The notes beneath the pieces are model-generated. The model saw only the letters and a list, made by a program, of their open reading frames with translations, was not told the origin of the DNA and searched no databases. Positions 1-64,000 of a DNA stretch of 64,000 nucleotides are shown here, in pieces (within the stretch, counting starts at the first letter, position 1; each line of letters starts with the position of its first letter). A program made the translations under genes and the position numbers. The stretch comes from Thermoflexus hugenholtzii (lineage in GTDB: Bacteria > Chloroflexota > Anaerolineae > Thermoflexales > Thermoflexaceae): contig NZ_CP076326.1 of assembly GCF_018771565.1 (NCBI RefSeq), positions 1,922,001 to 1,986,000 on the forward strand. The letters are read 5' to 3'.

Positions 1-94
1 GGAGTGTTAATATACTCCCAGAGCCTGATGGTTCAAGATGATCCCTGGGGTTAGGATACAAGAGACCCCCTTATCTGAAAGGAGCATCCTCATC

Positions 95-607
95 ATGTCC
101 GAGCAACAGTGGGACGAAATCCCCTCGGATCTGAATTCCCAGCTCCCGATAGGAGCCCCTTCCGACGGATCAACCTCCTCCGTGGATCCTCTGATTGAGC
201 TGAACGCCTGGTTGGGCTTCGCCCGGGCCTGCGCCCATAGCGCTCGGGTCCAGGCCATCCTCCTCACCCTTCAAACCGATCTGCGCCTCCTGCTCGCCCA
301 TCGGAAGGACCCCGAGCGTTTCCCAGCCCTTTCAGAGGAGCGAGTCCACTGGCTGGAGGAGACCCGCGAGCAGATGAGGCAGGCACTCCCGCCCGGATTT
401 CAATCCCCGGAGCTCCCCGGTGAGACGGTGAGCGGTTCGATCCTGGACCTGGCCTCCGCCGTCGCCGGGCGGGCGCGGGACCATCAGAGGGTCGAGGGGA
501 TGGATGAAACGGAGACAGCCGCTCAGGGTTACCTGGACCGGCTTCCCGGGATGCTGTCGGCCCTGGCGCGGTATGAGGAGTTCCTCGCTGGCGCACCCCC
601 CGCCTGA
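95..607 (+). CDS. hypothetical protein, 170 aa
   Basis: I do not recognise this family. The start at 95 is preferred over an upstream in-frame ATG at 38 because an AAAGGAG ribosome-binding site lies about 11 bases before it. The product is soluble, with no signal peptide or membrane segment, and is rich in Arg, Glu and Leu in predicted helices. No catalytic motif is apparent. It stands alone before the F420 genes, separated from them by about 250 bases that contain a TAAAAT -10-like box at 819-824 and no other gene. Long reading frames on the opposite strand here are GC-driven shadows. Confidence 0.6.
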   Translation: MSEQQWDEIPSDLNSQLPIGAPSDGSTSSVDPLIELNAWLGFARACAHSARVQAILLTLQTDLRLLLAHRKDPERFPALSEERVHWLEETREQMRQALPPGFQSPELPGETVSGSILDLASAVAGRARDHQRVEGMDETETAAQGYLDRLPGMLSALARYEEFLAGAPPA

Positions 608-861
608 AGGCCTCTCGCACGCGCCGGAGCCCGGAAGCCGGTTCGCGAGCGACCGCATCGGCGAGCGGGGCGCCTCTCCGCTTCGGGCGCCGCAGGGATC
701 CACCGTCTCGAACCCCTGAAGACAGGGCTCTGTTTTCGCGAGGGAAAGCCTTCCCCTTCCATCGCTTCTGTCCTCCTGTTTCTTCAAAGCCGGGACCGGC
801 CACGGACTCTTCCCCGAGTAAAATGGATCCCTGGATTCATGCCTTCAAGGAGGAAGCGCCG

Positions 862-1548
862 ATGGAACCCCGTCCTCGCATCGCTGTTCTGGGCGGGACC
901 GGCAAGGAGGGCTCGGGGCTGGCCCTCCGCTGGGCCCGCGCGGGCTTCCCGGTGGCCATCGGCTCCCGGGATCCCGAGCGGGCGCGTCAGGCGGTCGAGC
1001 GCCTGCGCGTCCACGTCCCCGATGCCGAGCTCCTCGGCCTCTCGAACGCCGAGGCTGCCGCGTGGGGCGAGGTGGTGGTCGTGGCCGTCCCCTACGCCGG
1101 GCACGCGGACCTCCTGCGATCCCTCCGGGAGACCCTCCGGGGCAAGCTGCTCATCGACGTGGTGGTCCCTCTGGATCCGGACAACCCCCGGCGGTATGCG
1201 CCTCCCCCCGACGGCTCGGCGACCGCGGAAGCCCAGCGCATCCTGGGCGCGGACACGCCGGTGGTGGGCGCCTTCCACAACATCTCCCATCTTCACCTGC
1301 ACGATCTGGAGGACGCCCCCGACTGCGATGTGCTGGTGGTCGGGGAGGACCGGGCTGCGAAGGCCCGGGTGATCCGGCTGGCGGAGGCGATCGGGTTCAC
1401 CGCCTACGACGCCGGCCCCCTGCACAACGCGCCCATCGTGGAGGGCCTCACCGCCCTGCTCATCGGCCTGAACATCCGTTACAAAACCCGGGGGGCCGGG
1501 ATTCGGATCACCGGCATCCCCCGCCGATCGGATCCGCAGGCTCCCTGA
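862..1548 (+). CDS. npdG: NADPH-dependent F420 reductase
   Basis: This 228-residue protein fits F420H2:NADP+ oxidoreductase, which passes hydride between NADPH and coenzyme F420 in the cytoplasm. It opens with a Rossmann motif, IAVLGGTGKEGSGLALRWA, followed by GSRDPERA, typical of NADP-specific binding in this family; the middle carries VVPLDPDN and the AFHNIS segment. Length matches the family. The ATG at 862 is chosen because AAGGAGGAAG precedes it; an in-frame upstream ATG at 823 lacks such a site. It is followed 19 bases later by cofE, so both F420 genes probably share one transcript. Confidence 0.88.
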   Translation: MEPRPRIAVLGGTGKEGSGLALRWARAGFPVAIGSRDPERARQAVERLRVHVPDAELLGLSNAEAAAWGEVVVVAVPYAGHADLLRSLRETLRGKLLIDVVVPLDPDNPRRYAPPPDGSATAEAQRILGADTPVVGAFHNISHLHLHDLEDAPDCDVLVVGEDRAAKARVIRLAEAIGFTAYDAGPLHNAPIVEGLTALLIGLNIRYKTRGAGIRITGIPRRSDPQAP

Positions 1549-1567
1549 ACCGTCGAAGGAGCGCGCC

Positions 1568-2326
1568 GTGGAGCCCATCGCCCTGTTCCCCTTAGAAGGT
1601 ATCCCCCTGGTCCGACCCGGGGATGATCTGGTCGCCCTGCTTGCCGAAGCGCTGGCGCGATGGGGTGGACCCCGAACCGGGGATGTCCTGGTGGTGGCTC
1701 AGAAGATCGTCTCCAAGGCGGAGGGCCGCTTCGTCCGTCTCTCGGAGGTGACCCCTTCCCCCCGGGCGCTGGAGCTGGCGCAGATCACCGGCAAGGATCC
1801 GCGGCTGATCGAGGTGATCCTCTGGGACACCGCGGAGGTGCTGCGGGTGCGCCCGGGCCTGATCATCGTGGAGCACCGGCTGGGCTTCGTCTGCGCCAAC
1901 GCCGGCGTGGATCGTTCCAACGTGGCTCCCGAGGGGGAGGAGATCGTGCTCCGCCTCCCGGAGGATCCGGATCGATCCGCCCGGCAGATCCGGGAAGGGC
2001 TGGCGCGGCGGTTCGGGGTGGAGGTCGGCGTGGTGATCGCGGACAGCCACGGGCGGGCCCACCGCAAAGGCGTGATCGGCGTGGCCATCGGGGTGAGCGG
2101 TGTGCCGGCCCTGGAGGACTGGCGGGGCCGCCGGGACCTGTTCGGATACGTGCTGCAACACACAGAGGTGGCCCTGGGGGACCTGCTGGCCTCGGCGGCC
2201 ACGCTGCTGCTGGGCCAGGCCGCCGAGGGCATCCCCGCGGTGCTGATCCGCGGGCTTTCCTTCCTCCCACGGGAAAGCACCGCGCGGGAGCTGGTCCGGG
2301 CGCGCGCTTACGACCTGTTCCGCTGA
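1568..2326 (+). CDS. cofE: coenzyme F420-0:L-glutamate ligase
   Basis: CofE adds glutamate residues to F420-0 using GTP, the last step of F420 maturation. Family signatures are visible: VLVVAQKIVSKAEGR near residue 40, the GFVCANAGVDRSN segment near residue 110, and IADSHGRAHRKG in the second half. The length of 252 residues is normal for the stand-alone archaeal-type enzyme without a fused FMN reductase domain. The start is GTG with GAAGGAG upstream. It lies between npdG and the CaiB-type gene with short gaps, suggesting an operon. Other cof genes are not in this window. Confidence 0.9.
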   Translation: MEPIALFPLEGIPLVRPGDDLVALLAEALARWGGPRTGDVLVVAQKIVSKAEGRFVRLSEVTPSPRALELAQITGKDPRLIEVILWDTAEVLRVRPGLIIVEHRLGFVCANAGVDRSNVAPEGEEIVLRLPEDPDRSARQIREGLARRFGVEVGVVIADSHGRAHRKGVIGVAIGVSGVPALEDWRGRRDLFGYVLQHTEVALGDLLASAATLLLGQAAEGIPAVLIRGLSFLPRESTARELVRARAYDLFR

Positions 2327-2339
2327 CCAGGAGGTCTGG

Positions 2340-3509
2340 ATGCTGCTCTCCGGGATCCGGGTGCTGGATCTGACCCGTCTGCTGCCGGGGCCCTTCGCCA
2401 CCCAGTGGCTGGTGGCCATGGGCGCGGAGGTCATCCGGGTGGAGCCTCCGGCCGGGGGGGACTGGCTCCGGGAGATGCCACCGGTGGTGGAGGGCTTCGG
2501 GGCCTGGTTCGCCGCTGTCAATCGGGGCAAGAAGAGCGTGGCCCTCCAGCTGAAGCACCCCAAGGGGCGGGAGATCTTCCTCCGCCTCGTCGAATCGGCG
2601 GACGTCGTGGTGGAGGGGTTCCGACCGGGGGTGATGACCCGGCTGGACCTAGCGCCGGAGACCCTCCTCGAACGCCAGCCCCGTCTGATCTACGCCGCCC
2701 TCGCGGGTTACGGGGCTGGCAGCCGCTGGCGGGAGCGGGCCGGTCACGATCTCAACTACCTGGCGCTGGCCGGCTTCCTGGGCCTGAACGGCCCCCGCGA
2801 AGGCCCGCTCATCCCTCCCCCGGTGCCGGTGGCGGACCTCGGGGGGGCGATGGCGCTGGTCATCGCCGTGCTGGCCGGGTTGCTGCATCGGGAGCGGACC
2901 GGCCAGGGCCTCATCCTGGACGCCTCGATGCTCGAGGTCGTCGTCTCCTGGATGCAACCCTTCTGGCGCGCGCATCAGGCCGGCGTCCGGGCAACCCGCG
3001 AGGGGATGCCGCTCAACGGGGCCTTTCCGTGCTATCGGGTTTACCCCACGGCGGATGGAGGGGCGATGGCCCTGGCGGCGCTGGAGCCGGCGTTCTGGCG
3101 CGCCTTCTGCGAGGTCGTCGGCCGCCCGGAATGGATCCCCCGCGCCTTCGATCCAGCCCTCATCCCGGAGGTGGCGGCCCTCTTCCGGAGCCGGACCCGC
3201 GCGGAGTGGGAAGGGCTGCGGGCGGGGATCGAGGCCTGCTTAGAGCCGGTGCTGGAGCCGGATGAGGCCATCGAAGGGCTGTCGACGATCGCGCCCGCCT
3301 TCGCGACAGGCCTTCCTGCACTGCCGTTCGTTGTGAACGGGGAGCGCCTCTTCGCCGCAGGCCCGCCTCCCCGCCAGGGAGAGCACACGCGGGAGATCCT
3401 TCAGCGCCTCGGATACGAAGCGGCGGAGCTGGAGGAGCTGGCCCGTCAGGGGATCGTGGGGATCCCTGAAGACGGCATGGATCAGGGGATCGCTCGCTTC
3501 CGCTCCTGA
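2340..3509 (+). CDS. CaiB/BaiF-family (family III) CoA transferase
   Basis: The 389-residue protein begins LLSGIRVLDLTRLLPGPFAT, the hallmark N-terminus of class III CoA transferases, which move CoA between carboxylic acids. The likely nucleophilic Asp is in the segment GLILDASMLEV near residue 195. NRGKKSVALQLKHPKGREIF is also typical. The substrate cannot be told from sequence. The ATG has AGGAGG seven bases upstream. The gene follows cofE by 13 bases, so it may be cotranscribed with the F420 genes, although a functional link is not evident. Its 3' end overlaps the convergent response regulator gene by 28 bases. Confidence 0.88.
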   Translation: MLLSGIRVLDLTRLLPGPFATQWLVAMGAEVIRVEPPAGGDWLREMPPVVEGFGAWFAAVNRGKKSVALQLKHPKGREIFLRLVESADVVVEGFRPGVMTRLDLAPETLLERQPRLIYAALAGYGAGSRWRERAGHDLNYLALAGFLGLNGPREGPLIPPPVPVADLGGAMALVIAVLAGLLHRERTGQGLILDASMLEVVVSWMQPFWRAHQAGVRATREGMPLNGAFPCYRVYPTADGGAMALAALEPAFWRAFCEVVGRPEWIPRAFDPALIPEVAALFRSRTRAEWEGLRAGIEACLEPVLEPDEAIEGLSTIAPAFATGLPALPFVVNGERLFAAGPPPRQGEHTREILQRLGYEAAELEELARQGIVGIPEDGMDQGIARFRS

Positions 3510-4339
3510 AGCCGGCCCAGGATCTCCTCCGGATGGTGGAAGGGCCCTTCGGCCCCATGGACCTGGGCCGTCACCACCTGCAGGGGCGGGAGATCCTCCG
3601 GGTGCTCCTCCACATCCTGAAGGGGATAGAAGTAAGGCAGGGCGTTCTTCAGGCGAGCAACCATGCGCTCGGCGGCGGGGCCGAGCAGATGACGCTCCCC
3701 CACGACGACGAACCATCCTTCCCCCAGATGGCCCAGGAAGAACGGGTCGCCGCTTTCGTGGTTCACCCCCGCCAGCACGAGCCCCACGGCCCGGATGGCA
3801 TCGTCCCGGGCGATGAACCCGTAGCGCTCCCCGAAGGCCTCCAGGCCGTCCAGACCGATCAACACGACGGACCACTCGGCATGCCCCAGCTGCTCCTGAA
3901 GATGCTCAAGGATGAGGGGCCGGCCGGGCAGTCCGGTCAGGCCGTCGAAGGCAGGCTCCACCTGGGATCGGCGCAGGATGTTCTGGACCCGGGCCCGCAG
4001 CTCCTGCAGGCTGAACGGCTTGGGGATGTAATCGTGGGCTCCCAGCTCCAGACCGGCCAACCGATCCTCGCGCTCCCGCTTCTCGGTGAGGAAGATCACC
4101 GGGATCTCCCGAGTTCTCCGGTGGGCCCGCAGCTGACGGAACACCTCAAAGCCATCGATGTCCGGCAGGCGGATGTCCAGCACCACGAGATCGGGGAGGC
4201 GCTCCCGGGCCAGGGCGAGGGCCTCCTCTCCCGAGGCGGCGGTCAGGACCTCATAGCCCTGCGCCTGAAAGTAGCTCCCCAGCAGGCCGGCGGTCTCCGG
4301 CTCGTCCTCCACGATCAGGAGCGTCGCCACCCGGGCCAT
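3482..4339 (-). CDS. response regulator with degenerate GGDEF-like output domain
   Basis: Residues 1-120 form a canonical receiver domain: acidic pair in LLIVEDEPE, phosphoacceptor Asp in LVVLDIRLPDIDG, and Lys in IPKPFS. The C-terminal half begins DGLTGLPGRP, the start of a diguanylate cyclase domain, but the GGDEF loop is replaced by HLGEGWFVV, so cyclase activity is unlikely. The start at 4339 is chosen because the receiver begins there; the longer upstream frame is implausible. It is the last gene of a minus-strand set after the V4R and roadblock genes, which probably feed or read the same signalling path. Confidence 0.85.
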   Translation of the reverse strand: MARVATLLIVEDEPETAGLLGSYFQAQGYEVLTAASGEEALALARERLPDLVVLDIRLPDIDGFEVFRQLRAHRRTREIPVIFLTEKREREDRLAGLELGAHDYIPKPFSLQELRARVQNILRRSQVEPAFDGLTGLPGRPLILEHLQEQLGHAEWSVVLIGLDGLEAFGERYGFIARDDAIRAVGLVLAGVNHESGDPFFLGHLGEGWFVVVGERHLLGPAAERMVARLKNALPYFYPLQDVEEHPEDLPPLQVVTAQVHGAEGPFHHPEEILGRLQERKRAIP

Positions 4340-4382
4340 TCCCTCCCTCCGGCGAAGCCACAGGCATCCGATTCTTTTCCCA

Positions 4383-5012
4383 TCAACCGATGGGCTCCTT
4401 ATAGATCGCAAAGGAGCAGGTGGGATCTCCCATGGCGATGCAGGAGATCTCCTCCACGCGGAACTCCTTGCCGCCGCTGACCCAGCGCAGCCCTTCCTGG
4501 AGCAGGCCGATGGCCGCATAGCAGACCGGCCGGTCGGTTTTGCGGCCCCAGCACACCGGGCAGCGCTCGATCACGTAAATGAAGCGATCGGCCTCTTCGT
4601 AGACGTAGCTCTTCTGATCGCTGAACTGGGTGAAGATGCCGGCCATCGCCGGGAGGCCGATCTTCAGCTTCGCCTGGAGGGGGAGGACACGGAAGGCGAG
4701 GTCGCTGACCCCGGCCAGGGCGCCGAAGCCCTGCAGGCCCCGGGCGAAGGAGGCGCGACCGCCCCGCAGGGCCAGCCCTCTGCCTCCTCGAGGCCCATAC
4801 ATCTCCTCCAGGGCCTGGTTGATGGCGGCGAAGTCGGCGAAGTCGAAGCCTCGCTCCAGGTTATCCGGCGGGTAGTTGTCGATCAGATGGGGAAGGCGGG
4901 CCAGATGGAGGACGGCGTTCAGCCCGTTCTTCCCCATCACCTCCTCCAGCGCCTCCAGGAAAATGCGGGCGATCTTATTGGGGTAATACAGGCCGCTTTT
5001 CTGCTGGCTCAA
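4383..5012 (-). CDS. V4R (4-vinyl reductase) domain sensor protein
   Basis: The 209-residue product matches the V4R small-molecule-binding fold, related to the bacteriochlorophyll protein BchJ and to sensors of aromatic or lipophilic ligands. Visible support is the helical N-terminus (YPNKIARIFLEALEEVMG, then GLNAVLHLARL) and the C-terminal zinc-like cysteines CPVCWGRK, VCYAAIGLLQ and ISCIAMGDPTCSFAIYK. The ligand cannot be inferred. It lies between the roadblock and response regulator genes with gaps of 36 and 43 bases, so the three are likely one operon. Confidence 0.82.
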   Translation of the reverse strand: MSQQKSGLYYPNKIARIFLEALEEVMGKNGLNAVLHLARLPHLIDNYPPDNLERGFDFADFAAINQALEEMYGPRGGRGLALRGGRASFARGLQGFGALAGVSDLAFRVLPLQAKLKIGLPAMAGIFTQFSDQKSYVYEEADRFIYVIERCPVCWGRKTDRPVCYAAIGLLQEGLRWVSGGKEFRVEEISCIAMGDPTCSFAIYKEPIG

Positions 5013-5048
5013 GGCGTCGCCTCCGTTCCCGAGGGATCGGCAGCGGGT

Positions 5049-5426
5049 TCAGGAAGCCAGGATGCGGGCCAGGTCCTCCGCGGCCCGCCGCATGTCCAGG
5101 AAGAGCAATCCCAGCTTGGCCTGGGGTCTGGCCAGCACGGTCAGCACCGCCTCCTCCCCCACCGCCATCAGCACCACATACCCCCGCTCCCCCCGGATGT
5201 AGACCTGATCCAGAGTCCCCCGGCCCAGCTCGCTGGCGATCCGCTCCCCGAGGGAGAGCATCGCCGCCGACATGGCCGAGACCCGGTCCTCCTCCACGTC
5301 GGCGGGCAGGGCCGAGGCCATGATCAACCCGTCGATGCTGACCACCGCCGAGGCCTCGATGTCGGGCGTGCTCGCCTGAAGCTCCTTCAACCGCTCGATC
5401 ATTCGTTCCGTGCGCGTGCGGGCCAT
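5049..5426 (-). CDS. roadblock/LC7 domain protein
   Basis: This 125-residue protein has the roadblock/LC7 pattern: a helix (ERMIERLKELQASTPDIEAS), the strand AVVSIDGLIMASALP, the helix VSAMSAAMLSLGERIASELG, and the strand YVVLMAVGEEAVLTVLA. In bacteria these proteins are often partners or activators of MglA-type small GTPases and of signalling complexes. No GTPase gene is adjacent here. It is the first gene of a minus-strand set continuing into the V4R sensor and the response regulator. The ATG has AAAGGGG upstream. Confidence 0.87.
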   Translation of the reverse strand: MARTRTERMIERLKELQASTPDIEASAVVSIDGLIMASALPADVEEDRVSAMSAAMLSLGERIASELGRGTLDQVYIRGERGYVVLMAVGEEAVLTVLARPQAKLGLLFLDMRRAAEDLARILAS

Positions 5427-5530
5427 ACGCGAACCCCTTTCGACAGCATAGCAGGCTCTATCCTAATCGCGATGAGCCCAGGTTGTCAAAGGGGCCTGAC
5501 CGGAACGCACGGCTTTCCGGCCGGGCGCGA

Positions 5531-6351
5531 TCAGGATCGGAACGCCGCGAGGAGCAACATGGAAAGGCTGACCAGAAGGCAATATAGGGCGAAGGGCATG
5601 AGGGAGCGCCGGCGCACCAGCCGCATCAACCCCCAGATGGCCAGGTAGCCGGAGAGGGCCGCAGCGAGGGCGCCCGTCAGGATCGGCCCCAGGGCCTGAG
5701 GGGGCAAGCCGATCTCGAAGAGGTCCTTCAAGGCCACCAGGCCCGCCCCCAGGAGGGCGGGGACGCTGAGCAGGAAGCTGAACCGGGCGGCCTCGGATCG
5801 TTGCAGGCCCCGGCCGAGGCCGGCGGCGATGGTGGCCCCCGAGCGCGAGATGCCCGGCAACAGGGCCAGGGCCTGGGCCAGGCCGACGGCCAGGGCATCC
5901 CCCAGGGTCAACCCCTCCAGATCACGCTCCCGCCGTCCGAAGCGCTCCCCCCACCACAGCAACACGGCGGTCCCCGAAAGCAGGGCCGCGGTCAGCGTCG
6001 GCTGCAGGAAGACCGCCTCCACCGGCTTCTTGAAGAGCAACCCGGCGACGACGGCCGGGAGGGTGGCGACGATCACCCAGCCGCCCAGCCGGCCGCCCGG
6101 CGTCCCGAAGGGAGAACCGTTCCGCGCGCCCTCCCACCAGCCCCGGAGGATCTCCAGGAGCTCTCGGCGGAAATATGCGAGGACGGGGATCAGGGTGCCC
6201 CACTGGACCAGCACGTCGAAGGGGAAGGCGATGTGTTCGTCGATCCTCCAGCCCAGAAGCCACGGCACCAGCACCAGGTGCGCCGAGCTGCTGATCGGCA
6301 GATACTCGGTCAGCCCCTGGACGATCCCCAGCACCACCGCCTGAAGCCAGG

Positions 6352-6355
<4 letters not shown>
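5531..6355 (-). CDS. uppP: undecaprenyl-diphosphatase (bacitracin resistance protein family)
   Basis: UppP removes a phosphate from undecaprenyl diphosphate at the membrane, recycling the lipid carrier for cell-envelope polymers. Key motifs are present: Glu17 in GLTEYLPISSSAH (catalytic Glu and the PISSSAH loop) and LPGISRSGATIAAGLG in the second half with the catalytic Arg. The 274-residue length and about eight hydrophobic segments fit. The start overlaps the stop of the upstream glycosyltransferase by ATGA, indicating translational coupling. Confidence 0.95.
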
Positions 6356-8273
<1,918 letters not shown>

Positions 8274-8395
8274 CAAGAATCGATCTTCCTATTAGGAAGT
8301 GCTTTCGCCCCGAACCCCGTTCTCCACCTCACCGCAGGTCTATATCTGCTCGGACACCTATGAACGAGAAGGAATCTTTGATGGAGGCATTCCTG

Positions 8396-8415
8396 GGCCG
8401 AAATGAATTTCGGCC
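8396..8415. repeat. perfect palindrome GGCCGAAAT-GA-ATTTCGGCC
   Basis: Two perfect 9-base arms flank a two-base centre. It sits just beyond the 3' end of the NERD-like gene (which ends at 8434 on the minus strand) and may act as a weak transcript end or as a repeat unit. A closely related palindrome occurs at 38070-38097 and GCCGAAT-type palindromes recur in the 93-bp arrays. No T-tract follows. Confidence 0.55.
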
Positions 8416-8433
8416 TACAAGCGCCACTGCCCC

Positions 8434-9129
8434 CTACTCTTCCCCACGGGGGAGGATCTGCTCCAGGGCGGCCTGGAGCTCCCGGGGGAGGGCGCTCCCC
8501 CGCCCCTCTTTGCGCAGCCACTCCTTCAGCTTGCGGGCGTGGACCACCGGGACGCTGCTGCCCTCGATGTCGAGACGGGCCTCCGGATGGGTGAAGACGA
8601 TCACCGGCCGGACGGGGATCTCCTTTCCGTCCAGGCGCCGCGCCAGATAGCGGCGCAACGCCTCCGCCTCCTGCTGCGCCTCCCGGGTGGGGTTCCCCAG
8701 CGTGTCCTGGGCCATCCAGCGCAAGAACCACCGCAACAGCCCGATGGGCTGGGACCACCGATCGTTCCGGCAACGGATCTCCCCGCGCTGCCACTTGACG
8801 GTGAAGGTCCGCACGCCATCGGGACCCACCAGCACATGGTCGGCGGGCAGCATGTAGTGATACAGGACGTAACGGTCGTCCAGGCCTTTGAGGGCCTGGG
8901 TGAGGGCCGCCTCCGGGCGATCCGGCCGCACGAAGCGATGGATGTAATAGATCCCGATTTGAGTGAGGCCGAAGCCGACGAAGAAAGCGATCACCGGGAT
9001 GAGGGCCAGCTGCGGATAGAGCAAAGAGGTGACCAGTCCGAGGATCAGGATGATGTAGCCGATGGGGAACGCCCAGTTGCCAATCGTCGCCCGACGCCGG
9101 ATATAGGCTTCGTTGCGCACCACCTTCAT
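8434..9129 (-). CDS. membrane-anchored NERD-like domain protein, probably inactive as nuclease
   Basis: The 231-residue protein has two adjacent membrane segments (about residues 19-38 and 42-62) followed by a cytoplasmic domain resembling NERD. The family core DHVLVGPDGV is clear, but the usual catalytic E-x-K that follows reads T-V-K here (in TFTVKWQRGEI), so the nuclease centre looks disrupted. The C-terminus is basic and helical. Its role is unknown. It is 18 bases downstream of the CxxC protein gene and is probably cotranscribed with it. Confidence 0.65.
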   Translation of the reverse strand: MKVVRNEAYIRRRATIGNWAFPIGYIILILGLVTSLLYPQLALIPVIAFFVGFGLTQIGIYYIHRFVRPDRPEAALTQALKGLDDRYVLYHYMLPADHVLVGPDGVRTFTVKWQRGEIRCRNDRWSQPIGLLRWFLRWMAQDTLGNPTREAQQEAEALRRYLARRLDGKEIPVRPVIVFTHPEARLDIEGSSVPVVHARKLKEWLRKEGRGSALPRELQAALEQILPRGEE

Positions 9130-9147
9130 CGTGGACGAATCCCTCCC

Positions 9148-9477
9148 TCAGGGTTGCGGCCGCTCCGCAGCGGATCGCAGCCGCTGGTATTCCTCCGCGC
9201 TCAGGAACCGCCCGCCCTCGATGGTCCGCTCCACCACGCGATAGCCGGAGTCCAGGCGGACCTCGGCCCGCATCAGCCGGAAACAGCGATCGTCCATGAT
9301 CTCCTTCACCAGGATGTAGCCGGTCCCGCTTTCATCCGGGTTGAGGTCGTAACGGCGGTCGGCCCGCACCGCCACCGGCGCGCCGCACCGGGCGCACTGC
9401 ACATACAGCCAGATGGCGTCCGGGTCCCCGGCCGCCTCGCCGCCCCGCCACAGCTCCCGAATCCGCCGCCAGATCAT
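9148..9477 (-). CDS. hypothetical protein with CxxC motif, 109 aa
   Basis: I do not recognise this small protein by name. Near residue 28 it has QCARCGAPVAVRADRRYDLN, a CxxC knuckle followed by a beta-rich stretch (GYILVKEIMDDRCFRLMRAEVRLD). The knuckle could bind a metal, but a second Cys pair is not evident. The C-terminal ERTIEGGRFLSAEEYQRL looks like a regular strand-helix ending. It lies immediately upstream of the NERD-like membrane protein in the same orientation. Confidence 0.6.
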   Translation of the reverse strand: MIWRRIRELWRGGEAAGDPDAIWLYVQCARCGAPVAVRADRRYDLNPDESGTGYILVKEIMDDRCFRLMRAEVRLDSGYRVVERTIEGGRFLSAEEYQRLRSAAERPQP

Positions 9478-9568
9478 TCGAAAAACCCCCGCCGGAGATG
9501 CGTCCCGGGGGAATTATACCCGGAGCCCGACCCCCGGGCGCGGCGGATCCGATCTCCTCCGGCCGGGC

Positions 9569-10891
9569 TCAGGGACCCGGGGGCTCCCACCGGCCCAGGA
9601 CGAGGGAGACGTTGTGGCCGCCGAAGCCGAAGGCGTTGACCAGGGCATGGCGCACCCGGGCAGCTCGAGCCATGTTGGGGACGTAATCCAGGTCGCACTC
9701 GGGATCGGGGGTTTCGTAATTGATGGTGGGGTGGATCACCCCGTGGACCAGGGTGAGGGCGGCGGCGATGGCCCCCAGGGCGCCCGCCGCGCCCATGGTG
9801 TGGCCGATCATCGACTTGGTGGCGCTGATCGGGATACGGTAGGCGTGCTCCCCGAAGACCTGCTTGATGGCCGCCGTCTCGATCGGATCGTTGAGCCGCG
9901 TGGAGGTCCCGTGGGCGTTGATGTAATCGATGTCCTCGGGGCCCAGGCCGGCGTCCTGCAGGGCCCAGCGCATCGCCCGGGCGGCCCCCGCGCCGTCCGG
10001 CTCCGGGGCGGCCACGTGGTGGGCGTCGGCGGCGTTGCCGTAGCCCAGGACCTCGGCGTAGATCCGGGCGCCCCGGGCCCGGGCGTGGGAGAGCCGCTCC
10101 AGCACCACGATGCCGGCCCCCTCCGCGTAGACGAAGCCGTCGCGGTGGGCATCGAAGGGGCGGCTGGCCCGCTCGGGCTCCTCGTTGCGGGTGGAGAGGG
10201 CGCGCATGGCGGCGAAGCCGGCGATGGCGAAGTCGGTGATCAGGGCCTCCACCCCGCCGCAGATCACCACATCGGCGATCCCCCGGCGGATCCATTCCGC
10301 GGCCTCGCCGATGGCCTGAGCCCCGGTGGCGCAGGCGGCGGCCACGGTCGCGATGGGGCCCCTCGCCCCGAAATACACGCTGACGTGGTGGCTGGGCATG
10401 TTGGGGATGGAGGCCACCAGGGCGAAGGGGCTCACCCGGGACAGCCCGTGGGTGCGGAAGATCTGGATCTGGCGGTCGGCCACCTCGTAGCCCCCCATCC
10501 CGACCCCGATCAGCGTCCCCACCCGCTCCGGATCCGGGAAGCCATCGAAGCCCGCGTCCCGCACCGCCTCCCACGCCGCCACCACGGCGAACTGGGAGCA
10601 GCGGGCCATGCGGCGGGCCTCCTTCGGGGAGAGGACGACCGTGGGGTCGAAGCCCTTCACCTCCCCCGCGATGCGGACCGGGAGGCCGGAGGCGTCGAAC
10701 TGGGTGATGGGGCCGATGCCGGAGCGGCCGGCGATCAGGCCCTCCCAGAACGAACGGACATCCAGGCTGAGGGGGGAAAGGGCCCCCATCCCGGTGATCA
10801 CCACCCGCCGGTCCTCCGGGCGGGCGGCGGATGGACTCCGCGGCGCGGGGTTCTGATGCCGGTCGCTCTTGGGAGGGGGGTCCGAGCTCAT
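9569..10891 (-). CDS. fabF: beta-ketoacyl-[acyl-carrier-protein] synthase II
   Basis: FabF condenses malonyl-ACP with acyl-ACP in fatty acid elongation. The catalytic triad is visible: Cys187 in VAAACATGAQAIG, His327 in NAHGTSTRLND and His364 in MIGHTMGAAGALG. The core begins RRVVITGMGALSPLS at about residue 28. The first 27 residues are Pro/Ser rich and absent from most FabF proteins, so a later start is possible, although no better site was seen; GAGGGG precedes the ATG. No other fab genes or acyl carrier protein are adjacent. Confidence 0.93.
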   Translation of the reverse strand: MSSDPPPKSDRHQNPAPRSPSAARPEDRRVVITGMGALSPLSLDVRSFWEGLIAGRSGIGPITQFDASGLPVRIAGEVKGFDPTVVLSPKEARRMARCSQFAVVAAWEAVRDAGFDGFPDPERVGTLIGVGMGGYEVADRQIQIFRTHGLSRVSPFALVASIPNMPSHHVSVYFGARGPIATVAAACATGAQAIGEAAEWIRRGIADVVICGGVEALITDFAIAGFAAMRALSTRNEEPERASRPFDAHRDGFVYAEGAGIVVLERLSHARARGARIYAEVLGYGNAADAHHVAAPEPDGAGAARAMRWALQDAGLGPEDIDYINAHGTSTRLNDPIETAAIKQVFGEHAYRIPISATKSMIGHTMGAAGALGAIAAALTLVHGVIHPTINYETPDPECDLDYVPNMARAARVRHALVNAFGFGGHNVSLVLGRWEPPGP

Positions 10892-10919
10892 GAGGATTTC
10901 CCCTCAAGCCATCGGATCG

Positions 10920-10978
10920 GGACAGCTGCTCGCAGTTGTCCTACAAGGCGGCCAGGCCGGACAAAATCGGGACGCACT
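10920..10978. repeat. dispersed palindromic repeat, family A (variant)
   Basis: The stretch contains GACAGCTGCTCGCAGTTGTC, a variant of the core palindrome seen elsewhere as GTAGGACAACTGC / GCAGTTGTCCTAC, followed by GGCGGCCAGGCCGGAC and AAAATCGGGAC. It lies between fabF and the small winged-helix gene. The same outer ATCGGGAC pieces recur at 11512-11591, 55134-55184 and 61516-61565. Confidence 0.65.
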
Positions 10979-11061
10979 CGTCGGATCGGGTCCTGCGAGA
11001 ACTCATCGCCCCCGGGCCATCCGAGCCTGACGCGCTCCGGGCCGGCGGATCCGTGGGGTCC

Positions 11062-11304
11062 CTACGAGAGGCGTCGAAGCTGCTCTCGCCCTCGGGCGGT
11101 GAGAGCGACCAGCGGCCCACCCCGGACGTTCCGGAGCTCGATCAGCCCTTCCGCTTCCAGTTCCTCCAGGACCGGGCGGATCTCATCGACAAACGATAGG
11201 GTGAGGGCGGCCAGCTCGATGGGCAGGGCCGCTCCCCGGCGCTGCAGAGCCTGCAGGATCTCCCGACGCAAACGGTTGCGCAGGGCAGAGGTCTGGGCGG
11301 ACAT
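11062..11304 (-). CDS. small winged-helix DNA-binding protein
   Basis: The product is 80 residues long and consists almost entirely of a winged-helix fold: helix LRREILQALQRRG, helix IELAALTL, recognition-type helix EIRPVLEELEAEGLIELR, and wing GGPLVALTARGREQL. It resembles MarR or PadR-like stand-alone regulators. The start at 11304 is chosen over a much longer frame that would run through a repeat. Targets are unknown; it is transcribed away from the large NTPase gene at 11672. Confidence 0.7.
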   Translation of the reverse strand: MSAQTSALRNRLRREILQALQRRGAALPIELAALTLSFVDEIRPVLEELEAEGLIELRNVRGGPLVALTARGREQLRRLS

Positions 11305-11511
11305 GGCATCCACGCATCCTCGGCTTGGGCAACGCCCGCGGTTGCCCCATGCCTCATTGTAACGAAGGGCGAGGGGCCCGGCAATCCCGATGGCGAGAAA
11401 GCAAGACGGGTCTCGGGATCGTGAGAAGCCTCGATACGGGCATGACCCTGCCGGCCCGGCCCGAGCCGGCGGGGAGGCGATCGGATCGGCGGGAGGCGGA
11501 GGAACGAAGCG

Positions 11512-11591
11512 GGGTGTGTCCCAATTTTGTCGGGCCTGGCCGCTTTGTAGGACAACTGCGAGCAGTTGTCCTACAATTCTGGGACACACCC
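11512..11591. repeat. nested dispersed palindrome, family A
   Basis: Outer arms GGGTGTGTCCCA (11512-11523) and TGGGACACACCC (11580-11591) are perfectly complementary. Nested inside is TGTAGGACAACTGC-GA-GCAGTTGTCCTACA (11546-11575), with 14-base perfect arms. The structure resembles a miniature inverted-repeat element or a double REP unit. It lies in the gap between the winged-helix gene and the NTPase promoter, and this 367-base gap holds nothing else but that promoter. Confidence 0.8.
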
Positions 11592-11606
11592 ACGAAGCGG
11601 TGAGGT

Positions 11607-11635
11607 TTGACCGGGGGAAGGGAAGCCCCTACAAT
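11607..11635 (+). promoter_or_regulatory. sigma70-type promoter for the NTPase-TPR gene
   Basis: TTGACC at 11607-11612 and TACAAT at 11630-11635 are separated by 17 bases, a near-consensus housekeeping promoter. It lies about 35 bases before the start codon at 11672. Confidence 0.6.
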
Positions 11636-11671
11636 CGAATCCAAAGGAAAGCCCCGGACGGGGAGGCTCGC

Positions 11672-15859
<4,188 letters not shown>

Positions 15860-15874
15860 ATGGGGCCTCGGGTG

Positions 15875-16915
15875 CCGAATGAATTCGACCGGGGGGCCTT
15901 CGGTCGGCGGTCGGCCTGCGCCGACCGGGAGGGTGTCTTTTGCGTCGGCGAAGGCCGACGCCCGGCGCGCAGCGCCCTGGAAGGCCGATTTCAATCGGCG
16001 TGAAGGCCTCCGGCCGGCGGTCGGCATGCGCGCCGAATGAATTCGGCCTCCAGGGGCCTTCGGCCAACGGTCGGCCTGCGCCGACCGGGAGGTGCCTTTT
16101 GCGTCGGCGAAGGCCGACGCCCGGCGCGGAGCGCCTTGGAAGGCCGATTTCCAATCGGCGTGAAAGCCTGCGCCGACCGGGAGGTGCCTTTTGCGTCGGC
16201 GAAGGCCGACGCCCGGCGCGCAGCGCCTCAGAAGGCCGATTTCCAATCGGCGTGAAAGCCTGCGCCGACCGGGAGGGTGTCTTTTGCGTCGGCGAAGGCC
16301 GACGCCCGGCGCGCAGCGCCTTGGAAGGCCGATTTCCAATCGGCGTGAAAGCCTGCGCCGACCGGGGAGGTGTCTTTTGCGTCGGCGGAGGCCGACGCCC
16401 GGCGCGCAGCGCCTTGGAAGGCCGATTTCAATCGGCGTGAAGGCCTTCGGCCGGCGGTCGGCATGCGCCGACCGGGGAGGTGTCTTTTGCGTCGGCGGAG
16501 GCCGACGCCCGGCGCGCAGCGCCTTGGAAGGCCGATTTCAATCGGCGTGAAGGCCTGCGCCGACCGGGAGGGTGTCTTTTGCGTCGGCGAAGGCCGACGC
16601 CCGGCGCGGAGCGCCTCAGAAGGCCGATTTCCAATCGGCGTGAAAGCCTGCGCCGACCGGGAGGTGCCTTTTGCGTCGGCGAAGGCCGACGCCCGGCGCG
16701 CAGCGCCTTGGAAGGCCGATTTCCAATCGGCGTGAAAGCCTGCGCCGACCGGGAAGGTGTCTCTTGCGTCGGCGGAGGCCGACGCCCGGCGCGCAGCGCC
16801 TTGGAAGGCCGATTTCCAATCGGCGTGAAAGCCTGCGCCGACCGGGAAGGTGTCTCTTGCGTCGGCGGAGGCCGACGCCCGGCGCGCAGCGCCCTGGAAG
16901 GCTGATTTCAATCGG
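15875..16915. repeat. tandem array of ~93-bp hairpin-rich repeat (array 1)
   Basis: About ten units follow the NTPase gene. Each contains GCGTCGGC-GAAG-GCCGACGC, GGCGC-GCA-GCGCC and GCCGATT-TCC-AATCGGC, three consecutive hairpins. The first units are longer and include GCCGAAT/ATTCGGC palindromes. Because 93 is divisible by three and the unit lacks stops, several frames stay open, but the repetitive Arg/Ala/Pro translations have no plausible start or fold. The 1300-base region 15860-17159 holds no gene that I can support; 16916-17159 carries a degraded family B copy and then unstructured sequence. Confidence 0.88.
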
Positions 16916-16990
16916 CAGGAGCGGCTTCAGCCGCGACCACGGCGGGATCGAGAAGACAGGGGTTGCGGTGCGGAAAGCCCTTCCCCCAGA
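16916..16990. repeat. degraded family B repeat
   Basis: AGGAGCGGCTTCAGCCGCGACC is followed by CGGCGGGATCGAGAAGACAG and a GC-rich tail, matching the order of parts in the GTAGGAG family at 20262-20447 and 44440-44966. It abuts array 1, just as another family B copy abuts array 2. Confidence 0.5.
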
Positions 16991-17159
16991 AATGATCGCC
17001 GTTGCCATCGGGACCCCCTCCCCGGAGCGAAGGCGCAGGGCGCAAGAAGGCGCCGCGAGGGGCCGAAAGGGATCCCGACCGGCTGCCCCCGGCAAGCCCC
17101 CGATGGGGCCGAGCCGCCTCATCCGCGTGTTCGCGCCCGATCCGGGAACGGGATGCCCC

Positions 17160-18230
17160 TCAAAGGATCCCCACCTGGCTGTAGTCCCCCAGGGTGAACT
17201 TATAGGCCCGGGGCTTCATGGGGGAGTGGGTGATCACCACCCGCCGGCCGATCAGGCTGTCGGCGATGCGGGGGATGTCCTCGATGCGGCAGTGCTCCAG
17301 GATGATGCTGTGCTCGATCTCGCTGTTGATGATCTCGCAGTGATGATAGATGCTGGTGAAGGGACCGATGTAGCTGTTGATGATGCGGGTGTGCTCGCCG
17401 ATGATGGCCGGCCCGCGGATGCGGCTGTTGATGATCTCCGCCCCCCGCTCGATCACCACCTTCCCCTCCAGGGCCGAGTCCCGATCCACATAGCCCTCCA
17501 CCCGCGGCTCCAGCTCCTCCAGGACCAGGCTGTTGGCCGCCAGCAGGTCGATGGGCTTGCCCGTGTCGATCCACCACCCCGTGTGGATATACGGATAGAC
17601 CTTGTAGCCCTTCTCCACCAGATACTGGATGGCGTCGGTGATCTCCAGCTCGCCCCGCCAGCTGGGGCGGATGGCCTCGACGGCCTCGAAGATCGGCGGC
17701 CGGAAAAGATAGATCCCCACCAGGGCCAGGTTGCTGCGGGGCTCCCGCGGCTTCTCCACCAGCCGGACGATGCGCCCGTCGGCCAGCTCCGCCACGCCAT
17801 AGTGCTGGGGGTCCGGGACCTCCTTGAGGACAATCTGGGCGTCGTAGTCGCTCTCCAGGAACATCCGCACCAGATGGCGGATCCCGCCCTGGATGACGTT
17901 GTCGCCCAAAAACATCACGAAGGGGGTCTGGCCCAGGTAATCCCGGGAGATCTTCACCGCATGGGCCAGGCCCAGGGGAGCCTCCTGGCGGATGTAGGTG
18001 ACCCGCACGCCCCAGCGGCTCCCATCCCCCACCGCCGCCATCACCTCCGGGGCGGTGTCCCCCACCACGATCCCGATGTCGGTGATCCCCGCGTCTCTCA
18101 CCGTCTCGATCACCCGGAAGAGCACCGGCTTGTTGGCGATGGGGAGCAGCTGCTTGGCGCTGGTGAAGGTCAGGGGGTAAAGGCGGGTCCCCTTCCCCCC
18201 GCTCAGGATCAGCGCTTTGATCCCGCTCAT
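17160..18230 (-). CDS. glucose-1-phosphate thymidylyltransferase, long (RmlA-long) form
   Basis: The enzyme joins a sugar 1-phosphate to dTTP to make dTDP-glucose for deoxysugar synthesis. LILSGGKGTRLYPLTF at the N-terminus is the nucleotide and pyrophosphate loop; MFLGDNVIQGG and LVEKPREP are further family blocks. The C-terminal third has hexapeptide left-handed beta-helix repeats (VVIERGAEIINSRIRGPAII), which marks the 350-residue long form rather than short RmlA. The ATG at 18230 follows GGAGGGGAAGG; an upstream in-frame ATG would overlap the kinase-like gene. It is the last gene of the polysaccharide set. UTP specificity cannot be excluded. Confidence 0.85.
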   Translation of the reverse strand: MSGIKALILSGGKGTRLYPLTFTSAKQLLPIANKPVLFRVIETVRDAGITDIGIVVGDTAPEVMAAVGDGSRWGVRVTYIRQEAPLGLAHAVKISRDYLGQTPFVMFLGDNVIQGGIRHLVRMFLESDYDAQIVLKEVPDPQHYGVAELADGRIVRLVEKPREPRSNLALVGIYLFRPPIFEAVEAIRPSWRGELEITDAIQYLVEKGYKVYPYIHTGWWIDTGKPIDLLAANSLVLEELEPRVEGYVDRDSALEGKVVIERGAEIINSRIRGPAIIGEHTRIINSYIGPFTSIYHHCEIINSEIEHSIILEHCRIEDIPRIADSLIGRRVVITHSPMKPRAYKFTLGDYSQVGIL

Positions 18231-18265
18231 CCTTCCCCTCCCGGTTTTGATGTTTTCGAAATCGC

Positions 18266-18868
18266 TCACCGCTGCAGGACCACGCCCAGGATGGGAATAT
18301 GAAGCCGCTCCAGGGCCTCCCGGGCGCGGAGCAGGTCGGCCCGATGGGTGCGGCGGGCGCGGACGATCAGGAGGGCCCCGTCACAATGCTCCGCCAGGGC
18401 CAGGGTTCGGCTGGAGCGCTGGGGCGCGGGGGCGCAGATCAGGATGCGCTCGGCCCGCCGCCGGAGGGCCTGCAGGAGCTCCCCGGCCCGACGGGCCGGC
18501 AGGGCGGCCGGAGGCGGCTCCGCGGCGCCGGCCGGCAGCAGCCACAACCCCAGGACCCCCGTGGACATCAGGCTGGCGTCGATGGATCCGCCCCCCTCGC
18601 CGATCAGGGCGGCCAGCCCGGAGACGGGGGAGAGGCCGAACCGTCGGTGCAGCCCCGGGCGCTCCAGGTCCGCGTCCACCAGAAGGGTCTGACGGCCGGC
18701 CTCGGCGAAGGCGATGGCCAGATGGGCCGCCACGGCGTCGGCAGCCTCCCCCGGGGAGGCGGGGGCCAGAAGCAGCGCCTGCAGCGGATGCTCCAGCCGC
18801 AGGGCCTCCAGGTTCATCCGCAGGATGCGATACGCCTCGGCGACGGGTTGCGGGAGCGGCCGTTCCAT
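18266..18868 (-). CDS. BY-kinase-like (CpsD/CapB family) protein with lost P-loop
   Basis: The 200-residue protein aligns with the cytoplasmic ATPase of bacterial tyrosine kinases that work with Wzz proteins: EAYRILRMNLEAL at the start, then LLVDADLERPGLHRRFG (Walker A' and substrate region) and GLAALIGE. The Walker A position reads APASPGEAADAVAAHLA, without the GK[ST] needed for ATP, and there is no C-terminal Tyr cluster. It is therefore probably a non-catalytic regulator of polymer length. It lies 13 bases after the duplicated Wzz gene in the same direction. Confidence 0.75.
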   Translation of the reverse strand: MERPLPQPVAEAYRILRMNLEALRLEHPLQALLLAPASPGEAADAVAAHLAIAFAEAGRQTLLVDADLERPGLHRRFGLSPVSGLAALIGEGGGSIDASLMSTGVLGLWLLPAGAAEPPPAALPARRAGELLQALRRRAERILICAPAPQRSSRTLALAEHCDGALLIVRARRTHRADLLRAREALERLHIPILGVVLQR

Positions 18869-18881
18869 GCGGGAGCCTCCC

Positions 18882-20183
18882 CTATGGCCGGGAGGTCGGG
18901 CCGGGGATCGGTCCGGGGAGGCGGGCGGCCGCCGGGGCCGCCATCCACCGGCGCAGGTTTTCCAGGCCCTCCTGGAAGAACATCACCCCCAGCCCGAGGG
19001 CGAACCCCAGCAGCCCGCCGATGGCGACGTTCACCCGCGTCTGGGGCCGAAACCGGGTGTAAATCGGCTCGTCCACCAGGAGGGCGTCGATCCGATCCTC
19101 CTGGCGGAGCTTCTTGTTCTCGCTCCGCCGCCACTCGACGAACTGCTCCGCCCACCGCTTGGCGATCCGCTTCGCCAGCTCGCCGTCAGGGGCCCGGACC
19201 TCCAGGCGGATCACCATGCTGCGCTCGTCCAGGGAGAGGGACATGTTCCGCCGCAGCGCTTCGGGGGCCATCGTCAGCCCCAGCTCCTGGATCACCCGGC
19301 GCGCCGAGGGCTGATCGGGATGATCGCCCCCGTAGACGCTGGAGAGGATCGCCAGGTAGCTGTTGAGCAGGGTTTTGGCCGCCTGGCTCTGGCCGAAGTC
19401 CGGCCGGGCCGGCTGCACGGCGATGGTCGCCACCGCCCGATACATCGGCGTCTGCAGCCGGCTGAAGACGAAAGCGGCTCCGGCGGCCAGCACGGGGAAG
19501 GCCACCAGGGCCCAGCCCCGCCGGCGCAGCAACCGGAGGTAGTGCTGGAGGAGCAACCACTGTTCGGAGGCCCGGGCGGCCCCCAGCTCCAGCCATCCGG
19601 CCAGCAAGGCCAGGGCCCCGCCCAGCACCAGCCCCAGCACGGCTCCGGCCGCCACGTTGAACGTCGTCTGGGGGCGGAACCGGCCGGCGACCGGCTGATC
19701 CACCAGCAGGGCGTCGATCTGATCCTCCTGGCGCAATCGCTGGTTCTCCGTGCGTCGCCATTCGACGAACAGCTCCGCCCACGTGCGGGCGATCTGTTGG
19801 GCCACCTCCGGGGCGTAAGAGCGGACCTCCAGCTCGATGAGCAGGCTGCGCTCGTCGGCGGAGAAGATGGCGCTCCGCTTCAGCTGCTCGGGCGTCATGT
19901 CCAGCTGCAGGGTCTGGATCACGCGGCTGGCGGAGGGCTGGTGGAGATCCCCTCCGCCGTAGGTGCTGGACATGATCTGCACGTAGCTGCTGAGCAGGGT
20001 TTTGGCCGCCTGGCTCTGGCCGAAGTCCGGCCGGGCCGGCTGCACGGCGATCGTCGCCACCGCCCGGTAAACCGGCGTCTGCAGCCGGCTGAAGACGAAG
20101 GCGCTCAGGGCAGTGGCTCCGGCCAGGACCGGGATCAGCCAGCCCCATCGGCGCAGGATGTAGATCAGATCCCACAGATTCAT
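18882..20183 (-). CDS. tandem-duplicated Wzz chain-length determinant protein
   Basis: The 433-residue protein contains two complete Wzz-type modules in a row, each with an N-terminal and a C-terminal membrane segment, giving about four membrane spans. Each module has a FSRLQTP(V/M)YRAVATIAVQP segment followed by PARPDFGQSQAAKTLL and later VEWRR(T/S)EN(Q/K)(R/K)LRQED. The copies are offset by 627 bases (209 codons), and about 110 bases of DNA are almost identical. Wzz proteins set polysaccharide chain length in the inner membrane. The start at 20183 (MNLWDLIYILRRWGW) is chosen because Wzz proteins begin with this segment; the longer frame crosses a repeat. Confidence 0.85.
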   Translation of the reverse strand: MNLWDLIYILRRWGWLIPVLAGATALSAFVFSRLQTPVYRAVATIAVQPARPDFGQSQAAKTLLSSYVQIMSSTYGGGDLHQPSASRVIQTLQLDMTPEQLKRSAIFSADERSLLIELEVRSYAPEVAQQIARTWAELFVEWRRTENQRLRQEDQIDALLVDQPVAGRFRPQTTFNVAAGAVLGLVLGGALALLAGWLELGAARASEQWLLLQHYLRLLRRRGWALVAFPVLAAGAAFVFSRLQTPMYRAVATIAVQPARPDFGQSQAAKTLLNSYLAILSSVYGGDHPDQPSARRVIQELGLTMAPEALRRNMSLSLDERSMVIRLEVRAPDGELAKRIAKRWAEQFVEWRRSENKKLRQEDRIDALLVDEPIYTRFRPQTRVNVAIGGLLGFALGLGVMFFQEGLENLRRWMAAPAAARLPGPIPGPTSRP

Positions 20184-20261
20184 CGATCCGCCAACCTCAC
20201 CGAAGGGATGCGCTTCCGATCGTTTGCGCCGGCCCGACATCGGCCGGGATGAAAACCTCAT

Positions 20262-20447
20262 CGCAGGAGGGGCTTCAGCCCCGAACCGGCGCCTCAATGG
20301 CAACGGCGATCATTCCTGAGGGAAAGGCCTTCCGCCCGCAACCCCTGCCTTCTTCGATCCCACAAGGGGTCGCATTGAAAGCCGTTCCTGGAGCCCAAAC
20401 CCCTTCTCCTCGATCCCGCCGTGGTCGCGGCGAAAGCCGCTCCTACC
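20262..20447. repeat. family B repeat cluster
   Basis: Copies with CAGGAGGGGCTTCAGCCCC at the left and GCGAAAGCCGCTCCTAC at the right enclose GATCATTCCTGAGGGAAAGG-like and TTCTTCGATCCCACAAGG-like segments. It lies between the Wzz gene and array 2; the 750-base stretch 20184-20936 holds only repeats. Confidence 0.6.
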
Positions 20448-20936
20448 GATTGAAATCGGCCTTCCAAGGCGCCGCGCGCCGGGCGTCGGCCTTCGCCGAC
20501 GCAAAAGGCACCTTCCCGGTCGGCGCAGGCCGACCGTCGGCCGAAGGCCCCTGGAGGCCGAATTCATTCGGCGCACATGCCGACCGCCGGCCGAAGGCTG
20601 TTGCGCCGATTGGAAATCGGCCTTCCCAGGCGCTCTCGCGCCGGGCGTCGGCCTCCGCCGACGCAAAGAGCGCTTTCCCGGTCGGCGCAGGCCGACCGTT
20701 GGCCGAAGGCCCCTGGAGGCCGAATTCATTCGGCGCACAGGCCAACCCCCGACCGTAGGCTTTCGCGCCGATTGAAATCGGCCTCTCAAGGCGCTGACGC
20801 GCCGGGCGTCGGCCTCCGCCGACGCAAAAGACACCCTCCCGGTCGGCGCAGGCCGACCGCCGGCCGAAGGCCCCTGGAGGCCGAATTCATTCGGCGCGCA
20901 TGCCGACCGCCGGCCGAAGGCCTCCCCCGGTCGAGT
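20448..20936. repeat. inverted, shorter copy of the 93-bp repeat array (array 2)
   Basis: About three long units carry GCGTCGGC/GCCGACGC hairpins in the opposite orientation to array 1, alternating with GCCGAATTCATTCGGC palindromes and a repeated segment starting GGCCGAAGGCCCCTGGAGG. Together with array 1 it forms a large inverted repeat around the three genes at 17160-20183. Confidence 0.85.
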
Positions 20937-21623
20937 TCATTCGGCGCCCCGCTCCCCTCCTTTCGGGATCTCCCCCAGGACCCGCAGGCCCAGCCGCTCC
21001 ACGTCCCGGCGATCCCAGATCCGCGGATCGGTGAAATCGGCCAGGAAAGCCAGGGTCAGCCCCAGCAGGAGCCCCAGGGCGATCCGGAAGAGCCCCTCCA
21101 GGCGGGCGCGCAGGGAGGGAGCCGTCGGCGAGGCCACCGGGACGTCCAGCGGCGTGAGGATCCCTGTCCCCACCGCCTGGGGCCACACCCGGCCCACCTC
21201 CTCGCGGGCCACCCGGGCCGCCGCCTGCGCGATGGCCTCGGCCGTCTTGGGATCCGGGGCCGTGACATACAGGACCACCAGGGAGCGCTGGTAATCCGTG
21301 GCGATCGCTCCCTGAACGGCGGGCGCGGGGAGCGCGGGGCCTTGCCCGGAAAGGACCGCCGCCACCCGTTCCGCGAAATCCCGGCTGCGCATCCAGGCCG
21401 AGGCGGCGGCGGCCAGGTATTCGCTGGACAGCCACCGATAGTAGCCGTCGTAATCATAGTCGGCCGGCTGTCCCGGCCGAACTCCCACGGCGAAGCGGAT
21501 GGATGCCTGATACGCCGGCGGGGCGGGGCGGGCGAAGGCCGCCGCCAGCACCCCCATGGCCGTGGGGATCAGGGCCAGCCATCCCCAGCGCTTCAGGACA
21601 CGGGCCAGATCTTCCAGCGTCAT
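20937..21623 (-). CDS. Wzz-like polysaccharide co-polymerase protein
   Basis: The 228-residue protein begins MTLEDLARVLKRWGWLALIP, with a first membrane segment at about residues 14-32, a long periplasmic region (SIRFAVGVRPG onward) and a second membrane segment, FRIALGLLLGLTLAFLADF, near residue 195. The C-terminus after DPRIWDRRDVERLGLRVLG resembles the link that joins Wzz to BY-kinases. It is a divergent single-module relative of the duplicated Wzz gene. Its ATG overlaps the stop of the upstream GT4 gene (ATGA). Its stop lies at the very edge of array 2. Confidence 0.72.
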   Translation of the reverse strand: MTLEDLARVLKRWGWLALIPTAMGVLAAAFARPAPPAYQASIRFAVGVRPGQPADYDYDGYYRWLSSEYLAAAASAWMRSRDFAERVAAVLSGQGPALPAPAVQGAIATDYQRSLVVLYVTAPDPKTAEAIAQAAARVAREEVGRVWPQAVGTGILTPLDVPVASPTAPSLRARLEGLFRIALGLLLGLTLAFLADFTDPRIWDRRDVERLGLRVLGEIPKGGERGAE

Positions 21624-22786
21624 CCCACAGGGCTCCGGAGCGCAACGGCGAGATCCTGAAACCGGGCCAGCAGGGCGGCCTCCACCTCCTGGCCCCGGCG
21701 CGCGGCTTCCCACGTCGCTTCCACAATTTCCTCTATTTTTTCCTGGAACCTCCGCCTGTCAAACCGCTCGGCATAGCGGCGGATGTCCCAGGGATCGAAG
21801 CGGAGCTCCTCCAGACGCCGGACCGCCTCCGCCAGGCTCTCGGGGGTGGGTTCCCGGAAGAACACCCCGGTCACCCCCTCCACCACCGTGTCCAGGGCGC
21901 CGCCGGCGGCGAAGGCGATCACCGGCCGTCCCGCCGCCATGGCCTCCACCGGGGCGATCCCGAAGTCCTCCACCCCCGGGAAGATGAACGCGCGGCACCG
22001 GGCGTAGAGCTCCGCCAGCTCCACATCGGAGACGCGCCCCCGGAAGGTGACGGTCGGGCCCGCCATCGCCTCCAGCCGGGGCCGATCCCGACCGTCCCCA
22101 ACGATCACCAGGGGCCGCCCCAGCCGGTTGAAGGCCTGGATGGCCAGGTCGATCCGCTTGTAAGGGACCAGCCGGGAGACGATCAGGTAGTAGTCTTCGA
22201 CCCGGGAGGCGGGCTGGAAGCGGGACACCTCCACCGGAGGATGCAGGAGGAGGGACGGACGCCGGTAGAACTTGCGGATGCGCCGGGCCACCTCCGTGGA
22301 GATGGCGATGAAGAGGTCCACCCGGTCGGCGGCCAGGCGATCCCAGAGCCGGAGGGCGGCGATCAGCGGCCGCAACCCGCCCCGGAGGAAGCGGGGCAGC
22401 CGCTCCCGGGCCACGTATTCCTCGTAGCCCCAGACGTAACGGGTGGGGGTCAGACAATAGCACACATGAACGGTGGAGGGGCCGGTGACCACCCCGTGGC
22501 AGAACCCGCTCTTGTTCGACAGCACCACATCGTAATCCGAGAGGTTCAGGGCGTCGAAGGCCAGGGGGTAAAGGGGAAGGTAAAGCTGATGATAGCGGTG
22601 GATAAATGGGAGGGCGTCCAGCCAGGTGGTGCGGATCTCCCACTCCCGGTAGCGGGCCGGCATGCGGCGGCGGTCGTAGATGCTGGTGTAGATGGGGGCC
22701 CCGGGGAAGATCCCCTTCAGGGCCTCCAGCACCACCTCCGCCCCGCCCATCTGATTCAGCCAGTCATGGACCAGCGCGACGCGCAT
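21620..22786 (-). CDS. GT4-family glycosyltransferase
   Basis: The 388-residue GT-B protein starts MRVALVHDWLNQMGGAE, typical of a mannosyl- or glucosyltransferase clade in exopolysaccharide loci. The C-terminal donor domain shows YYLIVSRLVPYKRIDLAIQA, VIVGDGRDRPRLE and FPGVEDFGIAPVEAMAAGRP with the E-x7-E motif. It is coupled by ATGA to the downstream Wzz-like gene and starts seven bases after rnhB ends. The start at 22786 is preferred over an upstream Met that would overlap rnhB. Confidence 0.9.
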   Translation of the reverse strand: MRVALVHDWLNQMGGAEVVLEALKGIFPGAPIYTSIYDRRRMPARYREWEIRTTWLDALPFIHRYHQLYLPLYPLAFDALNLSDYDVVLSNKSGFCHGVVTGPSTVHVCYCLTPTRYVWGYEEYVARERLPRFLRGGLRPLIAALRLWDRLAADRVDLFIAISTEVARRIRKFYRRPSLLLHPPVEVSRFQPASRVEDYYLIVSRLVPYKRIDLAIQAFNRLGRPLVIVGDGRDRPRLEAMAGPTVTFRGRVSDVELAELYARCRAFIFPGVEDFGIAPVEAMAAGRPVIAFAAGGALDTVVEGVTGVFFREPTPESLAEAVRRLEELRFDPWDIRRYAERFDRRRFQEKIEEIVEATWEAARRGQEVEAALLARFQDLAVALRSPVG

Positions 22787-22793
22787 CCTCGGA

Positions 22794-23486
22794 TCACCCG
22801 CCTCGAATGTCCCCACAGAAGGACGATTCCTCCCCCTCGCGGAAGAGGAGGCCCTGGACCGGGGCGAAGGTTCGACGGTGGATGGGGCTGGGGCCGTGGA
22901 GGTGGAGGGCGCGCCGGTGGGCCGGGGTGCCGTAGCCCTTGTGCCGGGCGAAGCCGTAGGCCGGGTAGAGCCGATCCACCTCCACCATCCATCGATCCCG
23001 CGTCACCTTGGCCACAATGGAGGCGGCCGCCACCGAGAGGCAGCGCGCGTCCGCCCGCACCAGAACCCGTTGCGGGAGCGAGACCGGCAGGGTCAGGGCG
23101 TCCACGATCAGAGCCTCCGCGGGGATCGGAAGAGCCCGCAGCGCCCGCTCCATCGCCAGGCGGGTGGCCGGGACGATGCCCAGGGCGTCGATCTCCTCCG
23201 GCCCGGCCATCCCCACCCCCACCGCGAGGGCCACCCGCAGGATCTCCGGCAAGAGCGCCTCTCGCTCCGCCGGGGTCAGCATCTTGGAGTCCCGCACCGC
23301 GGCCAGCGTCGCGCGCAACCGCGCCGGCTCCGGCGGGAGGATCACCGCGGCGGCCACCACCGGCCCCGCCCACGCGCCCCGGCCCGCCTCATCCAAGCCG
23401 GCGACCCTTCGATAGCCCTGCCGCCAGAAGGCCCTCTCCTCAACCAGGGTCGGACGCGGAAGGGAGGCGGATTTCCGGCCGGGCAT
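22794..23486 (-). CDS. rnhB: ribonuclease HII
   Basis: RNase HII cuts RNA in RNA-DNA hybrids and removes single ribonucleotides. The active-site block VAGLDEAGRGAWAGPVVAAA has the first Asp-Glu pair, the next acidic residue is in RDSKML, and ALIVDALTLP with the later ASIVAKVTRDRWM complete the set. Length is about 230 residues. The start at 23486 has GGAAAGG upstream and overlaps the GT2 gene by 47 bases. It is a housekeeping gene embedded between two glycosyltransferase genes. Confidence 0.93.
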   Translation of the reverse strand: MPGRKSASLPRPTLVEERAFWRQGYRRVAGLDEAGRGAWAGPVVAAAVILPPEPARLRATLAAVRDSKMLTPAEREALLPEILRVALAVGVGMAGPEEIDALGIVPATRLAMERALRALPIPAEALIVDALTLPVSLPQRVLVRADARCLSVAAASIVAKVTRDRWMVEVDRLYPAYGFARHKGYGTPAHRRALHLHGPSPIHRRTFAPVQGLLFREGEESSFCGDIRGG

Positions 23487-24201
23487 AGCGACCTTTCCAG
23501 GCATTCCAGCGGATCCGAAACAGATCGCGGAACATGTTCAGGCTGTCCCGGAACAGCCGGACCCGGCTCTCCGGGTTGAAATACCAGGTCACGGGGACCT
23601 CCACGATGCGATAGCCGCGCTGCCGCGCGATGAAGAGCACCTCCACGTCGAAGCTCATGCCGTCCAGCTGCTGGACCCGGAAGAGATCCTCCGCCACCTC
23701 GGCCCGGAACATCTTGAAGCCGCACTGGGTGTCCTGAAAGTCCGGGAGGGCCAGGAAGCGGACGATGGCATTGAAAACCCGTCCGATCACATGGCGATAG
23801 AGGGGCTCCCCGATGCGGCGGGCGCCGGGGGCCTCCCGGCTCCCGATGGCGATGTCGAAGCCGTCCAGCTGCGGGGGGAGGAACTTCACCACCTCCTCGA
23901 TGGGCGTGGAGAGGTCGGCATCGCAGATATAGCGATAACGGCCCCGGGCGGCCAGCATCCCCCGGCGGACGGCCAGGCCCTTCCCCCGGCGGGGCTCCCG
24001 GATCAGGCGGACGTAAGGGTGATCCCGGGCGAAGGCCTCGGCGATCTCCGCCGTGCGATCCGTGCTGCCGTTCTCCACGACGATCACCTCGGCGGAGCGG
24101 TCCCACATCCGCAGGAAACGATCGATCTGCTCCAGGGCCGCCGGGAGCCGGCGCTCCTCGTTGTGGGCGGGGATGATGATCGAAAGAAAGGGCTCGCTCA
24201 T
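23440..24201 (-). CDS. GT2-family glycosyltransferase, dolichyl-phosphate glucosyltransferase-like
   Basis: The 253-residue protein begins LSIIIPAHNEERRLPAAL and continues VIVVENGSTDRTAEIAEAF and RGKGLAVRRGMLAARG, then YICDADLSTPIEEV with the metal-binding DxD-type motif. This is the ALG5/DPM-like clade that loads glucose or mannose onto a polyprenyl phosphate. No C-terminal membrane segments are present. The acceptor is probably a lipid carrier used by the neighbouring polysaccharide genes. Confidence 0.88.
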   Translation of the reverse strand: MSEPFLSIIIPAHNEERRLPAALEQIDRFLRMWDRSAEVIVVENGSTDRTAEIAEAFARDHPYVRLIREPRRGKGLAVRRGMLAARGRYRYICDADLSTPIEEVVKFLPPQLDGFDIAIGSREAPGARRIGEPLYRHVIGRVFNAIVRFLALPDFQDTQCGFKMFRAEVAEDLFRVQQLDGMSFDVEVLFIARQRGYRIVEVPVTWYFNPESRVRLFRDSLNMFRDLFRIRWNAWKGRYARPEIRLPSASDPG

Positions 24202-24317
24202 CCGACCTCTCCCTTCAGGCGCTCCATGAATGATCCGTGCGCCACCTCGGGCTGGATCTCGCCGGGAGCCCAGGATACCACAGGGGGGATCGGAGGCGCA
24301 ATGAAGAGGATGGGACC

Positions 24318-25445
24318 TCAGGAGAGGGCGGCGCGCGCCGGGATGGCCTCCATGGCCTCCGGGGACGGCTCCCGCTCCGCGCGGACGATGATCCCCAGAC
24401 CCAGCACCACCTCCCCCTCATACATCACCGCCGCCTGCCCGGGCGTGAGGTCCCGCATGGGCTCGTCGAAGATCACCTGCGCCCGGCGGTCGGGCATGGG
24501 CAGGATCCAGGCGGGCACCTCCCGGGCTCGATACCGGATCTTCACGGTGGCCCGGAAGGGCTCCGAAGGGATCTCTCCGCTGACGAAATGGAGGCCCTCC
24601 AGCAAGGCGACGCGGCGGCCCAGCTCCTCCGCCGTCCCCACGATCACCGCGTTGCGCTCCGGATCCAGATCCACTACGTAAAGGGGAACCCCGGCGGCGA
24701 TCCCAAGGCCGCGCCGCTGGCCGATGGTGTAAAAGGCCAGCCCCTGGTGCTCCCCCAGAACCCGACCCCGCGTGTCCAGGATCGGGCCCGGCCGGAGGGC
24801 CTCTGGGGCGTGGCGGCGCAGGAAGGCCCGATAATCCCCGTCTGGGAGGAAGCACAGGTCCTGGCTTTCGGGCTTCTCGGCCACCGGGAGCCCGAAGCGG
24901 CGGGCCAGCTCCCGGACCTGCTCCTTGGTGTATTCGCCCACGGGGAACAGGGCGTGGCGCAGCTCCGCCTGCCCCAGCACGGCGAGCACATAGGACTGAT
25001 CTTTGCGGGGATCCACCCCCCGCAAGAGCTGGTAGCGCCCATCGACCTGGCGAACCCGCGCGTAGTGGCCGGTGGCCAGGAACTCCGCTCCCAGGGCCCG
25101 GGCCCGCCGCAACAGCCAATCGAAGCGGACGAAGCGGTTGCACCGGAGGCATGGGTTCGGCGTGCGGCCGGCCAGGTATTCGGCGATGAAGAAATCGACC
25201 ACCGTCTTCTTGAAGAAATCGGCCACATTGAGCACGTAGAAGGGGATGCCGAGATGGTCGGCCACCCGGTAGGCCAGCTCCATGTCCTCCAGGGTGCAGC
25301 AACGGTTGGTCGAGGCGCCGGCGCTCTCGCCCTCGCCCCACAGACGCAGCATGATGCCGATCACCTCATAGCCCTGCTCCACCAGCAGGGCGGCGGCGAC
25401 GCTGCTGTCCACGCCGCCGCTCATCGCCACCACCACACGGGTCAT
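24318..25445 (-). CDS. mnmA: tRNA-specific 2-thiouridylase
   Basis: MnmA puts sulfur on U34 of Lys, Glu and Gln tRNAs. The PP-loop VAMSGGVDSSVAAALL is at residues 5-20, the first catalytic Cys is in TPNPCLRCNRFVRF, and the second in SQDLCFLPDGDYRAF. Length is 375 residues. The start at 25445 has GGAAAGGAG upstream and overlaps the stop of the Uma2 gene (ATGA). A cysteine desulfurase gene about 900 bases upstream in the same direction could supply the sulfur. Confidence 0.95.
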   Translation of the reverse strand: MTRVVVAMSGGVDSSVAAALLVEQGYEVIGIMLRLWGEGESAGASTNRCCTLEDMELAYRVADHLGIPFYVLNVADFFKKTVVDFFIAEYLAGRTPNPCLRCNRFVRFDWLLRRARALGAEFLATGHYARVRQVDGRYQLLRGVDPRKDQSYVLAVLGQAELRHALFPVGEYTKEQVRELARRFGLPVAEKPESQDLCFLPDGDYRAFLRRHAPEALRPGPILDTRGRVLGEHQGLAFYTIGQRRGLGIAAGVPLYVVDLDPERNAVIVGTAEELGRRVALLEGLHFVSGEIPSEPFRATVKIRYRAREVPAWILPMPDRRAQVIFDEPMRDLTPGQAAVMYEGEVVLGLGIIVRAEREPSPEAMEAIPARAALS

Positions 25446-26059
25446 CCTGCTCCTTTCCAGGCGGCCCACACCTCATCCGGCGTGGGTAACTTCCGGCCGC
25501 TTCCGGGCTCGACCAGCCGCAACCACTCCCCTTCCGCTCGCAGATCCAGGCCCAGGAGCTCGCTGCGCAGCGTGATGGGCTCGGCCGTCTGCGGCGGGAT
25601 GGGACGGTAGCCTTCCGCGGACAGGCGAAACCCCCGCAGGGGCGGACTCAGGTATTCCCCAAAGGGATCGAACAGGAAATACTCCTGCACCCCCAGGGCC
25701 TCGTAGAGGCCTTTCTTGGACCCCAGATCCTCCCAGCGGGTGGAGGCCGAGGTCAGCTCGATCACCACATCGGGCCCTTTGCCTTCCTCCCACACTTTAT
25801 AGATCCGACGGGGCCGACGCGGGATCCCGAAGACCACGAAGAGGTCCGGCGCCACCACAGCCCGCGGGTTCCCCTCCACGTAGTAGATCAGCAGGTTGCC
25901 GCTGACCACCACATCCGGGCGATGTTCAAAAAAGTGACGAAGGGCAAAGAGGAGGTTGAACAGGTTGTCCCGATGGATCTCCGTCTCCGCCACCGGCCGC
26001 CCATCTCCCTCGGGGTAATGAACGTCCTCCAGCGTCTCCTGGATCCGCTCCGCGCCCAT
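25442..26059 (-). CDS. Uma2-family (PD-(D/E)xK fold) protein
   Basis: Uma2 proteins are abundant in Chloroflexi and cyanobacteria and carry a restriction-endonuclease-like fold, though their role is largely unknown. The core is AVVAPDLFVVFGIP, then GPDVVIELTSASTRWED and KKGLYEALGVQEYFLFDP, holding the D-E-x-K arrangement. Length is 205 residues. The ATG at 26059 has GGAGGAGG upstream. The end is coupled to mnmA by ATGA. Confidence 0.88.
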   Translation of the reverse strand: MGAERIQETLEDVHYPEGDGRPVAETEIHRDNLFNLLFALRHFFEHRPDVVVSGNLLIYYVEGNPRAVVAPDLFVVFGIPRRPRRIYKVWEEGKGPDVVIELTSASTRWEDLGSKKGLYEALGVQEYFLFDPFGEYLSPPLRGFRLSAEGYRPIPPQTAEPITLRSELLGLDLRAEGEWLRLVEPGSGRKLPTPDEVWAAWKGAG

Positions 26060-26088
26060 CAGTCCTCCTCCGCACATCCTGGGCCGGG

Positions 26089-26334
26089 TTATTCCCCCCG
26101 GAGGAAGCCCCTTCGGCTGGCGTGAAGGATGGTGTAACCGAGCACACGCCCCTCGCGATAACGAACGATGATATCCTCATCCGTCAGCTCGCTCTCAGTA
26201 GCCGGAAGAGGATCGCCGAAACTCACATACAACACATCCGCCTCGGCATCGTAGGAGAGCCGGATCGTTTGCTGCGGAGTCTCTCGGATGTAGGGCAATA
26301 GTTTGAGATAAACCTCAACGGTATGGGCGAGCAT
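26089..26334 (-). CDS. DUF2283 family protein
   Basis: The 81-residue protein contains the DUF2283 core LSYDAEADVLYVSFGDPLP, an acidic DEDIIVRYREGRVLGYTILH strand pair, and ends FLRGE. Its function is unknown; small DUF2283 genes frequently sit beside toxin-like or nuclease-like genes. It precedes the Uma2 gene by 29 bases in the same direction. Confidence 0.8.
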   Translation of the reverse strand: MLAHTVEVYLKLLPYIRETPQQTIRLSYDAEADVLYVSFGDPLPATESELTDEDIIVRYREGRVLGYTILHASRRGFLRGE

Positions 26335-26343
26335 CGGCGACCC

Positions 26344-27516
26344 TCACGCCGCTATGGCCTGCATCTCCCGCAGGCGGGCGACGGCCCGGGGCAGCACCTC
26401 CAGGACGGTCTCGATGTCCTCCTCGGTGTTGGACTTGCCCAGGGTGAGCCGTAAGGAGCCGACCGCCCACTCGTGGGGCAGGCCCATCGCCAGCAGCACC
26501 TCCGAAGGCTCGGGCCGGCCGCTGGTGCAGGCGGAGCCGGTGCTGGCGGCGATCCCCTCCACGTCCAGGGCCAGCAGGAGCTCCTCGCCGTTGATCCCCC
26601 GGAACACGAAGCTGGCGTGATGGGGCAGGCGCTCGGTGGGATGGCCGGTCAGGCGCGCCTCCGGCACCCGCTCCAGGATCCCCTGGATCAGGCGATCGCG
26701 CAGCCGCCGCAGCCGGGCGTTCTCGCTCTCCCGGCTCTCCTGGGCCAGGCGCAGGGCCGTGGCCAGCCCCACGATCCCGGCCACGTTCACCGTGCCGGCC
26801 CGGCGACCCCGCTCGTGCCCGCCCCCGGTGATGACCGGCAGATACGGCGTCCCCTGGCGGATGTAGAGCACTCCCACCCCCTTCGGGCCGTAGAACTTGT
26901 GGGCCGACAGGGTCATCAGATCGACCCCCAGCCGGTTCACGTCCAGGTCCAGCATCCCCCCCGCCTGGACCGCGTCGGTGTGGAAGGGGATCCCGCGGGC
27001 CCGGGCGATGCGGGCGATCTCGGCGATGGGCTGGATGGTGCCCACCTCGTTGTTGGCATACATCACGCTGATCAGGATGGTGTCCTTGCGGATCGCCCGC
27101 CCCACCTCATCGGGGTCCACCATGCCGTATTCATCCACCGGCAGGTAGGTGACCTCGAAGCCGAAGACCTCCTCCAGCTGGCGGGCGGTGTTGAGCACGG
27201 CATGATGCTCCACGGAGGAGACGATGAGATGATTGCCCCGGCCGGCCCGGCGCTGGGCGAACGCCACCCCCCGCAGGGCCAGGTTGTCGCTCTCGGTCCC
27301 CGACCCGGTGAACACAACCTCGGTAGGATGACAACCCAGGATCTCCGCGACCGTCCGGCGGCTCTCCTCCAGGGCCCTGGCCGCCGCCCGGCCGAAGCGA
27401 TGGATGGACGCCGAGTTGCCGTAGATCTCGGTGAAATAGGGCTGCATCGCCTCCACCACCCGAGGATCCACCGGTGTGGTGGCGGAATGATCGAGATAGA
27501 TCCACCGCGTTCCCAT
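26344..27516 (-). CDS. cysteine desulfurase (NifS/IscS-like)
   Basis: This PLP enzyme takes sulfur from cysteine for Fe-S clusters and tRNA thiolation. [18 protein letters not shown] opens the protein; the PLP Lys is Lys207 in [18 protein letters not shown]; the catalytic Cys is Cys330 in [16 protein letters not shown]. Length is 390 residues. The ATG at 27516 follows GGAGGGAGC. No iscU follows, while mnmA is close by in the same direction, suggesting tRNA thiolation as one use. Confidence 0.93.
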
Positions 27517-27765
27517 GGCCGCTCCCTCCTTCCGGGCCTCGATCCCGAAAAGGCCCAGCGGTGATGGGCTCCTGGATGAGAGAAGATCAGGAGGGCCCCC
27601 TTCTGGGCGCACGCCGAGAGGGAGCCCTTCCGAACCCAATCCATCCGAGGGACAAATCCGGGCTGCTATGTCATTTTAAATCTGTAGAGAAGGGGCAACA
27701 ATCTTTCAGATGGAAGGGGAACCTGGCGCCCGGACCTGGCCTCCGCCGGCCTGCCCGGGGAGCGC

Positions 27766-28614
27766 TCAGCGGCCGGCAGTCGGGCGCGGTCCGGGCCCCT
27801 CATGGCGATAAGGCATGGGGATGTATTCCACCGAGGGCCGTCGCGGGGTGGCCTGGGGGAACATCTCCATCAGATGGTAAATCTCCTCCGGCAGACCCAC
27901 CCGGACGGGCAGGCCCAGGGCCTGAGCTTCCCGCACCGAGATGGGGTAATCGTGGGTCCAGCGGCCGCTGCTCAGGGCCTCGGCGATGGCCGCCGCCCGC
28001 TCTTCCTCCATACCGTTGGCGGTGAGCAGCTCGATCACCGTGGAGCGGACCTGGGCCATCGCCTTGCGGGCGATGTCCGCCAGGATCAGCGTGTGATCCT
28101 CGATGTTGGCCAGGGGCTTGGTCTCCACGACCTTCAGGATAGAGGCCGCGGGATACTGACCCAGCTGGGGGTCCACCGGCCCCAGGACGGCGTTCTCATC
28201 CATCACGATCTCATCGGCGGCCAGGGCGATCAGGGTCCCGCCCGACATGGCATAGTGCGGGATGAAGACGGTGACCTTCGCCGGGTGCCGCACCAGGGCC
28301 TGGGCGATCTGCTCGGCGGCCAGGACCAGCCCGCCTGGTGTGTGGAGGATGAGATCGATGGGCATGTCGGGAGGGGTCAGGCGGATCGCCCGGAGCACCT
28401 GCTCGGAGTCCTCGATATCGATGTAGCGGGAGATCGGGAGACCGAAGAACCCGATGGTCTCCTGGCGATGGATCATGGTGATGAGCCGGGTCCCTCGTCG
28501 GCGCTCAATCTGACGGATGAGCCGCGTGCGGGCCTCTTCCAGCAGGCGCCGCTGCAAGGCCGGGAACATGGTGCTGAAGATCAGGAAGATCCAGAACAGG
28601 TCGAAGACGCTCAT
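27766..28614 (-). CDS. membrane-anchored Clp-fold serine protease-like protein (SDH/SppA family)
   Basis: The 282-residue protein has an N-terminal hydrophobic segment (FDLFWIFLIFSTMFPAL) and a Clp/crotonase-fold domain. The family motifs are IDLILHTPGGLVLAAEQIA, then HYAMSGGTLIALAADEIVMD, with the nucleophilic Ser in AMSGG, and AVLGPVDPQLGQYPA. This group (often called serine dehydrogenase proteinase or DUF114-like) is thought to act on membrane proteins or peptides. The ATG at 28614 has GGAGGG upstream. The 249 bases before it (27517-27765) contain no gene. Confidence 0.82.
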   Translation of the reverse strand: MSVFDLFWIFLIFSTMFPALQRRLLEEARTRLIRQIERRRGTRLITMIHRQETIGFFGLPISRYIDIEDSEQVLRAIRLTPPDMPIDLILHTPGGLVLAAEQIAQALVRHPAKVTVFIPHYAMSGGTLIALAADEIVMDENAVLGPVDPQLGQYPAASILKVVETKPLANIEDHTLILADIARKAMAQVRSTVIELLTANGMEEERAAAIAEALSSGRWTHDYPISVREAQALGLPVRVGLPEEIYHLMEMFPQATPRRPSVEYIPMPYRHEGPGPRPTAGR

Positions 28615-28682
28615 CCATCGCCCTCCTGGACGGAAATCGCAGCGGTCCCAAAGGCACCACACGGATCATTGGCGGAGCACCT

Positions 28683-29786
28683 CTACAACGGGCGCACGGC
28701 GGAGACGATCTGGCCGACCAGGCGCTGGACCGCGCTGGCCACGGGCCCGCTGGGGTGGCTGAGGATCAGGGGCGTCCCCTGGACCAGAGCGGTGGCCTGG
28801 AGGGGATCAAAGGGGATGGCCAAGAGGGGTGGGCGGCCCAGCGCCCGTTCGATGGCCTGAGGGCTCAGGGTGCCCGGACCGGTGGCGTGATTCAGCACCA
28901 CCTGAACCCGCTCCATCGAGATCCCCGCCCCTTGCAGGGCCCGTAGGGTCATCACGGTGGTTTGCAGCGCCCCCACCTCGGGGCTCATCACCAAGAAGAG
29001 CTCATCCGCCAGCCGGCAGAAGGCCAGGCCGATGGGCAGCAGGGTGGCCGGGCCATCGACCACGATGAAGGCGAACCGCTCGCGCAGCAGATCCAGCGTC
29101 GGCCCCACCTGAGTCTCATCCAGCATCCCGGTCGGAGGCACCAGAGGAGCCGGGAGCAGGCGGAGCCCGGTGGGATGCGCCATCAGGTAGTTCTCCAGCT
29201 CGACGGGCGACCGCCCGCTCTCCCACCAGTCCAGCCAGGAGGTGCGGGGGGCCAGGCGCAGATGCAACCCGGCGTGCCCGGAGTTCAGGCTCGCGTCCCA
29301 CAGCACCGTGGGGCCGCTCCGAGCCAGGGCCAGCGCGGTGTTGACCGCCAGGGTGGTCGTCCCCGTCCCCCCGCGCAGGCCCAGGAAGAGCACCACATGC
29401 CCCGCCCCACCCGCACGCCGGCGCCGGTTCAGGAGCTCCCGGATCCGATCCCGGAGCTCCTTATGGGAAACCGGCTTGGCCAGGTAATCATCGGCTCGGG
29501 CAGCCAGAGCTGCCTCCCGGTCCACCGGTTGCGCCCGCGCCGTGAGCACCAGGACCGGCGTGTCGCTGACGATCGGATCGTTACGGATGGCCTGGAGCAC
29601 CTGGAAGCCGTCAACCTCCGGCATCATCAGATCCAGGATGACCAGATCCGGTTGCAGCTGGCGCGTCTTGGCGATCCCATCCGCCCCATCGGCGGTGGTG
29701 AACACCTCGTATCCGTCCTGCTCCAGCATCAGGCGGATCATCTGCAACAGCTCGAGGTCATCATCGATCACCAGGATCCGGGTCAT
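28683..29786 (-). CDS. REC-MinD/CpaE-like fusion response regulator
   Basis: The 367-residue protein starts with a canonical receiver (ILVIDDDLE, Asp in LVILDLMMPEVDG, Lys in YLAKPVS), followed at about residue 130 by a MinD/ParA-like ATPase. The deviant Walker A is LRGGTGTTTLAVN, with Arg instead of the usual signature Lys and Thr instead of the second Lys. IVVDGPATLLPIGL is the Walker B region. The order matches TadZ/CpaE proteins that position pilus machinery, but no pilus genes are nearby. It is coupled by ATGA to the gene upstream. Confidence 0.85.
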   Translation of the reverse strand: MTRILVIDDDLELLQMIRLMLEQDGYEVFTTADGADGIAKTRQLQPDLVILDLMMPEVDGFQVLQAIRNDPIVSDTPVLVLTARAQPVDREAALAARADDYLAKPVSHKELRDRIRELLNRRRRAGGAGHVVLFLGLRGGTGTTTLAVNTALALARSGPTVLWDASLNSGHAGLHLRLAPRTSWLDWWESGRSPVELENYLMAHPTGLRLLPAPLVPPTGMLDETQVGPTLDLLRERFAFIVVDGPATLLPIGLAFCRLADELFLVMSPEVGALQTTVMTLRALQGAGISMERVQVVLNHATGPGTLSPQAIERALGRPPLLAIPFDPLQATALVQGTPLILSHPSGPVASAVQRLVGQIVSAVRPL

Positions 29787-30316
29787 CCCTGGGCCACCTC
29801 TCCGCTGAGGGAGAACAGGCCGATGAAATCGCGGTTGATGAAGATCAGCTCGCCGGCGAAGCGGCTCTCCGGCCGTCCGGTCATCACCGCCCGGGCGTTC
29901 AGGATCGGGAGGAAGCGCTCGACATTGGTGACCAGCAGGGCGTGGAGATCCGGACGGCCGTGGAACTCCATCGTCCCTTCGATCTCGAAACCCGGTATCG
30001 TAGCGAACACGCCATAAACCTTGCGGGTGCCGTAGGTGGGGGAGATGGCCTTCACCGCCAGCTCGACGCCCACGTTCACGATCGCCATCGTGATATGGTT
30101 CTTGCTGAGGATAGCTGCTCCAAAGCTTTTGAGGATGCGGGCAGGCTCTTCCAGACGGGAGAGGAACACCGCCTCCAGGGGAAGGAAGGAGGTGCGGACA
30201 TCGTTCAGGACGTCTGCCAGCACACGGCCTCTCAGCGTCATCTGAGCTGAGATCCGATGGGTGGGCGTAAGGAAATCCACCGCAATGGTTCCGGATCGGA
30301 TTCCAGGCTGCGTCAT
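29783..30316 (-). CDS. conserved hypothetical protein, 177 aa, coupled to REC-MinD gene
   Basis: I do not recognise the family. The product is beta-rich: TIAVDFLTPTHRISAQMTLR, then TSFLPLEAVFLSRLEEPARI, TMAIVNVGVELAVKA and GELIFINRDFIGLF. No signal peptide or membrane segment is seen. The start at 30316 is chosen because sequence upstream lies in a dispersed repeat. The ATGA overlap with the REC-MinD gene suggests the two proteins are made in fixed ratio and may interact. Confidence 0.65.
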   Translation of the reverse strand: MTQPGIRSGTIAVDFLTPTHRISAQMTLRGRVLADVLNDVRTSFLPLEAVFLSRLEEPARILKSFGAAILSKNHITMAIVNVGVELAVKAISPTYGTRKVYGVFATIPGFEIEGTMEFHGRPDLHALLVTNVERFLPILNARAVMTGRPESRFAGELIFINRDFIGLFSLSGEVAQG

Positions 30317-30443
30317 GAGGGAAACCCCCGTTCCAGGGCCCGTCCGACCGCCCCCGGCGCTCAGGCCGGAACACCTCCGCGATATGGATACCTCCATTAT
30401 ACCTGGAACAGCCTTTCTCCTATCCGTCCTTCCTCCGGATCCC

Positions 30444-30584
30444 AGGGCTTTCCGGTTTTTCCGAATGCAGGGCAACTGCTCGCAGTTGCCCTACGTATGT
30501 GGCCGAAAGGGATCGCCTGCCTACAAACCTGGAAGGCCTCGCACCCTTTCGGAAGGGCCTAAGCCCAGAAAACTGGAAAGCCCT
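30444..30584. repeat. MITE-like element with family A core
   Basis: Outer arms AGGGCTTTCCGGTTTTTC and GAAAACTGGAAAGCCCT are imperfectly complementary. Inside is AGGGCAACTGC-TC-GCAGTTGCCCT at 30469-30492. The same two-layer design occurs at 44210-44309. It fills most of the gap between the 177-residue gene and the GNAT-like gene. Confidence 0.75.
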
Positions 30585-30607
30585 ATCCGGATCCGAGGGG
30601 AGGGGGC

Positions 30608-31432
30608 TCACCTCCTCGAGATACCGCTGCATGGCCAGGGATATGTCTGGCAGGGGAAAGCGGGAAACGCCGATGCCCCGGCTTCCACACCTTCCGGGAC
30701 CGAGGCAGGCACCGGGATCGCGATCCAGCGGACCATCCGCCAGAGCGAGAAGGCCGGCTGGAAGCCCAGCTCTCGCAACGCCCTCACGATCTCCGGGGTT
30801 TCCCGTCGCACCTGCACGTAGACCGGATGCCGCCACCGGGGGCCCAGCTCCCGGATGCAACCGGCCAGGGTGGAGAGGGGATCCTCCCGGGTATGACGCA
30901 GCTCCTCCAGCCAGGCCCCTCCGGGCCCCCGATGGAGCGCCCATCGGGAGAAGCCTTCCGGATCCGCAGGGATCTGGAAGGCATGCTCCACAACCTGAGC
31001 GGAGCCGGCCCATACCGGATCGCGCCGCAGGGGCTGGAACCCCACCTGACGCAGAAAGGCCAGCCGGAGCTCGTCCCCACCGACCTCTGCGATCAGCCGT
31101 CGGGTGCCGCTCCTTGCGGCCCATTCCGCCAGCGCGTGAAACAGCGCTTCCCACCCGGCCACCGCCTCCGGATCCGGGGAGGAGGGAATAGGGGTTCCGA
31201 ACAACAGGCGCAGCTCCTCCCCCTTTCGCCGATAGCTCAGCTGAAGGAAGCGAGAACCCTCGCCGTCGGTCAGCGTCCGCACCGGGATCAGATCGGGGAA
31301 GAACAACGAAGCGGTGGCCGCTTCCACCGGTCGGAAGCGGCCCACCCGTGCCGCCCGCTCGTCGAGATAGAAGCCTTCGTGGAGGACGGCCAGGAACCGC
31401 GGCCCATCCCGCAACCGGAAGAACCGGATCAT
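30608..31432 (-). CDS. hypothetical protein, possible GNAT-like fold, 274 aa
   Basis: The start overlaps the pdxT stop (ATGA), so it is translated with the PLP-synthase genes. The protein begins MIRFFRLRDGPRFLAVLHEG and contains helix-strand alternation such as GWEALFHALAEWAARSGTRR followed by LIAEVG and LAFLRQVGFQPLRRDPVW, reminiscent of GNAT acetyltransferases (the GF-x2-LRR ending is typical), and a second similar half ending LRELGFQPAFSLWRMVRW. No clear acetyl-CoA motif was seen. Function is unassigned. Confidence 0.6.
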   Translation of the reverse strand: MIRFFRLRDGPRFLAVLHEGFYLDERAARVGRFRPVEAATASLFFPDLIPVRTLTDGEGSRFLQLSYRRKGEELRLLFGTPIPSSPDPEAVAGWEALFHALAEWAARSGTRRLIAEVGGDELRLAFLRQVGFQPLRRDPVWAGSAQVVEHAFQIPADPEGFSRWALHRGPGGAWLEELRHTREDPLSTLAGCIRELGPRWRHPVYVQVRRETPEIVRALRELGFQPAFSLWRMVRWIAIPVPASVPEGVEAGASAFPAFPCQTYPWPCSGISRR

Positions 31433-32022
31433 CCGCGGGCTACCTGACGGACCAGCTCCAGGAAATACCGATGGAACCGGGTGTCCTCGGTCAGCTCCGG
31501 ATGGAAAGCGGTGGCCAGCAGGTGCCCCTGCTGCGCCGCGACGATGGACCCGTCCTCCAGCCGGGCGAGGACCTCCACCCCAGGCCCCACAGCTTCGATG
31601 AGGGGCGCCCGGATGAACACCGCATGGAACGGACGGGGGTCGCCCAGGCGGGCCAGGGCCGGGATCTCCAGGTCCACCTCGAAGCTGTCGATCTGCCGGC
31701 CGAAGGCGTTCCGCCGCACCCGGATGTCCATCAGCCCCAGGGTGGGCTGAGGCCGTCCCACGTCCTTCGCCAGGAAAATCATGCCGGCGCAGGTGCCCCA
31801 GATGGGCTTCCCCGCCTCCGCCATGCGGCGGAGGGGCTCCATCAACCCGTAGCGTTCCGCCAGGGCTCCGATGGTCGTGCTCTCCCCGCCCGGGATGATC
31901 AGGCCATCCACCCCTTCCAGATGCTGCGGGAGGCGCACGTCCACCGTCTCCACTCCCAGGCGGCGGAGCACCTGGTGATGCTCCAGATAATCCCCTTGCA
32001 GGCCCAACACGCCGATCCTCAC
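31429..32022 (-). CDS. pdxT: pyridoxal 5'-phosphate synthase glutaminase subunit
   Basis: PdxT releases ammonia from glutamine for PdxS. The protein begins MRIGVLGLQGDYLEHHQVLR; LIIPGGESTTIG, the nucleophile Cys in IWGTCAGMIFLAK, and the His-Glu pair in ATAFHPELTED form the class I glutaminase site. Length is 197 residues. It lies 35 bases downstream of pdxS on the same strand. Confidence 0.96.
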   Translation of the reverse strand: MRIGVLGLQGDYLEHHQVLRRLGVETVDVRLPQHLEGVDGLIIPGGESTTIGALAERYGLMEPLRRMAEAGKPIWGTCAGMIFLAKDVGRPQPTLGLMDIRVRRNAFGRQIDSFEVDLEIPALARLGDPRPFHAVFIRAPLIEAVGPGVEVLARLEDGSIVAAQQGHLLATAFHPELTEDTRFHRYFLELVRQVARG

Positions 32023-32057
32023 GCTTCACCTCCCGATCCAGGATCCCGGACAGGCGC

Positions 32058-32957
32058 TCACCAGCCCCGCAGGGCCAGGCGCTGAGCCTCGGTCAGCTGT
32101 CGGATGTCGATGCCATACATGGGCTCGCCGAGGTTGCGGCTGACCATGGCCAGGATCTCCGGCTCCTGCCAGTAGGTCACCGCCTCGACGATGGCCCGCG
32201 CCCGCTTGTAGGGGTTCTCGCTCTTGAAGATCCCGCTCCCCACGAAGACGCCGTCCATCCCCAGCCACATCATCAGGGCGGCGTCCGCAGGGGTGGCGAT
32301 CCCCCCGGCGGCGAAGAGCACCACCGGCAGTCGGCCCAGGCGCTTGGTCTCCAGGACCAGCTCGTAGGGCGCGCCGATCTCCCGGGCGTAGGCCACCAGC
32401 TCCTCATCCCCCATTCCCTGAATGCGCCGGATGGCCCCCATGATGGCCCGGGCGTGGCGCACCGCCTCCACCACGTTGCCGGTCCCCGCCTCCCCTTTGG
32501 AGCGGATCATCGCCGCCCCTTCGGCGATCCGCCGGAGCGCCTCCCCGAGATCCCGCGCGCCGCAGACGAAGGGGACTTTGAACTCCCACTTGTTGATGTG
32601 ATACTGCTCGTCGGCGGGGGTGAGAACCTCGGACTCATCGATGAAGTCCACGCCCAGGGCCTCGAGGATGCGGGCTTCCATGTAATGGCCGATGCGACAC
32701 TTGGCCATCACCGGGATGGTCACGGCCTCCATGATCTCCAGGACCTTCTCGGGGTCCGCCATACGGGCCACCCCGCCCTGAGCCCGGATGTCCGCGGGGA
32801 CGCGTTCCAGGGCCATGACCGCGACGGCCCCTGCCTCCTCGGCGATCTGCGCCTGCTCCGCGTTGGTCACATCCATGATCACGCCGCCCTTGAGCATCTG
32901 GGCCAGCCCCCGCTTCACCGTCACCGTCCCATAAGCGCGCTGAACTTCCTGCGCCAT
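32058..32957 (-). CDS. pdxS: pyridoxal 5'-phosphate synthase subunit PdxS
   Basis: PdxS assembles PLP from ribose 5-phosphate, glyceraldehyde 3-phosphate and ammonia. Family blocks are [56 protein letters not shown] (with an active-site Lys), and [19 protein letters not shown]. Length is 299 residues. It heads the pdxS-pdxT-GNAT-like set. A minus-strand TAAAAT box lies about 120 bases upstream, without a clear -35. Confidence 0.97.
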
Positions 32958-33307
32958 GGTCGCCTCCCTCAGGATCTCGGTTTCCTTCGCCGGCTGCTCT
33001 CCCCACAGCCTCCGCCCCTCCGGATGGCCTGCAGGAGAAGCGAAGGGATGATCCGTCCCGCAAGTGCTTTTCTATTTTAACGCAAGCGGTCGCGGGAAGC
33101 GGCCCCCTCTCCAGGGTCCGCCACCTCGCTCCCAAACCTTCCCCGGCGGAACCGATGGCAACTTCAGGTTAAGATAGTAACCGGATGTCCGGAGATCGCC
33201 GCCGGTCGACCCGGCTGAGCGGGCACACCCGCTCGGACATCGGACCCGGGGAAAGCGCCATGGGATGATCTCAGGGGTTTCCTGACGAGCAGGAAGGAGC
33301 GCAAGGC
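32958..33307. other. 350-base divergent intergenic region
   Basis: This separates pdxS (leftward) from the Asp23 gene (rightward) and must hold both promoters. A minus-strand TAAAAT is at 33074-33079; on the plus strand a TTAAGATAG stretch at 33169-33177 resembles a -10 region. No gene or repeat was seen. Confidence 0.4.
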
Positions 33308-33676
33308 ATGCACGAACAGAGCGCGCTGGGACGAATTGAGGTCCTGCCTTCCGCGATCGCGACGGTGGTCGCCCGGGCTCTCACCCAGTGCTACGGGGTG
33401 GTGGGGCTGGCTCCCCATCGGATGACCGATGCGGTGGCCAACTTCTTCGCGCCCGACGCCCGGCGCAGCATCCAGATCCGGGAACGGCCGGAAGGCCTAG
33501 TCATCGACGTGTATCTCATCCTGGCCTACGGCGTCCGCCTGATCGCCGTCGCCCACAGCGTCCAGCAGGCCATCAAATATCAGGTGGAGCGCATCGTCGG
33601 GCTGCCGGTCGCCGAGGTGAACGTCCACATCCAGGGCCTGCAAGCACCGCCCTCCTCCCGCCCGGGGAGGGGATGA
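33308..33676 (+). CDS. Asp23/Gls24 family envelope stress protein
   Basis: The 122-residue protein matches the Asp23 family: GRIEVLPSAIATVVARAL near the start, CYGVVGLAPHRMTDAV, and IDVYLILAYGVRLIAVAHSV followed by VQQAIKYQVERIVG and VNVHIQGL. In Firmicutes and Chloroflexi this gene often precedes the DAK2/FakA gene, as here (gap 68 bases). It has AGGAAGGAG before the ATG. Confidence 0.9.
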   Translation: MHEQSALGRIEVLPSAIATVVARALTQCYGVVGLAPHRMTDAVANFFAPDARRSIQIRERPEGLVIDVYLILAYGVRLIAVAHSVQQAIKYQVERIVGLPVAEVNVHIQGLQAPPSSRPGRG

Positions 33677-33744
33677 GGGAACGCTTCCCTATGTCGGGAT
33701 GGAAGAGGCAGGAGGCATAAATCCTCGCGAATCCGGAGGAAGCT

Positions 33745-35415
33745 GTGGAGGCCGGAGAGACTCGACCCATCCGCCGTCCGCTGCACGAGGTGGATGGGCA
33801 GACTTTCAAACGAATGATCCGGGCCGGGTTGCTCTGGCTCCGCCGGCACCACCACCTGGTAAACGCCCTGAACGTGTTCCCGGTGCCGGACGGGGACACG
33901 GGGACGAACATGCTCCTGACCATGGAGGCGGCCTGGCAGGAGATCGCTGGGATGTCGGACCGGGAGATCGGTGCCGTCCTCCAGCGGATGGCCCGCGGGG
34001 CCCTGATGGGCGCCCGGGGGAACTCCGGGGTGATCCTCTCTCAAATCTGGCGCGGGATGGCGGAGGCCCTGGATCACCGCCCCACGATGACGGCCGAGGA
34101 TCTGGCTCGGGCCCTCCAGGAAGCCACCCGCACGGCCTATCGAGGGGTGATGAGGCCGGTGGAGGGAACCATCCTCACGGTGATCCGCGAGGCCAGCGAG
34201 GCCGCCGCGGAAGCCCTGGGCCGGGGCGCGGACATCGTGGAGCTGCTGGAGCAGGTGGTTCATCGCGCGCGCGAAGCGGTGCGCCGCACCCCCGAGCTGC
34301 TTCCGATCCTGAAGGCGGCGGGCGTGGTGGATTCGGGCGGACAGGGCCTTTACCTGATCCTGGAGGGGATGTTGCGCGATCTGCGCGGGGAGCCCGTGGA
34401 GCCGGAAGAACCGACGGCGGAGTCCCTGCCCTCCGGCGCCCCGGCCGCTCAGGCGCTGGAGCCCGGCGCGGAGGGCTACGGCTATGACGTCCAGTTCATC
34501 CTGGTCGGCCGAAATCTGGACGTCCAGCGGATCCGCCGCGACCTGGAGGCGATGGGCGACAGCGTCCTGGTCGTAGGGGATGCCAACACGGTCAAGGTCC
34601 ACATCCATGTCCATGACCCTGGCCGCCCGCTGAGCTACGCCGTGCGATGGGGGAGCCTGCGGGATGTGGTGGTGGAGGACATGCAGGCTCAGTATGAGGC
34701 GTTCATCCGGGAGCGGGCGCAGACCCCAGAGTCCCCCGCCCCACGGGTGGCGCCCGGCCAGGTGGCCACCCTGGTGGTGGTCCCCAGCGCCGGCTGGGGA
34801 CGGATCTTCGAGAGCCTGGGGGCCAGCGCGGTTCTGCCCGGCGGGCCTACCATGAACCCCAGCGCCCAGCAGTTCATAGAACGCCTGGAAGCCCTCCCCA
34901 CGGATCGGATCATCGTGCTGCCGAACCATCCGAACGTGATGATGGCCGCTCAGCAGGCAGCCCAATTGACCCCCGGGAAGCGGGTGGAGATCCTGCCGGC
35001 CCGCACCCTTCCCCAGGGGGTGGCCGCCATGGTCGCCTACCGGCCGGAAGCGGATCTCGAGGACAACCGGCGGGCGATGGAGGAGGCCATGGGCCGGGTG
35101 CGCAGCGGCGCCCTTACCCGGGCCACTCGGGATGCCGTGCTGGAGGGCGTGACCGTCCGCCAGGGCCAGTGGATCGGACTGGTCGAGGATCACCTGGTGG
35201 CCGCCGGGGACGACCTGGAAGCGGTGGCCGGAAAGACCCTGGAGGAAATGGGCGCGGCCTCCGCCGAGCTGATCACTCTCTACGTCGGCACCGAGGCGGA
35301 GCCCGACCAGACCGCCTCCCTGGCGGAGGCCATCCGGAGGCGTTATCCGGATTGCCAGGTTGAGATCGTGGAAGCGGGGCAACCTCATTATCCTTATATT
35401 CTGAGCGCGGAATAG
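33745..35415 (+). CDS. fakA: DAK2 domain fatty acid kinase-like protein
   Basis: FakA phosphorylates fatty acids held by DegV-type FakB proteins so that they enter phospholipids. The DhaL-like kinase domain shows ALNVFPVPDGDTGTNMLLT with the three metal-binding Asp residues, and MGARGNSGVILSQIWRGM. After about residue 230 come the middle and C-terminal DegV-like domains of the family (VQFILVGRN, KVHIHVHDPGRPL, IIVLPNHPNVMMAAQQAA). Length of 556 residues is typical. The start is GTG with GGAGGAAG upstream. The neighbouring degV gene completes the system. Confidence 0.92.
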   Translation: MEAGETRPIRRPLHEVDGQTFKRMIRAGLLWLRRHHHLVNALNVFPVPDGDTGTNMLLTMEAAWQEIAGMSDREIGAVLQRMARGALMGARGNSGVILSQIWRGMAEALDHRPTMTAEDLARALQEATRTAYRGVMRPVEGTILTVIREASEAAAEALGRGADIVELLEQVVHRAREAVRRTPELLPILKAAGVVDSGGQGLYLILEGMLRDLRGEPVEPEEPTAESLPSGAPAAQALEPGAEGYGYDVQFILVGRNLDVQRIRRDLEAMGDSVLVVGDANTVKVHIHVHDPGRPLSYAVRWGSLRDVVVEDMQAQYEAFIRERAQTPESPAPRVAPGQVATLVVVPSAGWGRIFESLGASAVLPGGPTMNPSAQQFIERLEALPTDRIIVLPNHPNVMMAAQQAAQLTPGKRVEILPARTLPQGVAAMVAYRPEADLEDNRRAMEEAMGRVRSGALTRATRDAVLEGVTVRQGQWIGLVEDHLVAAGDDLEAVAGKTLEEMGAASAELITLYVGTEAEPDQTASLAEAIRRRYPDCQVEIVEAGQPHYPYILSAE

Positions 35416-35445
35416 AGCGCGGATCCTCAAAGGAGAACGTCATCG

Positions 35446-36282
35446 ATGCCGGTGCGGGTGCTGGTAGATAGCGCGGCCCTTCTGAACGCTCCCGACCTGC
35501 CGGGGGAGCTCCTGATCCGGATCCCCCTGACCATCCGGGCGGATCACCGGGCGTTTCGGGAAGGGATCGACGAGATCCCGCCGGATCTGTGGCCGCCGGC
35601 GGATCGTTCGATCGGTTTCCGTCTGGAACCGCCGGGCGAGGAGGCGCTGCGGGAGCTTTACCTTCGGCTGGCCCCCGGCACCTCCGCCATCGTAGCGGTG
35701 CTGCACTCCGGTCGGCTTTCGCCGCTGGTGGCCCAGGCCCAGGCTGCCGCCTCGGCGGTGCTGGGACGGTGCCCGGTGCATGTGCTGGACACCCAGACGC
35801 TGGGGGCGGGGCAGGGATGGATGGCGGAGACGGCGCTCCGGCTGGCCGCTCAGGGTCAGCCCGCAGAGGAGATCGTCCGACGCCTGCGGGGGATGCTCTC
35901 CCGGATCTACACGGTCTTCATCACCGAAAGCCTGGAGCCCCTGGAGCGGAACCGCTTGCTGAGCAAGACCCAGCGGATCCTGGGGACGATGCTGGGGATC
36001 CGCCCCTTCCTGATGATGGAAGAGGGAGCCCTGCTCCCTCTGGAGAAAGCGCGCTCTACGGAGAAGGCCCTGGAGAAGCTGCTGGAGTTCGCCGCGGAGT
36101 TCTCCCGGGCCGAACGGGTGGCGGTCCTGTATGGCCCGGCGCGCGCCCCTCAGGAGGCCCACGCTTTCGCCCAGCGCCTTCAGGAGGTCCTTCGGGCGCG
36201 GGAGCTCCGGGTGTATCCCTACGGGCCCTCCCTGGCCGCCTGGATCGGTTTCGACGGCCTGGGCGTGACCATCCAGGAGTAG
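35446..36282 (+). CDS. DegV family (FakB-like) fatty acid-binding protein
   Basis: The 278-residue protein begins MPVRVLVDSAALLNAPDLP, corresponding to the DegV VDSTADL start, with IPLTIRADHRAFREGIDEIP as the next family block and VLDTQTLGAGQGWMAETALR later. DegV/FakB proteins bind one fatty acid and present it to FakA. The start has AAAGGAG upstream and follows fakA by 30 bases. Confidence 0.9.
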   Translation: MPVRVLVDSAALLNAPDLPGELLIRIPLTIRADHRAFREGIDEIPPDLWPPADRSIGFRLEPPGEEALRELYLRLAPGTSAIVAVLHSGRLSPLVAQAQAAASAVLGRCPVHVLDTQTLGAGQGWMAETALRLAAQGQPAEEIVRRLRGMLSRIYTVFITESLEPLERNRLLSKTQRILGTMLGIRPFLMMEEGALLPLEKARSTEKALEKLLEFAAEFSRAERVAVLYGPARAPQEAHAFAQRLQEVLRARELRVYPYGPSLAAWIGFDGLGVTIQE

Positions 36283-36412
36283 CGGCACGGGGGGCATCAG
36301 GCCCCGCCACCTCCCTCCCGCCCCGGGCGGGCTACGGGCGCATCGTCGCCGGAGTGAGAAGGCGGAAGGGATCCTCGCCAGCCATTTGGCGGAACCGTCA
36401 GGAGGGAGATCG

Positions 36413-37072
36413 ATGCTTTCCCGGGTGCTGTCGGCGATCGTGGTGATCTCTGTGCCGGTTGTGCTGCTTCTCCTCAACGTCCGGTTGCTGATGAACGACT
36501 GGTTCATCCGGCTGGAATACGCCCGCCCGGATTTCCCGCCCGACCTTTATGGGATGAGCCGGGAGGAGCGGCTTTCGCTGGCCCTCACCGGCCTGCGCTC
36601 CGTCACTCAGCCCCCTGGGGCCAGCATCCTGCGGGAGGTCCGGTTCGCCGACGGACGGCCGGCCTTCAACGAGCGGGAGGTCCGCCACATGCAGGATGTC
36701 TACGTCCTGCAGGGCCTCGCCTTCCGGGTCGGTGGGATCCTGACGCTGCTTCTATTGGGCGCGTGGCTGTGCCTGTGGTTCTCCCCGGGAACCCGAACCC
36801 TGGCCTGGCGCAGCCTGGGCTGGGGCGGCTGGCTCACCCTGGGGCTGGTGCTGCTGCTCACCCTGGGTTTCGCCCTGGCCTTCGACACCGCCTTCACCCT
36901 GTTCCACCGCTTGTTCTTTGAAGGGGACACCTGGCTCTTCCTCCCCAGCGACACCCTGATCCGCCTGTATCCGGAGAAGTTCTGGTTCGACGCAGCCCTC
37001 TTCATCGGCGGGCTGACTATGCTGGAGGCCGCCGTGTTGATCCTGGTCACACGGGGGCGGCCGGCGTCCTGA
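36413..37072 (+). CDS. DUF1461 (TIGR01906-like) integral membrane protein
   Basis: The 219-residue protein has four membrane segments (near residues 5-25, 100-122, 132-155 and 195-215). The extracellular loop after segment one contains ARPDFPPDLYGMSREERL and FNEREVRHMQDVYVLQGL, the diagnostic pattern of this family of unknown function. The ATG at 36413 has AGGAGGGAG upstream. It follows the fakA-degV pair. Confidence 0.82.
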   Translation: MLSRVLSAIVVISVPVVLLLLNVRLLMNDWFIRLEYARPDFPPDLYGMSREERLSLALTGLRSVTQPPGASILREVRFADGRPAFNEREVRHMQDVYVLQGLAFRVGGILTLLLLGAWLCLWFSPGTRTLAWRSLGWGGWLTLGLVLLLTLGFALAFDTAFTLFHRLFFEGDTWLFLPSDTLIRLYPEKFWFDAALFIGGLTMLEAAVLILVTRGRPAS

Positions 37073-37132
37073 CGAACGGAGGATGGATCCCATCCCTCAT
37101 GCAGAATGAGACCCACATTTGAGGAAAGCCCC

Positions 37133-38074
37133 ATGCGCATCCTGATCACCGGCGCCGCCGGCTTCATCGGATCCCACCTGTGCGATCGGTTCATCGCCAA
37201 GGGCCACGAGGTCATCGGGGTGGACAACTTCCTCACCGGGAACCCGGACAACATCGCCCATCTCATGGGGCATCCGCGCTTTCGCTTTATCCGGCATGAC
37301 GTCACCCACTTCCTGTATGTGGAGGGCCCCCTGGACGCGGTGTTGCACTTCGCCTCCCCAGCCAGCCCCGTGGATTACCTGAAGTATCCGATCCAGACCC
37401 TTAAGGTGGGCGCGTTGGGAACCCATAACACCCTCGGCCTGGCCCGGGTCAAGGGCGCCCGCTATATGCTGGCCTCCACCAGCGAGGTTTACGGCGACCC
37501 CCAGGTCCACCCCCAGCCTGAGACCTACTGGGGTCATGTCAACCCGATCGGCCCGCGCGGCGTCTACGACGAGGCCAAGCGGTTCGCCGAGGCCATGGTG
37601 ATGGCCTATCACCGGGTCCACGGCCTTCGCACCCGCATCGTGCGCATCTTCAACACCTATGGCCCCCGCATGCGGCTGGATGACGGCCGGGTGGTCCCGA
37701 ACTTCATCGGCCAGGCCCTGCGTCGGGAGCCCCTCACGGTCTACGGGGACGGCTCCCAAACCCGCAGCTTCTGCTACATCGACGACCTGGTGGAAGGGAT
37801 CGTCCGGCTGCTGGAGGTGGAGGAGCCGGAGCCGGTGAACCTGGGGAACCCGGAGGAGGTGAGCATCCGCGCGTTCGCGGAGATCATCAACCGGCTGACG
37901 GGGAATCCGGCCGGGATCCGCTTCTTGCCGGATCGGCGGATCCCGGGAGATCCCCAGCGCCGCTGTCCGGATATCACGAAAGCCCGCCAGCGGCTGGGGT
38001 GGAGCCCCCAGATCCCCTTAGAGGAGGGCCTGCGGCGAACGATCCGCTGGTTTGCGGAACGGCTGCAAAGGTAG
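37133..38074 (+). CDS. UDP-glucuronate decarboxylase-like NAD-dependent SDR
   Basis: The enzyme probably converts UDP-glucuronate to UDP-xylose, a donor for surface glycans. It begins [20 protein letters not shown] (Rossmann), followed by [19 protein letters not shown] and STSEVYGDP, the YDEAKRFAE catalytic Tyr-x3-Lys, and [10 protein letters not shown]. These blocks match UXS enzymes. Length is 313 residues. Its TAG stop lies inside the palindrome at 38070-38097. It is followed by the O-antigen ligase and gtrA. Confidence 0.9.
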
Positions 38075-38097
38075 GTCGAAATCCATTTCGACCTACC
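38070..38097. repeat. 13-bp-arm palindrome overlapping a stop codon
   Basis: GGTAGGTCGAAAT and ATTTCGACCTACC are perfect complements around CC. The upstream gene's TAG (38072-38074) lies within the left arm. It resembles the palindrome at 8396-8415 and could slow or end transcription between the SDR and ligase genes, although no T-tract follows. Confidence 0.7.
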
Positions 38098-38114
38098 TCC
38101 TGGCGAATCATCGA

Positions 38115-39557
38115 ATGCAGATGCTTCGGTGGCGGATCCGCTTATTCGGATGGGAGGCGCTCTGGGGCCTGATGGCCCTCGGAACGGGCGCGCTGACGCT
38201 GCTCGGCCCGGATCCCCGGATCCTCGGGGGGGTCCTCCTGGCCCTCCTTCTGTTCATCGGGATCCTGTGGGTCCCGGAGGCCGGGCTGGGGCTGGCGCTG
38301 ATCGCCGGACCTTTCGCCCCCCTGGAGAACGAGATCGCCCGTCCTCCCCTCAACAGCGCCCAGATCTTCCTCGGCCTGGCGCTGCTGGCCTGGACCTGGA
38401 GGGGGCTGGCCCGCCGGGATCTGCGCGTCCCCTCCTGGGGTTGGGGATGGGCTTACGGGCTCTACCTGGGATACACCCTTCTCTCCCTGCTGTGGGCTGC
38501 TTCCTGGGAGGAAGGGCTGCCGGAGTGGATCAAGTGGGCCCAGATCGGGCTGGTGGTGATCCTGGTTCGAACAGCCCAGCCTCCCGTTCAGCGCGGGCTC
38601 CTGGGGGCGGCGCTCCTCTCCGGCGCCCTTCAGGCCGGCGTTGGGCTCTGGCAAGCGGTCCTGCGGGGGACAGGCCCGGAACACTTCCGCCTCCCTGGGC
38701 TTCCCTTCTACCGGGCCTATGGGACCTTCCAGCAGCCCAATCCCTTCGCCGGGATGATGGGGTTGATCGCCCCGGTGGCCCTGGGGCTGGGATGGAGCCT
38801 GTGGCGGGATCCGGAGATACAGCGCTGGAGGTGGGCCCGGCCTGTCGGGTTGGGCGCGCTGGGGGTGGGCATTCTATCCCTCCTCGGCCTGCTGGCCTCG
38901 TGGTCCCGGGGGGCGTGGCTGGGGGCTGGGATGGCCGGGCTGGTTTTGTTGCTGATGCTGCCGGCCCGCGCCCGCCACGGGCTGGCCATCGGGAGCCTCC
39001 TCATGCTGCTGAGCGCGCTGGCCTGGACCGCCGGGATGATCCCGACGCCGATCCAGGCCCGGCTGGCCGGAGCCCTGGAGGAGATCCAGGTGGCGGATGT
39101 GCGGGGGGTGGAGGTGACCGAGGCGAACTTCGCGGTGATCGAGCGGCTGGCCCACTGGCAGGCGGCCGTGGAGATGTTTCAGGCTCGCCCCTGGCTGGGG
39201 GTGGGGTTCGGGAACTACGCCGCCGCCTACCCGGCCTACGCGCTGATCCGCTGGCCGAACCCTCTGGGACATGCCCACAACATCTATCTGAACGTAGCGG
39301 CCGAAACCGGCCTTATCGGGCTGGCCCTCTATCTGCTGCTCTGGGCCGTGATCGGGGCCCGGACCTGGGCGGCGTGGCGGGGGAATGTGGGATGGCGGCG
39401 CGGGCTGGCGGCCGGGCTGATGGCCGCCTGGGCGCATTTGCATGTTCACCATTTCTTCGATAACCTGTATGTGGCCAACCTGCCCCTGTTGCTGGCCCTC
39501 TACGGAGCGTGGGCCGAGATCCTGATCTCAGAGGGGAAACCGGGAAAGAGGGGCTAA
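38115..39557 (+). CDS. O-antigen ligase/polymerase family membrane protein
   Basis: The 480-residue protein has about eleven hydrophobic segments and the Wzy_C/RfaL-type features: a long extracellular loop before VIERLAHWQAAVEMFQARP, then WLGVGFGNYAAAYPAYALIR and NPLGHAHNIYLNVAAETGL with the conserved His. Such proteins join glycan chains or add them to lipid carriers. The start (ATG at 38115, or 38121) lies just after the palindrome and has only a weak ribosome-binding site, so expression may depend on the upstream gene. Confidence 0.85.
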   Translation: MQMLRWRIRLFGWEALWGLMALGTGALTLLGPDPRILGGVLLALLLFIGILWVPEAGLGLALIAGPFAPLENEIARPPLNSAQIFLGLALLAWTWRGLARRDLRVPSWGWGWAYGLYLGYTLLSLLWAASWEEGLPEWIKWAQIGLVVILVRTAQPPVQRGLLGAALLSGALQAGVGLWQAVLRGTGPEHFRLPGLPFYRAYGTFQQPNPFAGMMGLIAPVALGLGWSLWRDPEIQRWRWARPVGLGALGVGILSLLGLLASWSRGAWLGAGMAGLVLLLMLPARARHGLAIGSLLMLLSALAWTAGMIPTPIQARLAGALEEIQVADVRGVEVTEANFAVIERLAHWQAAVEMFQARPWLGVGFGNYAAAYPAYALIRWPNPLGHAHNIYLNVAAETGLIGLALYLLLWAVIGARTWAAWRGNVGWRRGLAAGLMAAWAHLHVHHFFDNLYVANLPLLLALYGAWAEILISEGKPGKRG

Positions 39558-39589
39558 GCATTCTGTCTTCATCTCAGGAGGATCCCATC

Positions 39590-40054
39590 GTGGAGAGAAA
39601 AGAGGTCATCCGCTTCGCCGCCATCGATCTCGTCCCCCCGACTTATCGAAAAGAGTTGCGTCGGTTCCTGAAGTTCTGCGTGGTGGGGACAGTAGGGTTC
39701 ATCGTGGACACCGGGCTCCTGAACGGGTTGATCTTCCTGGGCGGGGTGATCCCGGTGATCGCCAAGGCGATCTCTTTCATCGCCGCGGTGACCAACAATT
39801 TCCTGTGGAACCGTTACTGGACTTACCCGGAGTCCCGCTCCAAGCCCCTCTGGCAGCAGATCTCCCAGTTCTTTGTGGTGAACACCGCGGGGCTGGGGAT
39901 CAACCTGATGGTGTTCGGGACGGCCTCCGCCTTTCTGATCCCCCGTCTGGGGATGAAATGGGGGGTGAACCTGTCTCAGATCCTCGCCGTGGGGGTCGCC
40001 CTCTTCTGGAATTTCTTCGTGAACCGCTTCTGGACTTTCAACGACGTCCCCTGA
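39590..40054 (+). CDS. GtrA family membrane protein
   Basis: GtrA proteins have four membrane segments and are thought to help move polyprenyl-linked sugars across the membrane. The family start FLKFCVVGTVGFIVDTGLLN and the NFLWNRYWTY and NFFVNRFWTFND motifs are clear. The start is GTG at 39590 with AGGAGG ten bases before; upstream frame extension overlaps the ligase gene. Length is 154 residues. Confidence 0.88.
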   Translation: MERKEVIRFAAIDLVPPTYRKELRRFLKFCVVGTVGFIVDTGLLNGLIFLGGVIPVIAKAISFIAAVTNNFLWNRYWTYPESRSKPLWQQISQFFVVNTAGLGINLMVFGTASAFLIPRLGMKWGVNLSQILAVGVALFWNFFVNRFWTFNDVP

Positions 40055-40110
40055 TCGGGGGAACGGATGCCAGCTCGAGCGCTCAGAACCTTTCACGCAG
40101 GAGGGTAAAG

Positions 40111-40353
40111 ATGCTGCGGGTGGAGATCGAGTATTGCGCGGTCTGAGGGTATCTCCCTCGAGCGGTCAGGTTGACCGAGGAGCTGTTGAAGGAGTTTGAG
40201 GGCCAGGTGGCCTCGTGGACGTTGATCCCCTCCAGCGGGGGCGTCTTCGAGGTCCGGGTGAACGGGGAGCTGGTGTTCTCGAAGAAGCAGCTGGGGCGTC
40301 ACGCGGAGGTGGAGGAGATCCGCCAGGCGCTGGCGGCCCGGCTGCGCCCATAA
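40111..40353 (+). CDS. selW: SelW/Rdx-family selenoprotein with in-frame TGA (Sec)
   Basis: Reading through TGA at 40144-40146 gives an 80-residue protein of the SelT/SelW/SelH (Rdx) thioredoxin-like family. The N-terminus MLRVEIEYCAV is followed by the TGA codon, then GYLPRAVRLTEELLKEFEG and later SSGGVFEVRVNGELVFSKKQ and GRHAEVEEIRQAL. The TGA falls at the second redox position of the CxxC motif, so the site reads Cys9-Ala-Val-Sec12. The ATG at 40111 has AGGAGGG seven bases before, while the downstream 60-codon piece opens at a TTG with no start signals. Sel genes are outside the window, so Sec use is inferred. Confidence 0.82.
40156..40180 (+). promoter_or_regulatory. candidate bacterial SECIS hairpin
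   Basis: Ten bases after the TGA, CCT pairs with AGG below a four-base 5' bulge, and CGGTC pairs with GACCG around the loop AGGTT. A five-pair upper stem and a loop containing GGU resemble SelB-binding elements. The loop G is about 26 bases from the TGA, within the usual range. It is part of the coding sequence. Confidence 0.55.
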
Positions 40354-40355
40354 CC

Positions 40356-40382
40356 GGGGGGTGGGCAAAGCGCCCACCCCCC
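40356..40382. terminator. GC hairpin between convergent genes
   Basis: GGGGGGTGGGC and GCCCACCCCCC form a perfect 11-pair stem with a five-base loop just after the selW stop. There is no T-tract on either side, so it may act through stem strength only. On the other strand it is the point where the PIN toxin remnant breaks off. Confidence 0.5.
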
Positions 40383-40384
40383 AA

Positions 40385-40439
40385 TGAGGCCGGAAACGAG
40401 GACGCTGGTATCCAGGACGACTCGCAATGCCCTTCTCAT
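40385..40439 (-). pseudogene. truncated PIN-domain toxin remnant
   Basis: From the ATG at 40439 the minus strand reads MRRALRVVLDTSVLVSGLI, the exact N-terminus of PIN-family toxins with the first catalytic Asp. After about 19 residues homology stops abruptly at the GC hairpin, and the frame continues as unrelated sequence opposite selW until a stop at 40299. The ATG overlaps the antitoxin stop (ATGA), the usual arrangement of such pairs. Only the beginning of the toxin survives. Confidence 0.72.
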
Positions 40440-40667
40440 TGCTTGGCCCTTACCGCTCGGATTTCCGCCAGGACCTCCTCATCGGTAATGCCGCGTTCCT
40501 GGGCGATCGCCCGGGCCTCTTTCACAGCGACGGCAAAGCGCTGCCTGGCCCTTTCCATCTCCCGGCGGAACTTAAAAAATGAACTCCAGCACCTCCCGGA
40601 GCTGGTCCTCAGGCAGTCCCTCCAGCTCCTGCAGGATGGTCTCACGAGTGACCGCCACGCTCCTCAT
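40436..40667 (-). pseudogene. frameshifted antitoxin of the PIN pair
   Basis: The minus strand from ATG at 40667 (AAGGAGAG before it) reads MRSVAVTRETILQELEGLP and EDQLREVLEFIF and stops at TAA 40572-40574, right after a run of six T. The following sequence in the next frame reads KFRREMERARQRFAVAVKEA and ends ITDEEVLAEIRAVRAKQ at 40436. Removing one T restores a continuous protein of about 76 residues resembling small antitoxins upstream of PIN toxins. It is either a decayed gene or a polymerase-slippage site. Confidence 0.68.
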
Positions 40668-40733
40668 GGCCTCTCTCCTTCTGACCGCAGGGATGCACCC
40701 CTTGAGCCAATATGAAAACAGGAGGGGAACAAC

Positions 40734-41813
40734 TCAAATCAACGGAACCAGCTCCTCCACCCATTCCCGGATCCGTCGCGCGGTGGGGCTTTCAGGCTCG
40801 ATCTCATGGATCGGCCGGCCTTCCTGGAGCGCCCGGTAGGCGGTCACCGGGTCCACCGGCCACGTCCGGATCGGGACGTCGTTCAGGCGATGGCGGATCT
40901 GGGCCTCGGTCCACGGCTCCGGGACCGCCCAGCGGCGCACCCAGACAGGCTCGACCGCAGGCAGACCGATGCCGATCCCCTCCAGCCCGCGGAGCACCGC
41001 CCGGGCCCGCCGCAACCCCGGCCCATGGCTCTCAAAGGTGAGGAGAACCCGCTGGCATCGGGGGAGCACCCGCGCAGCCACCGGTCCCAAAGGATCCCCC
41101 GGCATCCAGACCACAAACCGGGCCTGGGAGGTCAGCCGCTCCGCCACCCGGTCCACCAGCGCCGGACCCAGTGGGCGATCGATGGACCACACCTGAAGCC
41201 CATCCCGTGGAGCGCCCAGGCCCCGCGTGGGATCCGCGCCCGCCTCCAGCTCCTCCAGGCTCATCCGGGGCTCGAGATCAAACACGAAGGCACCCCGTCC
41301 GTTCCCCTCCACATCGATCAGCAACGTGGGGGCATGTTCGGCCAGCGCCGCCGCCAGGGCGGCGGCCAGGAGCTCTCCCGCGCACCCCGGCCAGCTCTCC
41401 ACGCAGGCGATCTCCAGCGCCCGGCGCTCCCTCGATGCCGGGATCCGGATCTCCGTCAGCACCTCCTGCACCGTGCGGACCAGGGTCTCCGCAGAGACAG
41501 GTTTGGTGAGATAGGCGTGGACGTTCATCAGCTTCGATCCCACAGCGGATCCCAGCTGGGCCTTGGCGGTCAGAACCACCACCGGCATCGTCGCCAGGTT
41601 CGGCCGCTGCCGCATGGCCTCCAGAACCTCGAAGCCGTCCATCCCGGGCAGCATCAGGTCGAGGATCACCAGGTCGGGCTGCTCCCGCTCCATCAGCTCC
41701 AGCGCCCGGAACCCATCCTCGGCATAGAGGGGCTCGTGACCGGCGCGCCGGAGCACAAGGCCGATCAGCCGGCGGGCATCCGGATCATCGTCCACGATGA
41801 GCAGGCGAGCCAT
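40734..41813 (-). CDS. REC-MinD-like protein with lost P-loop
   Basis: The 359-residue protein starts with a full receiver domain (LLIVDDDPD, Asp in LVILDLMLPGMDG, Lys in YLTKPVS). The second half has the outline of a MinD/CpaE ATPase (ALEIACVESW, TLLIDVEGNGRGAFVFDLE, LRGLEGIGIGLPAVEPV), but the P-loop position reads ESWPGCAGELLAAALA, with no GG-x-G-[KT]-T. It should therefore not hydrolyse ATP. The ATG at 41813 has GGGGAAGG upstream. It is one of three such fusions in the window. Confidence 0.8.
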   Translation of the reverse strand: MARLLIVDDDPDARRLIGLVLRRAGHEPLYAEDGFRALELMEREQPDLVILDLMLPGMDGFEVLEAMRQRPNLATMPVVVLTAKAQLGSAVGSKLMNVHAYLTKPVSAETLVRTVQEVLTEIRIPASRERRALEIACVESWPGCAGELLAAALAAALAEHAPTLLIDVEGNGRGAFVFDLEPRMSLEELEAGADPTRGLGAPRDGLQVWSIDRPLGPALVDRVAERLTSQARFVVWMPGDPLGPVAARVLPRCQRVLLTFESHGPGLRRARAVLRGLEGIGIGLPAVEPVWVRRWAVPEPWTEAQIRHRLNDVPIRTWPVDPVTAYRALQEGRPIHEIEPESPTARRIREWVEELVPLI

Positions 41814-41838
41814 GGCCTTCCCCCGCGGTGGATTCGAA

Positions 41839-42540
41839 TTACAACAGACGAGGCTGACGGCCGGCGGCGAGGACGTCGGCTCCGCCAGCGGCCAGGTGAG
41901 CCAGTCGGGTGGGCTCCGGCAGCCGGTGGCCCCGCACACAGGCCATCACCGTGGCGATGGCGTTCTCCAGCGAGATCCGGTGGCCGATGGAGACGAACAC
42001 CGGGGAGGCTCCGGCCTGGGTGCGCAGGACTGCCCCGATCATCTCCTCTCCATCCCAAAGCGGTGACCATGCGCCAGGCTCATCCGGCGGCATCTCATAG
42101 CGCCCCCACAGTTTCGACTTCGCACACCCGATGGAGGGAAGATCCAGATAGACCCCCAGATGGGTGGCGATCCCCATCCGCCGGGGATGGGAGATCCCAT
42201 GGCCATCCACCATCAGCACCTGCGGGGAGAGCGACAGGCGCTCCAGAGCGGCGAGGATGGCGGGGGCCTCCCGGAAGGCCAGCAGGCCCGGGATGTAGGG
42301 AAAGGTCACCGGGACCTCCGCCACCGCCTGGGCCAGCGGAGTGAGATCCGGAAAGCGGACCGCAACGGCGGCAGCGCGGGCGAGCTCCCCGCGGAAGCCC
42401 ACGTCGACCCCTACGATGACCGTCCCCGGCCCCGGCATGGGCCCCTCACGGATCACCTGTTCGCGCAGCCGTTGCTGGATCGCCACGGCCTCCTCAGGGG
42501 AGACGTTCCATGGATGGGGATGACGAACCGGCAGGGGCAT
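41839..42540 (-). CDS. nfi: endonuclease V
   Basis: Endonuclease V nicks DNA (or RNA) next to deoxyinosine. The catalytic pattern is present: first Asp in VIVGVDVGFRG, Glu-Phe-type block in VTFPYIPGLLAFREAPAIL, and VLMVDGHGISHPRRMGIATH with the second Asp, then LDLPSIGCAKSKLWG. Length is 233 residues. It lies between two REC-MinD genes with gaps of 25 and 3 bases, so it is likely in their operon. Confidence 0.94.
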   Translation of the reverse strand: MPLPVRHPHPWNVSPEEAVAIQQRLREQVIREGPMPGPGTVIVGVDVGFRGELARAAAVAVRFPDLTPLAQAVAEVPVTFPYIPGLLAFREAPAILAALERLSLSPQVLMVDGHGISHPRRMGIATHLGVYLDLPSIGCAKSKLWGRYEMPPDEPGAWSPLWDGEEMIGAVLRTQAGASPVFVSIGHRISLENAIATVMACVRGHRLPEPTRLAHLAAGGADVLAAGRQPRLL

Positions 42541-42543
42541 CGC

Positions 42544-43755
42544 TCACCTCGTCAGCGCGACCAGACGTCGGGCGAGCTCCCGGAACTGCTCCGCCACCAG
42601 ACCCTCCGGCTGCATCATCACCATCGGCACCCCTTGATCGACCGCCTGATGGGCCAGCTCGGGAGCCGGGGAGATGAAGCCGATGGGCTCCAGGGAGAGG
42701 GCCTCCTCGATCTGGCGCCGGGTCAGGGCGATCCCCGAGGCGGCCCGGTTGACCACCACCAGACCGAGCTGTTGCGGGACCCAGCCGACCTGGAGCAGGA
42801 CCTGGATCAATTCCCGAGCGTGGAGGAGACACAGGGAGGTCGGCTCCATAACCAGGACCAGATACCGCAGCTCCCCCAGCAGGGCCCGCGCCCCATCATC
42901 CAGGGTATGTCCCATCTCGAAGATCACGTAATCGCCGAGGGCGGCCAGGTGGCGGGCGATGACCCGGATGTGGGCGGCGGAGAGCATGACCGGCCGGGGC
43001 GTGTAAGGGGTCAGCAGCATGCGCAGCCCGCTGACGTGAGGGGTCAGGTGCTTCCCGATCGTCGGAGGGTCCAGCTCCTGGGGGGGATACGCCAGGACAC
43101 TGGGCAACCCCAGGGCCTGAGAGAGGCGGAGCAAATGCGCCAGGCCGCCATGGGGAGCCAGGTCGGCGAGAAGCACCTGGGGGGATCGGAAATCCGGGGG
43201 CGGCGTGCGCACCGTGGGCGGCAGATGGCCGCCCCCCAGTGCCAGGGTCACCGCCGTGTTCAAGGCGACCGTGGAGGTCCCCACCCCTCCTTTCACGCCC
43301 AGGAAGCCGATGGTGGCGGCATGCACCCGCGCCGTGGCCTCCGCCTTCAGGCGGGCGGCCCGCTGGAGCAGGGCCTCAACGCGGGAGATCAACTCCGCCG
43401 GATGCACCGGCTTGGTCAGGTAATCATCCGCGCCGGCCTGAAAGCCGGCGATCTTATCCCCTACCGCCGTCTTCGCCGTGAACATCAGGATGGGGATGGC
43501 GGAGGTGCGCGGGTTGGCCCGCAGGCGCCGGCAGACCTCCAGACCATCCATATCCGGCATCATCACGTCCAGGATGATCAGGTCCGGCTGCTCGGTCTCC
43601 GCTTTGGCCAGGGCCTGGGCGCCGCTGGTCGCCGGGAGGATCCGATAGCCTTTGCGTTGCAACAGGAGGCTGATCAGCTTCACCGTCTGCAGATCATCAT
43701 CCACCACCAGGATCGTCTCGGCCATGCCGGGATGCTCCGAAGCTGAATCCTTCAC
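42544..43755 (-). CDS. REC-MinD/CpaE-like fusion response regulator
   Basis: The 403-residue protein has a receiver (ILVVDDDLQ, Asp in LIILDVMMPDMDG, Lys in YLTKPVH) and a CpaE-type ATPase with deviant Walker A FLGVKGGVGTSTVALN at about residue 150. The last part, VVVNRAASGIALTRRQIEEA, matches CpaE/TadZ. Of the three fusions here it keeps the most complete nucleotide site. The GTG start at 43755 overlaps the stop of the PCD gene (GTGA); a start at 43725 is also possible. Confidence 0.85.
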   Translation of the reverse strand: MKDSASEHPGMAETILVVDDDLQTVKLISLLLQRKGYRILPATSGAQALAKAETEQPDLIILDVMMPDMDGLEVCRRLRANPRTSAIPILMFTAKTAVGDKIAGFQAGADDYLTKPVHPAELISRVEALLQRAARLKAEATARVHAATIGFLGVKGGVGTSTVALNTAVTLALGGGHLPPTVRTPPPDFRSPQVLLADLAPHGGLAHLLRLSQALGLPSVLAYPPQELDPPTIGKHLTPHVSGLRMLLTPYTPRPVMLSAAHIRVIARHLAALGDYVIFEMGHTLDDGARALLGELRYLVLVMEPTSLCLLHARELIQVLLQVGWVPQQLGLVVVNRAASGIALTRRQIEEALSLEPIGFISPAPELAHQAVDQGVPMVMMQPEGLVAEQFRELARRLVALTR

Positions 43756-44105
43756 GATCCTCCGGACCGCCGGGCGAAGAGGGCGTCGGTCTTCGCGGCC
43801 ATGATGAAGTCGTTCCGATGCAACCCACGGATCTTATGGGTCCACCAGATCACGGTGACGGACCCCCAACGGGTGACCAGGACGGGGTGATGGCCCTCGG
43901 CCTCCGCCAGCTCGCCCACCTGAAGGGTGAACGTTAGGGCCTCCCGGAAGTTGGGGAAGCGGAAGGTCCGCTCCAGCTGGGGGATCCCCTCGCGCACCAC
44001 GATCTGCCATCCCGGGACATGAGGAAGCCAGGCGGCGATCTCCTCCTCCGTCAACGGAGGCTCCCCGCCCCGGCACGGCACACATTTCATTTCGGTCAAT
44101 TCCAT
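43752..44105 (-). CDS. pterin-4-alpha-carbinolamine dehydratase
   Basis: The 117-residue protein matches PCD/DCoH, which dehydrates 4a-hydroxypterins. LTEEEIAAWLPHVPGWQ is the family's N-terminal helix; HHPVLVTRWGSVTVIWWTH has the paired His residues and the later active-site His, and GLHRNDFIMAAK closes the fold. A CVPCRGGEPPL stretch near the start is common in the bacterial form. The ATG at 44105 follows GGGAGG. Confidence 0.92.
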   Translation of the reverse strand: MELTEMKCVPCRGGEPPLTEEEIAAWLPHVPGWQIVVREGIPQLERTFRFPNFREALTFTLQVGELAEAEGHHPVLVTRWGSVTVIWWTHKIRGLHRNDFIMAAKTDALFARRSGGS

Positions 44106-44209
44106 GCCTGGCCTCCCTCGGCCTTTTGAAATCCCGGATCCGCCCGGCGGGGAGGAAGCGCGATCCCTGCTTTCGTAAATTAGCATCGGGAAAGGGGGCC
44201 GTCAAACCG

Positions 44210-44309
44210 GGGCCTTCCAGGTTTTCCGGGCAGGTGATCGCTTTCGGCCACAGGACATGTAGGGCAACTGCTCGCAGTTGCCCTACATGCGGAAAAACTG
44301 GAAAGCCCT
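44210..44309. repeat. MITE-like element with family A core
   Basis: Imperfect outer arms (GGCCTTCCAGGTTTTCC and GGAAAAACTGGAAAGCCC) enclose ATGTAGGGCAACTGC-TC-GCAGTTGCCCTACAT, with perfect 15-base arms at 44257-44288. It is the closest relative of the element at 30444-30584. Confidence 0.8.
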
Positions 44310-44439
44310 GCCGTCAAACCCGACCCCTTGCGGGGAACCGAAGGGGGAGCCCCCGCAACCCTTTTCCGAATCGCCTGGCCGGACCCCTCCCCTCCCATCC
44401 CACCCGGAACAGTCCGAGCATCTTTCGCCGCGACTCCAA

Positions 44440-44966
44440 GTGGAATCGAAGACGGAGGTTCGGGGCGAAAAGCCCCTCCTACAGAAACCATCTTGGCTCT
44501 TCCCTTCCAATGATCGGGGATTGGGATACCGGTCGGCAGCCTGCCGTGGCTCTGCGTGAACCGATGTCCCAACGAGGGCAGAGCAAGATCGATGCGGGAG
44601 GCATGGTGGTATGGGAACGTCTTTCGTCGCGATCCTTGCCTCATCGAAGACGGGGTTCGGGGCGAAAGCCCCTCCTACAGAAACCATCTTTTTGTAGGAG
44701 CGGCTTTCGCCGCAACCATTGCGTCATCGAGGATGGAGGTTTGGGACTGAAGTCTTACTTGAACCGATCGTGTGATGAGAGAAAGGAGGTAGCCTCCGCC
44801 CCTCTCCGATCATTCAGAGACATGAGCCAACCGATTTTCGTAGGGGCGGCTTTCGCCGCGAATATTCCAGGATGGAGGAAAGGGGGGTTGGGATTGAAAG
44901 CTCTCCCTTCGGAAACGATCGCCGTCGCCGTGGGGACAGCGGTTCGGGGCTGAAGCCCCTCCTACC
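44440..44966. repeat. cluster of family B repeats
   Basis: Several partial copies carry GTTCGGGGC(T/G)(A/G)AA(A)GCCCCTCCTAC and GTAGGAGCGGCTTTCGCCGC, spaced by ATCGAAGACGG-like segments. Copies are in both orientations. The whole stretch 44106-45065 contains no gene that I can support; the frames that stay open follow the repeats. Confidence 0.7.
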
Positions 44967-45065
44967 GAAAAAACGATCCCTGCAGGACCGGTTTGGGAGG
45001 AGGAGCATGGGCCGACCTGGGTTAAGATTAGGATGAAGGCTCATCCTCCCGAAGCGAGGTGAACG

Positions 45066-45830
45066 ATGCGGCAACCGCTCATCGCCGGGAACTGGAAAAT
45101 GCATAAGACGGCCGCGGAGGGGCAGGCCCTCGCTCAAGCGATCCGCCAGGGCCTTCAAACCGATCATGTGGAGGTGGTGCTCTGCCCACCTTTCACCGCC
45201 TTGTCCGCTGTCCATGCGGTCCTCCAGGGCTCCTCCATCCGGCTCGGAGCTCAGAACATGCACTGGGAGGACGCGGGGGCGTTCACCGGGGAGATCTCCC
45301 CGGTGATGTTAAAGGAATGGTGCCGGTATGTCATCCTCGGCCATTCGGAACGGCGGCAGCACTTCCACGAAGACGATGAGATGATCCGCCGCAAGGTGGC
45401 CGCCGCCCTGCGCCACGGCTTGACACCCATCCTCTGCGTGGGGGAGACGCTGGCCCAGCGGGAAGCCGGGGAGACCGGTGCGGTGGTCGCCGCCCAGACC
45501 CGCCGCGCCCTGGAGGGGCTCACCCCGGAACAGGCCATGGGAATCGTCATCGCCTATGAGCCGGTCTGGGCCATCGGGACCGGACGGGCGGCCACCGGAG
45601 CCGACGCGGAGGAGGTGATCCGGCGCTGGATCCGGGGGACCCTTGCGGAGCAGTTCGGTGCGGAGGTGGCCCAGCGGGTGCGCGTGCTTTACGGAGGCAG
45701 CGTCACCCCGGAGAACATCGCGGAGTTCGTGTGCCGTCCCTCCATCGACGGCGCCCTGGTCGGGGGAGCCAGCCTCCGGGCGGAGAGCTTCCTGGGGATC
45801 ATCCATGAGACCGCGCGGGCGAAGGCGTGA
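45066..45830 (+). CDS. tpiA: triose-phosphate isomerase
   Basis: TpiA interconverts glyceraldehyde 3-phosphate and dihydroxyacetone phosphate in glycolysis. Catalytic residues are visible: Asn9 and Lys11 in AGNWKMHKT, His93 in VILGHSERR and Glu165 in AYEPVWAIGTGRAATG; the phosphate loop YGGSVTPEN follows. Length is 254 residues. GCGAGGTGAACG precedes the ATG. panE follows 9 bases later. Confidence 0.97.
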   Translation: MRQPLIAGNWKMHKTAAEGQALAQAIRQGLQTDHVEVVLCPPFTALSAVHAVLQGSSIRLGAQNMHWEDAGAFTGEISPVMLKEWCRYVILGHSERRQHFHEDDEMIRRKVAAALRHGLTPILCVGETLAQREAGETGAVVAAQTRRALEGLTPEQAMGIVIAYEPVWAIGTGRAATGADAEEVIRRWIRGTLAEQFGAEVAQRVRVLYGGSVTPENIAEFVCRPSIDGALVGGASLRAESFLGIIHETARAKA

Positions 45831-45839
45831 GAGGATCCG

Positions 45840-46910
45840 ATGCCTCCGGAGGGCATCTCCCTTCAACGGATCTTGATCTTCGGCGCGGGAGCGGTGGGCG
45901 GTTACCTGGGGGCGATGCTCCAGGCTTTCGGGCACGAAGTGATCCTCCTGGGCCGCCCACCGGTTGTGGAGGCGATCCGGCGACGCGGACTCACCCTGCA
46001 GCGCCCCGACGGCCTGACCCTCACCGTTCGACCCCATGCGGTCTCGGAGCCGGAAGCGATAGATGGGGAGGTGGACGCCCTCTTCCTCACCGTGAAAGCC
46101 TATGACATGGAGGCGGCGATCGCCGCGCTCCGGCGGAAAGGCTGGGGCCGGGCCCTGCTGTTTTGCTGGCAGAACGGCGTGGATGGAGAGACCCGGCTGG
46201 CCGAGGCCTTCGGGGCCGAGCGGGTGGTGGCCGGCACGCTGACCCAACCCGTCTCGGTCGTGGCCCCGGGGATTGTCCGCCTGGAACGGCTCCGGGGAGG
46301 CGTCGGGCTGGCCCCCATGGACCGGCATCTCAATCTCCGGCAGTGGGCCGCGGCCCTGCGTCTGGCCGGCTTCCCCACCCGCCTCTATGCGGACCCGAAG
46401 GCCATGAAGTGGTCAAAGCTCCTGCTCAACCTGATCGCCAACGCCACGTGCGCCATCCTGGACTGGAGCACGGAGCAGGTGTTGCGGGATCCCCAGGCCT
46501 TCGTCATCGAACGGGCGGCCTTCCGGGAAGCCCTGGCCGTCATGCGGGCGCTCGGCCTGCGGCCGGTCTCCTTGCCCGGCTATCCGGTTCCCCTCCTGGC
46601 CTGGGCCATGTCGCACGGGCCTGACGCCCTGCTCCGTCGGATCCTGAGCGCGATGGGCGCACGGGGGCGCGGGGGGAAGCTGCCTTCCCTTCACATGGAC
46701 CTGCGTCGGGGAACCCGCCTGGAAGTAGAGGCTTACACCGGGGCCGTGGTCCGTCACGGGGCCCGCCTCGGGGTGCCCACGCCGGTCCATCAGGCCCTCA
46801 CGGAGATCCTGACCGGGCTGGCCGACGGCCGGGAACGCCCGGAGACATGGCGTGGGAACCCCGCCGCCCTGCTGGAACGCGCCGGCCTGGCGCCGATCCC
46901 TCGCCGCTGA
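45840..46910 (+). CDS. panE: 2-dehydropantoate 2-reductase (ketopantoate reductase)
   Basis: The enzyme reduces ketopantoate with NADPH in coenzyme A synthesis. ILIFGAGAVGGYLGAMLQAF is the nucleotide-binding start, FLTVKAYD follows, and Lys193 in KWSKLLLNLIANATCAI is the catalytic position. Length of 356 residues is slightly longer than average because of the C-terminal tail. As with other PanE/ApbA-family proteins, the exact substrate may differ. It follows tpiA closely and precedes the ABC ATPase. Confidence 0.88.
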   Translation: MPPEGISLQRILIFGAGAVGGYLGAMLQAFGHEVILLGRPPVVEAIRRRGLTLQRPDGLTLTVRPHAVSEPEAIDGEVDALFLTVKAYDMEAAIAALRRKGWGRALLFCWQNGVDGETRLAEAFGAERVVAGTLTQPVSVVAPGIVRLERLRGGVGLAPMDRHLNLRQWAAALRLAGFPTRLYADPKAMKWSKLLLNLIANATCAILDWSTEQVLRDPQAFVIERAAFREALAVMRALGLRPVSLPGYPVPLLAWAMSHGPDALLRRILSAMGARGRGGKLPSLHMDLRRGTRLEVEAYTGAVVRHGARLGVPTPVHQALTEILTGLADGRERPETWRGNPAALLERAGLAPIPRR

Positions 46911-46931
46911 CCTTTGCATCGGGGGACCCGC

Positions 46932-48047
46932 ATGGCGCGCCTGCAGGTTCTTGCCCTCACCCGACGATATGAAGGCCGAACGGTCCTGGACCATGTCTCT
47001 TTCGAGGTGGCAGATGAGGAGATCCTGGTCATCCTGGGGCCAAGCGGGAGCGGCAAGACCACCCTTCTGCGCCTGATCGCCGGCCTGGAGCCTCCGGATG
47101 AGGGACGGGTTCTCCTCGACGGCCAGGACGTCACAGCGGTCCCCCCGCACCGCCGCCGCATCGGGATGATGTTCCAGGAATACGCGCTCTTCCCCCATCT
47201 CAACGTTTTCGAGAACGTGGCCTTCGGCCTGCGCATGCAACAGCTCCCGGAGCCGGAGATCCGGGCGCGGGTTCGCGCCCTGCTGGAGCAGGTTGGGTTG
47301 CCCGGCTATGAACGCCGGGATGTCCATACCCTCTCGGGAGGGGAGAAACAGCGGGTGGCCCTCGCCCGCAGCCTGGCCCCGCGCCCGGCGGTGTTGCTGC
47401 TCGACGAGCCCCTGGGATCTCTGGATCGAGCCCTGCGGGAGCAGCTGATGGGAGAGATCCGATCGCTCCTCAAAGCGGAACGGATGACCGCCCTCTATGT
47501 GACCCATGATCAGGCGGAGGCCATGGCCATCGCCGATCGCGTGCTGATCCTGCACCAGGGGCGCATCGAGCAAATCGCCGCCCCGGAGGAGCTCTACCGG
47601 GATCCGGCCACACCCTTCGTGGCCCGCTTCCTGGATGTGGGGACCCTTCTGGAGGGTCGCATCCTCAGCGGGGGAGATCCCACGGAGGTCGAAACTCCGG
47701 TGGGGAAGCTGTGGGGACGCCCCCGCGGGACCCTCCATGCGGGGATGCGGGCCTGGGTGCTCCTCCCGCATTACGAAGGCACAACGCGAATCCTTCAGGG
47801 AGCCCCTTACGATGACAGCGAAAAACCCGGCGGCCCCGTAAACGTCCTGGACGGGCAGGTCCTCGAGCGCCGCTTTCGAGGGCTCTATGCGGAGCTTCAG
47901 GTGCAGGTGGCCGGAGGGATGCTGCGCCAGCTCCTCCCCGCAGGGAGCCTCCGAATCCATCCGGGACAGCCCATCCGGATCCACATCCCGGCGGATGCCG
48001 TGCGGATCTGGCCGAGGGACGCCGAACACGCCCGATCTCCCGGATGA
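46932..48047 (+). CDS. ABC transporter ATP-binding protein (FbpC/PotA-like)
   Basis: The 371-residue protein has a standard ATPase domain: Walker A LGPSGSGKTTLLRLIAGLE, Q-loop in MMFQEYALFPHLNVFENV, signature LSGGEKQRVALARSL, Walker B VLLLDEPLGSLD and the switch His in YVTHDQAEAM. After residue 230 is an OB-like TOBE domain (LLEGRILSGGDP onward), typical of iron, spermidine or sugar importers. No permease or binding protein is adjacent, so its partners are elsewhere. The ATG at 46932 was chosen; a weak upstream start exists at 46914. Confidence 0.88.
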   Translation: MARLQVLALTRRYEGRTVLDHVSFEVADEEILVILGPSGSGKTTLLRLIAGLEPPDEGRVLLDGQDVTAVPPHRRRIGMMFQEYALFPHLNVFENVAFGLRMQQLPEPEIRARVRALLEQVGLPGYERRDVHTLSGGEKQRVALARSLAPRPAVLLLDEPLGSLDRALREQLMGEIRSLLKAERMTALYVTHDQAEAMAIADRVLILHQGRIEQIAAPEELYRDPATPFVARFLDVGTLLEGRILSGGDPTEVETPVGKLWGRPRGTLHAGMRAWVLLPHYEGTTRILQGAPYDDSEKPGGPVNVLDGQVLERRFRGLYAELQVQVAGGMLRQLLPAGSLRIHPGQPIRIHIPADAVRIWPRDAEHARSPG

Positions 48048-48060
48048 AGGAGAAACCCCG

Positions 48061-48091
48061 TTACAGCGCGAGCAGCACAATATGGTATAAT
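48061..48091 (+). promoter_or_regulatory. promoter of tRNA-Ser
   Basis: A perfect TATAAT at 48086-48091 lies 12 bases before the tRNA; TTACAG at 48061-48066 is a possible -35 with a 19-base spacer. Confidence 0.55.
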
Positions 48092-48102
48092 TAAAAACGC
48101 CG

Positions 48103-48191
48103 GGAGGGGTGGCCGAGTGGACGAAGGCGCGCGCCTGGAGAGCGCGTAGGGGTGTTCTCGCCCCTCGTGGGTTCGAATCCCACCCCCTCCG
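48103..48191 (+). tRNA. tRNA-Ser(GGA)
   Basis: The acceptor stem GGAGGGG/CCCCTCC closes the cloverleaf, discriminator G follows, and CCA is not encoded. The anticodon arm CGCGC-CTGGAGA-GCGCG places GGA as anticodon, reading TCC and TCT. A long variable arm (TAGGGGTGTTCTCGCCCCTC) is characteristic of serine tRNAs, and the T arm is GTGGG-TTCGAAT-CCCAC. Confidence 0.97.
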
Positions 48192-48200
48192 CTGAACCTT

Positions 48201-48245
48201 CGGGCTCCGGAGTTCGCCGCTTCCAGCCTCCGGAGCCCGCTTTTT
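48201..48245 (+). terminator. rho-independent terminator of tRNA-Ser
   Basis: CGGGCTCCGGAG (48201-48212) pairs perfectly with CTCCGGAGCCCG (48228-48239), followed by CTTTTT. It starts 10 bases after the tRNA end. Confidence 0.88.
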
Positions 48246-48487
48246 ACTCCGCTATTCTCTCAGAACGCGCGATCCCTATCCGTCTGAAGAACGCTTCGCT
48301 CTCTCCCCATCCCCATCCCCATGCCCATGGACCCTTTGGCCTCCGACCACTGGATCATTTCCTCCCATCCTGAAATTCGTCCATGGAATAAGAGTTATGC
48401 CCTTTCTCAGGGGCCCTTTGAAACCTGCCCTGAAAACGCCCTCAAATCCGGGGAAAAGGGAGAGGCGGATCGATCTACGTTCCCTCT

Positions 48488-48516
48488 TGACGTCTTCCGG
48501 ATCCTGTGATAGGTTT
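48488..48516 (+). promoter_or_regulatory. possible promoter for the coiled-coil gene
   Basis: TTGACG at 48488-48493 and TAGGTT at 48511-48516 have 17 bases between them. The -10 is weak. If used, it gives a leader of about 210 bases before 48735 that contains a GC hairpin (CGGGAGG...CCTCCCG) and a small open frame. The stretch 48246-48487 shows no gene. Confidence 0.35.
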
Positions 48517-48624
48517 AAATAGGCCGGATTTGGGCGGACAGGAGGGCCGATATCATCCGGTCGCATCGGGAAGGATTTTCATCGTTTCGAAGGTCGAGAA
48601 GGGAAGGGTTCCGGAGTGTTCATC

Positions 48625-48738
48625 ATGAAGAGCGCCTGCGGGAGGGCGAGGACGCCTCCCGAGGTGAAGCGAGAGCGGACGGTGGTCCGTTACCAAACTC
48701 TTGATCCCATCCTATCAAACCGGAGGTTTCTGCCATGA
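48625..48738 (+). CDS. possible 37-residue leader ORF
   Basis: An ATG at 48625, with CCGGAG nine bases before, opens a 37-codon frame (begins MKSACGRARTPPEVKRERTV) whose TGA overlaps the ATG of the next gene (ATGA). The product is very basic and matches nothing I know. It may be a leader peptide that couples translation or simply chance. Confidence 0.25.
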   Translation: MKSACGRARTPPEVKRERTVVRYQTLDPILSNRRFLP

Positions 48739-49139
48739 AGGAGATCCTGGAAAGCCGCATCAATCTGCTGCGATCGCAACTGGCTGACATCGAGCAGCGT
48801 CGGGATTACGTGCAGGCGCAGTTGCGGTTGCTGGAGGATATCGCCCAGCTGCTCGAGAAATACCCCACGCTGGGGGAGGGGCTGGTCGGTCTGTTCCGGC
48901 AGACCACGATGCCGCGCCGCCGGCGCACCCGGGAGCTGGTGAACGCGCTGATGGATGTGTTGAAGACCAGCCCTCAGGGGATGGAGCTCGAGGCCATCCG
49001 CAAGGCATTGCTGGAGCGCGGGATCCAGGTCCCCGGGAAGAACGAGCAGATGCAGCGCGCCCGGCTGACCCTGATCTTCCGCAAGAACCAGGATCTGTTC
49101 CAGCGGGTTCGGCGCGGAGTCTACCAGCTGAAGGTGTAA
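48735..49139 (+). CDS. hypothetical protein with coiled coil and winged-helix-like C-terminus
   Basis: The 134-residue protein starts with a heptad-rich helix (ILESRINLLRSQLADIEQRR, then LRLLEDIAQLLEKYP). From residue 68 (TRELVNALMDVLKTSPQGME) it looks like a winged-helix region, ending LIFRKNQDLFQRVRRGVYQL, which resembles the HARE-HTH/RPD-like pattern of small DNA-binding modules. GGAGGT precedes the ATG. It is a monocistronic gene with a strong hairpin behind it. Confidence 0.65.
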   Translation: MKEILESRINLLRSQLADIEQRRDYVQAQLRLLEDIAQLLEKYPTLGEGLVGLFRQTTMPRRRRTRELVNALMDVLKTSPQGMELEAIRKALLERGIQVPGKNEQMQRARLTLIFRKNQDLFQRVRRGVYQLKV

Positions 49140-49170
49140 GCAGAGGATGGGCGACAGGCCCACGCAGGAA

Positions 49171-49201
49171 GGGGGACGGACGCCTTCGGCGTCCGTCCCC
49201 C
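49171..49201 (+). terminator. strong hairpin after the coiled-coil gene
   Basis: GGGGGACGGACGCC and GGCGTCCGTCCCCC form a perfect 14-pair stem with loop TTC. No T-run follows, so it may be a non-canonical terminator shared with the convergent gene at 49233. Confidence 0.6.
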
Positions 49202-49232
49202 CGTGCCTCCGACCCTGAAGGGCGCCGCATCC

Positions 49233-49757
49233 TCACCCGGGATCCCAGCGGATGAGCCGATGGGAGGACCCGCTCATCGCCCCGATGTCAAGAAGCCATG
49301 AGCGGGTTTCGCGCAAGGGACGCAGGAGCAGCTGACGCTCCGCCCCCTCAAGAGGAAGCTCCGACAGGTCCTGGGCCCTGAGCAGGCGTTCCCCCGTGGT
49401 CAGCAGGAAGGTGAACCGCCGCCAGCGCCGGCTGAACAGGGGATGCGGCAGGGATCGCAACGGGCCCAGCTGCAAGAGATAATAGAGCTCCTCCGCCCGC
49501 GGATGGTCAGGCTCCTCCGGGAGCACATCCCGTCGTCGGACCAGCTCGTGGCCCCGGACCGGGGCGTAGTGCCGCACGGACCAGCGCTCCGCTTCGAAGG
49601 CGGCGGTGTGGTAGAAGGCCAGGAAATCCACCATAGGGGTCAGCGGCGGCGCATAGCGAACGGGGATCCGGTATGCGTGATGCGTCTGGATCCAGCGCCA
49701 GTCCCGCGGGCTGCGGACTACAACCACCAACACCATCGCTTCCGGGAAGAGCTCCAT
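49233..49757 (-). CDS. hypothetical protein, 174 aa
   Basis: I do not recognise this family. The protein begins MELFPEAMVLVVVVRSPRDW and continues with aromatic-rich strands (THHAYRIPVRYAPPLTPMVD, FLAFYHTAAF), a basic central part with paired Arg residues and a helical end (EGAERQLLLRPLRETRSWLL). The order is reminiscent of PD-(D/E)xK-like folds found in Chloroflexi, but no catalytic trio can be assigned. It is convergent with the coiled-coil gene. The 236 bases between it and the permease gene on its other side show no other gene. Confidence 0.55.
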   Translation of the reverse strand: MELFPEAMVLVVVVRSPRDWRWIQTHHAYRIPVRYAPPLTPMVDFLAFYHTAAFEAERWSVRHYAPVRGHELVRRRDVLPEEPDHPRAEELYYLLQLGPLRSLPHPLFSRRWRRFTFLLTTGERLLRAQDLSELPLEGAERQLLLRPLRETRSWLLDIGAMSGSSHRLIRWDPG

Positions 49758-49993
49758 CCCGAGGGCTCCGGGGACGCCTCACCGTCGCGCTCTATCATGA
49801 TGATAGCCACTTCGCGGATCGCTTCCCTTCCCTCCGCCCCGGAGCAGCAGGCCATCCACGTGTGGAGGCGCGAATGAGCGCATGGGCGGGGCTCCGAAAG
49901 CCGGGCGCCCCGGTTCGTGGGCGGCCCCCATCCCTTCCCCGCCCACGGAACGAGGCCCCCCTTGCCCATCGCCAGGGCTTCGCCCGTCCGGGC

Positions 49994-50989
49994 TTACTCT
50001 TCCTCGAAGGCCATGCCCAGGGCAGCGGGTGGAGAGACCTGGAGGCTGCGCAGGATCCGCATGGCCAGGCGGCGACCGGATTCCGGCAGGCGAGCCAGCA
50101 ACGTCTGGACCCACTCCGTGCTGCCCAGGTTGGTCAGCAACAACGCGAAGATCATCAGGGGGAACGGCGCGACGTTCAGGACCTGAGAAGGAACGCCAGG
50201 GAGCTGTGGCTGGAGGACCAGGCTGAGCCACTGGAGGAGGGCGAAGAGCAGGGCGCCGAAGGCTCCGCGCACGGGATGCCAGCCTCCGAAGATGGTGATG
50301 GCCAACACGATCCAGCCCACCCCATCGATCCCGGAGATCGGGCCCTGCCAGCCGCCCTTGAGGTCCAGGGTGTAGGCGGCTCCGGCGAAGCCGACCATGG
50401 CCCCTCCCAGGACCGCGTAGGCATAACGCACCCGGGTCACCGGGACGCCTCGGACGAAAGCGGCCGGCGGGCGCTCCCCAACGCATCGGAGCACCAGTCC
50501 AGGCCGGGTGCGGAAGATCCAGATCCAGGCCAGGATCACGCTCAGCCCGGCGATGTAAACGATGGGGCTCTGCCGGAAAAGCAACGGGCCGAGGAGCGGG
50601 AGATCCTGCAGCACCGGCACCGGGAGCGCCCCCACCCGCGGCCCGGGCACGCCCATAAACGGGTTGCCCAGGAAATACGCCAGATCCCGCCCGAGGAGGG
50701 CCAGCACCAGCCCCACGGCCACCTGGGATTGGCGCAAGGTCAGGCTGGCGAAGGCCACCACGAGCGCCATCCCTGCCCCGACCAGGATGCCTGTCAGGAA
50801 GCCCAGCTCCAGGCTGCCCGTGCGCACGGCGACGGCGAAGCCGGCCATCGCCGCCAGCAGCATCGCCCCGTTCACCGAAAGGTTGACCACACCGGCCCGC
50901 TCGGAGAACGTCTCCCCGATCACCGCGATAAGAAGCGGGGCCGCTGCGGCCAGCACTCCTGCCAGACCCATGATCCACTCAGGCGCCAT
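49994..50989 (-). CDS. BMP-family ABC transporter permease 2
   Basis: This 331-residue inner-membrane protein has about eight to ten hydrophobic segments. It belongs to the nucleoside/sugar-type permeases (BPD_transp_2): GETFSERAGVVNLSVNGAML near residue 25 is the diagnostic N-terminal block, and GLVLRCVGERPPAAFVRGVP is the coupling helix for the ATPase. The ATG at 50989 overlaps the end of the first permease by 11 bases. It closes the four-gene transport operon. Confidence 0.9.
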   Translation of the reverse strand: MAPEWIMGLAGVLAAAAPLLIAVIGETFSERAGVVNLSVNGAMLLAAMAGFAVAVRTGSLELGFLTGILVGAGMALVVAFASLTLRQSQVAVGLVLALLGRDLAYFLGNPFMGVPGPRVGALPVPVLQDLPLLGPLLFRQSPIVYIAGLSVILAWIWIFRTRPGLVLRCVGERPPAAFVRGVPVTRVRYAYAVLGGAMVGFAGAAYTLDLKGGWQGPISGIDGVGWIVLAITIFGGWHPVRGAFGALLFALLQWLSLVLQPQLPGVPSQVLNVAPFPLMIFALLLTNLGSTEWVQTLLARLPESGRRLAMRILRSLQVSPPAALGMAFEEE

Positions 50990-52064
50990 CCTCGGACTCC
51001 ACGGTCGTTTTCGCTTGCCAGCGGGCGCGCACACCCTGCATCAGGAGGACGAAGAGGACCAGCGCTCCCTGCATCACCCCGGAGAGGGTGGAGTCCAGCT
51101 TCAGCGTGATCGGCAGCTGGATGCTTCCGATGTTGAGGGCGGCGAAGAAGAAAGCAACGGGGACCGACCAGGTTACGCGGTAGTTAGCGAGCATGGCCAC
51201 CAGCAGGCCCAGGTATCCATAGCCGCTGGAGATGGGTGGGATCAGACGGTGATACACCGCCGTCACCTGGATGGATCCGGCCAGCCCGGCCATCGCGCCG
51301 CAACCCAGCAACGCAAGGAAGAGATAACGGGTGGTGGGCACCCCCAGCAGGTGGGCCGCCCGCAGGTTCTTCCCGATGGCCTTCAACCGGAGGCCAAAAT
51401 AGGTGTTGCGGAGAAGCACATAAACCAGCGCCACGCTCAGGAGGGCCATCCCGAGGGCCCACGGGCTCAAACGCAGGCCGGGCAGCGTGGGCAACATCAG
51501 CCGCTCCGGGAAGGGCTCGGTGCCGCTCATCGAGCCGATCCCCGGCCGCTTCCAGGGCCCGAAGATCAGCCAGAGGATGAGCGTGGTGGCCACGAAGTTC
51601 AGCCCGAGCCCCCCGAAGATCTCGTGGACGCCGCCGTAGACCTTCAGCAGGCCCACCAGGCCGGCCCAGGCCGCGCCCCCCGCCATCCCGGCCAGGAGCG
51701 CCAGGACCAGGATGATCGGAGGAGGCAGGTCCGTATGCTGCAGCGCGCGGACCACCCCTGTGGTGGCGATGGCCCCCAGCACAATCTGCCCCTCCACGCC
51801 GATGTTCCAGAGCCCGGCGGTGAAGGTGAGCAACAGGCCGGAGGTCACCAGCATCAGCGGCACCCAGGCCACCAGGATGTCGGTGGCCCGCTTGAGGGAG
51901 CCAAAGGCCCCCTCCACAACCTGGCGATAGGCCTCCAGGGGAGGAGCCCCTGTTAGCAGCAGGACCAGCGTGGTGAACAGCAGGGCCATCAGAATCGAAA
52001 GGCCCTGCCATCCGACCGCCAGCCAGCGCGAGGTCCGCACGCGAGGCAGAAGGATCTCTTTCAT
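50979..52064 (-). CDS. BMP-family ABC transporter permease 1
   Basis: The 361-residue permease has an N-terminal segment (LSILMALLFTTLVLLLTG), then ATDILVAWVPLMLVTSGLLL and AGLWNIGVEGQIVLGAIATT, typical of nucleoside-type permeases. YFGLRLKAIGKNLRAAHLLG is the ATPase-contact loop. It begins 34 bases after the ATPase gene ends. Together with permease 2 it forms a heterodimeric pore. Confidence 0.9.
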   Translation of the reverse strand: MKEILLPRVRTSRWLAVGWQGLSILMALLFTTLVLLLTGAPPLEAYRQVVEGAFGSLKRATDILVAWVPLMLVTSGLLLTFTAGLWNIGVEGQIVLGAIATTGVVRALQHTDLPPPIILVLALLAGMAGGAAWAGLVGLLKVYGGVHEIFGGLGLNFVATTLILWLIFGPWKRPGIGSMSGTEPFPERLMLPTLPGLRLSPWALGMALLSVALVYVLLRNTYFGLRLKAIGKNLRAAHLLGVPTTRYLFLALLGCGAMAGLAGSIQVTAVYHRLIPPISSGYGYLGLLVAMLANYRVTWSVPVAFFFAALNIGSIQLPITLKLDSTLSGVMQGALVLFVLLMQGVRARWQAKTTVESEDGA

Positions 52065-52098
52065 CGGATCAATGCGCTCCGCATCCGACGATGATCTC

Positions 52099-53562
52099 TC
52101 ACCACCCTCGCCCGGCGATCATGTGGCCGAGCCGGTCGAGGGTGAGCTGCTCGGCGTCAATGGGCTCGGAAACCCGGCCGCTGAAGAACACCACGATGCG
52201 ATGGCAATACTGCATGAGCTCCTGAAGGTCTGAAGAGACGACCATCAGCGCGGTGCCCTGGCGGGCTCGCTCCTTCAGCCGCTCCCAGACCCACAGGCTG
52301 GACTCCACATCCAGCCCCCGGGTGGGATGCTCCAGGAGCAGCAACCGGGCGGGCGTCCGGATCAGGGCCAGGAGCGTGCGCTGCTGGTTCCCGCCGGAGA
52401 GGGCTTCCACGGGCGTCTCCGGCCTCCCCCGGATGTGGAACTCCCGGATGCGGCGCTGGGCTTCCGCCCGGGCCTGCTCCCAATCGATCAAATGGCGCCC
52501 GTTGGGATACACCAGCTGGAAGTGCTCCGTCAGCGTCAGCCCGGGGATCAGCCCCTCCTCCAGACGGTTGGCCGGAACATAGAGCACCCCTGCCTCCAGG
52601 AAGGCCGAGTAGGGCTTCCCGGTGAGATCCCGGCCGGACACCCGGATGGTGCCCTCCCAGGGGCGGATGAGGCCGGCGCAGGCGCGCATCAGCAGCTGCT
52701 GGCCGCTGCCTTCCATCCCGGCCAGCCCGATGATCTCGCCGGCCCGCACAGTAAGCCGAACCTGGCTGAGCCGGAGCCGGTGATCCCCGACCACCAGGTC
52801 CTGCACCTCAAGGACCGGCTCCCCAAGGGGGATCCGCTCCCGCTCCGGCATGGGCACCGGCCGACCGAACATCAGCTCGATCAGGCGGGCGGGCGAATAG
52901 GGAGGGGTAACTTCCCCCGCCAGGCGGCCCTGGCGCAGCACGGTGACCCGATGGCAGAGCTCTTCCACTTCCTCCAGCTTGTGGGTGACGAAGATCACCG
53001 CCTTCCCCTCCTCGGCGAGGCGGCGCAGCGTGGCGAAGAGACGAGCCTTCTGAGGCGCGCTGATCCCCGTGGTCGGCTCGTCCAGGATGAGCACCCGCAC
53101 CCCACGCCAGAGCAGACGGAGCAGCTCCAGCTGCTGACGCTCGCCCACCGTCAGGCTGTCCACCCGGGCATCCGGATCCAGGTCGAACCCGAAGGCATCG
53201 GCCAGCTCCTTCAGGGCGCGCCGCGCTCCCCGCCGGTCCAGCCACAACCCGCCCTCATGGCCCATCATGAAGTTGTCCAGGACGGAGAGGGCGGGGAAAT
53301 CCATGGGGTCCTGGTGGAGCATCCCGATCCCATGCCGGAGGCCTTCCGCGGGGGATCGAAAGCGAACCGCCTGGCCATCCAGCAGGATCTCCCCCCGATC
53401 CGGCCGCAGATACCCGGAGAGGATCTTCATCAAGGTGGTCTTGCCGGCCCCGTTCTCCCCCAGCAGGCCATGGATCGTGCCCGCCTGGACGGTGAGGCTG
53501 ACGTCCTGGAGAGCCCGAACCGGTCCGAAGGACTTATAGATGTGGCGCATTTCGACTTTCAT
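52099..53562 (-). CDS. ABC transporter ATP-binding protein with two ATPase domains
   Basis: The 487-residue protein contains two ATPase halves, as in nucleoside and ribose importers. The first has a normal Walker A (LLGENGAGKTTLMKILSGYL) and LILDEPTTGIS; its signature is DSLTVGERQQLELLRLL. The second half is degenerate: its Walker A region is LAGMEGSGQQLLMRACAG, while the signature is LSGGNQQRTLLALIRT and Walker B LLLLEHPTRGLD. The asymmetry is usual for this type. The start at 53562 is chosen because the family begins RHIYKSFGPVRAL. Confidence 0.9.
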   Translation of the reverse strand: MKVEMRHIYKSFGPVRALQDVSLTVQAGTIHGLLGENGAGKTTLMKILSGYLRPDRGEILLDGQAVRFRSPAEGLRHGIGMLHQDPMDFPALSVLDNFMMGHEGGLWLDRRGARRALKELADAFGFDLDPDARVDSLTVGERQQLELLRLLWRGVRVLILDEPTTGISAPQKARLFATLRRLAEEGKAVIFVTHKLEEVEELCHRVTVLRQGRLAGEVTPPYSPARLIELMFGRPVPMPERERIPLGEPVLEVQDLVVGDHRLRLSQVRLTVRAGEIIGLAGMEGSGQQLLMRACAGLIRPWEGTIRVSGRDLTGKPYSAFLEAGVLYVPANRLEEGLIPGLTLTEHFQLVYPNGRHLIDWEQARAEAQRRIREFHIRGRPETPVEALSGGNQQRTLLALIRTPARLLLLEHPTRGLDVESSLWVWERLKERARQGTALMVVSSDLQELMQYCHRIVVFFSGRVSEPIDAEQLTLDRLGHMIAGRGW

Positions 53563-53691
53563 ATGAGGAGGCGCCTCCGGATCAAGCCTCCGTCTGCTGC
53601 CAAAGCCCCTCCCTGGAGCCCGCGCCCTCCTGCGACTTCGACCCCAAGGACCGGGCAAGAGACCTTCGCGTTCTATTTTACGCCTGTTACA

Positions 53692-53722
53692 CAGGAGGGG
53701 CGGTCTGGAACCGCCCCTCCTG
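53692..53722 (-). terminator. intra-operon hairpin between BMP protein and ATPase genes
   Basis: CAGGAGGGGCGGT and ACCGCCCCTCCTG form a perfect 13-pair stem with loop CTGGA, 35 bases past the stop of the binding-protein gene. Without a T-run it may act as an mRNA stabiliser or partial terminator, giving more binding protein than transporter. Confidence 0.6.
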
Positions 53723-53756
53723 CTCCTTGGACCCAATCCTCTGAGCCTGGCGGTGG

Positions 53757-55055
53757 CTACTTCGTCGGGACGCTCTGGCCTTCCATCCCCTCCAGCAGCT
53801 GCGGCAGATACCAGATCTGCTGCGGGGTGGCCACCTTCCCCTCCTCCACGTAGAGCGTCCCATCCTGCAGGCGGATCGGCCCCTTCCACAGCTGGATGGA
53901 CCCATCGCCCAGGCCCTTGATGAACTCATCCAGCTTCGCCGAGGCCTCCGGGCTCAGGGCCTTGCCCTTCAGGAACCCCACGTGGCTGGTGTCCGGGTTG
54001 TTGATGTCCTTCCAGTCGGGCCCCACCCAGTCCCAGGACGGCTTCCAGGTGCCCTCCAGGACGGCCTTGATATGGGCCAGGTAGGAAGGACCCCAGTTGA
54101 AATACGGGACGCCCAGGCAGACGTCGGGGGCCTCCTCGCAGGCGCCGATGTAATCATAAGGGATGGCCCACACCTTCTTCCCGGCCTGGGTCGCCTTGGC
54201 CGCCTCCCGGAGGGCCTCGGTGGTGTCGATGCCGGAGATGATCACATCGTAGCCGGAGTTGATGAAGTCCTGGGCCACTTGAGTGGGATCGGCCGTCACG
54301 CCCGGGATGTGGAACCAGAAGCCGATCCAGGTCACCTTGAACTTGAGATCCTTGGCCGGCTTGCCGAGATACTTCTCCCAGCAATACTTCGCCCCCAGAT
54401 AGGCAGAAGCGGCCAGACGGCGGGTTTCATCGTTGATCAGCGGCCCCAGATACCCAATCTTGCCGGTCTGGGTGGTCAGGGCCGCCGCGCACCCGGCGAT
54501 CATCTTGCCGTATTCCATCTGGCCCATCACGTTGGCCAGGTTGGGGATGCCCTTGTAGTTCTTCCCCTCCTTCCAGGCGTCATCCCCGGAGGCATGGATG
54601 ACCACGATGTCCGGATGGGCCTTGGCGAACTTGATGGCCTCGTCCTTGTGGTCATCGGAGTTGAAGATGATCACCTTCGCGCCTTTGGCCACCAGCTCTT
54701 CGGCCAGCTGGGAGGCGGTGGTCCCGGGGCGATCGGCGGGGTTGACTTTGTCGATGTAAAGCATCTTCGCCCCGGGGAGCTTCCGCTCCACGTATTTGCC
54801 GGCCTCATAGTGGGCCTGGCTCCAGCCCCGGTCGTTATAAGGCCCCACCAGCAACATCCCGAAGATGATCTCCTTCGGCGCGGCGGTGGGGGTGGCGGTG
54901 GGCTGGGCAGGGGCGGGCGTGGGGGTCGGCTGAGGCGCGGCCGGAGCGGTGGCGGTTGCCGGGGCAGGCGTGGGCGTCTGAGCACACGCCGCGAGGATCA
55001 GGGACACGCCGAGGAACAGGCTGAACGCGATCCAGTGTCGCCGATGAGGAACCAT
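53757..55055 (-). CDS. BMP-family substrate-binding lipoprotein
   Basis: The 432-residue protein has a lipoprotein signal (hydrophobic FSLFLGVSLILAAC with the lipobox Cys24), a Pro/Thr/Ala-rich linker to about residue 60, and the BMP (PnrA-like) domain with MLLVGPYNDRGWSQAHYEAG near its start, VKVIIFNSDDHKDEAIKFAK-type and PDIVVIHASGDDAW blocks. PnrA-like proteins bind purine nucleosides; some bind other ligands. The start has GGGAGGAG upstream. It is the first gene of the transporter operon. Confidence 0.9.
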   Translation of the reverse strand: MVPHRRHWIAFSLFLGVSLILAACAQTPTPAPATATAPAAPQPTPTPAPAQPTATPTAAPKEIIFGMLLVGPYNDRGWSQAHYEAGKYVERKLPGAKMLYIDKVNPADRPGTTASQLAEELVAKGAKVIIFNSDDHKDEAIKFAKAHPDIVVIHASGDDAWKEGKNYKGIPNLANVMGQMEYGKMIAGCAAALTTQTGKIGYLGPLINDETRRLAASAYLGAKYCWEKYLGKPAKDLKFKVTWIGFWFHIPGVTADPTQVAQDFINSGYDVIISGIDTTEALREAAKATQAGKKVWAIPYDYIGACEEAPDVCLGVPYFNWGPSYLAHIKAVLEGTWKPSWDWVGPDWKDINNPDTSHVGFLKGKALSPEASAKLDEFIKGLGDGSIQLWKGPIRLQDGTLYVEEGKVATPQQIWYLPQLLEGMEGQSVPTK

Positions 55056-55087
55056 CTTCTCCTCCCGCAGTGGGGATCTTAGCCCTT

Positions 55088-55116
55088 ATTTTATCGATCC
55101 CCCCGAAGCCGCGCAA
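55088..55116 (-). promoter_or_regulatory. promoter of the BMP transporter operon
   Basis: On the minus strand TTGCGC (55116-55111) and TAAAAT (55093-55088) are spaced by 17 bases. The binding-protein start lies about 32 bases further. Confidence 0.55.
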
Positions 55117-55133
55117 TCCCCCCGGCCTCCCTG

Positions 55134-55184
55134 GGTGCGTCCCAAAATCGTAGGACAACTGCTCGCAGTTGTCCTACAAACGGG
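55134..55184. repeat. dispersed palindrome, family A
   Basis: GTAGGACAACTGC-TC-GCAGTTGTCCTAC (55150-55177) has perfect 13-base arms. It is preceded by GGGTGCGTCCCAAAATC, one of the outer arms seen at 11512 and 61516. It lies between the BMP operon promoter and the DUF4870 gene end. Confidence 0.8.
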
Positions 55185-55258
55185 TATGCATACGGAGGCG
55201 ACAGCCGGATGGGTCATCCCCGTTGGGAGGCCCCGAGCCCTTCCCCACTTATGCAAAC

Positions 55259-55690
55259 TTATGCAAAGGTGCGGGCCACCCAGTCGCCGATCAGCCAGTA
55301 GCGGAAGTCCTCCCCCCGGCTGCACGCGACTCCCCCTACCACCCCATACGCCAGCGCCCCCAGGGGGATCAGAGACGCCACGCATGCGACCGGCATGAGG
55401 CAGAACCCGATGATCACGGCGGTCAGCGGCAGAGAAACCGCCCACAGCGCCACTGCGATCACCCCAGCGACCACCCAGGCGAACAGCTGAAAGATCAGCG
55501 CCTGCAGCGCCTGGGAGGCCACGTAGCGGGATCGCTCCCGGTAAAACAGGTAGATCAGGAAGGCCGCGATGGGGCCGCCCAGGGCAGTGACCAGGTTCAG
55601 CAGAACGCTCAGGTGGGCCAGCATCGCCCACTGCCGTTCCTCGGCGGAGGGCCCTGCTTCCGGGCCTGCAAGGGGCATCGCTTCGCCCAT
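55259..55690 (-). CDS. DUF4870 family membrane protein
   Basis: The 143-residue protein shows the DUF4870 pattern: EERQWAMLAHLSVLLNLVTA, then FLIYLFYRERSRYVASQALQ and ALIFQLFAWVVAGVIAVA, with three to four membrane segments. Function is unknown. The ATG has GGGAGGAATT upstream. It is divergent from recJ. Confidence 0.85.
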   Translation of the reverse strand: MGEAMPLAGPEAGPSAEERQWAMLAHLSVLLNLVTALGGPIAAFLIYLFYRERSRYVASQALQALIFQLFAWVVAGVIAVALWAVSLPLTAVIIGFCLMPVACVASLIPLGALAYGVVGGVACSRGEDFRYWLIGDWVARTFA

Positions 55691-55815
55691 GGGAATTCCT
55701 CCCGCTCCAGGATGTCCTCATCTTCCCATGCGCCGAAGGCTTTGACAAGTCCCTCACAGCTGATCTGTGAGAGCGGGAAAGCGCCGGATGTCCAGCAGCG
55801 GGATCTCGCAGCCCG

Positions 55816-55845
55816 TTGACGCGTGGCCGCGCGCGCTTCTACAAT
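55816..55845 (+). promoter_or_regulatory. promoter of recJ
   Basis: TTGACG at 55816-55821 and TACAAT at 55840-55845 with an 18-base spacer. The predicted start of transcription is about 55852, close to the ATG at 55854, so a leaderless or very short-leader message is possible. Confidence 0.6.
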
Positions 55846-55880
55846 CAGGACCGATGATCCTGCCCTCAGGATGCGGAAGG

Positions 55881-57605
55881 ATGCGCCAACCGGAGGCTCC
55901 CATCGTCGGGCGAGGACGTCGGGTCTGGCGGCTGGCCCCGCCGGCCCCGGAGGCGGTTCGGGCGGCGCTGGCCGGATGGCCTCCGCTGCTCCAGGATCTC
56001 CTCTATCATCGGGGGATCACCTCCGCAGCCGAGGCCGCGGCGTTCCAGCGTCGTGCCGGGACGGTCGGCGATCCCTTCCGGATGAAGGGGATGATCGAGG
56101 CCCTCGACCGCCTGGAGCGGGCCATCCGTCAGGAAGAGCCCATTGCCGTTTACGGGGACTACGACGTGGATGGCGTCACGGCCACCGCCATGCTGGTCCA
56201 GGCGCTACAGGCCCTGGGCGCGCGGGTGCGCCCGTATATCCCGCACCGGGAGACGGAAGGCTACGGCCTGAACGGGGAGGCCCTCAGAGGATTGGCCGCG
56301 GCGGGGGTGCGGGTGGTCATCAGCGTGGACTGTGGGGCCCGGGCGGTGGCGGAGGCCGGCTTGGCCCGTGAACTGGGATTGGAGCTCATCCTCACCGACC
56401 ACCACCTGCCCGGCCCGGTCCTCCCCCCGGCCCTCCTGATCAACCCGCGGCAACCGGAATGCCCCTACCCCTTCAAGGATCTGGCCGGGGTGGGCGTGGC
56501 CTTCCGGCTGGTGCAGGCGTTGAAGGCGCAACATCCGCGCGCGCCCTTCTCGCCGGAGGATTTCCTGGATCTGGTGGCCCTGGGAACGGTCGCCGATATG
56601 GTCCCGTTGCTGGGGGAGAACCGGGGTCTGGTCGCCGAAGGACTGGAGCGGCTGCGGGATCCGGCACGCCCGGGCTTGCGGGCCCTCTGCGAGGTGGCAG
56701 GTCTGGAGCCCTCCCGGGTGGATCCCTGGGCGATCTCCTTCATCCTGGCCCCCCGCCTGAACGCCGCGGGGCGGCTGGAGCACGCTCAGGCCGCCTACCG
56801 GCTTCTGACCACATCGGACCCGGCGGAGGCCCGGGCCATCGCCGAGGAGCTGGACCGCCAGAACCGGGAGCGTCAGGCCCTGACCCAGGCCACCGAGGAG
56901 GCCGCGCGGGCCTTAGCGATCCCGGGGGAGACGGTGCCCTGGCTGCTGTTCGCCGCCTCCGAGGCCTTCCGGCCGGGGGTGGTGGGGCTGGCCGCCGGCC
57001 GGCTGGCGGAGGCTTTCTACCGCCCGGCGGTCATCGTCAGCCTGATGGGGGAGGAGGGCCGCGGCTCCGCCCGCAGCATCCCGGAGTTCCACATCACCCA
57101 GGCTCTGGACGCCTGCGCGGATCTCTTAATCCGGCACGGGGGCCATGCGGCGGCCGCGGGGTTCGTGGTGCGACGGGAGAACCTGGAACGTCTCCGGGAT
57201 CGCCTGATGGAGCTGGCGGCGCAGGCTCTCAGCGCCCGCGAGCTGCAGCCCGCCCTCACCGTTGAAGCGGTGCTTTCCCTCCAGGAGGTAAACTGGCAGC
57301 TGTATGAATGGATCGCCAGCCTGGAACCCTACGGTTACGGCAACCCGGCTCCCCGCTTCCTGTGCCGCAACGCCATCGTCCGCCAGGCGCGGACGGTGGG
57401 GAACGACGGCCAGCACCTGCGCATGGTGCTCACCCTGCCCGAGGGCGGACCGGTGTGGGACGCCATCGCCTTCCGGCAGGGGGATCGAGCCGCGGAGGCC
57501 CGCCCGGGAACGCGGCTGGACCTGGTGTTCGAGCTGCGAGCGGAGCGCTGGAACGGAGAGCCCCGCCTGACCCTCCACGTGGAGGACTTCGCCCCCGCCT
57601 CCTGA
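55881..57605 (+). CDS. recJ: single-stranded-DNA-specific exonuclease RecJ
   Basis: RecJ degrades single-stranded DNA 5' to 3' in recombination and mismatch repair. The DHH metal site is clear: VYGDYDVDGVTATAML, ISVDCGARA, and ILTDHHLPGP (DHH); the DHHA1 region has RLIRHGGHAAAAGFVV-type sequence with the GGH motif. The C-terminal OB-like domain begins near EPYGYGNPAPRFL. Length is about 574 residues. The start could be 55881 or 55854, nine codons earlier; neither has a strong ribosome-binding site at ideal spacing. Confidence 0.94.
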   Translation: MRQPEAPIVGRGRRVWRLAPPAPEAVRAALAGWPPLLQDLLYHRGITSAAEAAAFQRRAGTVGDPFRMKGMIEALDRLERAIRQEEPIAVYGDYDVDGVTATAMLVQALQALGARVRPYIPHRETEGYGLNGEALRGLAAAGVRVVISVDCGARAVAEAGLARELGLELILTDHHLPGPVLPPALLINPRQPECPYPFKDLAGVGVAFRLVQALKAQHPRAPFSPEDFLDLVALGTVADMVPLLGENRGLVAEGLERLRDPARPGLRALCEVAGLEPSRVDPWAISFILAPRLNAAGRLEHAQAAYRLLTTSDPAEARAIAEELDRQNRERQALTQATEEAARALAIPGETVPWLLFAASEAFRPGVVGLAAGRLAEAFYRPAVIVSLMGEEGRGSARSIPEFHITQALDACADLLIRHGGHAAAAGFVVRRENLERLRDRLMELAAQALSARELQPALTVEAVLSLQEVNWQLYEWIASLEPYGYGNPAPRFLCRNAIVRQARTVGNDGQHLRMVLTLPEGGPVWDAIAFRQGDRAAEARPGTRLDLVFELRAERWNGEPRLTLHVEDFAPAS

Positions 57606-57631
57606 GCCCACCCGAAGACCGGAGCGTGCCG

Positions 57632-58624
57632 ATGAAACGACGGATCGGATTGCTGCTCGGCGTTCTCCTCAGCGCGGCGTTGCTGGCCTGGACCTTGCGG
57701 GGAATGCATCCCGAGGAGATGGCGCGGATCCTGCAGGGCCTGCGGATCGAATGGCTTGGAGCGGGGGCGATGTTTTACTTCATCCCCGTCCTCCTGCGCA
57801 CGTGGCGCTGGGGGATCCTGCTGCACGGCCTTCCGCCCGCTCGCTTCGGGGACCGCTTCGTCGCCCTGGCCATCGGCTATATGGGGAACAACCTGTATCC
57901 GGCGCGGGCCGGGGAGGTGCTGCGGGCTTATGTGTTGCAGCGTCGGAGCGGCATCCGCATCGGCGCGTCCCTGGGGACCATCGTGGTCGAGCGGGTGTTC
58001 GACGGGTGGATGATGCTGCTGCTGGGGATGGCCGCCTTGCTTGCTTTCCCCCTGCCGGGCCTCCTGCGCCCCGCGGTGATCGGGAGCAGCCTGCTCTTCG
58101 GCGGAGCGCTGGCGCTCCTCGTGGGGATCGCCCACGCGGCGGAAAGGCTGCGGACGGTTCTGGAAAGGATGGCCCGGCGGTGGCCCGGTCGACCCGGGGA
58201 ATGGCTGTTCGGATTCCTCTCCCGGTTTATGGACGGCCTGCAGGTGCTGCGAGCGCCTTCGCGGGCCCTCGCCGTGGCCGGGCTGACCGCCCTGATCTGG
58301 CTGGCGGAGGCCGGGACCTACGGGCTGGTTCTGATGGCCTTCCCGTTCCGCACTTCATTCTTCTCCCTGCTAACGATGACCGCGGCGGTGAACCTGGCCA
58401 CCGCCCTCCCCTCCGCGCCGGGCTACATCGGGACCTTTGAGGCGCCGGGGGTGGCGGTGCTGAGGGCCTTCGGGATCCCGGGCCCTGTCGCCCTTGCCTA
58501 CACCCTGATCCTCCATCTGGTCCTCTGGCTGCCCATCACCCTGGTCGGCCTCCTGCTGTTCCTCCGGGAAGGATTGCGCGGAGCCGATCGCCCGCTCCCG
58601 GAAGGATCCAATCTTCCTTCCTGA
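57632..58624 (+). CDS. lysylphosphatidylglycerol synthase TM-region/UPF0104 family protein
   Basis: The 330-residue membrane protein has about eight hydrophobic segments and the family motif PVLLRTWRWGILL near residue 50, then IGYMGNNLYPARAGEVLRAY and GTIVVERVFDG, and later AAVNLATALPSAPGYIGTFE. Related proteins are flippases or unknown membrane proteins linked to lipid and polysaccharide traffic. It lacks the catalytic synthase domain. It follows recJ by 26 bases. Confidence 0.85.
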   Translation: MKRRIGLLLGVLLSAALLAWTLRGMHPEEMARILQGLRIEWLGAGAMFYFIPVLLRTWRWGILLHGLPPARFGDRFVALAIGYMGNNLYPARAGEVLRAYVLQRRSGIRIGASLGTIVVERVFDGWMMLLLGMAALLAFPLPGLLRPAVIGSSLLFGGALALLVGIAHAAERLRTVLERMARRWPGRPGEWLFGFLSRFMDGLQVLRAPSRALAVAGLTALIWLAEAGTYGLVLMAFPFRTSFFSLLTMTAAVNLATALPSAPGYIGTFEAPGVAVLRAFGIPGPVALAYTLILHLVLWLPITLVGLLLFLREGLRGADRPLPEGSNLPS

Positions 58625-58705
58625 GGCGTCAGGCGGAGCGCCGCTCTGTCGAGATAGGTAAAATAGGGTGGAAAGCACACGGGAAGGGAGCCAAACGGAG
58701 TCCGG

Positions 58706-59782
58706 ATGTCCCGTTACGTCATTCGCCGCACGGCCGCGCTGATCCCGGTGTTCCTCGGGATCCTCCTGGTGGTCTTCGTGATGGTGCGCCTGATCCCGGG
58801 GGATCCCTGTCTGGTCATGCTGGGGGAGCGGGCCACCAAGGCCCAGTGCGAGGCTTTCAAAGAGCGCTTCGGCCTCAAGGATCCCCTCCCCCTCCAATTC
58901 GCCCGCTATGGGATCCAGATCCTGAAAGGGGATCTGGGGACCTCCATCAGCACCGGACGGCCGGTGGTGGTGATCCTGGCTGAGCGGCTGCCTATGACCA
59001 TTGAGCTCACCATCGGGGCCATCCTGTTCGCCACCACCGTGGGCATCACCCTGGGGGTCCTCTCTGCCATCCATCAGAACTCTCCGATCGATGTCGCCAC
59101 CATGGTGCTGGCCAACGTCGGGGTTTCCATGCCGGTTTTCTGGCTGGGCCTGATGCTGGCTTACGTGTTCGCGCTGGTCTTCAAGGACACGCCTCTCTTC
59201 CTGCCGCCCTCCGGGCGCCTTTCCCCCGGCCTCTCCCTGCCCCCTTTGAGCCGGGTCTGGGGGCTGGAGGATGTGGAGGGCTTCCCCCGGGTGGCGCTGA
59301 TCTTCCTCTCGAACTCGGTGCTTTTCAACAGCCTGGTGACGGGGAACCTCGCGGCCTTCTGGGATGCGGTCCGCCATCTCATCCTCCCCTCGGTGGCCGT
59401 GGGCACCATCCCGCTTTCCATCATCGCCCGCATGACCCGATCCAGCCTGCTGGAGGTGCTGGGGGAGGACTACATCCGGACGGCGCGGGCGAAGGGCCTG
59501 CGGGAACGCATCGTGCTGGTCCGCCACGCCATGCGCAACGCCATGATCCCCATCGTCACGGTGGTGGGGCTGCAGACCGGCAGCCTGCTCTCCGGAGCGG
59601 TGCTCACGGAGACGGTCTTCTCCCTCCCCGGCGTGGGAACCCAGCTGGTCTCCGCCATCCTCGCCCGGGATTACCCGGTGGTCCAGGGCTTCACCCTGGC
59701 GGTGGCGGTGATGTTCGCCCTGATCAACCTGATCGTGGATCTTTCGTATGCGTATCTGGATCCTCGCATTCGATTGGATTGA
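58706..59782 (+). CDS. ABC transporter permease, DppB/OppB-type
   Basis: The 358-residue protein begins MSRYVIRRTAALIPVFLGIL, then VFVMVRLIPGDPC, exactly the start of peptide/nickel-type permeases. The coupling loop includes TRSSLLEVLGEDYIRTARAK followed by GLRERIVLVRHAMRNAMIPI. A TAAAAT -10 lies at 58659-58664. It forms a pair with the next gene; no binding protein or ATPase gene is present in the window. Confidence 0.93.
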   Translation: MSRYVIRRTAALIPVFLGILLVVFVMVRLIPGDPCLVMLGERATKAQCEAFKERFGLKDPLPLQFARYGIQILKGDLGTSISTGRPVVVILAERLPMTIELTIGAILFATTVGITLGVLSAIHQNSPIDVATMVLANVGVSMPVFWLGLMLAYVFALVFKDTPLFLPPSGRLSPGLSLPPLSRVWGLEDVEGFPRVALIFLSNSVLFNSLVTGNLAAFWDAVRHLILPSVAVGTIPLSIIARMTRSSLLEVLGEDYIRTARAKGLRERIVLVRHAMRNAMIPIVTVVGLQTGSLLSGAVLTETVFSLPGVGTQLVSAILARDYPVVQGFTLAVAVMFALINLIVDLSYAYLDPRIRLD

Positions 59783-59785
59783 ACG

Positions 59786-60724
59786 ATGCGCGCGGTCGCC
59801 CAACCCCTGACTCAGGAACTGGTCCTGCCCCGGCGCTCGCCGACCCTGGAGGCGCTGCGCCGTCTGATCCGCCATCGGTCGGCCCAGGTGGGTTTCTTCC
59901 TGCTGGGCCTGATGGTGTTCACGGCGATCTTCGCCGATGCCATCGCCCCCTACGATCCCATCAAGCCCCTCCCCAACGTGCAGCGTCGCTCGCCGCCCTG
60001 CATCCATCTGCTCGGCTGCCCCCGTGATCGGCCCCAGCACCTCTTCGGCATCGACGGGAACAACCGGGACCTGTTCTCCCGGGTGGTTCACGGCTCGCGG
60101 CTCTCGCTGCAGATCGGCTTCTCCACCATCACCTTCGCCATCATCGTGGGCGGGCTGTTGGGAGCCATCGCGGGATACGCGGGGGGCTGGTTGGACAACG
60201 CCATCATGCGGGTGATGGACGTGATCCTGGCCTTCCCCAGCCTGTTGCTGGCCATCGCCATCGTCAGCGTGCTGGGCCCCGGGCTGATCAACGCCCTGCT
60301 GGCCATCGGCTTCGTCTCCATCCCGGTCTACGCCCGCATCGTCCGGGCCAGCGTCCTGGCGGTCAAGGAGCTGGATTACGTGATGGCCGCCCGGGCGGTG
60401 GGCGCCTCGCCCCTGCGGCTCCTTTTCGTCCACATCCTGCCCAACGCCCTGACCCCCCTGATCGTCCAGGGAACCCTGGGGATCGCCACGGCCATCCTGG
60501 ACGCGGCCGCCCTCTCCTTCCTCGGGCTGGGGGCGGAAGTGCCCAAGCCGGAGTGGGGGCTGATGCTGGGGGAGGAGCGCAACAGCGTCTTCAACGCCCC
60601 TCATCTGGTCTTCTTCCCCGGCATCGCCATCATGCTCACCGTGCTGGCCTTCAACCTGCTGGGAGACGGCCTGCGGGACGCCCTGGACCCGCGGCTGAGC
60701 GGGCGGGGATATGAACGACGATGA
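59786..60724 (+). CDS. ABC transporter permease, DppC/OppC-type
   Basis: The 312-residue protein has an N-terminal cytoplasmic stretch, the membrane segment VGFFLLGLMVFTAIFADAIA, and LFGIDGNNRDLFSRVVHGSR, the block found in all DppC proteins. The coupling loop VLAVKELDYVMAARAVGASP lies near residue 195. It starts 3 bases after the partner permease. The 227 bases behind it (60725-60951) show no gene. Confidence 0.93.
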   Translation: MRAVAQPLTQELVLPRRSPTLEALRRLIRHRSAQVGFFLLGLMVFTAIFADAIAPYDPIKPLPNVQRRSPPCIHLLGCPRDRPQHLFGIDGNNRDLFSRVVHGSRLSLQIGFSTITFAIIVGGLLGAIAGYAGGWLDNAIMRVMDVILAFPSLLLAIAIVSVLGPGLINALLAIGFVSIPVYARIVRASVLAVKELDYVMAARAVGASPLRLLFVHILPNALTPLIVQGTLGIATAILDAAALSFLGLGAEVPKPEWGLMLGEERNSVFNAPHLVFFPGIAIMLTVLAFNLLGDGLRDALDPRLSGRGYERR

Positions 60725-60951
60725 GAAATCCTTGCGGGCCGGAGCCGGACGGCTGCTCCGGGCAAAGCCCAGCCTGCTGAAAGACGCTCCCCGACCGGAC
60801 CCATCAGGAAGACCCGGTAAACAAGGGACCACAATGACATGGCAAATTCCTCCGAAAGACTTATAAATATAGAGAAAGGGGCCAAAAAGACCGAAGCGGG
60901 CCCCAAGGCATGCCCAGCCGTTGATGACTGATTCTCGCCGGGTAGCCGAAC

Positions 60952-61230
60952 ATGACGGCGAAGCACATCGTTTTCCGAGCCCACGCGTTGCAGCGGATGT
61001 GAGAACGCCATATATCGATGGGAGAGGTTGAATCCGAACTGAAAACAGGGGAGACGATTGCGACCTATCCGGATGACGAGCCTTATCCGAGCCGGCTGAT
61101 CTTAGGTTGGGTCGGCGGTCGCCCGCTTCACCTGGTTGTAGCAGATGATCCGGCTGGAAACGTTCGGATTGTGATCCCAGTATATGAGCCTGATCCCACT
61201 TTGTGGGAAAGCGATTTTCGGAGGCGGCGC
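60952..61230 (+). pseudogene. DUF4258 protein with internal stop codon
   Basis: From ATG 60952 the frame reads MTAKHIVFRAHALQRM, then TGA at 61000-61002, then ERHISMGEVESELKTGETIA and YPDDEPYPSRLILGW, RPLHLVVADD, YEPDPTLWESDFRRRR. The pieces together form a complete DUF4258 domain; the TGA falls between the HALQRM and ER blocks, where any residue is usual. DUF4258 proteins usually pair with a YgiT-type zinc-finger protein as toxin and antitoxin. Translation from the internal ATG at 61018 would lack the key His. Confidence 0.7.
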
Positions 61231-61469
61231 AAATGCGTGATCTGCAAACACGGAGAGACCCGGCCGGGCACCGCAACGATCGTCTTTTAACGAGCCGGGG
61301 CGACCCTGGTGATTCGCAATGTGCCGGGGAGATCTGTCAGAACTGCGGAGAGGCGTATTTGACGTATTTGAGCCCTGAGGTGGCTCAGGAACTCCTTGCG
61401 AAGGCCGAGGATGCCCTGCGGGCAGGGATGGTGGTCGACGTGCGAGAGTTCCTGCCTGCGGCGGCATAG
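61231..61469 (+). pseudogene. YgiT-type zinc-finger protein, multiply broken
   Basis: The DUF4258 frame runs without a stop into KCVICKHGETRPGTATIVF, the first half of a YgiT-type zinc finger, and ends at TAA 61288-61290. After the TAA the same frame continues RAGATLVIRNVPG, and after a lost base in the GGGG at 61327-61330 the next frame reads GEICQNCGEAYLTYLSPEVA and QELLAKAEDAL to 61469. Both CxxC pairs survive. One nonsense change, one frameshift, and loss of the normal stop/start junction show that it is decayed. Confidence 0.7.
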
Positions 61470-61515
61470 CAGGAGCTCGAAGCCAGGGATCGAATCGGAT
61501 GGCTATCTGTGATCC

Positions 61516-61565
61516 GGGTGTGTCCCAAAATCGGCGGCCAGGCCCGCCGAAATCGGGACACGCCC
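61516..61565. repeat. family A outer-arm repeat without the core
   Basis: GGGTGTGTCCCAAAATCGGC and GCCGAAATCGGGACACGCCC form imperfect arms around GGCCAGGCCC. It has the same outer arms as the copy at 11512-11591 but lacks the GTAGGACAACTGC core. It sits 29 bases before alaS. Confidence 0.65.
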
Positions 61566-61593
61566 TTTGATCCCTCCGGAGGAGCAGCGGGTT

Positions 61594-64000
<2,407 letters not shown>

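Follow-up and report, generated by a model that had tools for sequence, protein, structure and literature searches.

Bacterial SelW-like selenoproteins and a candidate in Thermoflexus

SelW-like selenoproteins are among the commonest selenoproteins of bacteria. Members were reported from the Sargasso Sea in 2005 (PMC1088965) and from bacterial genomes in 2006 (PMC1794560), and in the GOS marine selenoproteome, described in 2008 (PMC2398784), no other family was as large. A gene at positions 40111-40353 (+) of the window, here the whole 64,000-nucleotide stretch of Thermoflexus hugenholtzii DNA analysed, shares with these bacterial proteins (PF10262; NF041051, TIGR02174) its length, an N-terminal CxxU, a thioredoxin-like fold and the combination of a UGA codon with a bacterial SECIS, and nothing mechanistic sets it apart. 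It is an addition to a bacterial selenoprotein family known for about 20 years, the family itself not being new; the one paper found on Thermoflexus and selenocysteine (Sec) features the genus only as a reference genome, and in the literature searched it was not found among the named SelW-like hosts.

Among SelW-related proteins, the solved structures 2FA8, 3DEX, 2P0G and 2OBK are of the Cys type and share the predicted fold of the Thermoflexus product (TM 0.88-0.93), with CxxC in the place of CxxU in 3DEX according to the alignment, and likewise in 2FA8, 2P0G and 2OBK. Mammalian selenoprotein W (2NPB) has both CxxU and the fold in common with it (E 4e-7, TM 0.70). The eukaryotic SECIS is located in the 3' UTR, as in mammalian selenoprotein W, whereas that of the Thermoflexus gene lies inside the coding frame.

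The locus is almost certainly a functional selW-like (Rdx) gene of a thermophile, with its UGA predicted from comparative sequence evidence to be read as Sec; conservation of the open frame, the presence of the machinery genes, a covarying hairpin, the predicted fold and Sec/Cys exchange at the codon together argue for this reading. The gene as truncated by standard callers is thereby corrected, and it indicates selenocysteine use by Thermoflexus.

Gene structure and family membership

The gene comprises 80 codons and a TAA stop, and is preceded by an AGGAGGG ribosome-binding site (40099-40105, +; read from the sequence), with 5 nt between this site and the ATG at 40111. Eleven codons from this ATG lead to the in-frame TGA, the predicted Sec codon (40144-40146, +), followed by 8 sense codons and a 60-codon ORF with a TTG start (40171-40353; TAA at 40351-40353); of the 68 codons between TGA and TAA, the last 60 are thus the TTG-initiated ORF of the standard listing. 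With TGA translated as Sec, the 80-residue product is MLRVEIEYCAVUGYLPRAVRLTEELLKEFEGQVASWTLIPSSGGVFEVRVNGELVFSKKQLGRHAEVEEIRQALAARLRP.

Membership of the Rdx family is supported by a Pfam match (PF10262) covering residues 3-74 and profile positions 1-72 of 74 (E 1.3e-23; 83.4 bits against a cut-off of 22.6), and by the NCBIfam SelT/SelW/SelH models NF041051 (96.3 against a cut-off of 88) and TIGR02174, the curated cut-offs of both being passed. The CxxU redox motif (Cys9-Ala-Val-Sec12; 40135-40146, +) follows the first strand, with Cys9 and position 12, as Sec or Cys, invariant in 35 relatives. An AlphaFold2 model of the product (pLDDT 95.8) has a thioredoxin-like fold, the nearest solved structures being SelW-related proteins from Agrobacterium, Streptomyces, Pseudomonas and Vibrio (TM 0.88-0.93), followed by MIEN1 and then mouse SelW. 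This gene is the sole Rdx match in the Thermoflexus genome among the matches listed. A sequence-only reading of the same DNA had proposed this frame from ribosome-binding site to 60-codon ORF, an end-to-end Rdx protein after joining, a TGA at the second redox position of the CxxC motif (C-A-V-U) and a truncated piece or nothing from standard callers; the frame proved exact, the Pfam match and both NCBIfam models agree with the joined protein, position 12 is the invariant Sec/Cys site, and the ORF listing does contain the 60-residue ORF alone.

That listed ORF could also be taken at face value, as a TTG-initiated 60-residue protein from 40171 made alongside an 11-residue leader peptide. Such a piece would have neither the CxxU active site nor strand one of the thioredoxin-like fold, and the codons before the TGA, together with codons 13-20, are conserved as protein; two separate products are therefore exceedingly improbable, and this interpretation was rejected on the conservation and selection seen on both sides of the TGA. 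Downstream of the gene, short ORFs on the opposite strand (40380-40660, -) resemble, by eye, remnants of an antitoxin-like/PIN gene pair.

Conservation of the TGA and selection on its flanks

The TGA is kept in 8/8 Thermoflexus genomes that have the gene, and occurs at the same codon in many other Chloroflexota and in contigs labelled Gemmatimonadaceae and Acidobacteria, with TGA-form relatives reaching down to about 45% identity; in other, more distant relatives the codon is TGC or TGT. The comparison of TGA with TGC/TGT among relatives, which the sequence-only reading had proposed as a check, thus recovers both forms at exactly this codon. Among six Thermoflexus genomes, pN/pS before the TGA is 0, with no amino-acid change and synonymous differences of 0.65 per site, and after it, with the hairpin excluded, 0.089 (0.067 overall), values from sequence comparison that point to strong purifying selection on the codons of both sides.

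These data bear on the possibility of a pseudogene, in which a nonsense mutation would have struck a former Cys-type Rdx gene. The standard caller's report of the downstream part alone would suit such an origin, as would a decaying copy in one Thermoflexus genome (draft G004, L026:1258-1485), which has ACG as its start codon, a raised pN/pS of 0.27, a changed protein and one broken stem pair in its hairpin. Against it stand the recurrence of this TGA in every one of the eight Thermoflexus genomes with the gene, as well as in further classes and phyla, the strong purifying selection on both flanks and the covarying SECIS after the TGA, so that a pseudogene merits next to no credence and is refuted for the genus Thermoflexus by the conserved TGA and frame. 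The earlier argument was that a random nonsense mutation would rarely hit this codon, and the observation does go beyond chance; degeneration of the downstream frame in relatives, named there as a sign to the contrary, is confined to G004, the other Thermoflexus genomes being tightly conserved. The G004 copy looks as decay following trait loss would look, and may mean either that the Sec trait is currently being lost or that the draft is incomplete: selA was not found in this 84%-complete assembly, in which selB and tRNA-Sec are still present.

In Candidatus Thermoflexus japonica, a partial duplicate comprising the C-terminal end of selW and its 3' flank (L029:4846-4990) is present downstream of the intact gene, some 600 bases away; tblastn gave no sign of such a duplicate in the other fetched Thermoflexus loci, the window included.

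A covarying SECIS hairpin within the coding frame

A predicted bacterial SECIS hairpin (40163-40177, +) starts 16 nt after the TGA, with a stem of 5 bp (40163-40167 / 40173-40177) and an apical loop of 5 nt (40168-40172), the second base of which, G at 40169, is invariant in 36/36 TGA forms. The stem is complete, with all its five pairs, in 30/36 TGA forms and in none of the Cys forms (0/11). Across 34 TGA-form sequences, 96.5% of stem cells are paired, and double-sided changes number 27 cells, distributed over 3/5 pairs, compared with a mean of 7.1 in shuffles, none of which (0/500) reaches 27; in slid-partner controls the signal is lost (0-3). The stability of the single-sequence fold of the region exceeds that of shuffles only mildly (z -1.4), and for this reason the case for the SECIS rests on covariation.

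Codons R17-T22, which overlie the hairpin, are identical in 6/6 Thermoflexus genomes compared, and include AGG and TTG, each accounting for about 6% of its synonymous set in the window. Together, Sec and Cys forms that have or lack the hairpin make a clean comparative set in which the SECIS visibly shapes both codons and residues.

Selenocysteine machinery and the proposed decoding

The Thermoflexus genome (one contig, 3.3 Mb, 98.6% complete) was searched by family for the Sec machinery, and all four genes that the sequence-only reading had named for verification, selA, selB, selC (tRNA-Sec) and selD, are present. The tRNA-Sec has anticodon TCA (C1:1149581-1149673); further matches to the tRNA-Sec model were rejected as such, the two checked with ARAGORN being tRNA-Ser. 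SelB, of 635 residues, has a GTPase domain, a beta-barrel and the Pfam winged helices SelB-wing_2 and SelB-wing_3; SelA is matched at 4e-169 (Pfam SelA, E 2.7e-139) and SelD at 6e-113. The machinery is also present in other Thermoflexus genomes, as far as incomplete drafts allow. Near selB lies a gene for a 1940-residue NTPase-like protein (G000:C1:1426035-1431857; L017:8036-13858) that contains a long series of repeats, each about 30 residues in length and nearly identical to the others (TAEAIKEPRERAEALGAIAEAMARAGM), and that by eye resembles STAND-type proteins.

In the proposed decoding, ribosomes would start at ATG 40111, and the mRNA hairpin at 40163-40177 would recruit SelB with selenocysteinyl-tRNA(UCA) to the UGA at 40144, the charged tRNA being the product of SelA, for which SelD provides the selenophosphate. 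Sec would be inserted there and translation would run on to the TAA at 40351, the product being a small protein of thioredoxin-like fold. Its CxxU motif most likely forms a selenenyl-sulfide and has a part in thiol/peroxide redox reactions.

The residue inserted is beyond what sequence alone can show, which leaves room for UGA readthrough of another kind, whether by a near-cognate tRNA, a reassigned code or Cys insertion via the Sec machinery under selenium shortage. However, a complete Sec machinery and a SECIS are present, and 31/41 coding-like ORFs in the window end in TGA, more than in any other stop. A window-wide scan found 8 TGA codons whose flanks are both coding-like in composition, of which the selW TGA is the only one with a Cys within three codons upstream; the remaining 7 were judged to be the stop of one gene followed by the next gene in the same frame. 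Since genes here normally end in TGA, and the remaining in-frame TGAs with coding-like flanks resemble gene-to-gene junctions, the code is taken not to be reassigned, and readthrough of these other kinds is very unlikely beside Sec insertion.

A second predicted selenoprotein and the size of the selenoproteome

A Sec form of SelD is well known. The Thermoflexus selD (G000:C1:2801258-2802193, -; locus L059) likewise contains a TGA in frame, within a C-A-G-U motif, that is conserved in six Thermoflexus genomes, and SelD is accordingly a second predicted selenoprotein of the genus. A hairpin-forming stretch was noted downstream of the selD TGA. Sec-decoding organisms without formate dehydrogenase have been described as having a Sec-type SelD (PMC1794560), a generalisation that Thermoflexus fits: no Sec-type formate dehydrogenase was found in its genome, where the search gave only sub-threshold matches without stops. 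A search for tRNA selenouridine synthase in the same genome likewise found none, giving 24-residue profile fragments only. From these two results comes the tentative and rather doubtful suggestion that Thermoflexus maintains the whole Sec system to serve a minimal selenoproteome, made up mainly of SelW and of a SelD that contains Sec.

Distribution of TGA-form Rdx genes in Chloroflexota

Across 400 sampled Chloroflexota genomes, which include related genomes and so are not independent, at least 95 have a TGA-form Rdx gene among the matches listed. Within the same listed matches, a strong selA match accompanies the TGA form in 94/95 genomes (the remaining one is a draft, 77% complete), compared with 31/43 genomes with a stop-free Rdx form only (Fisher p = 2.5e-6).
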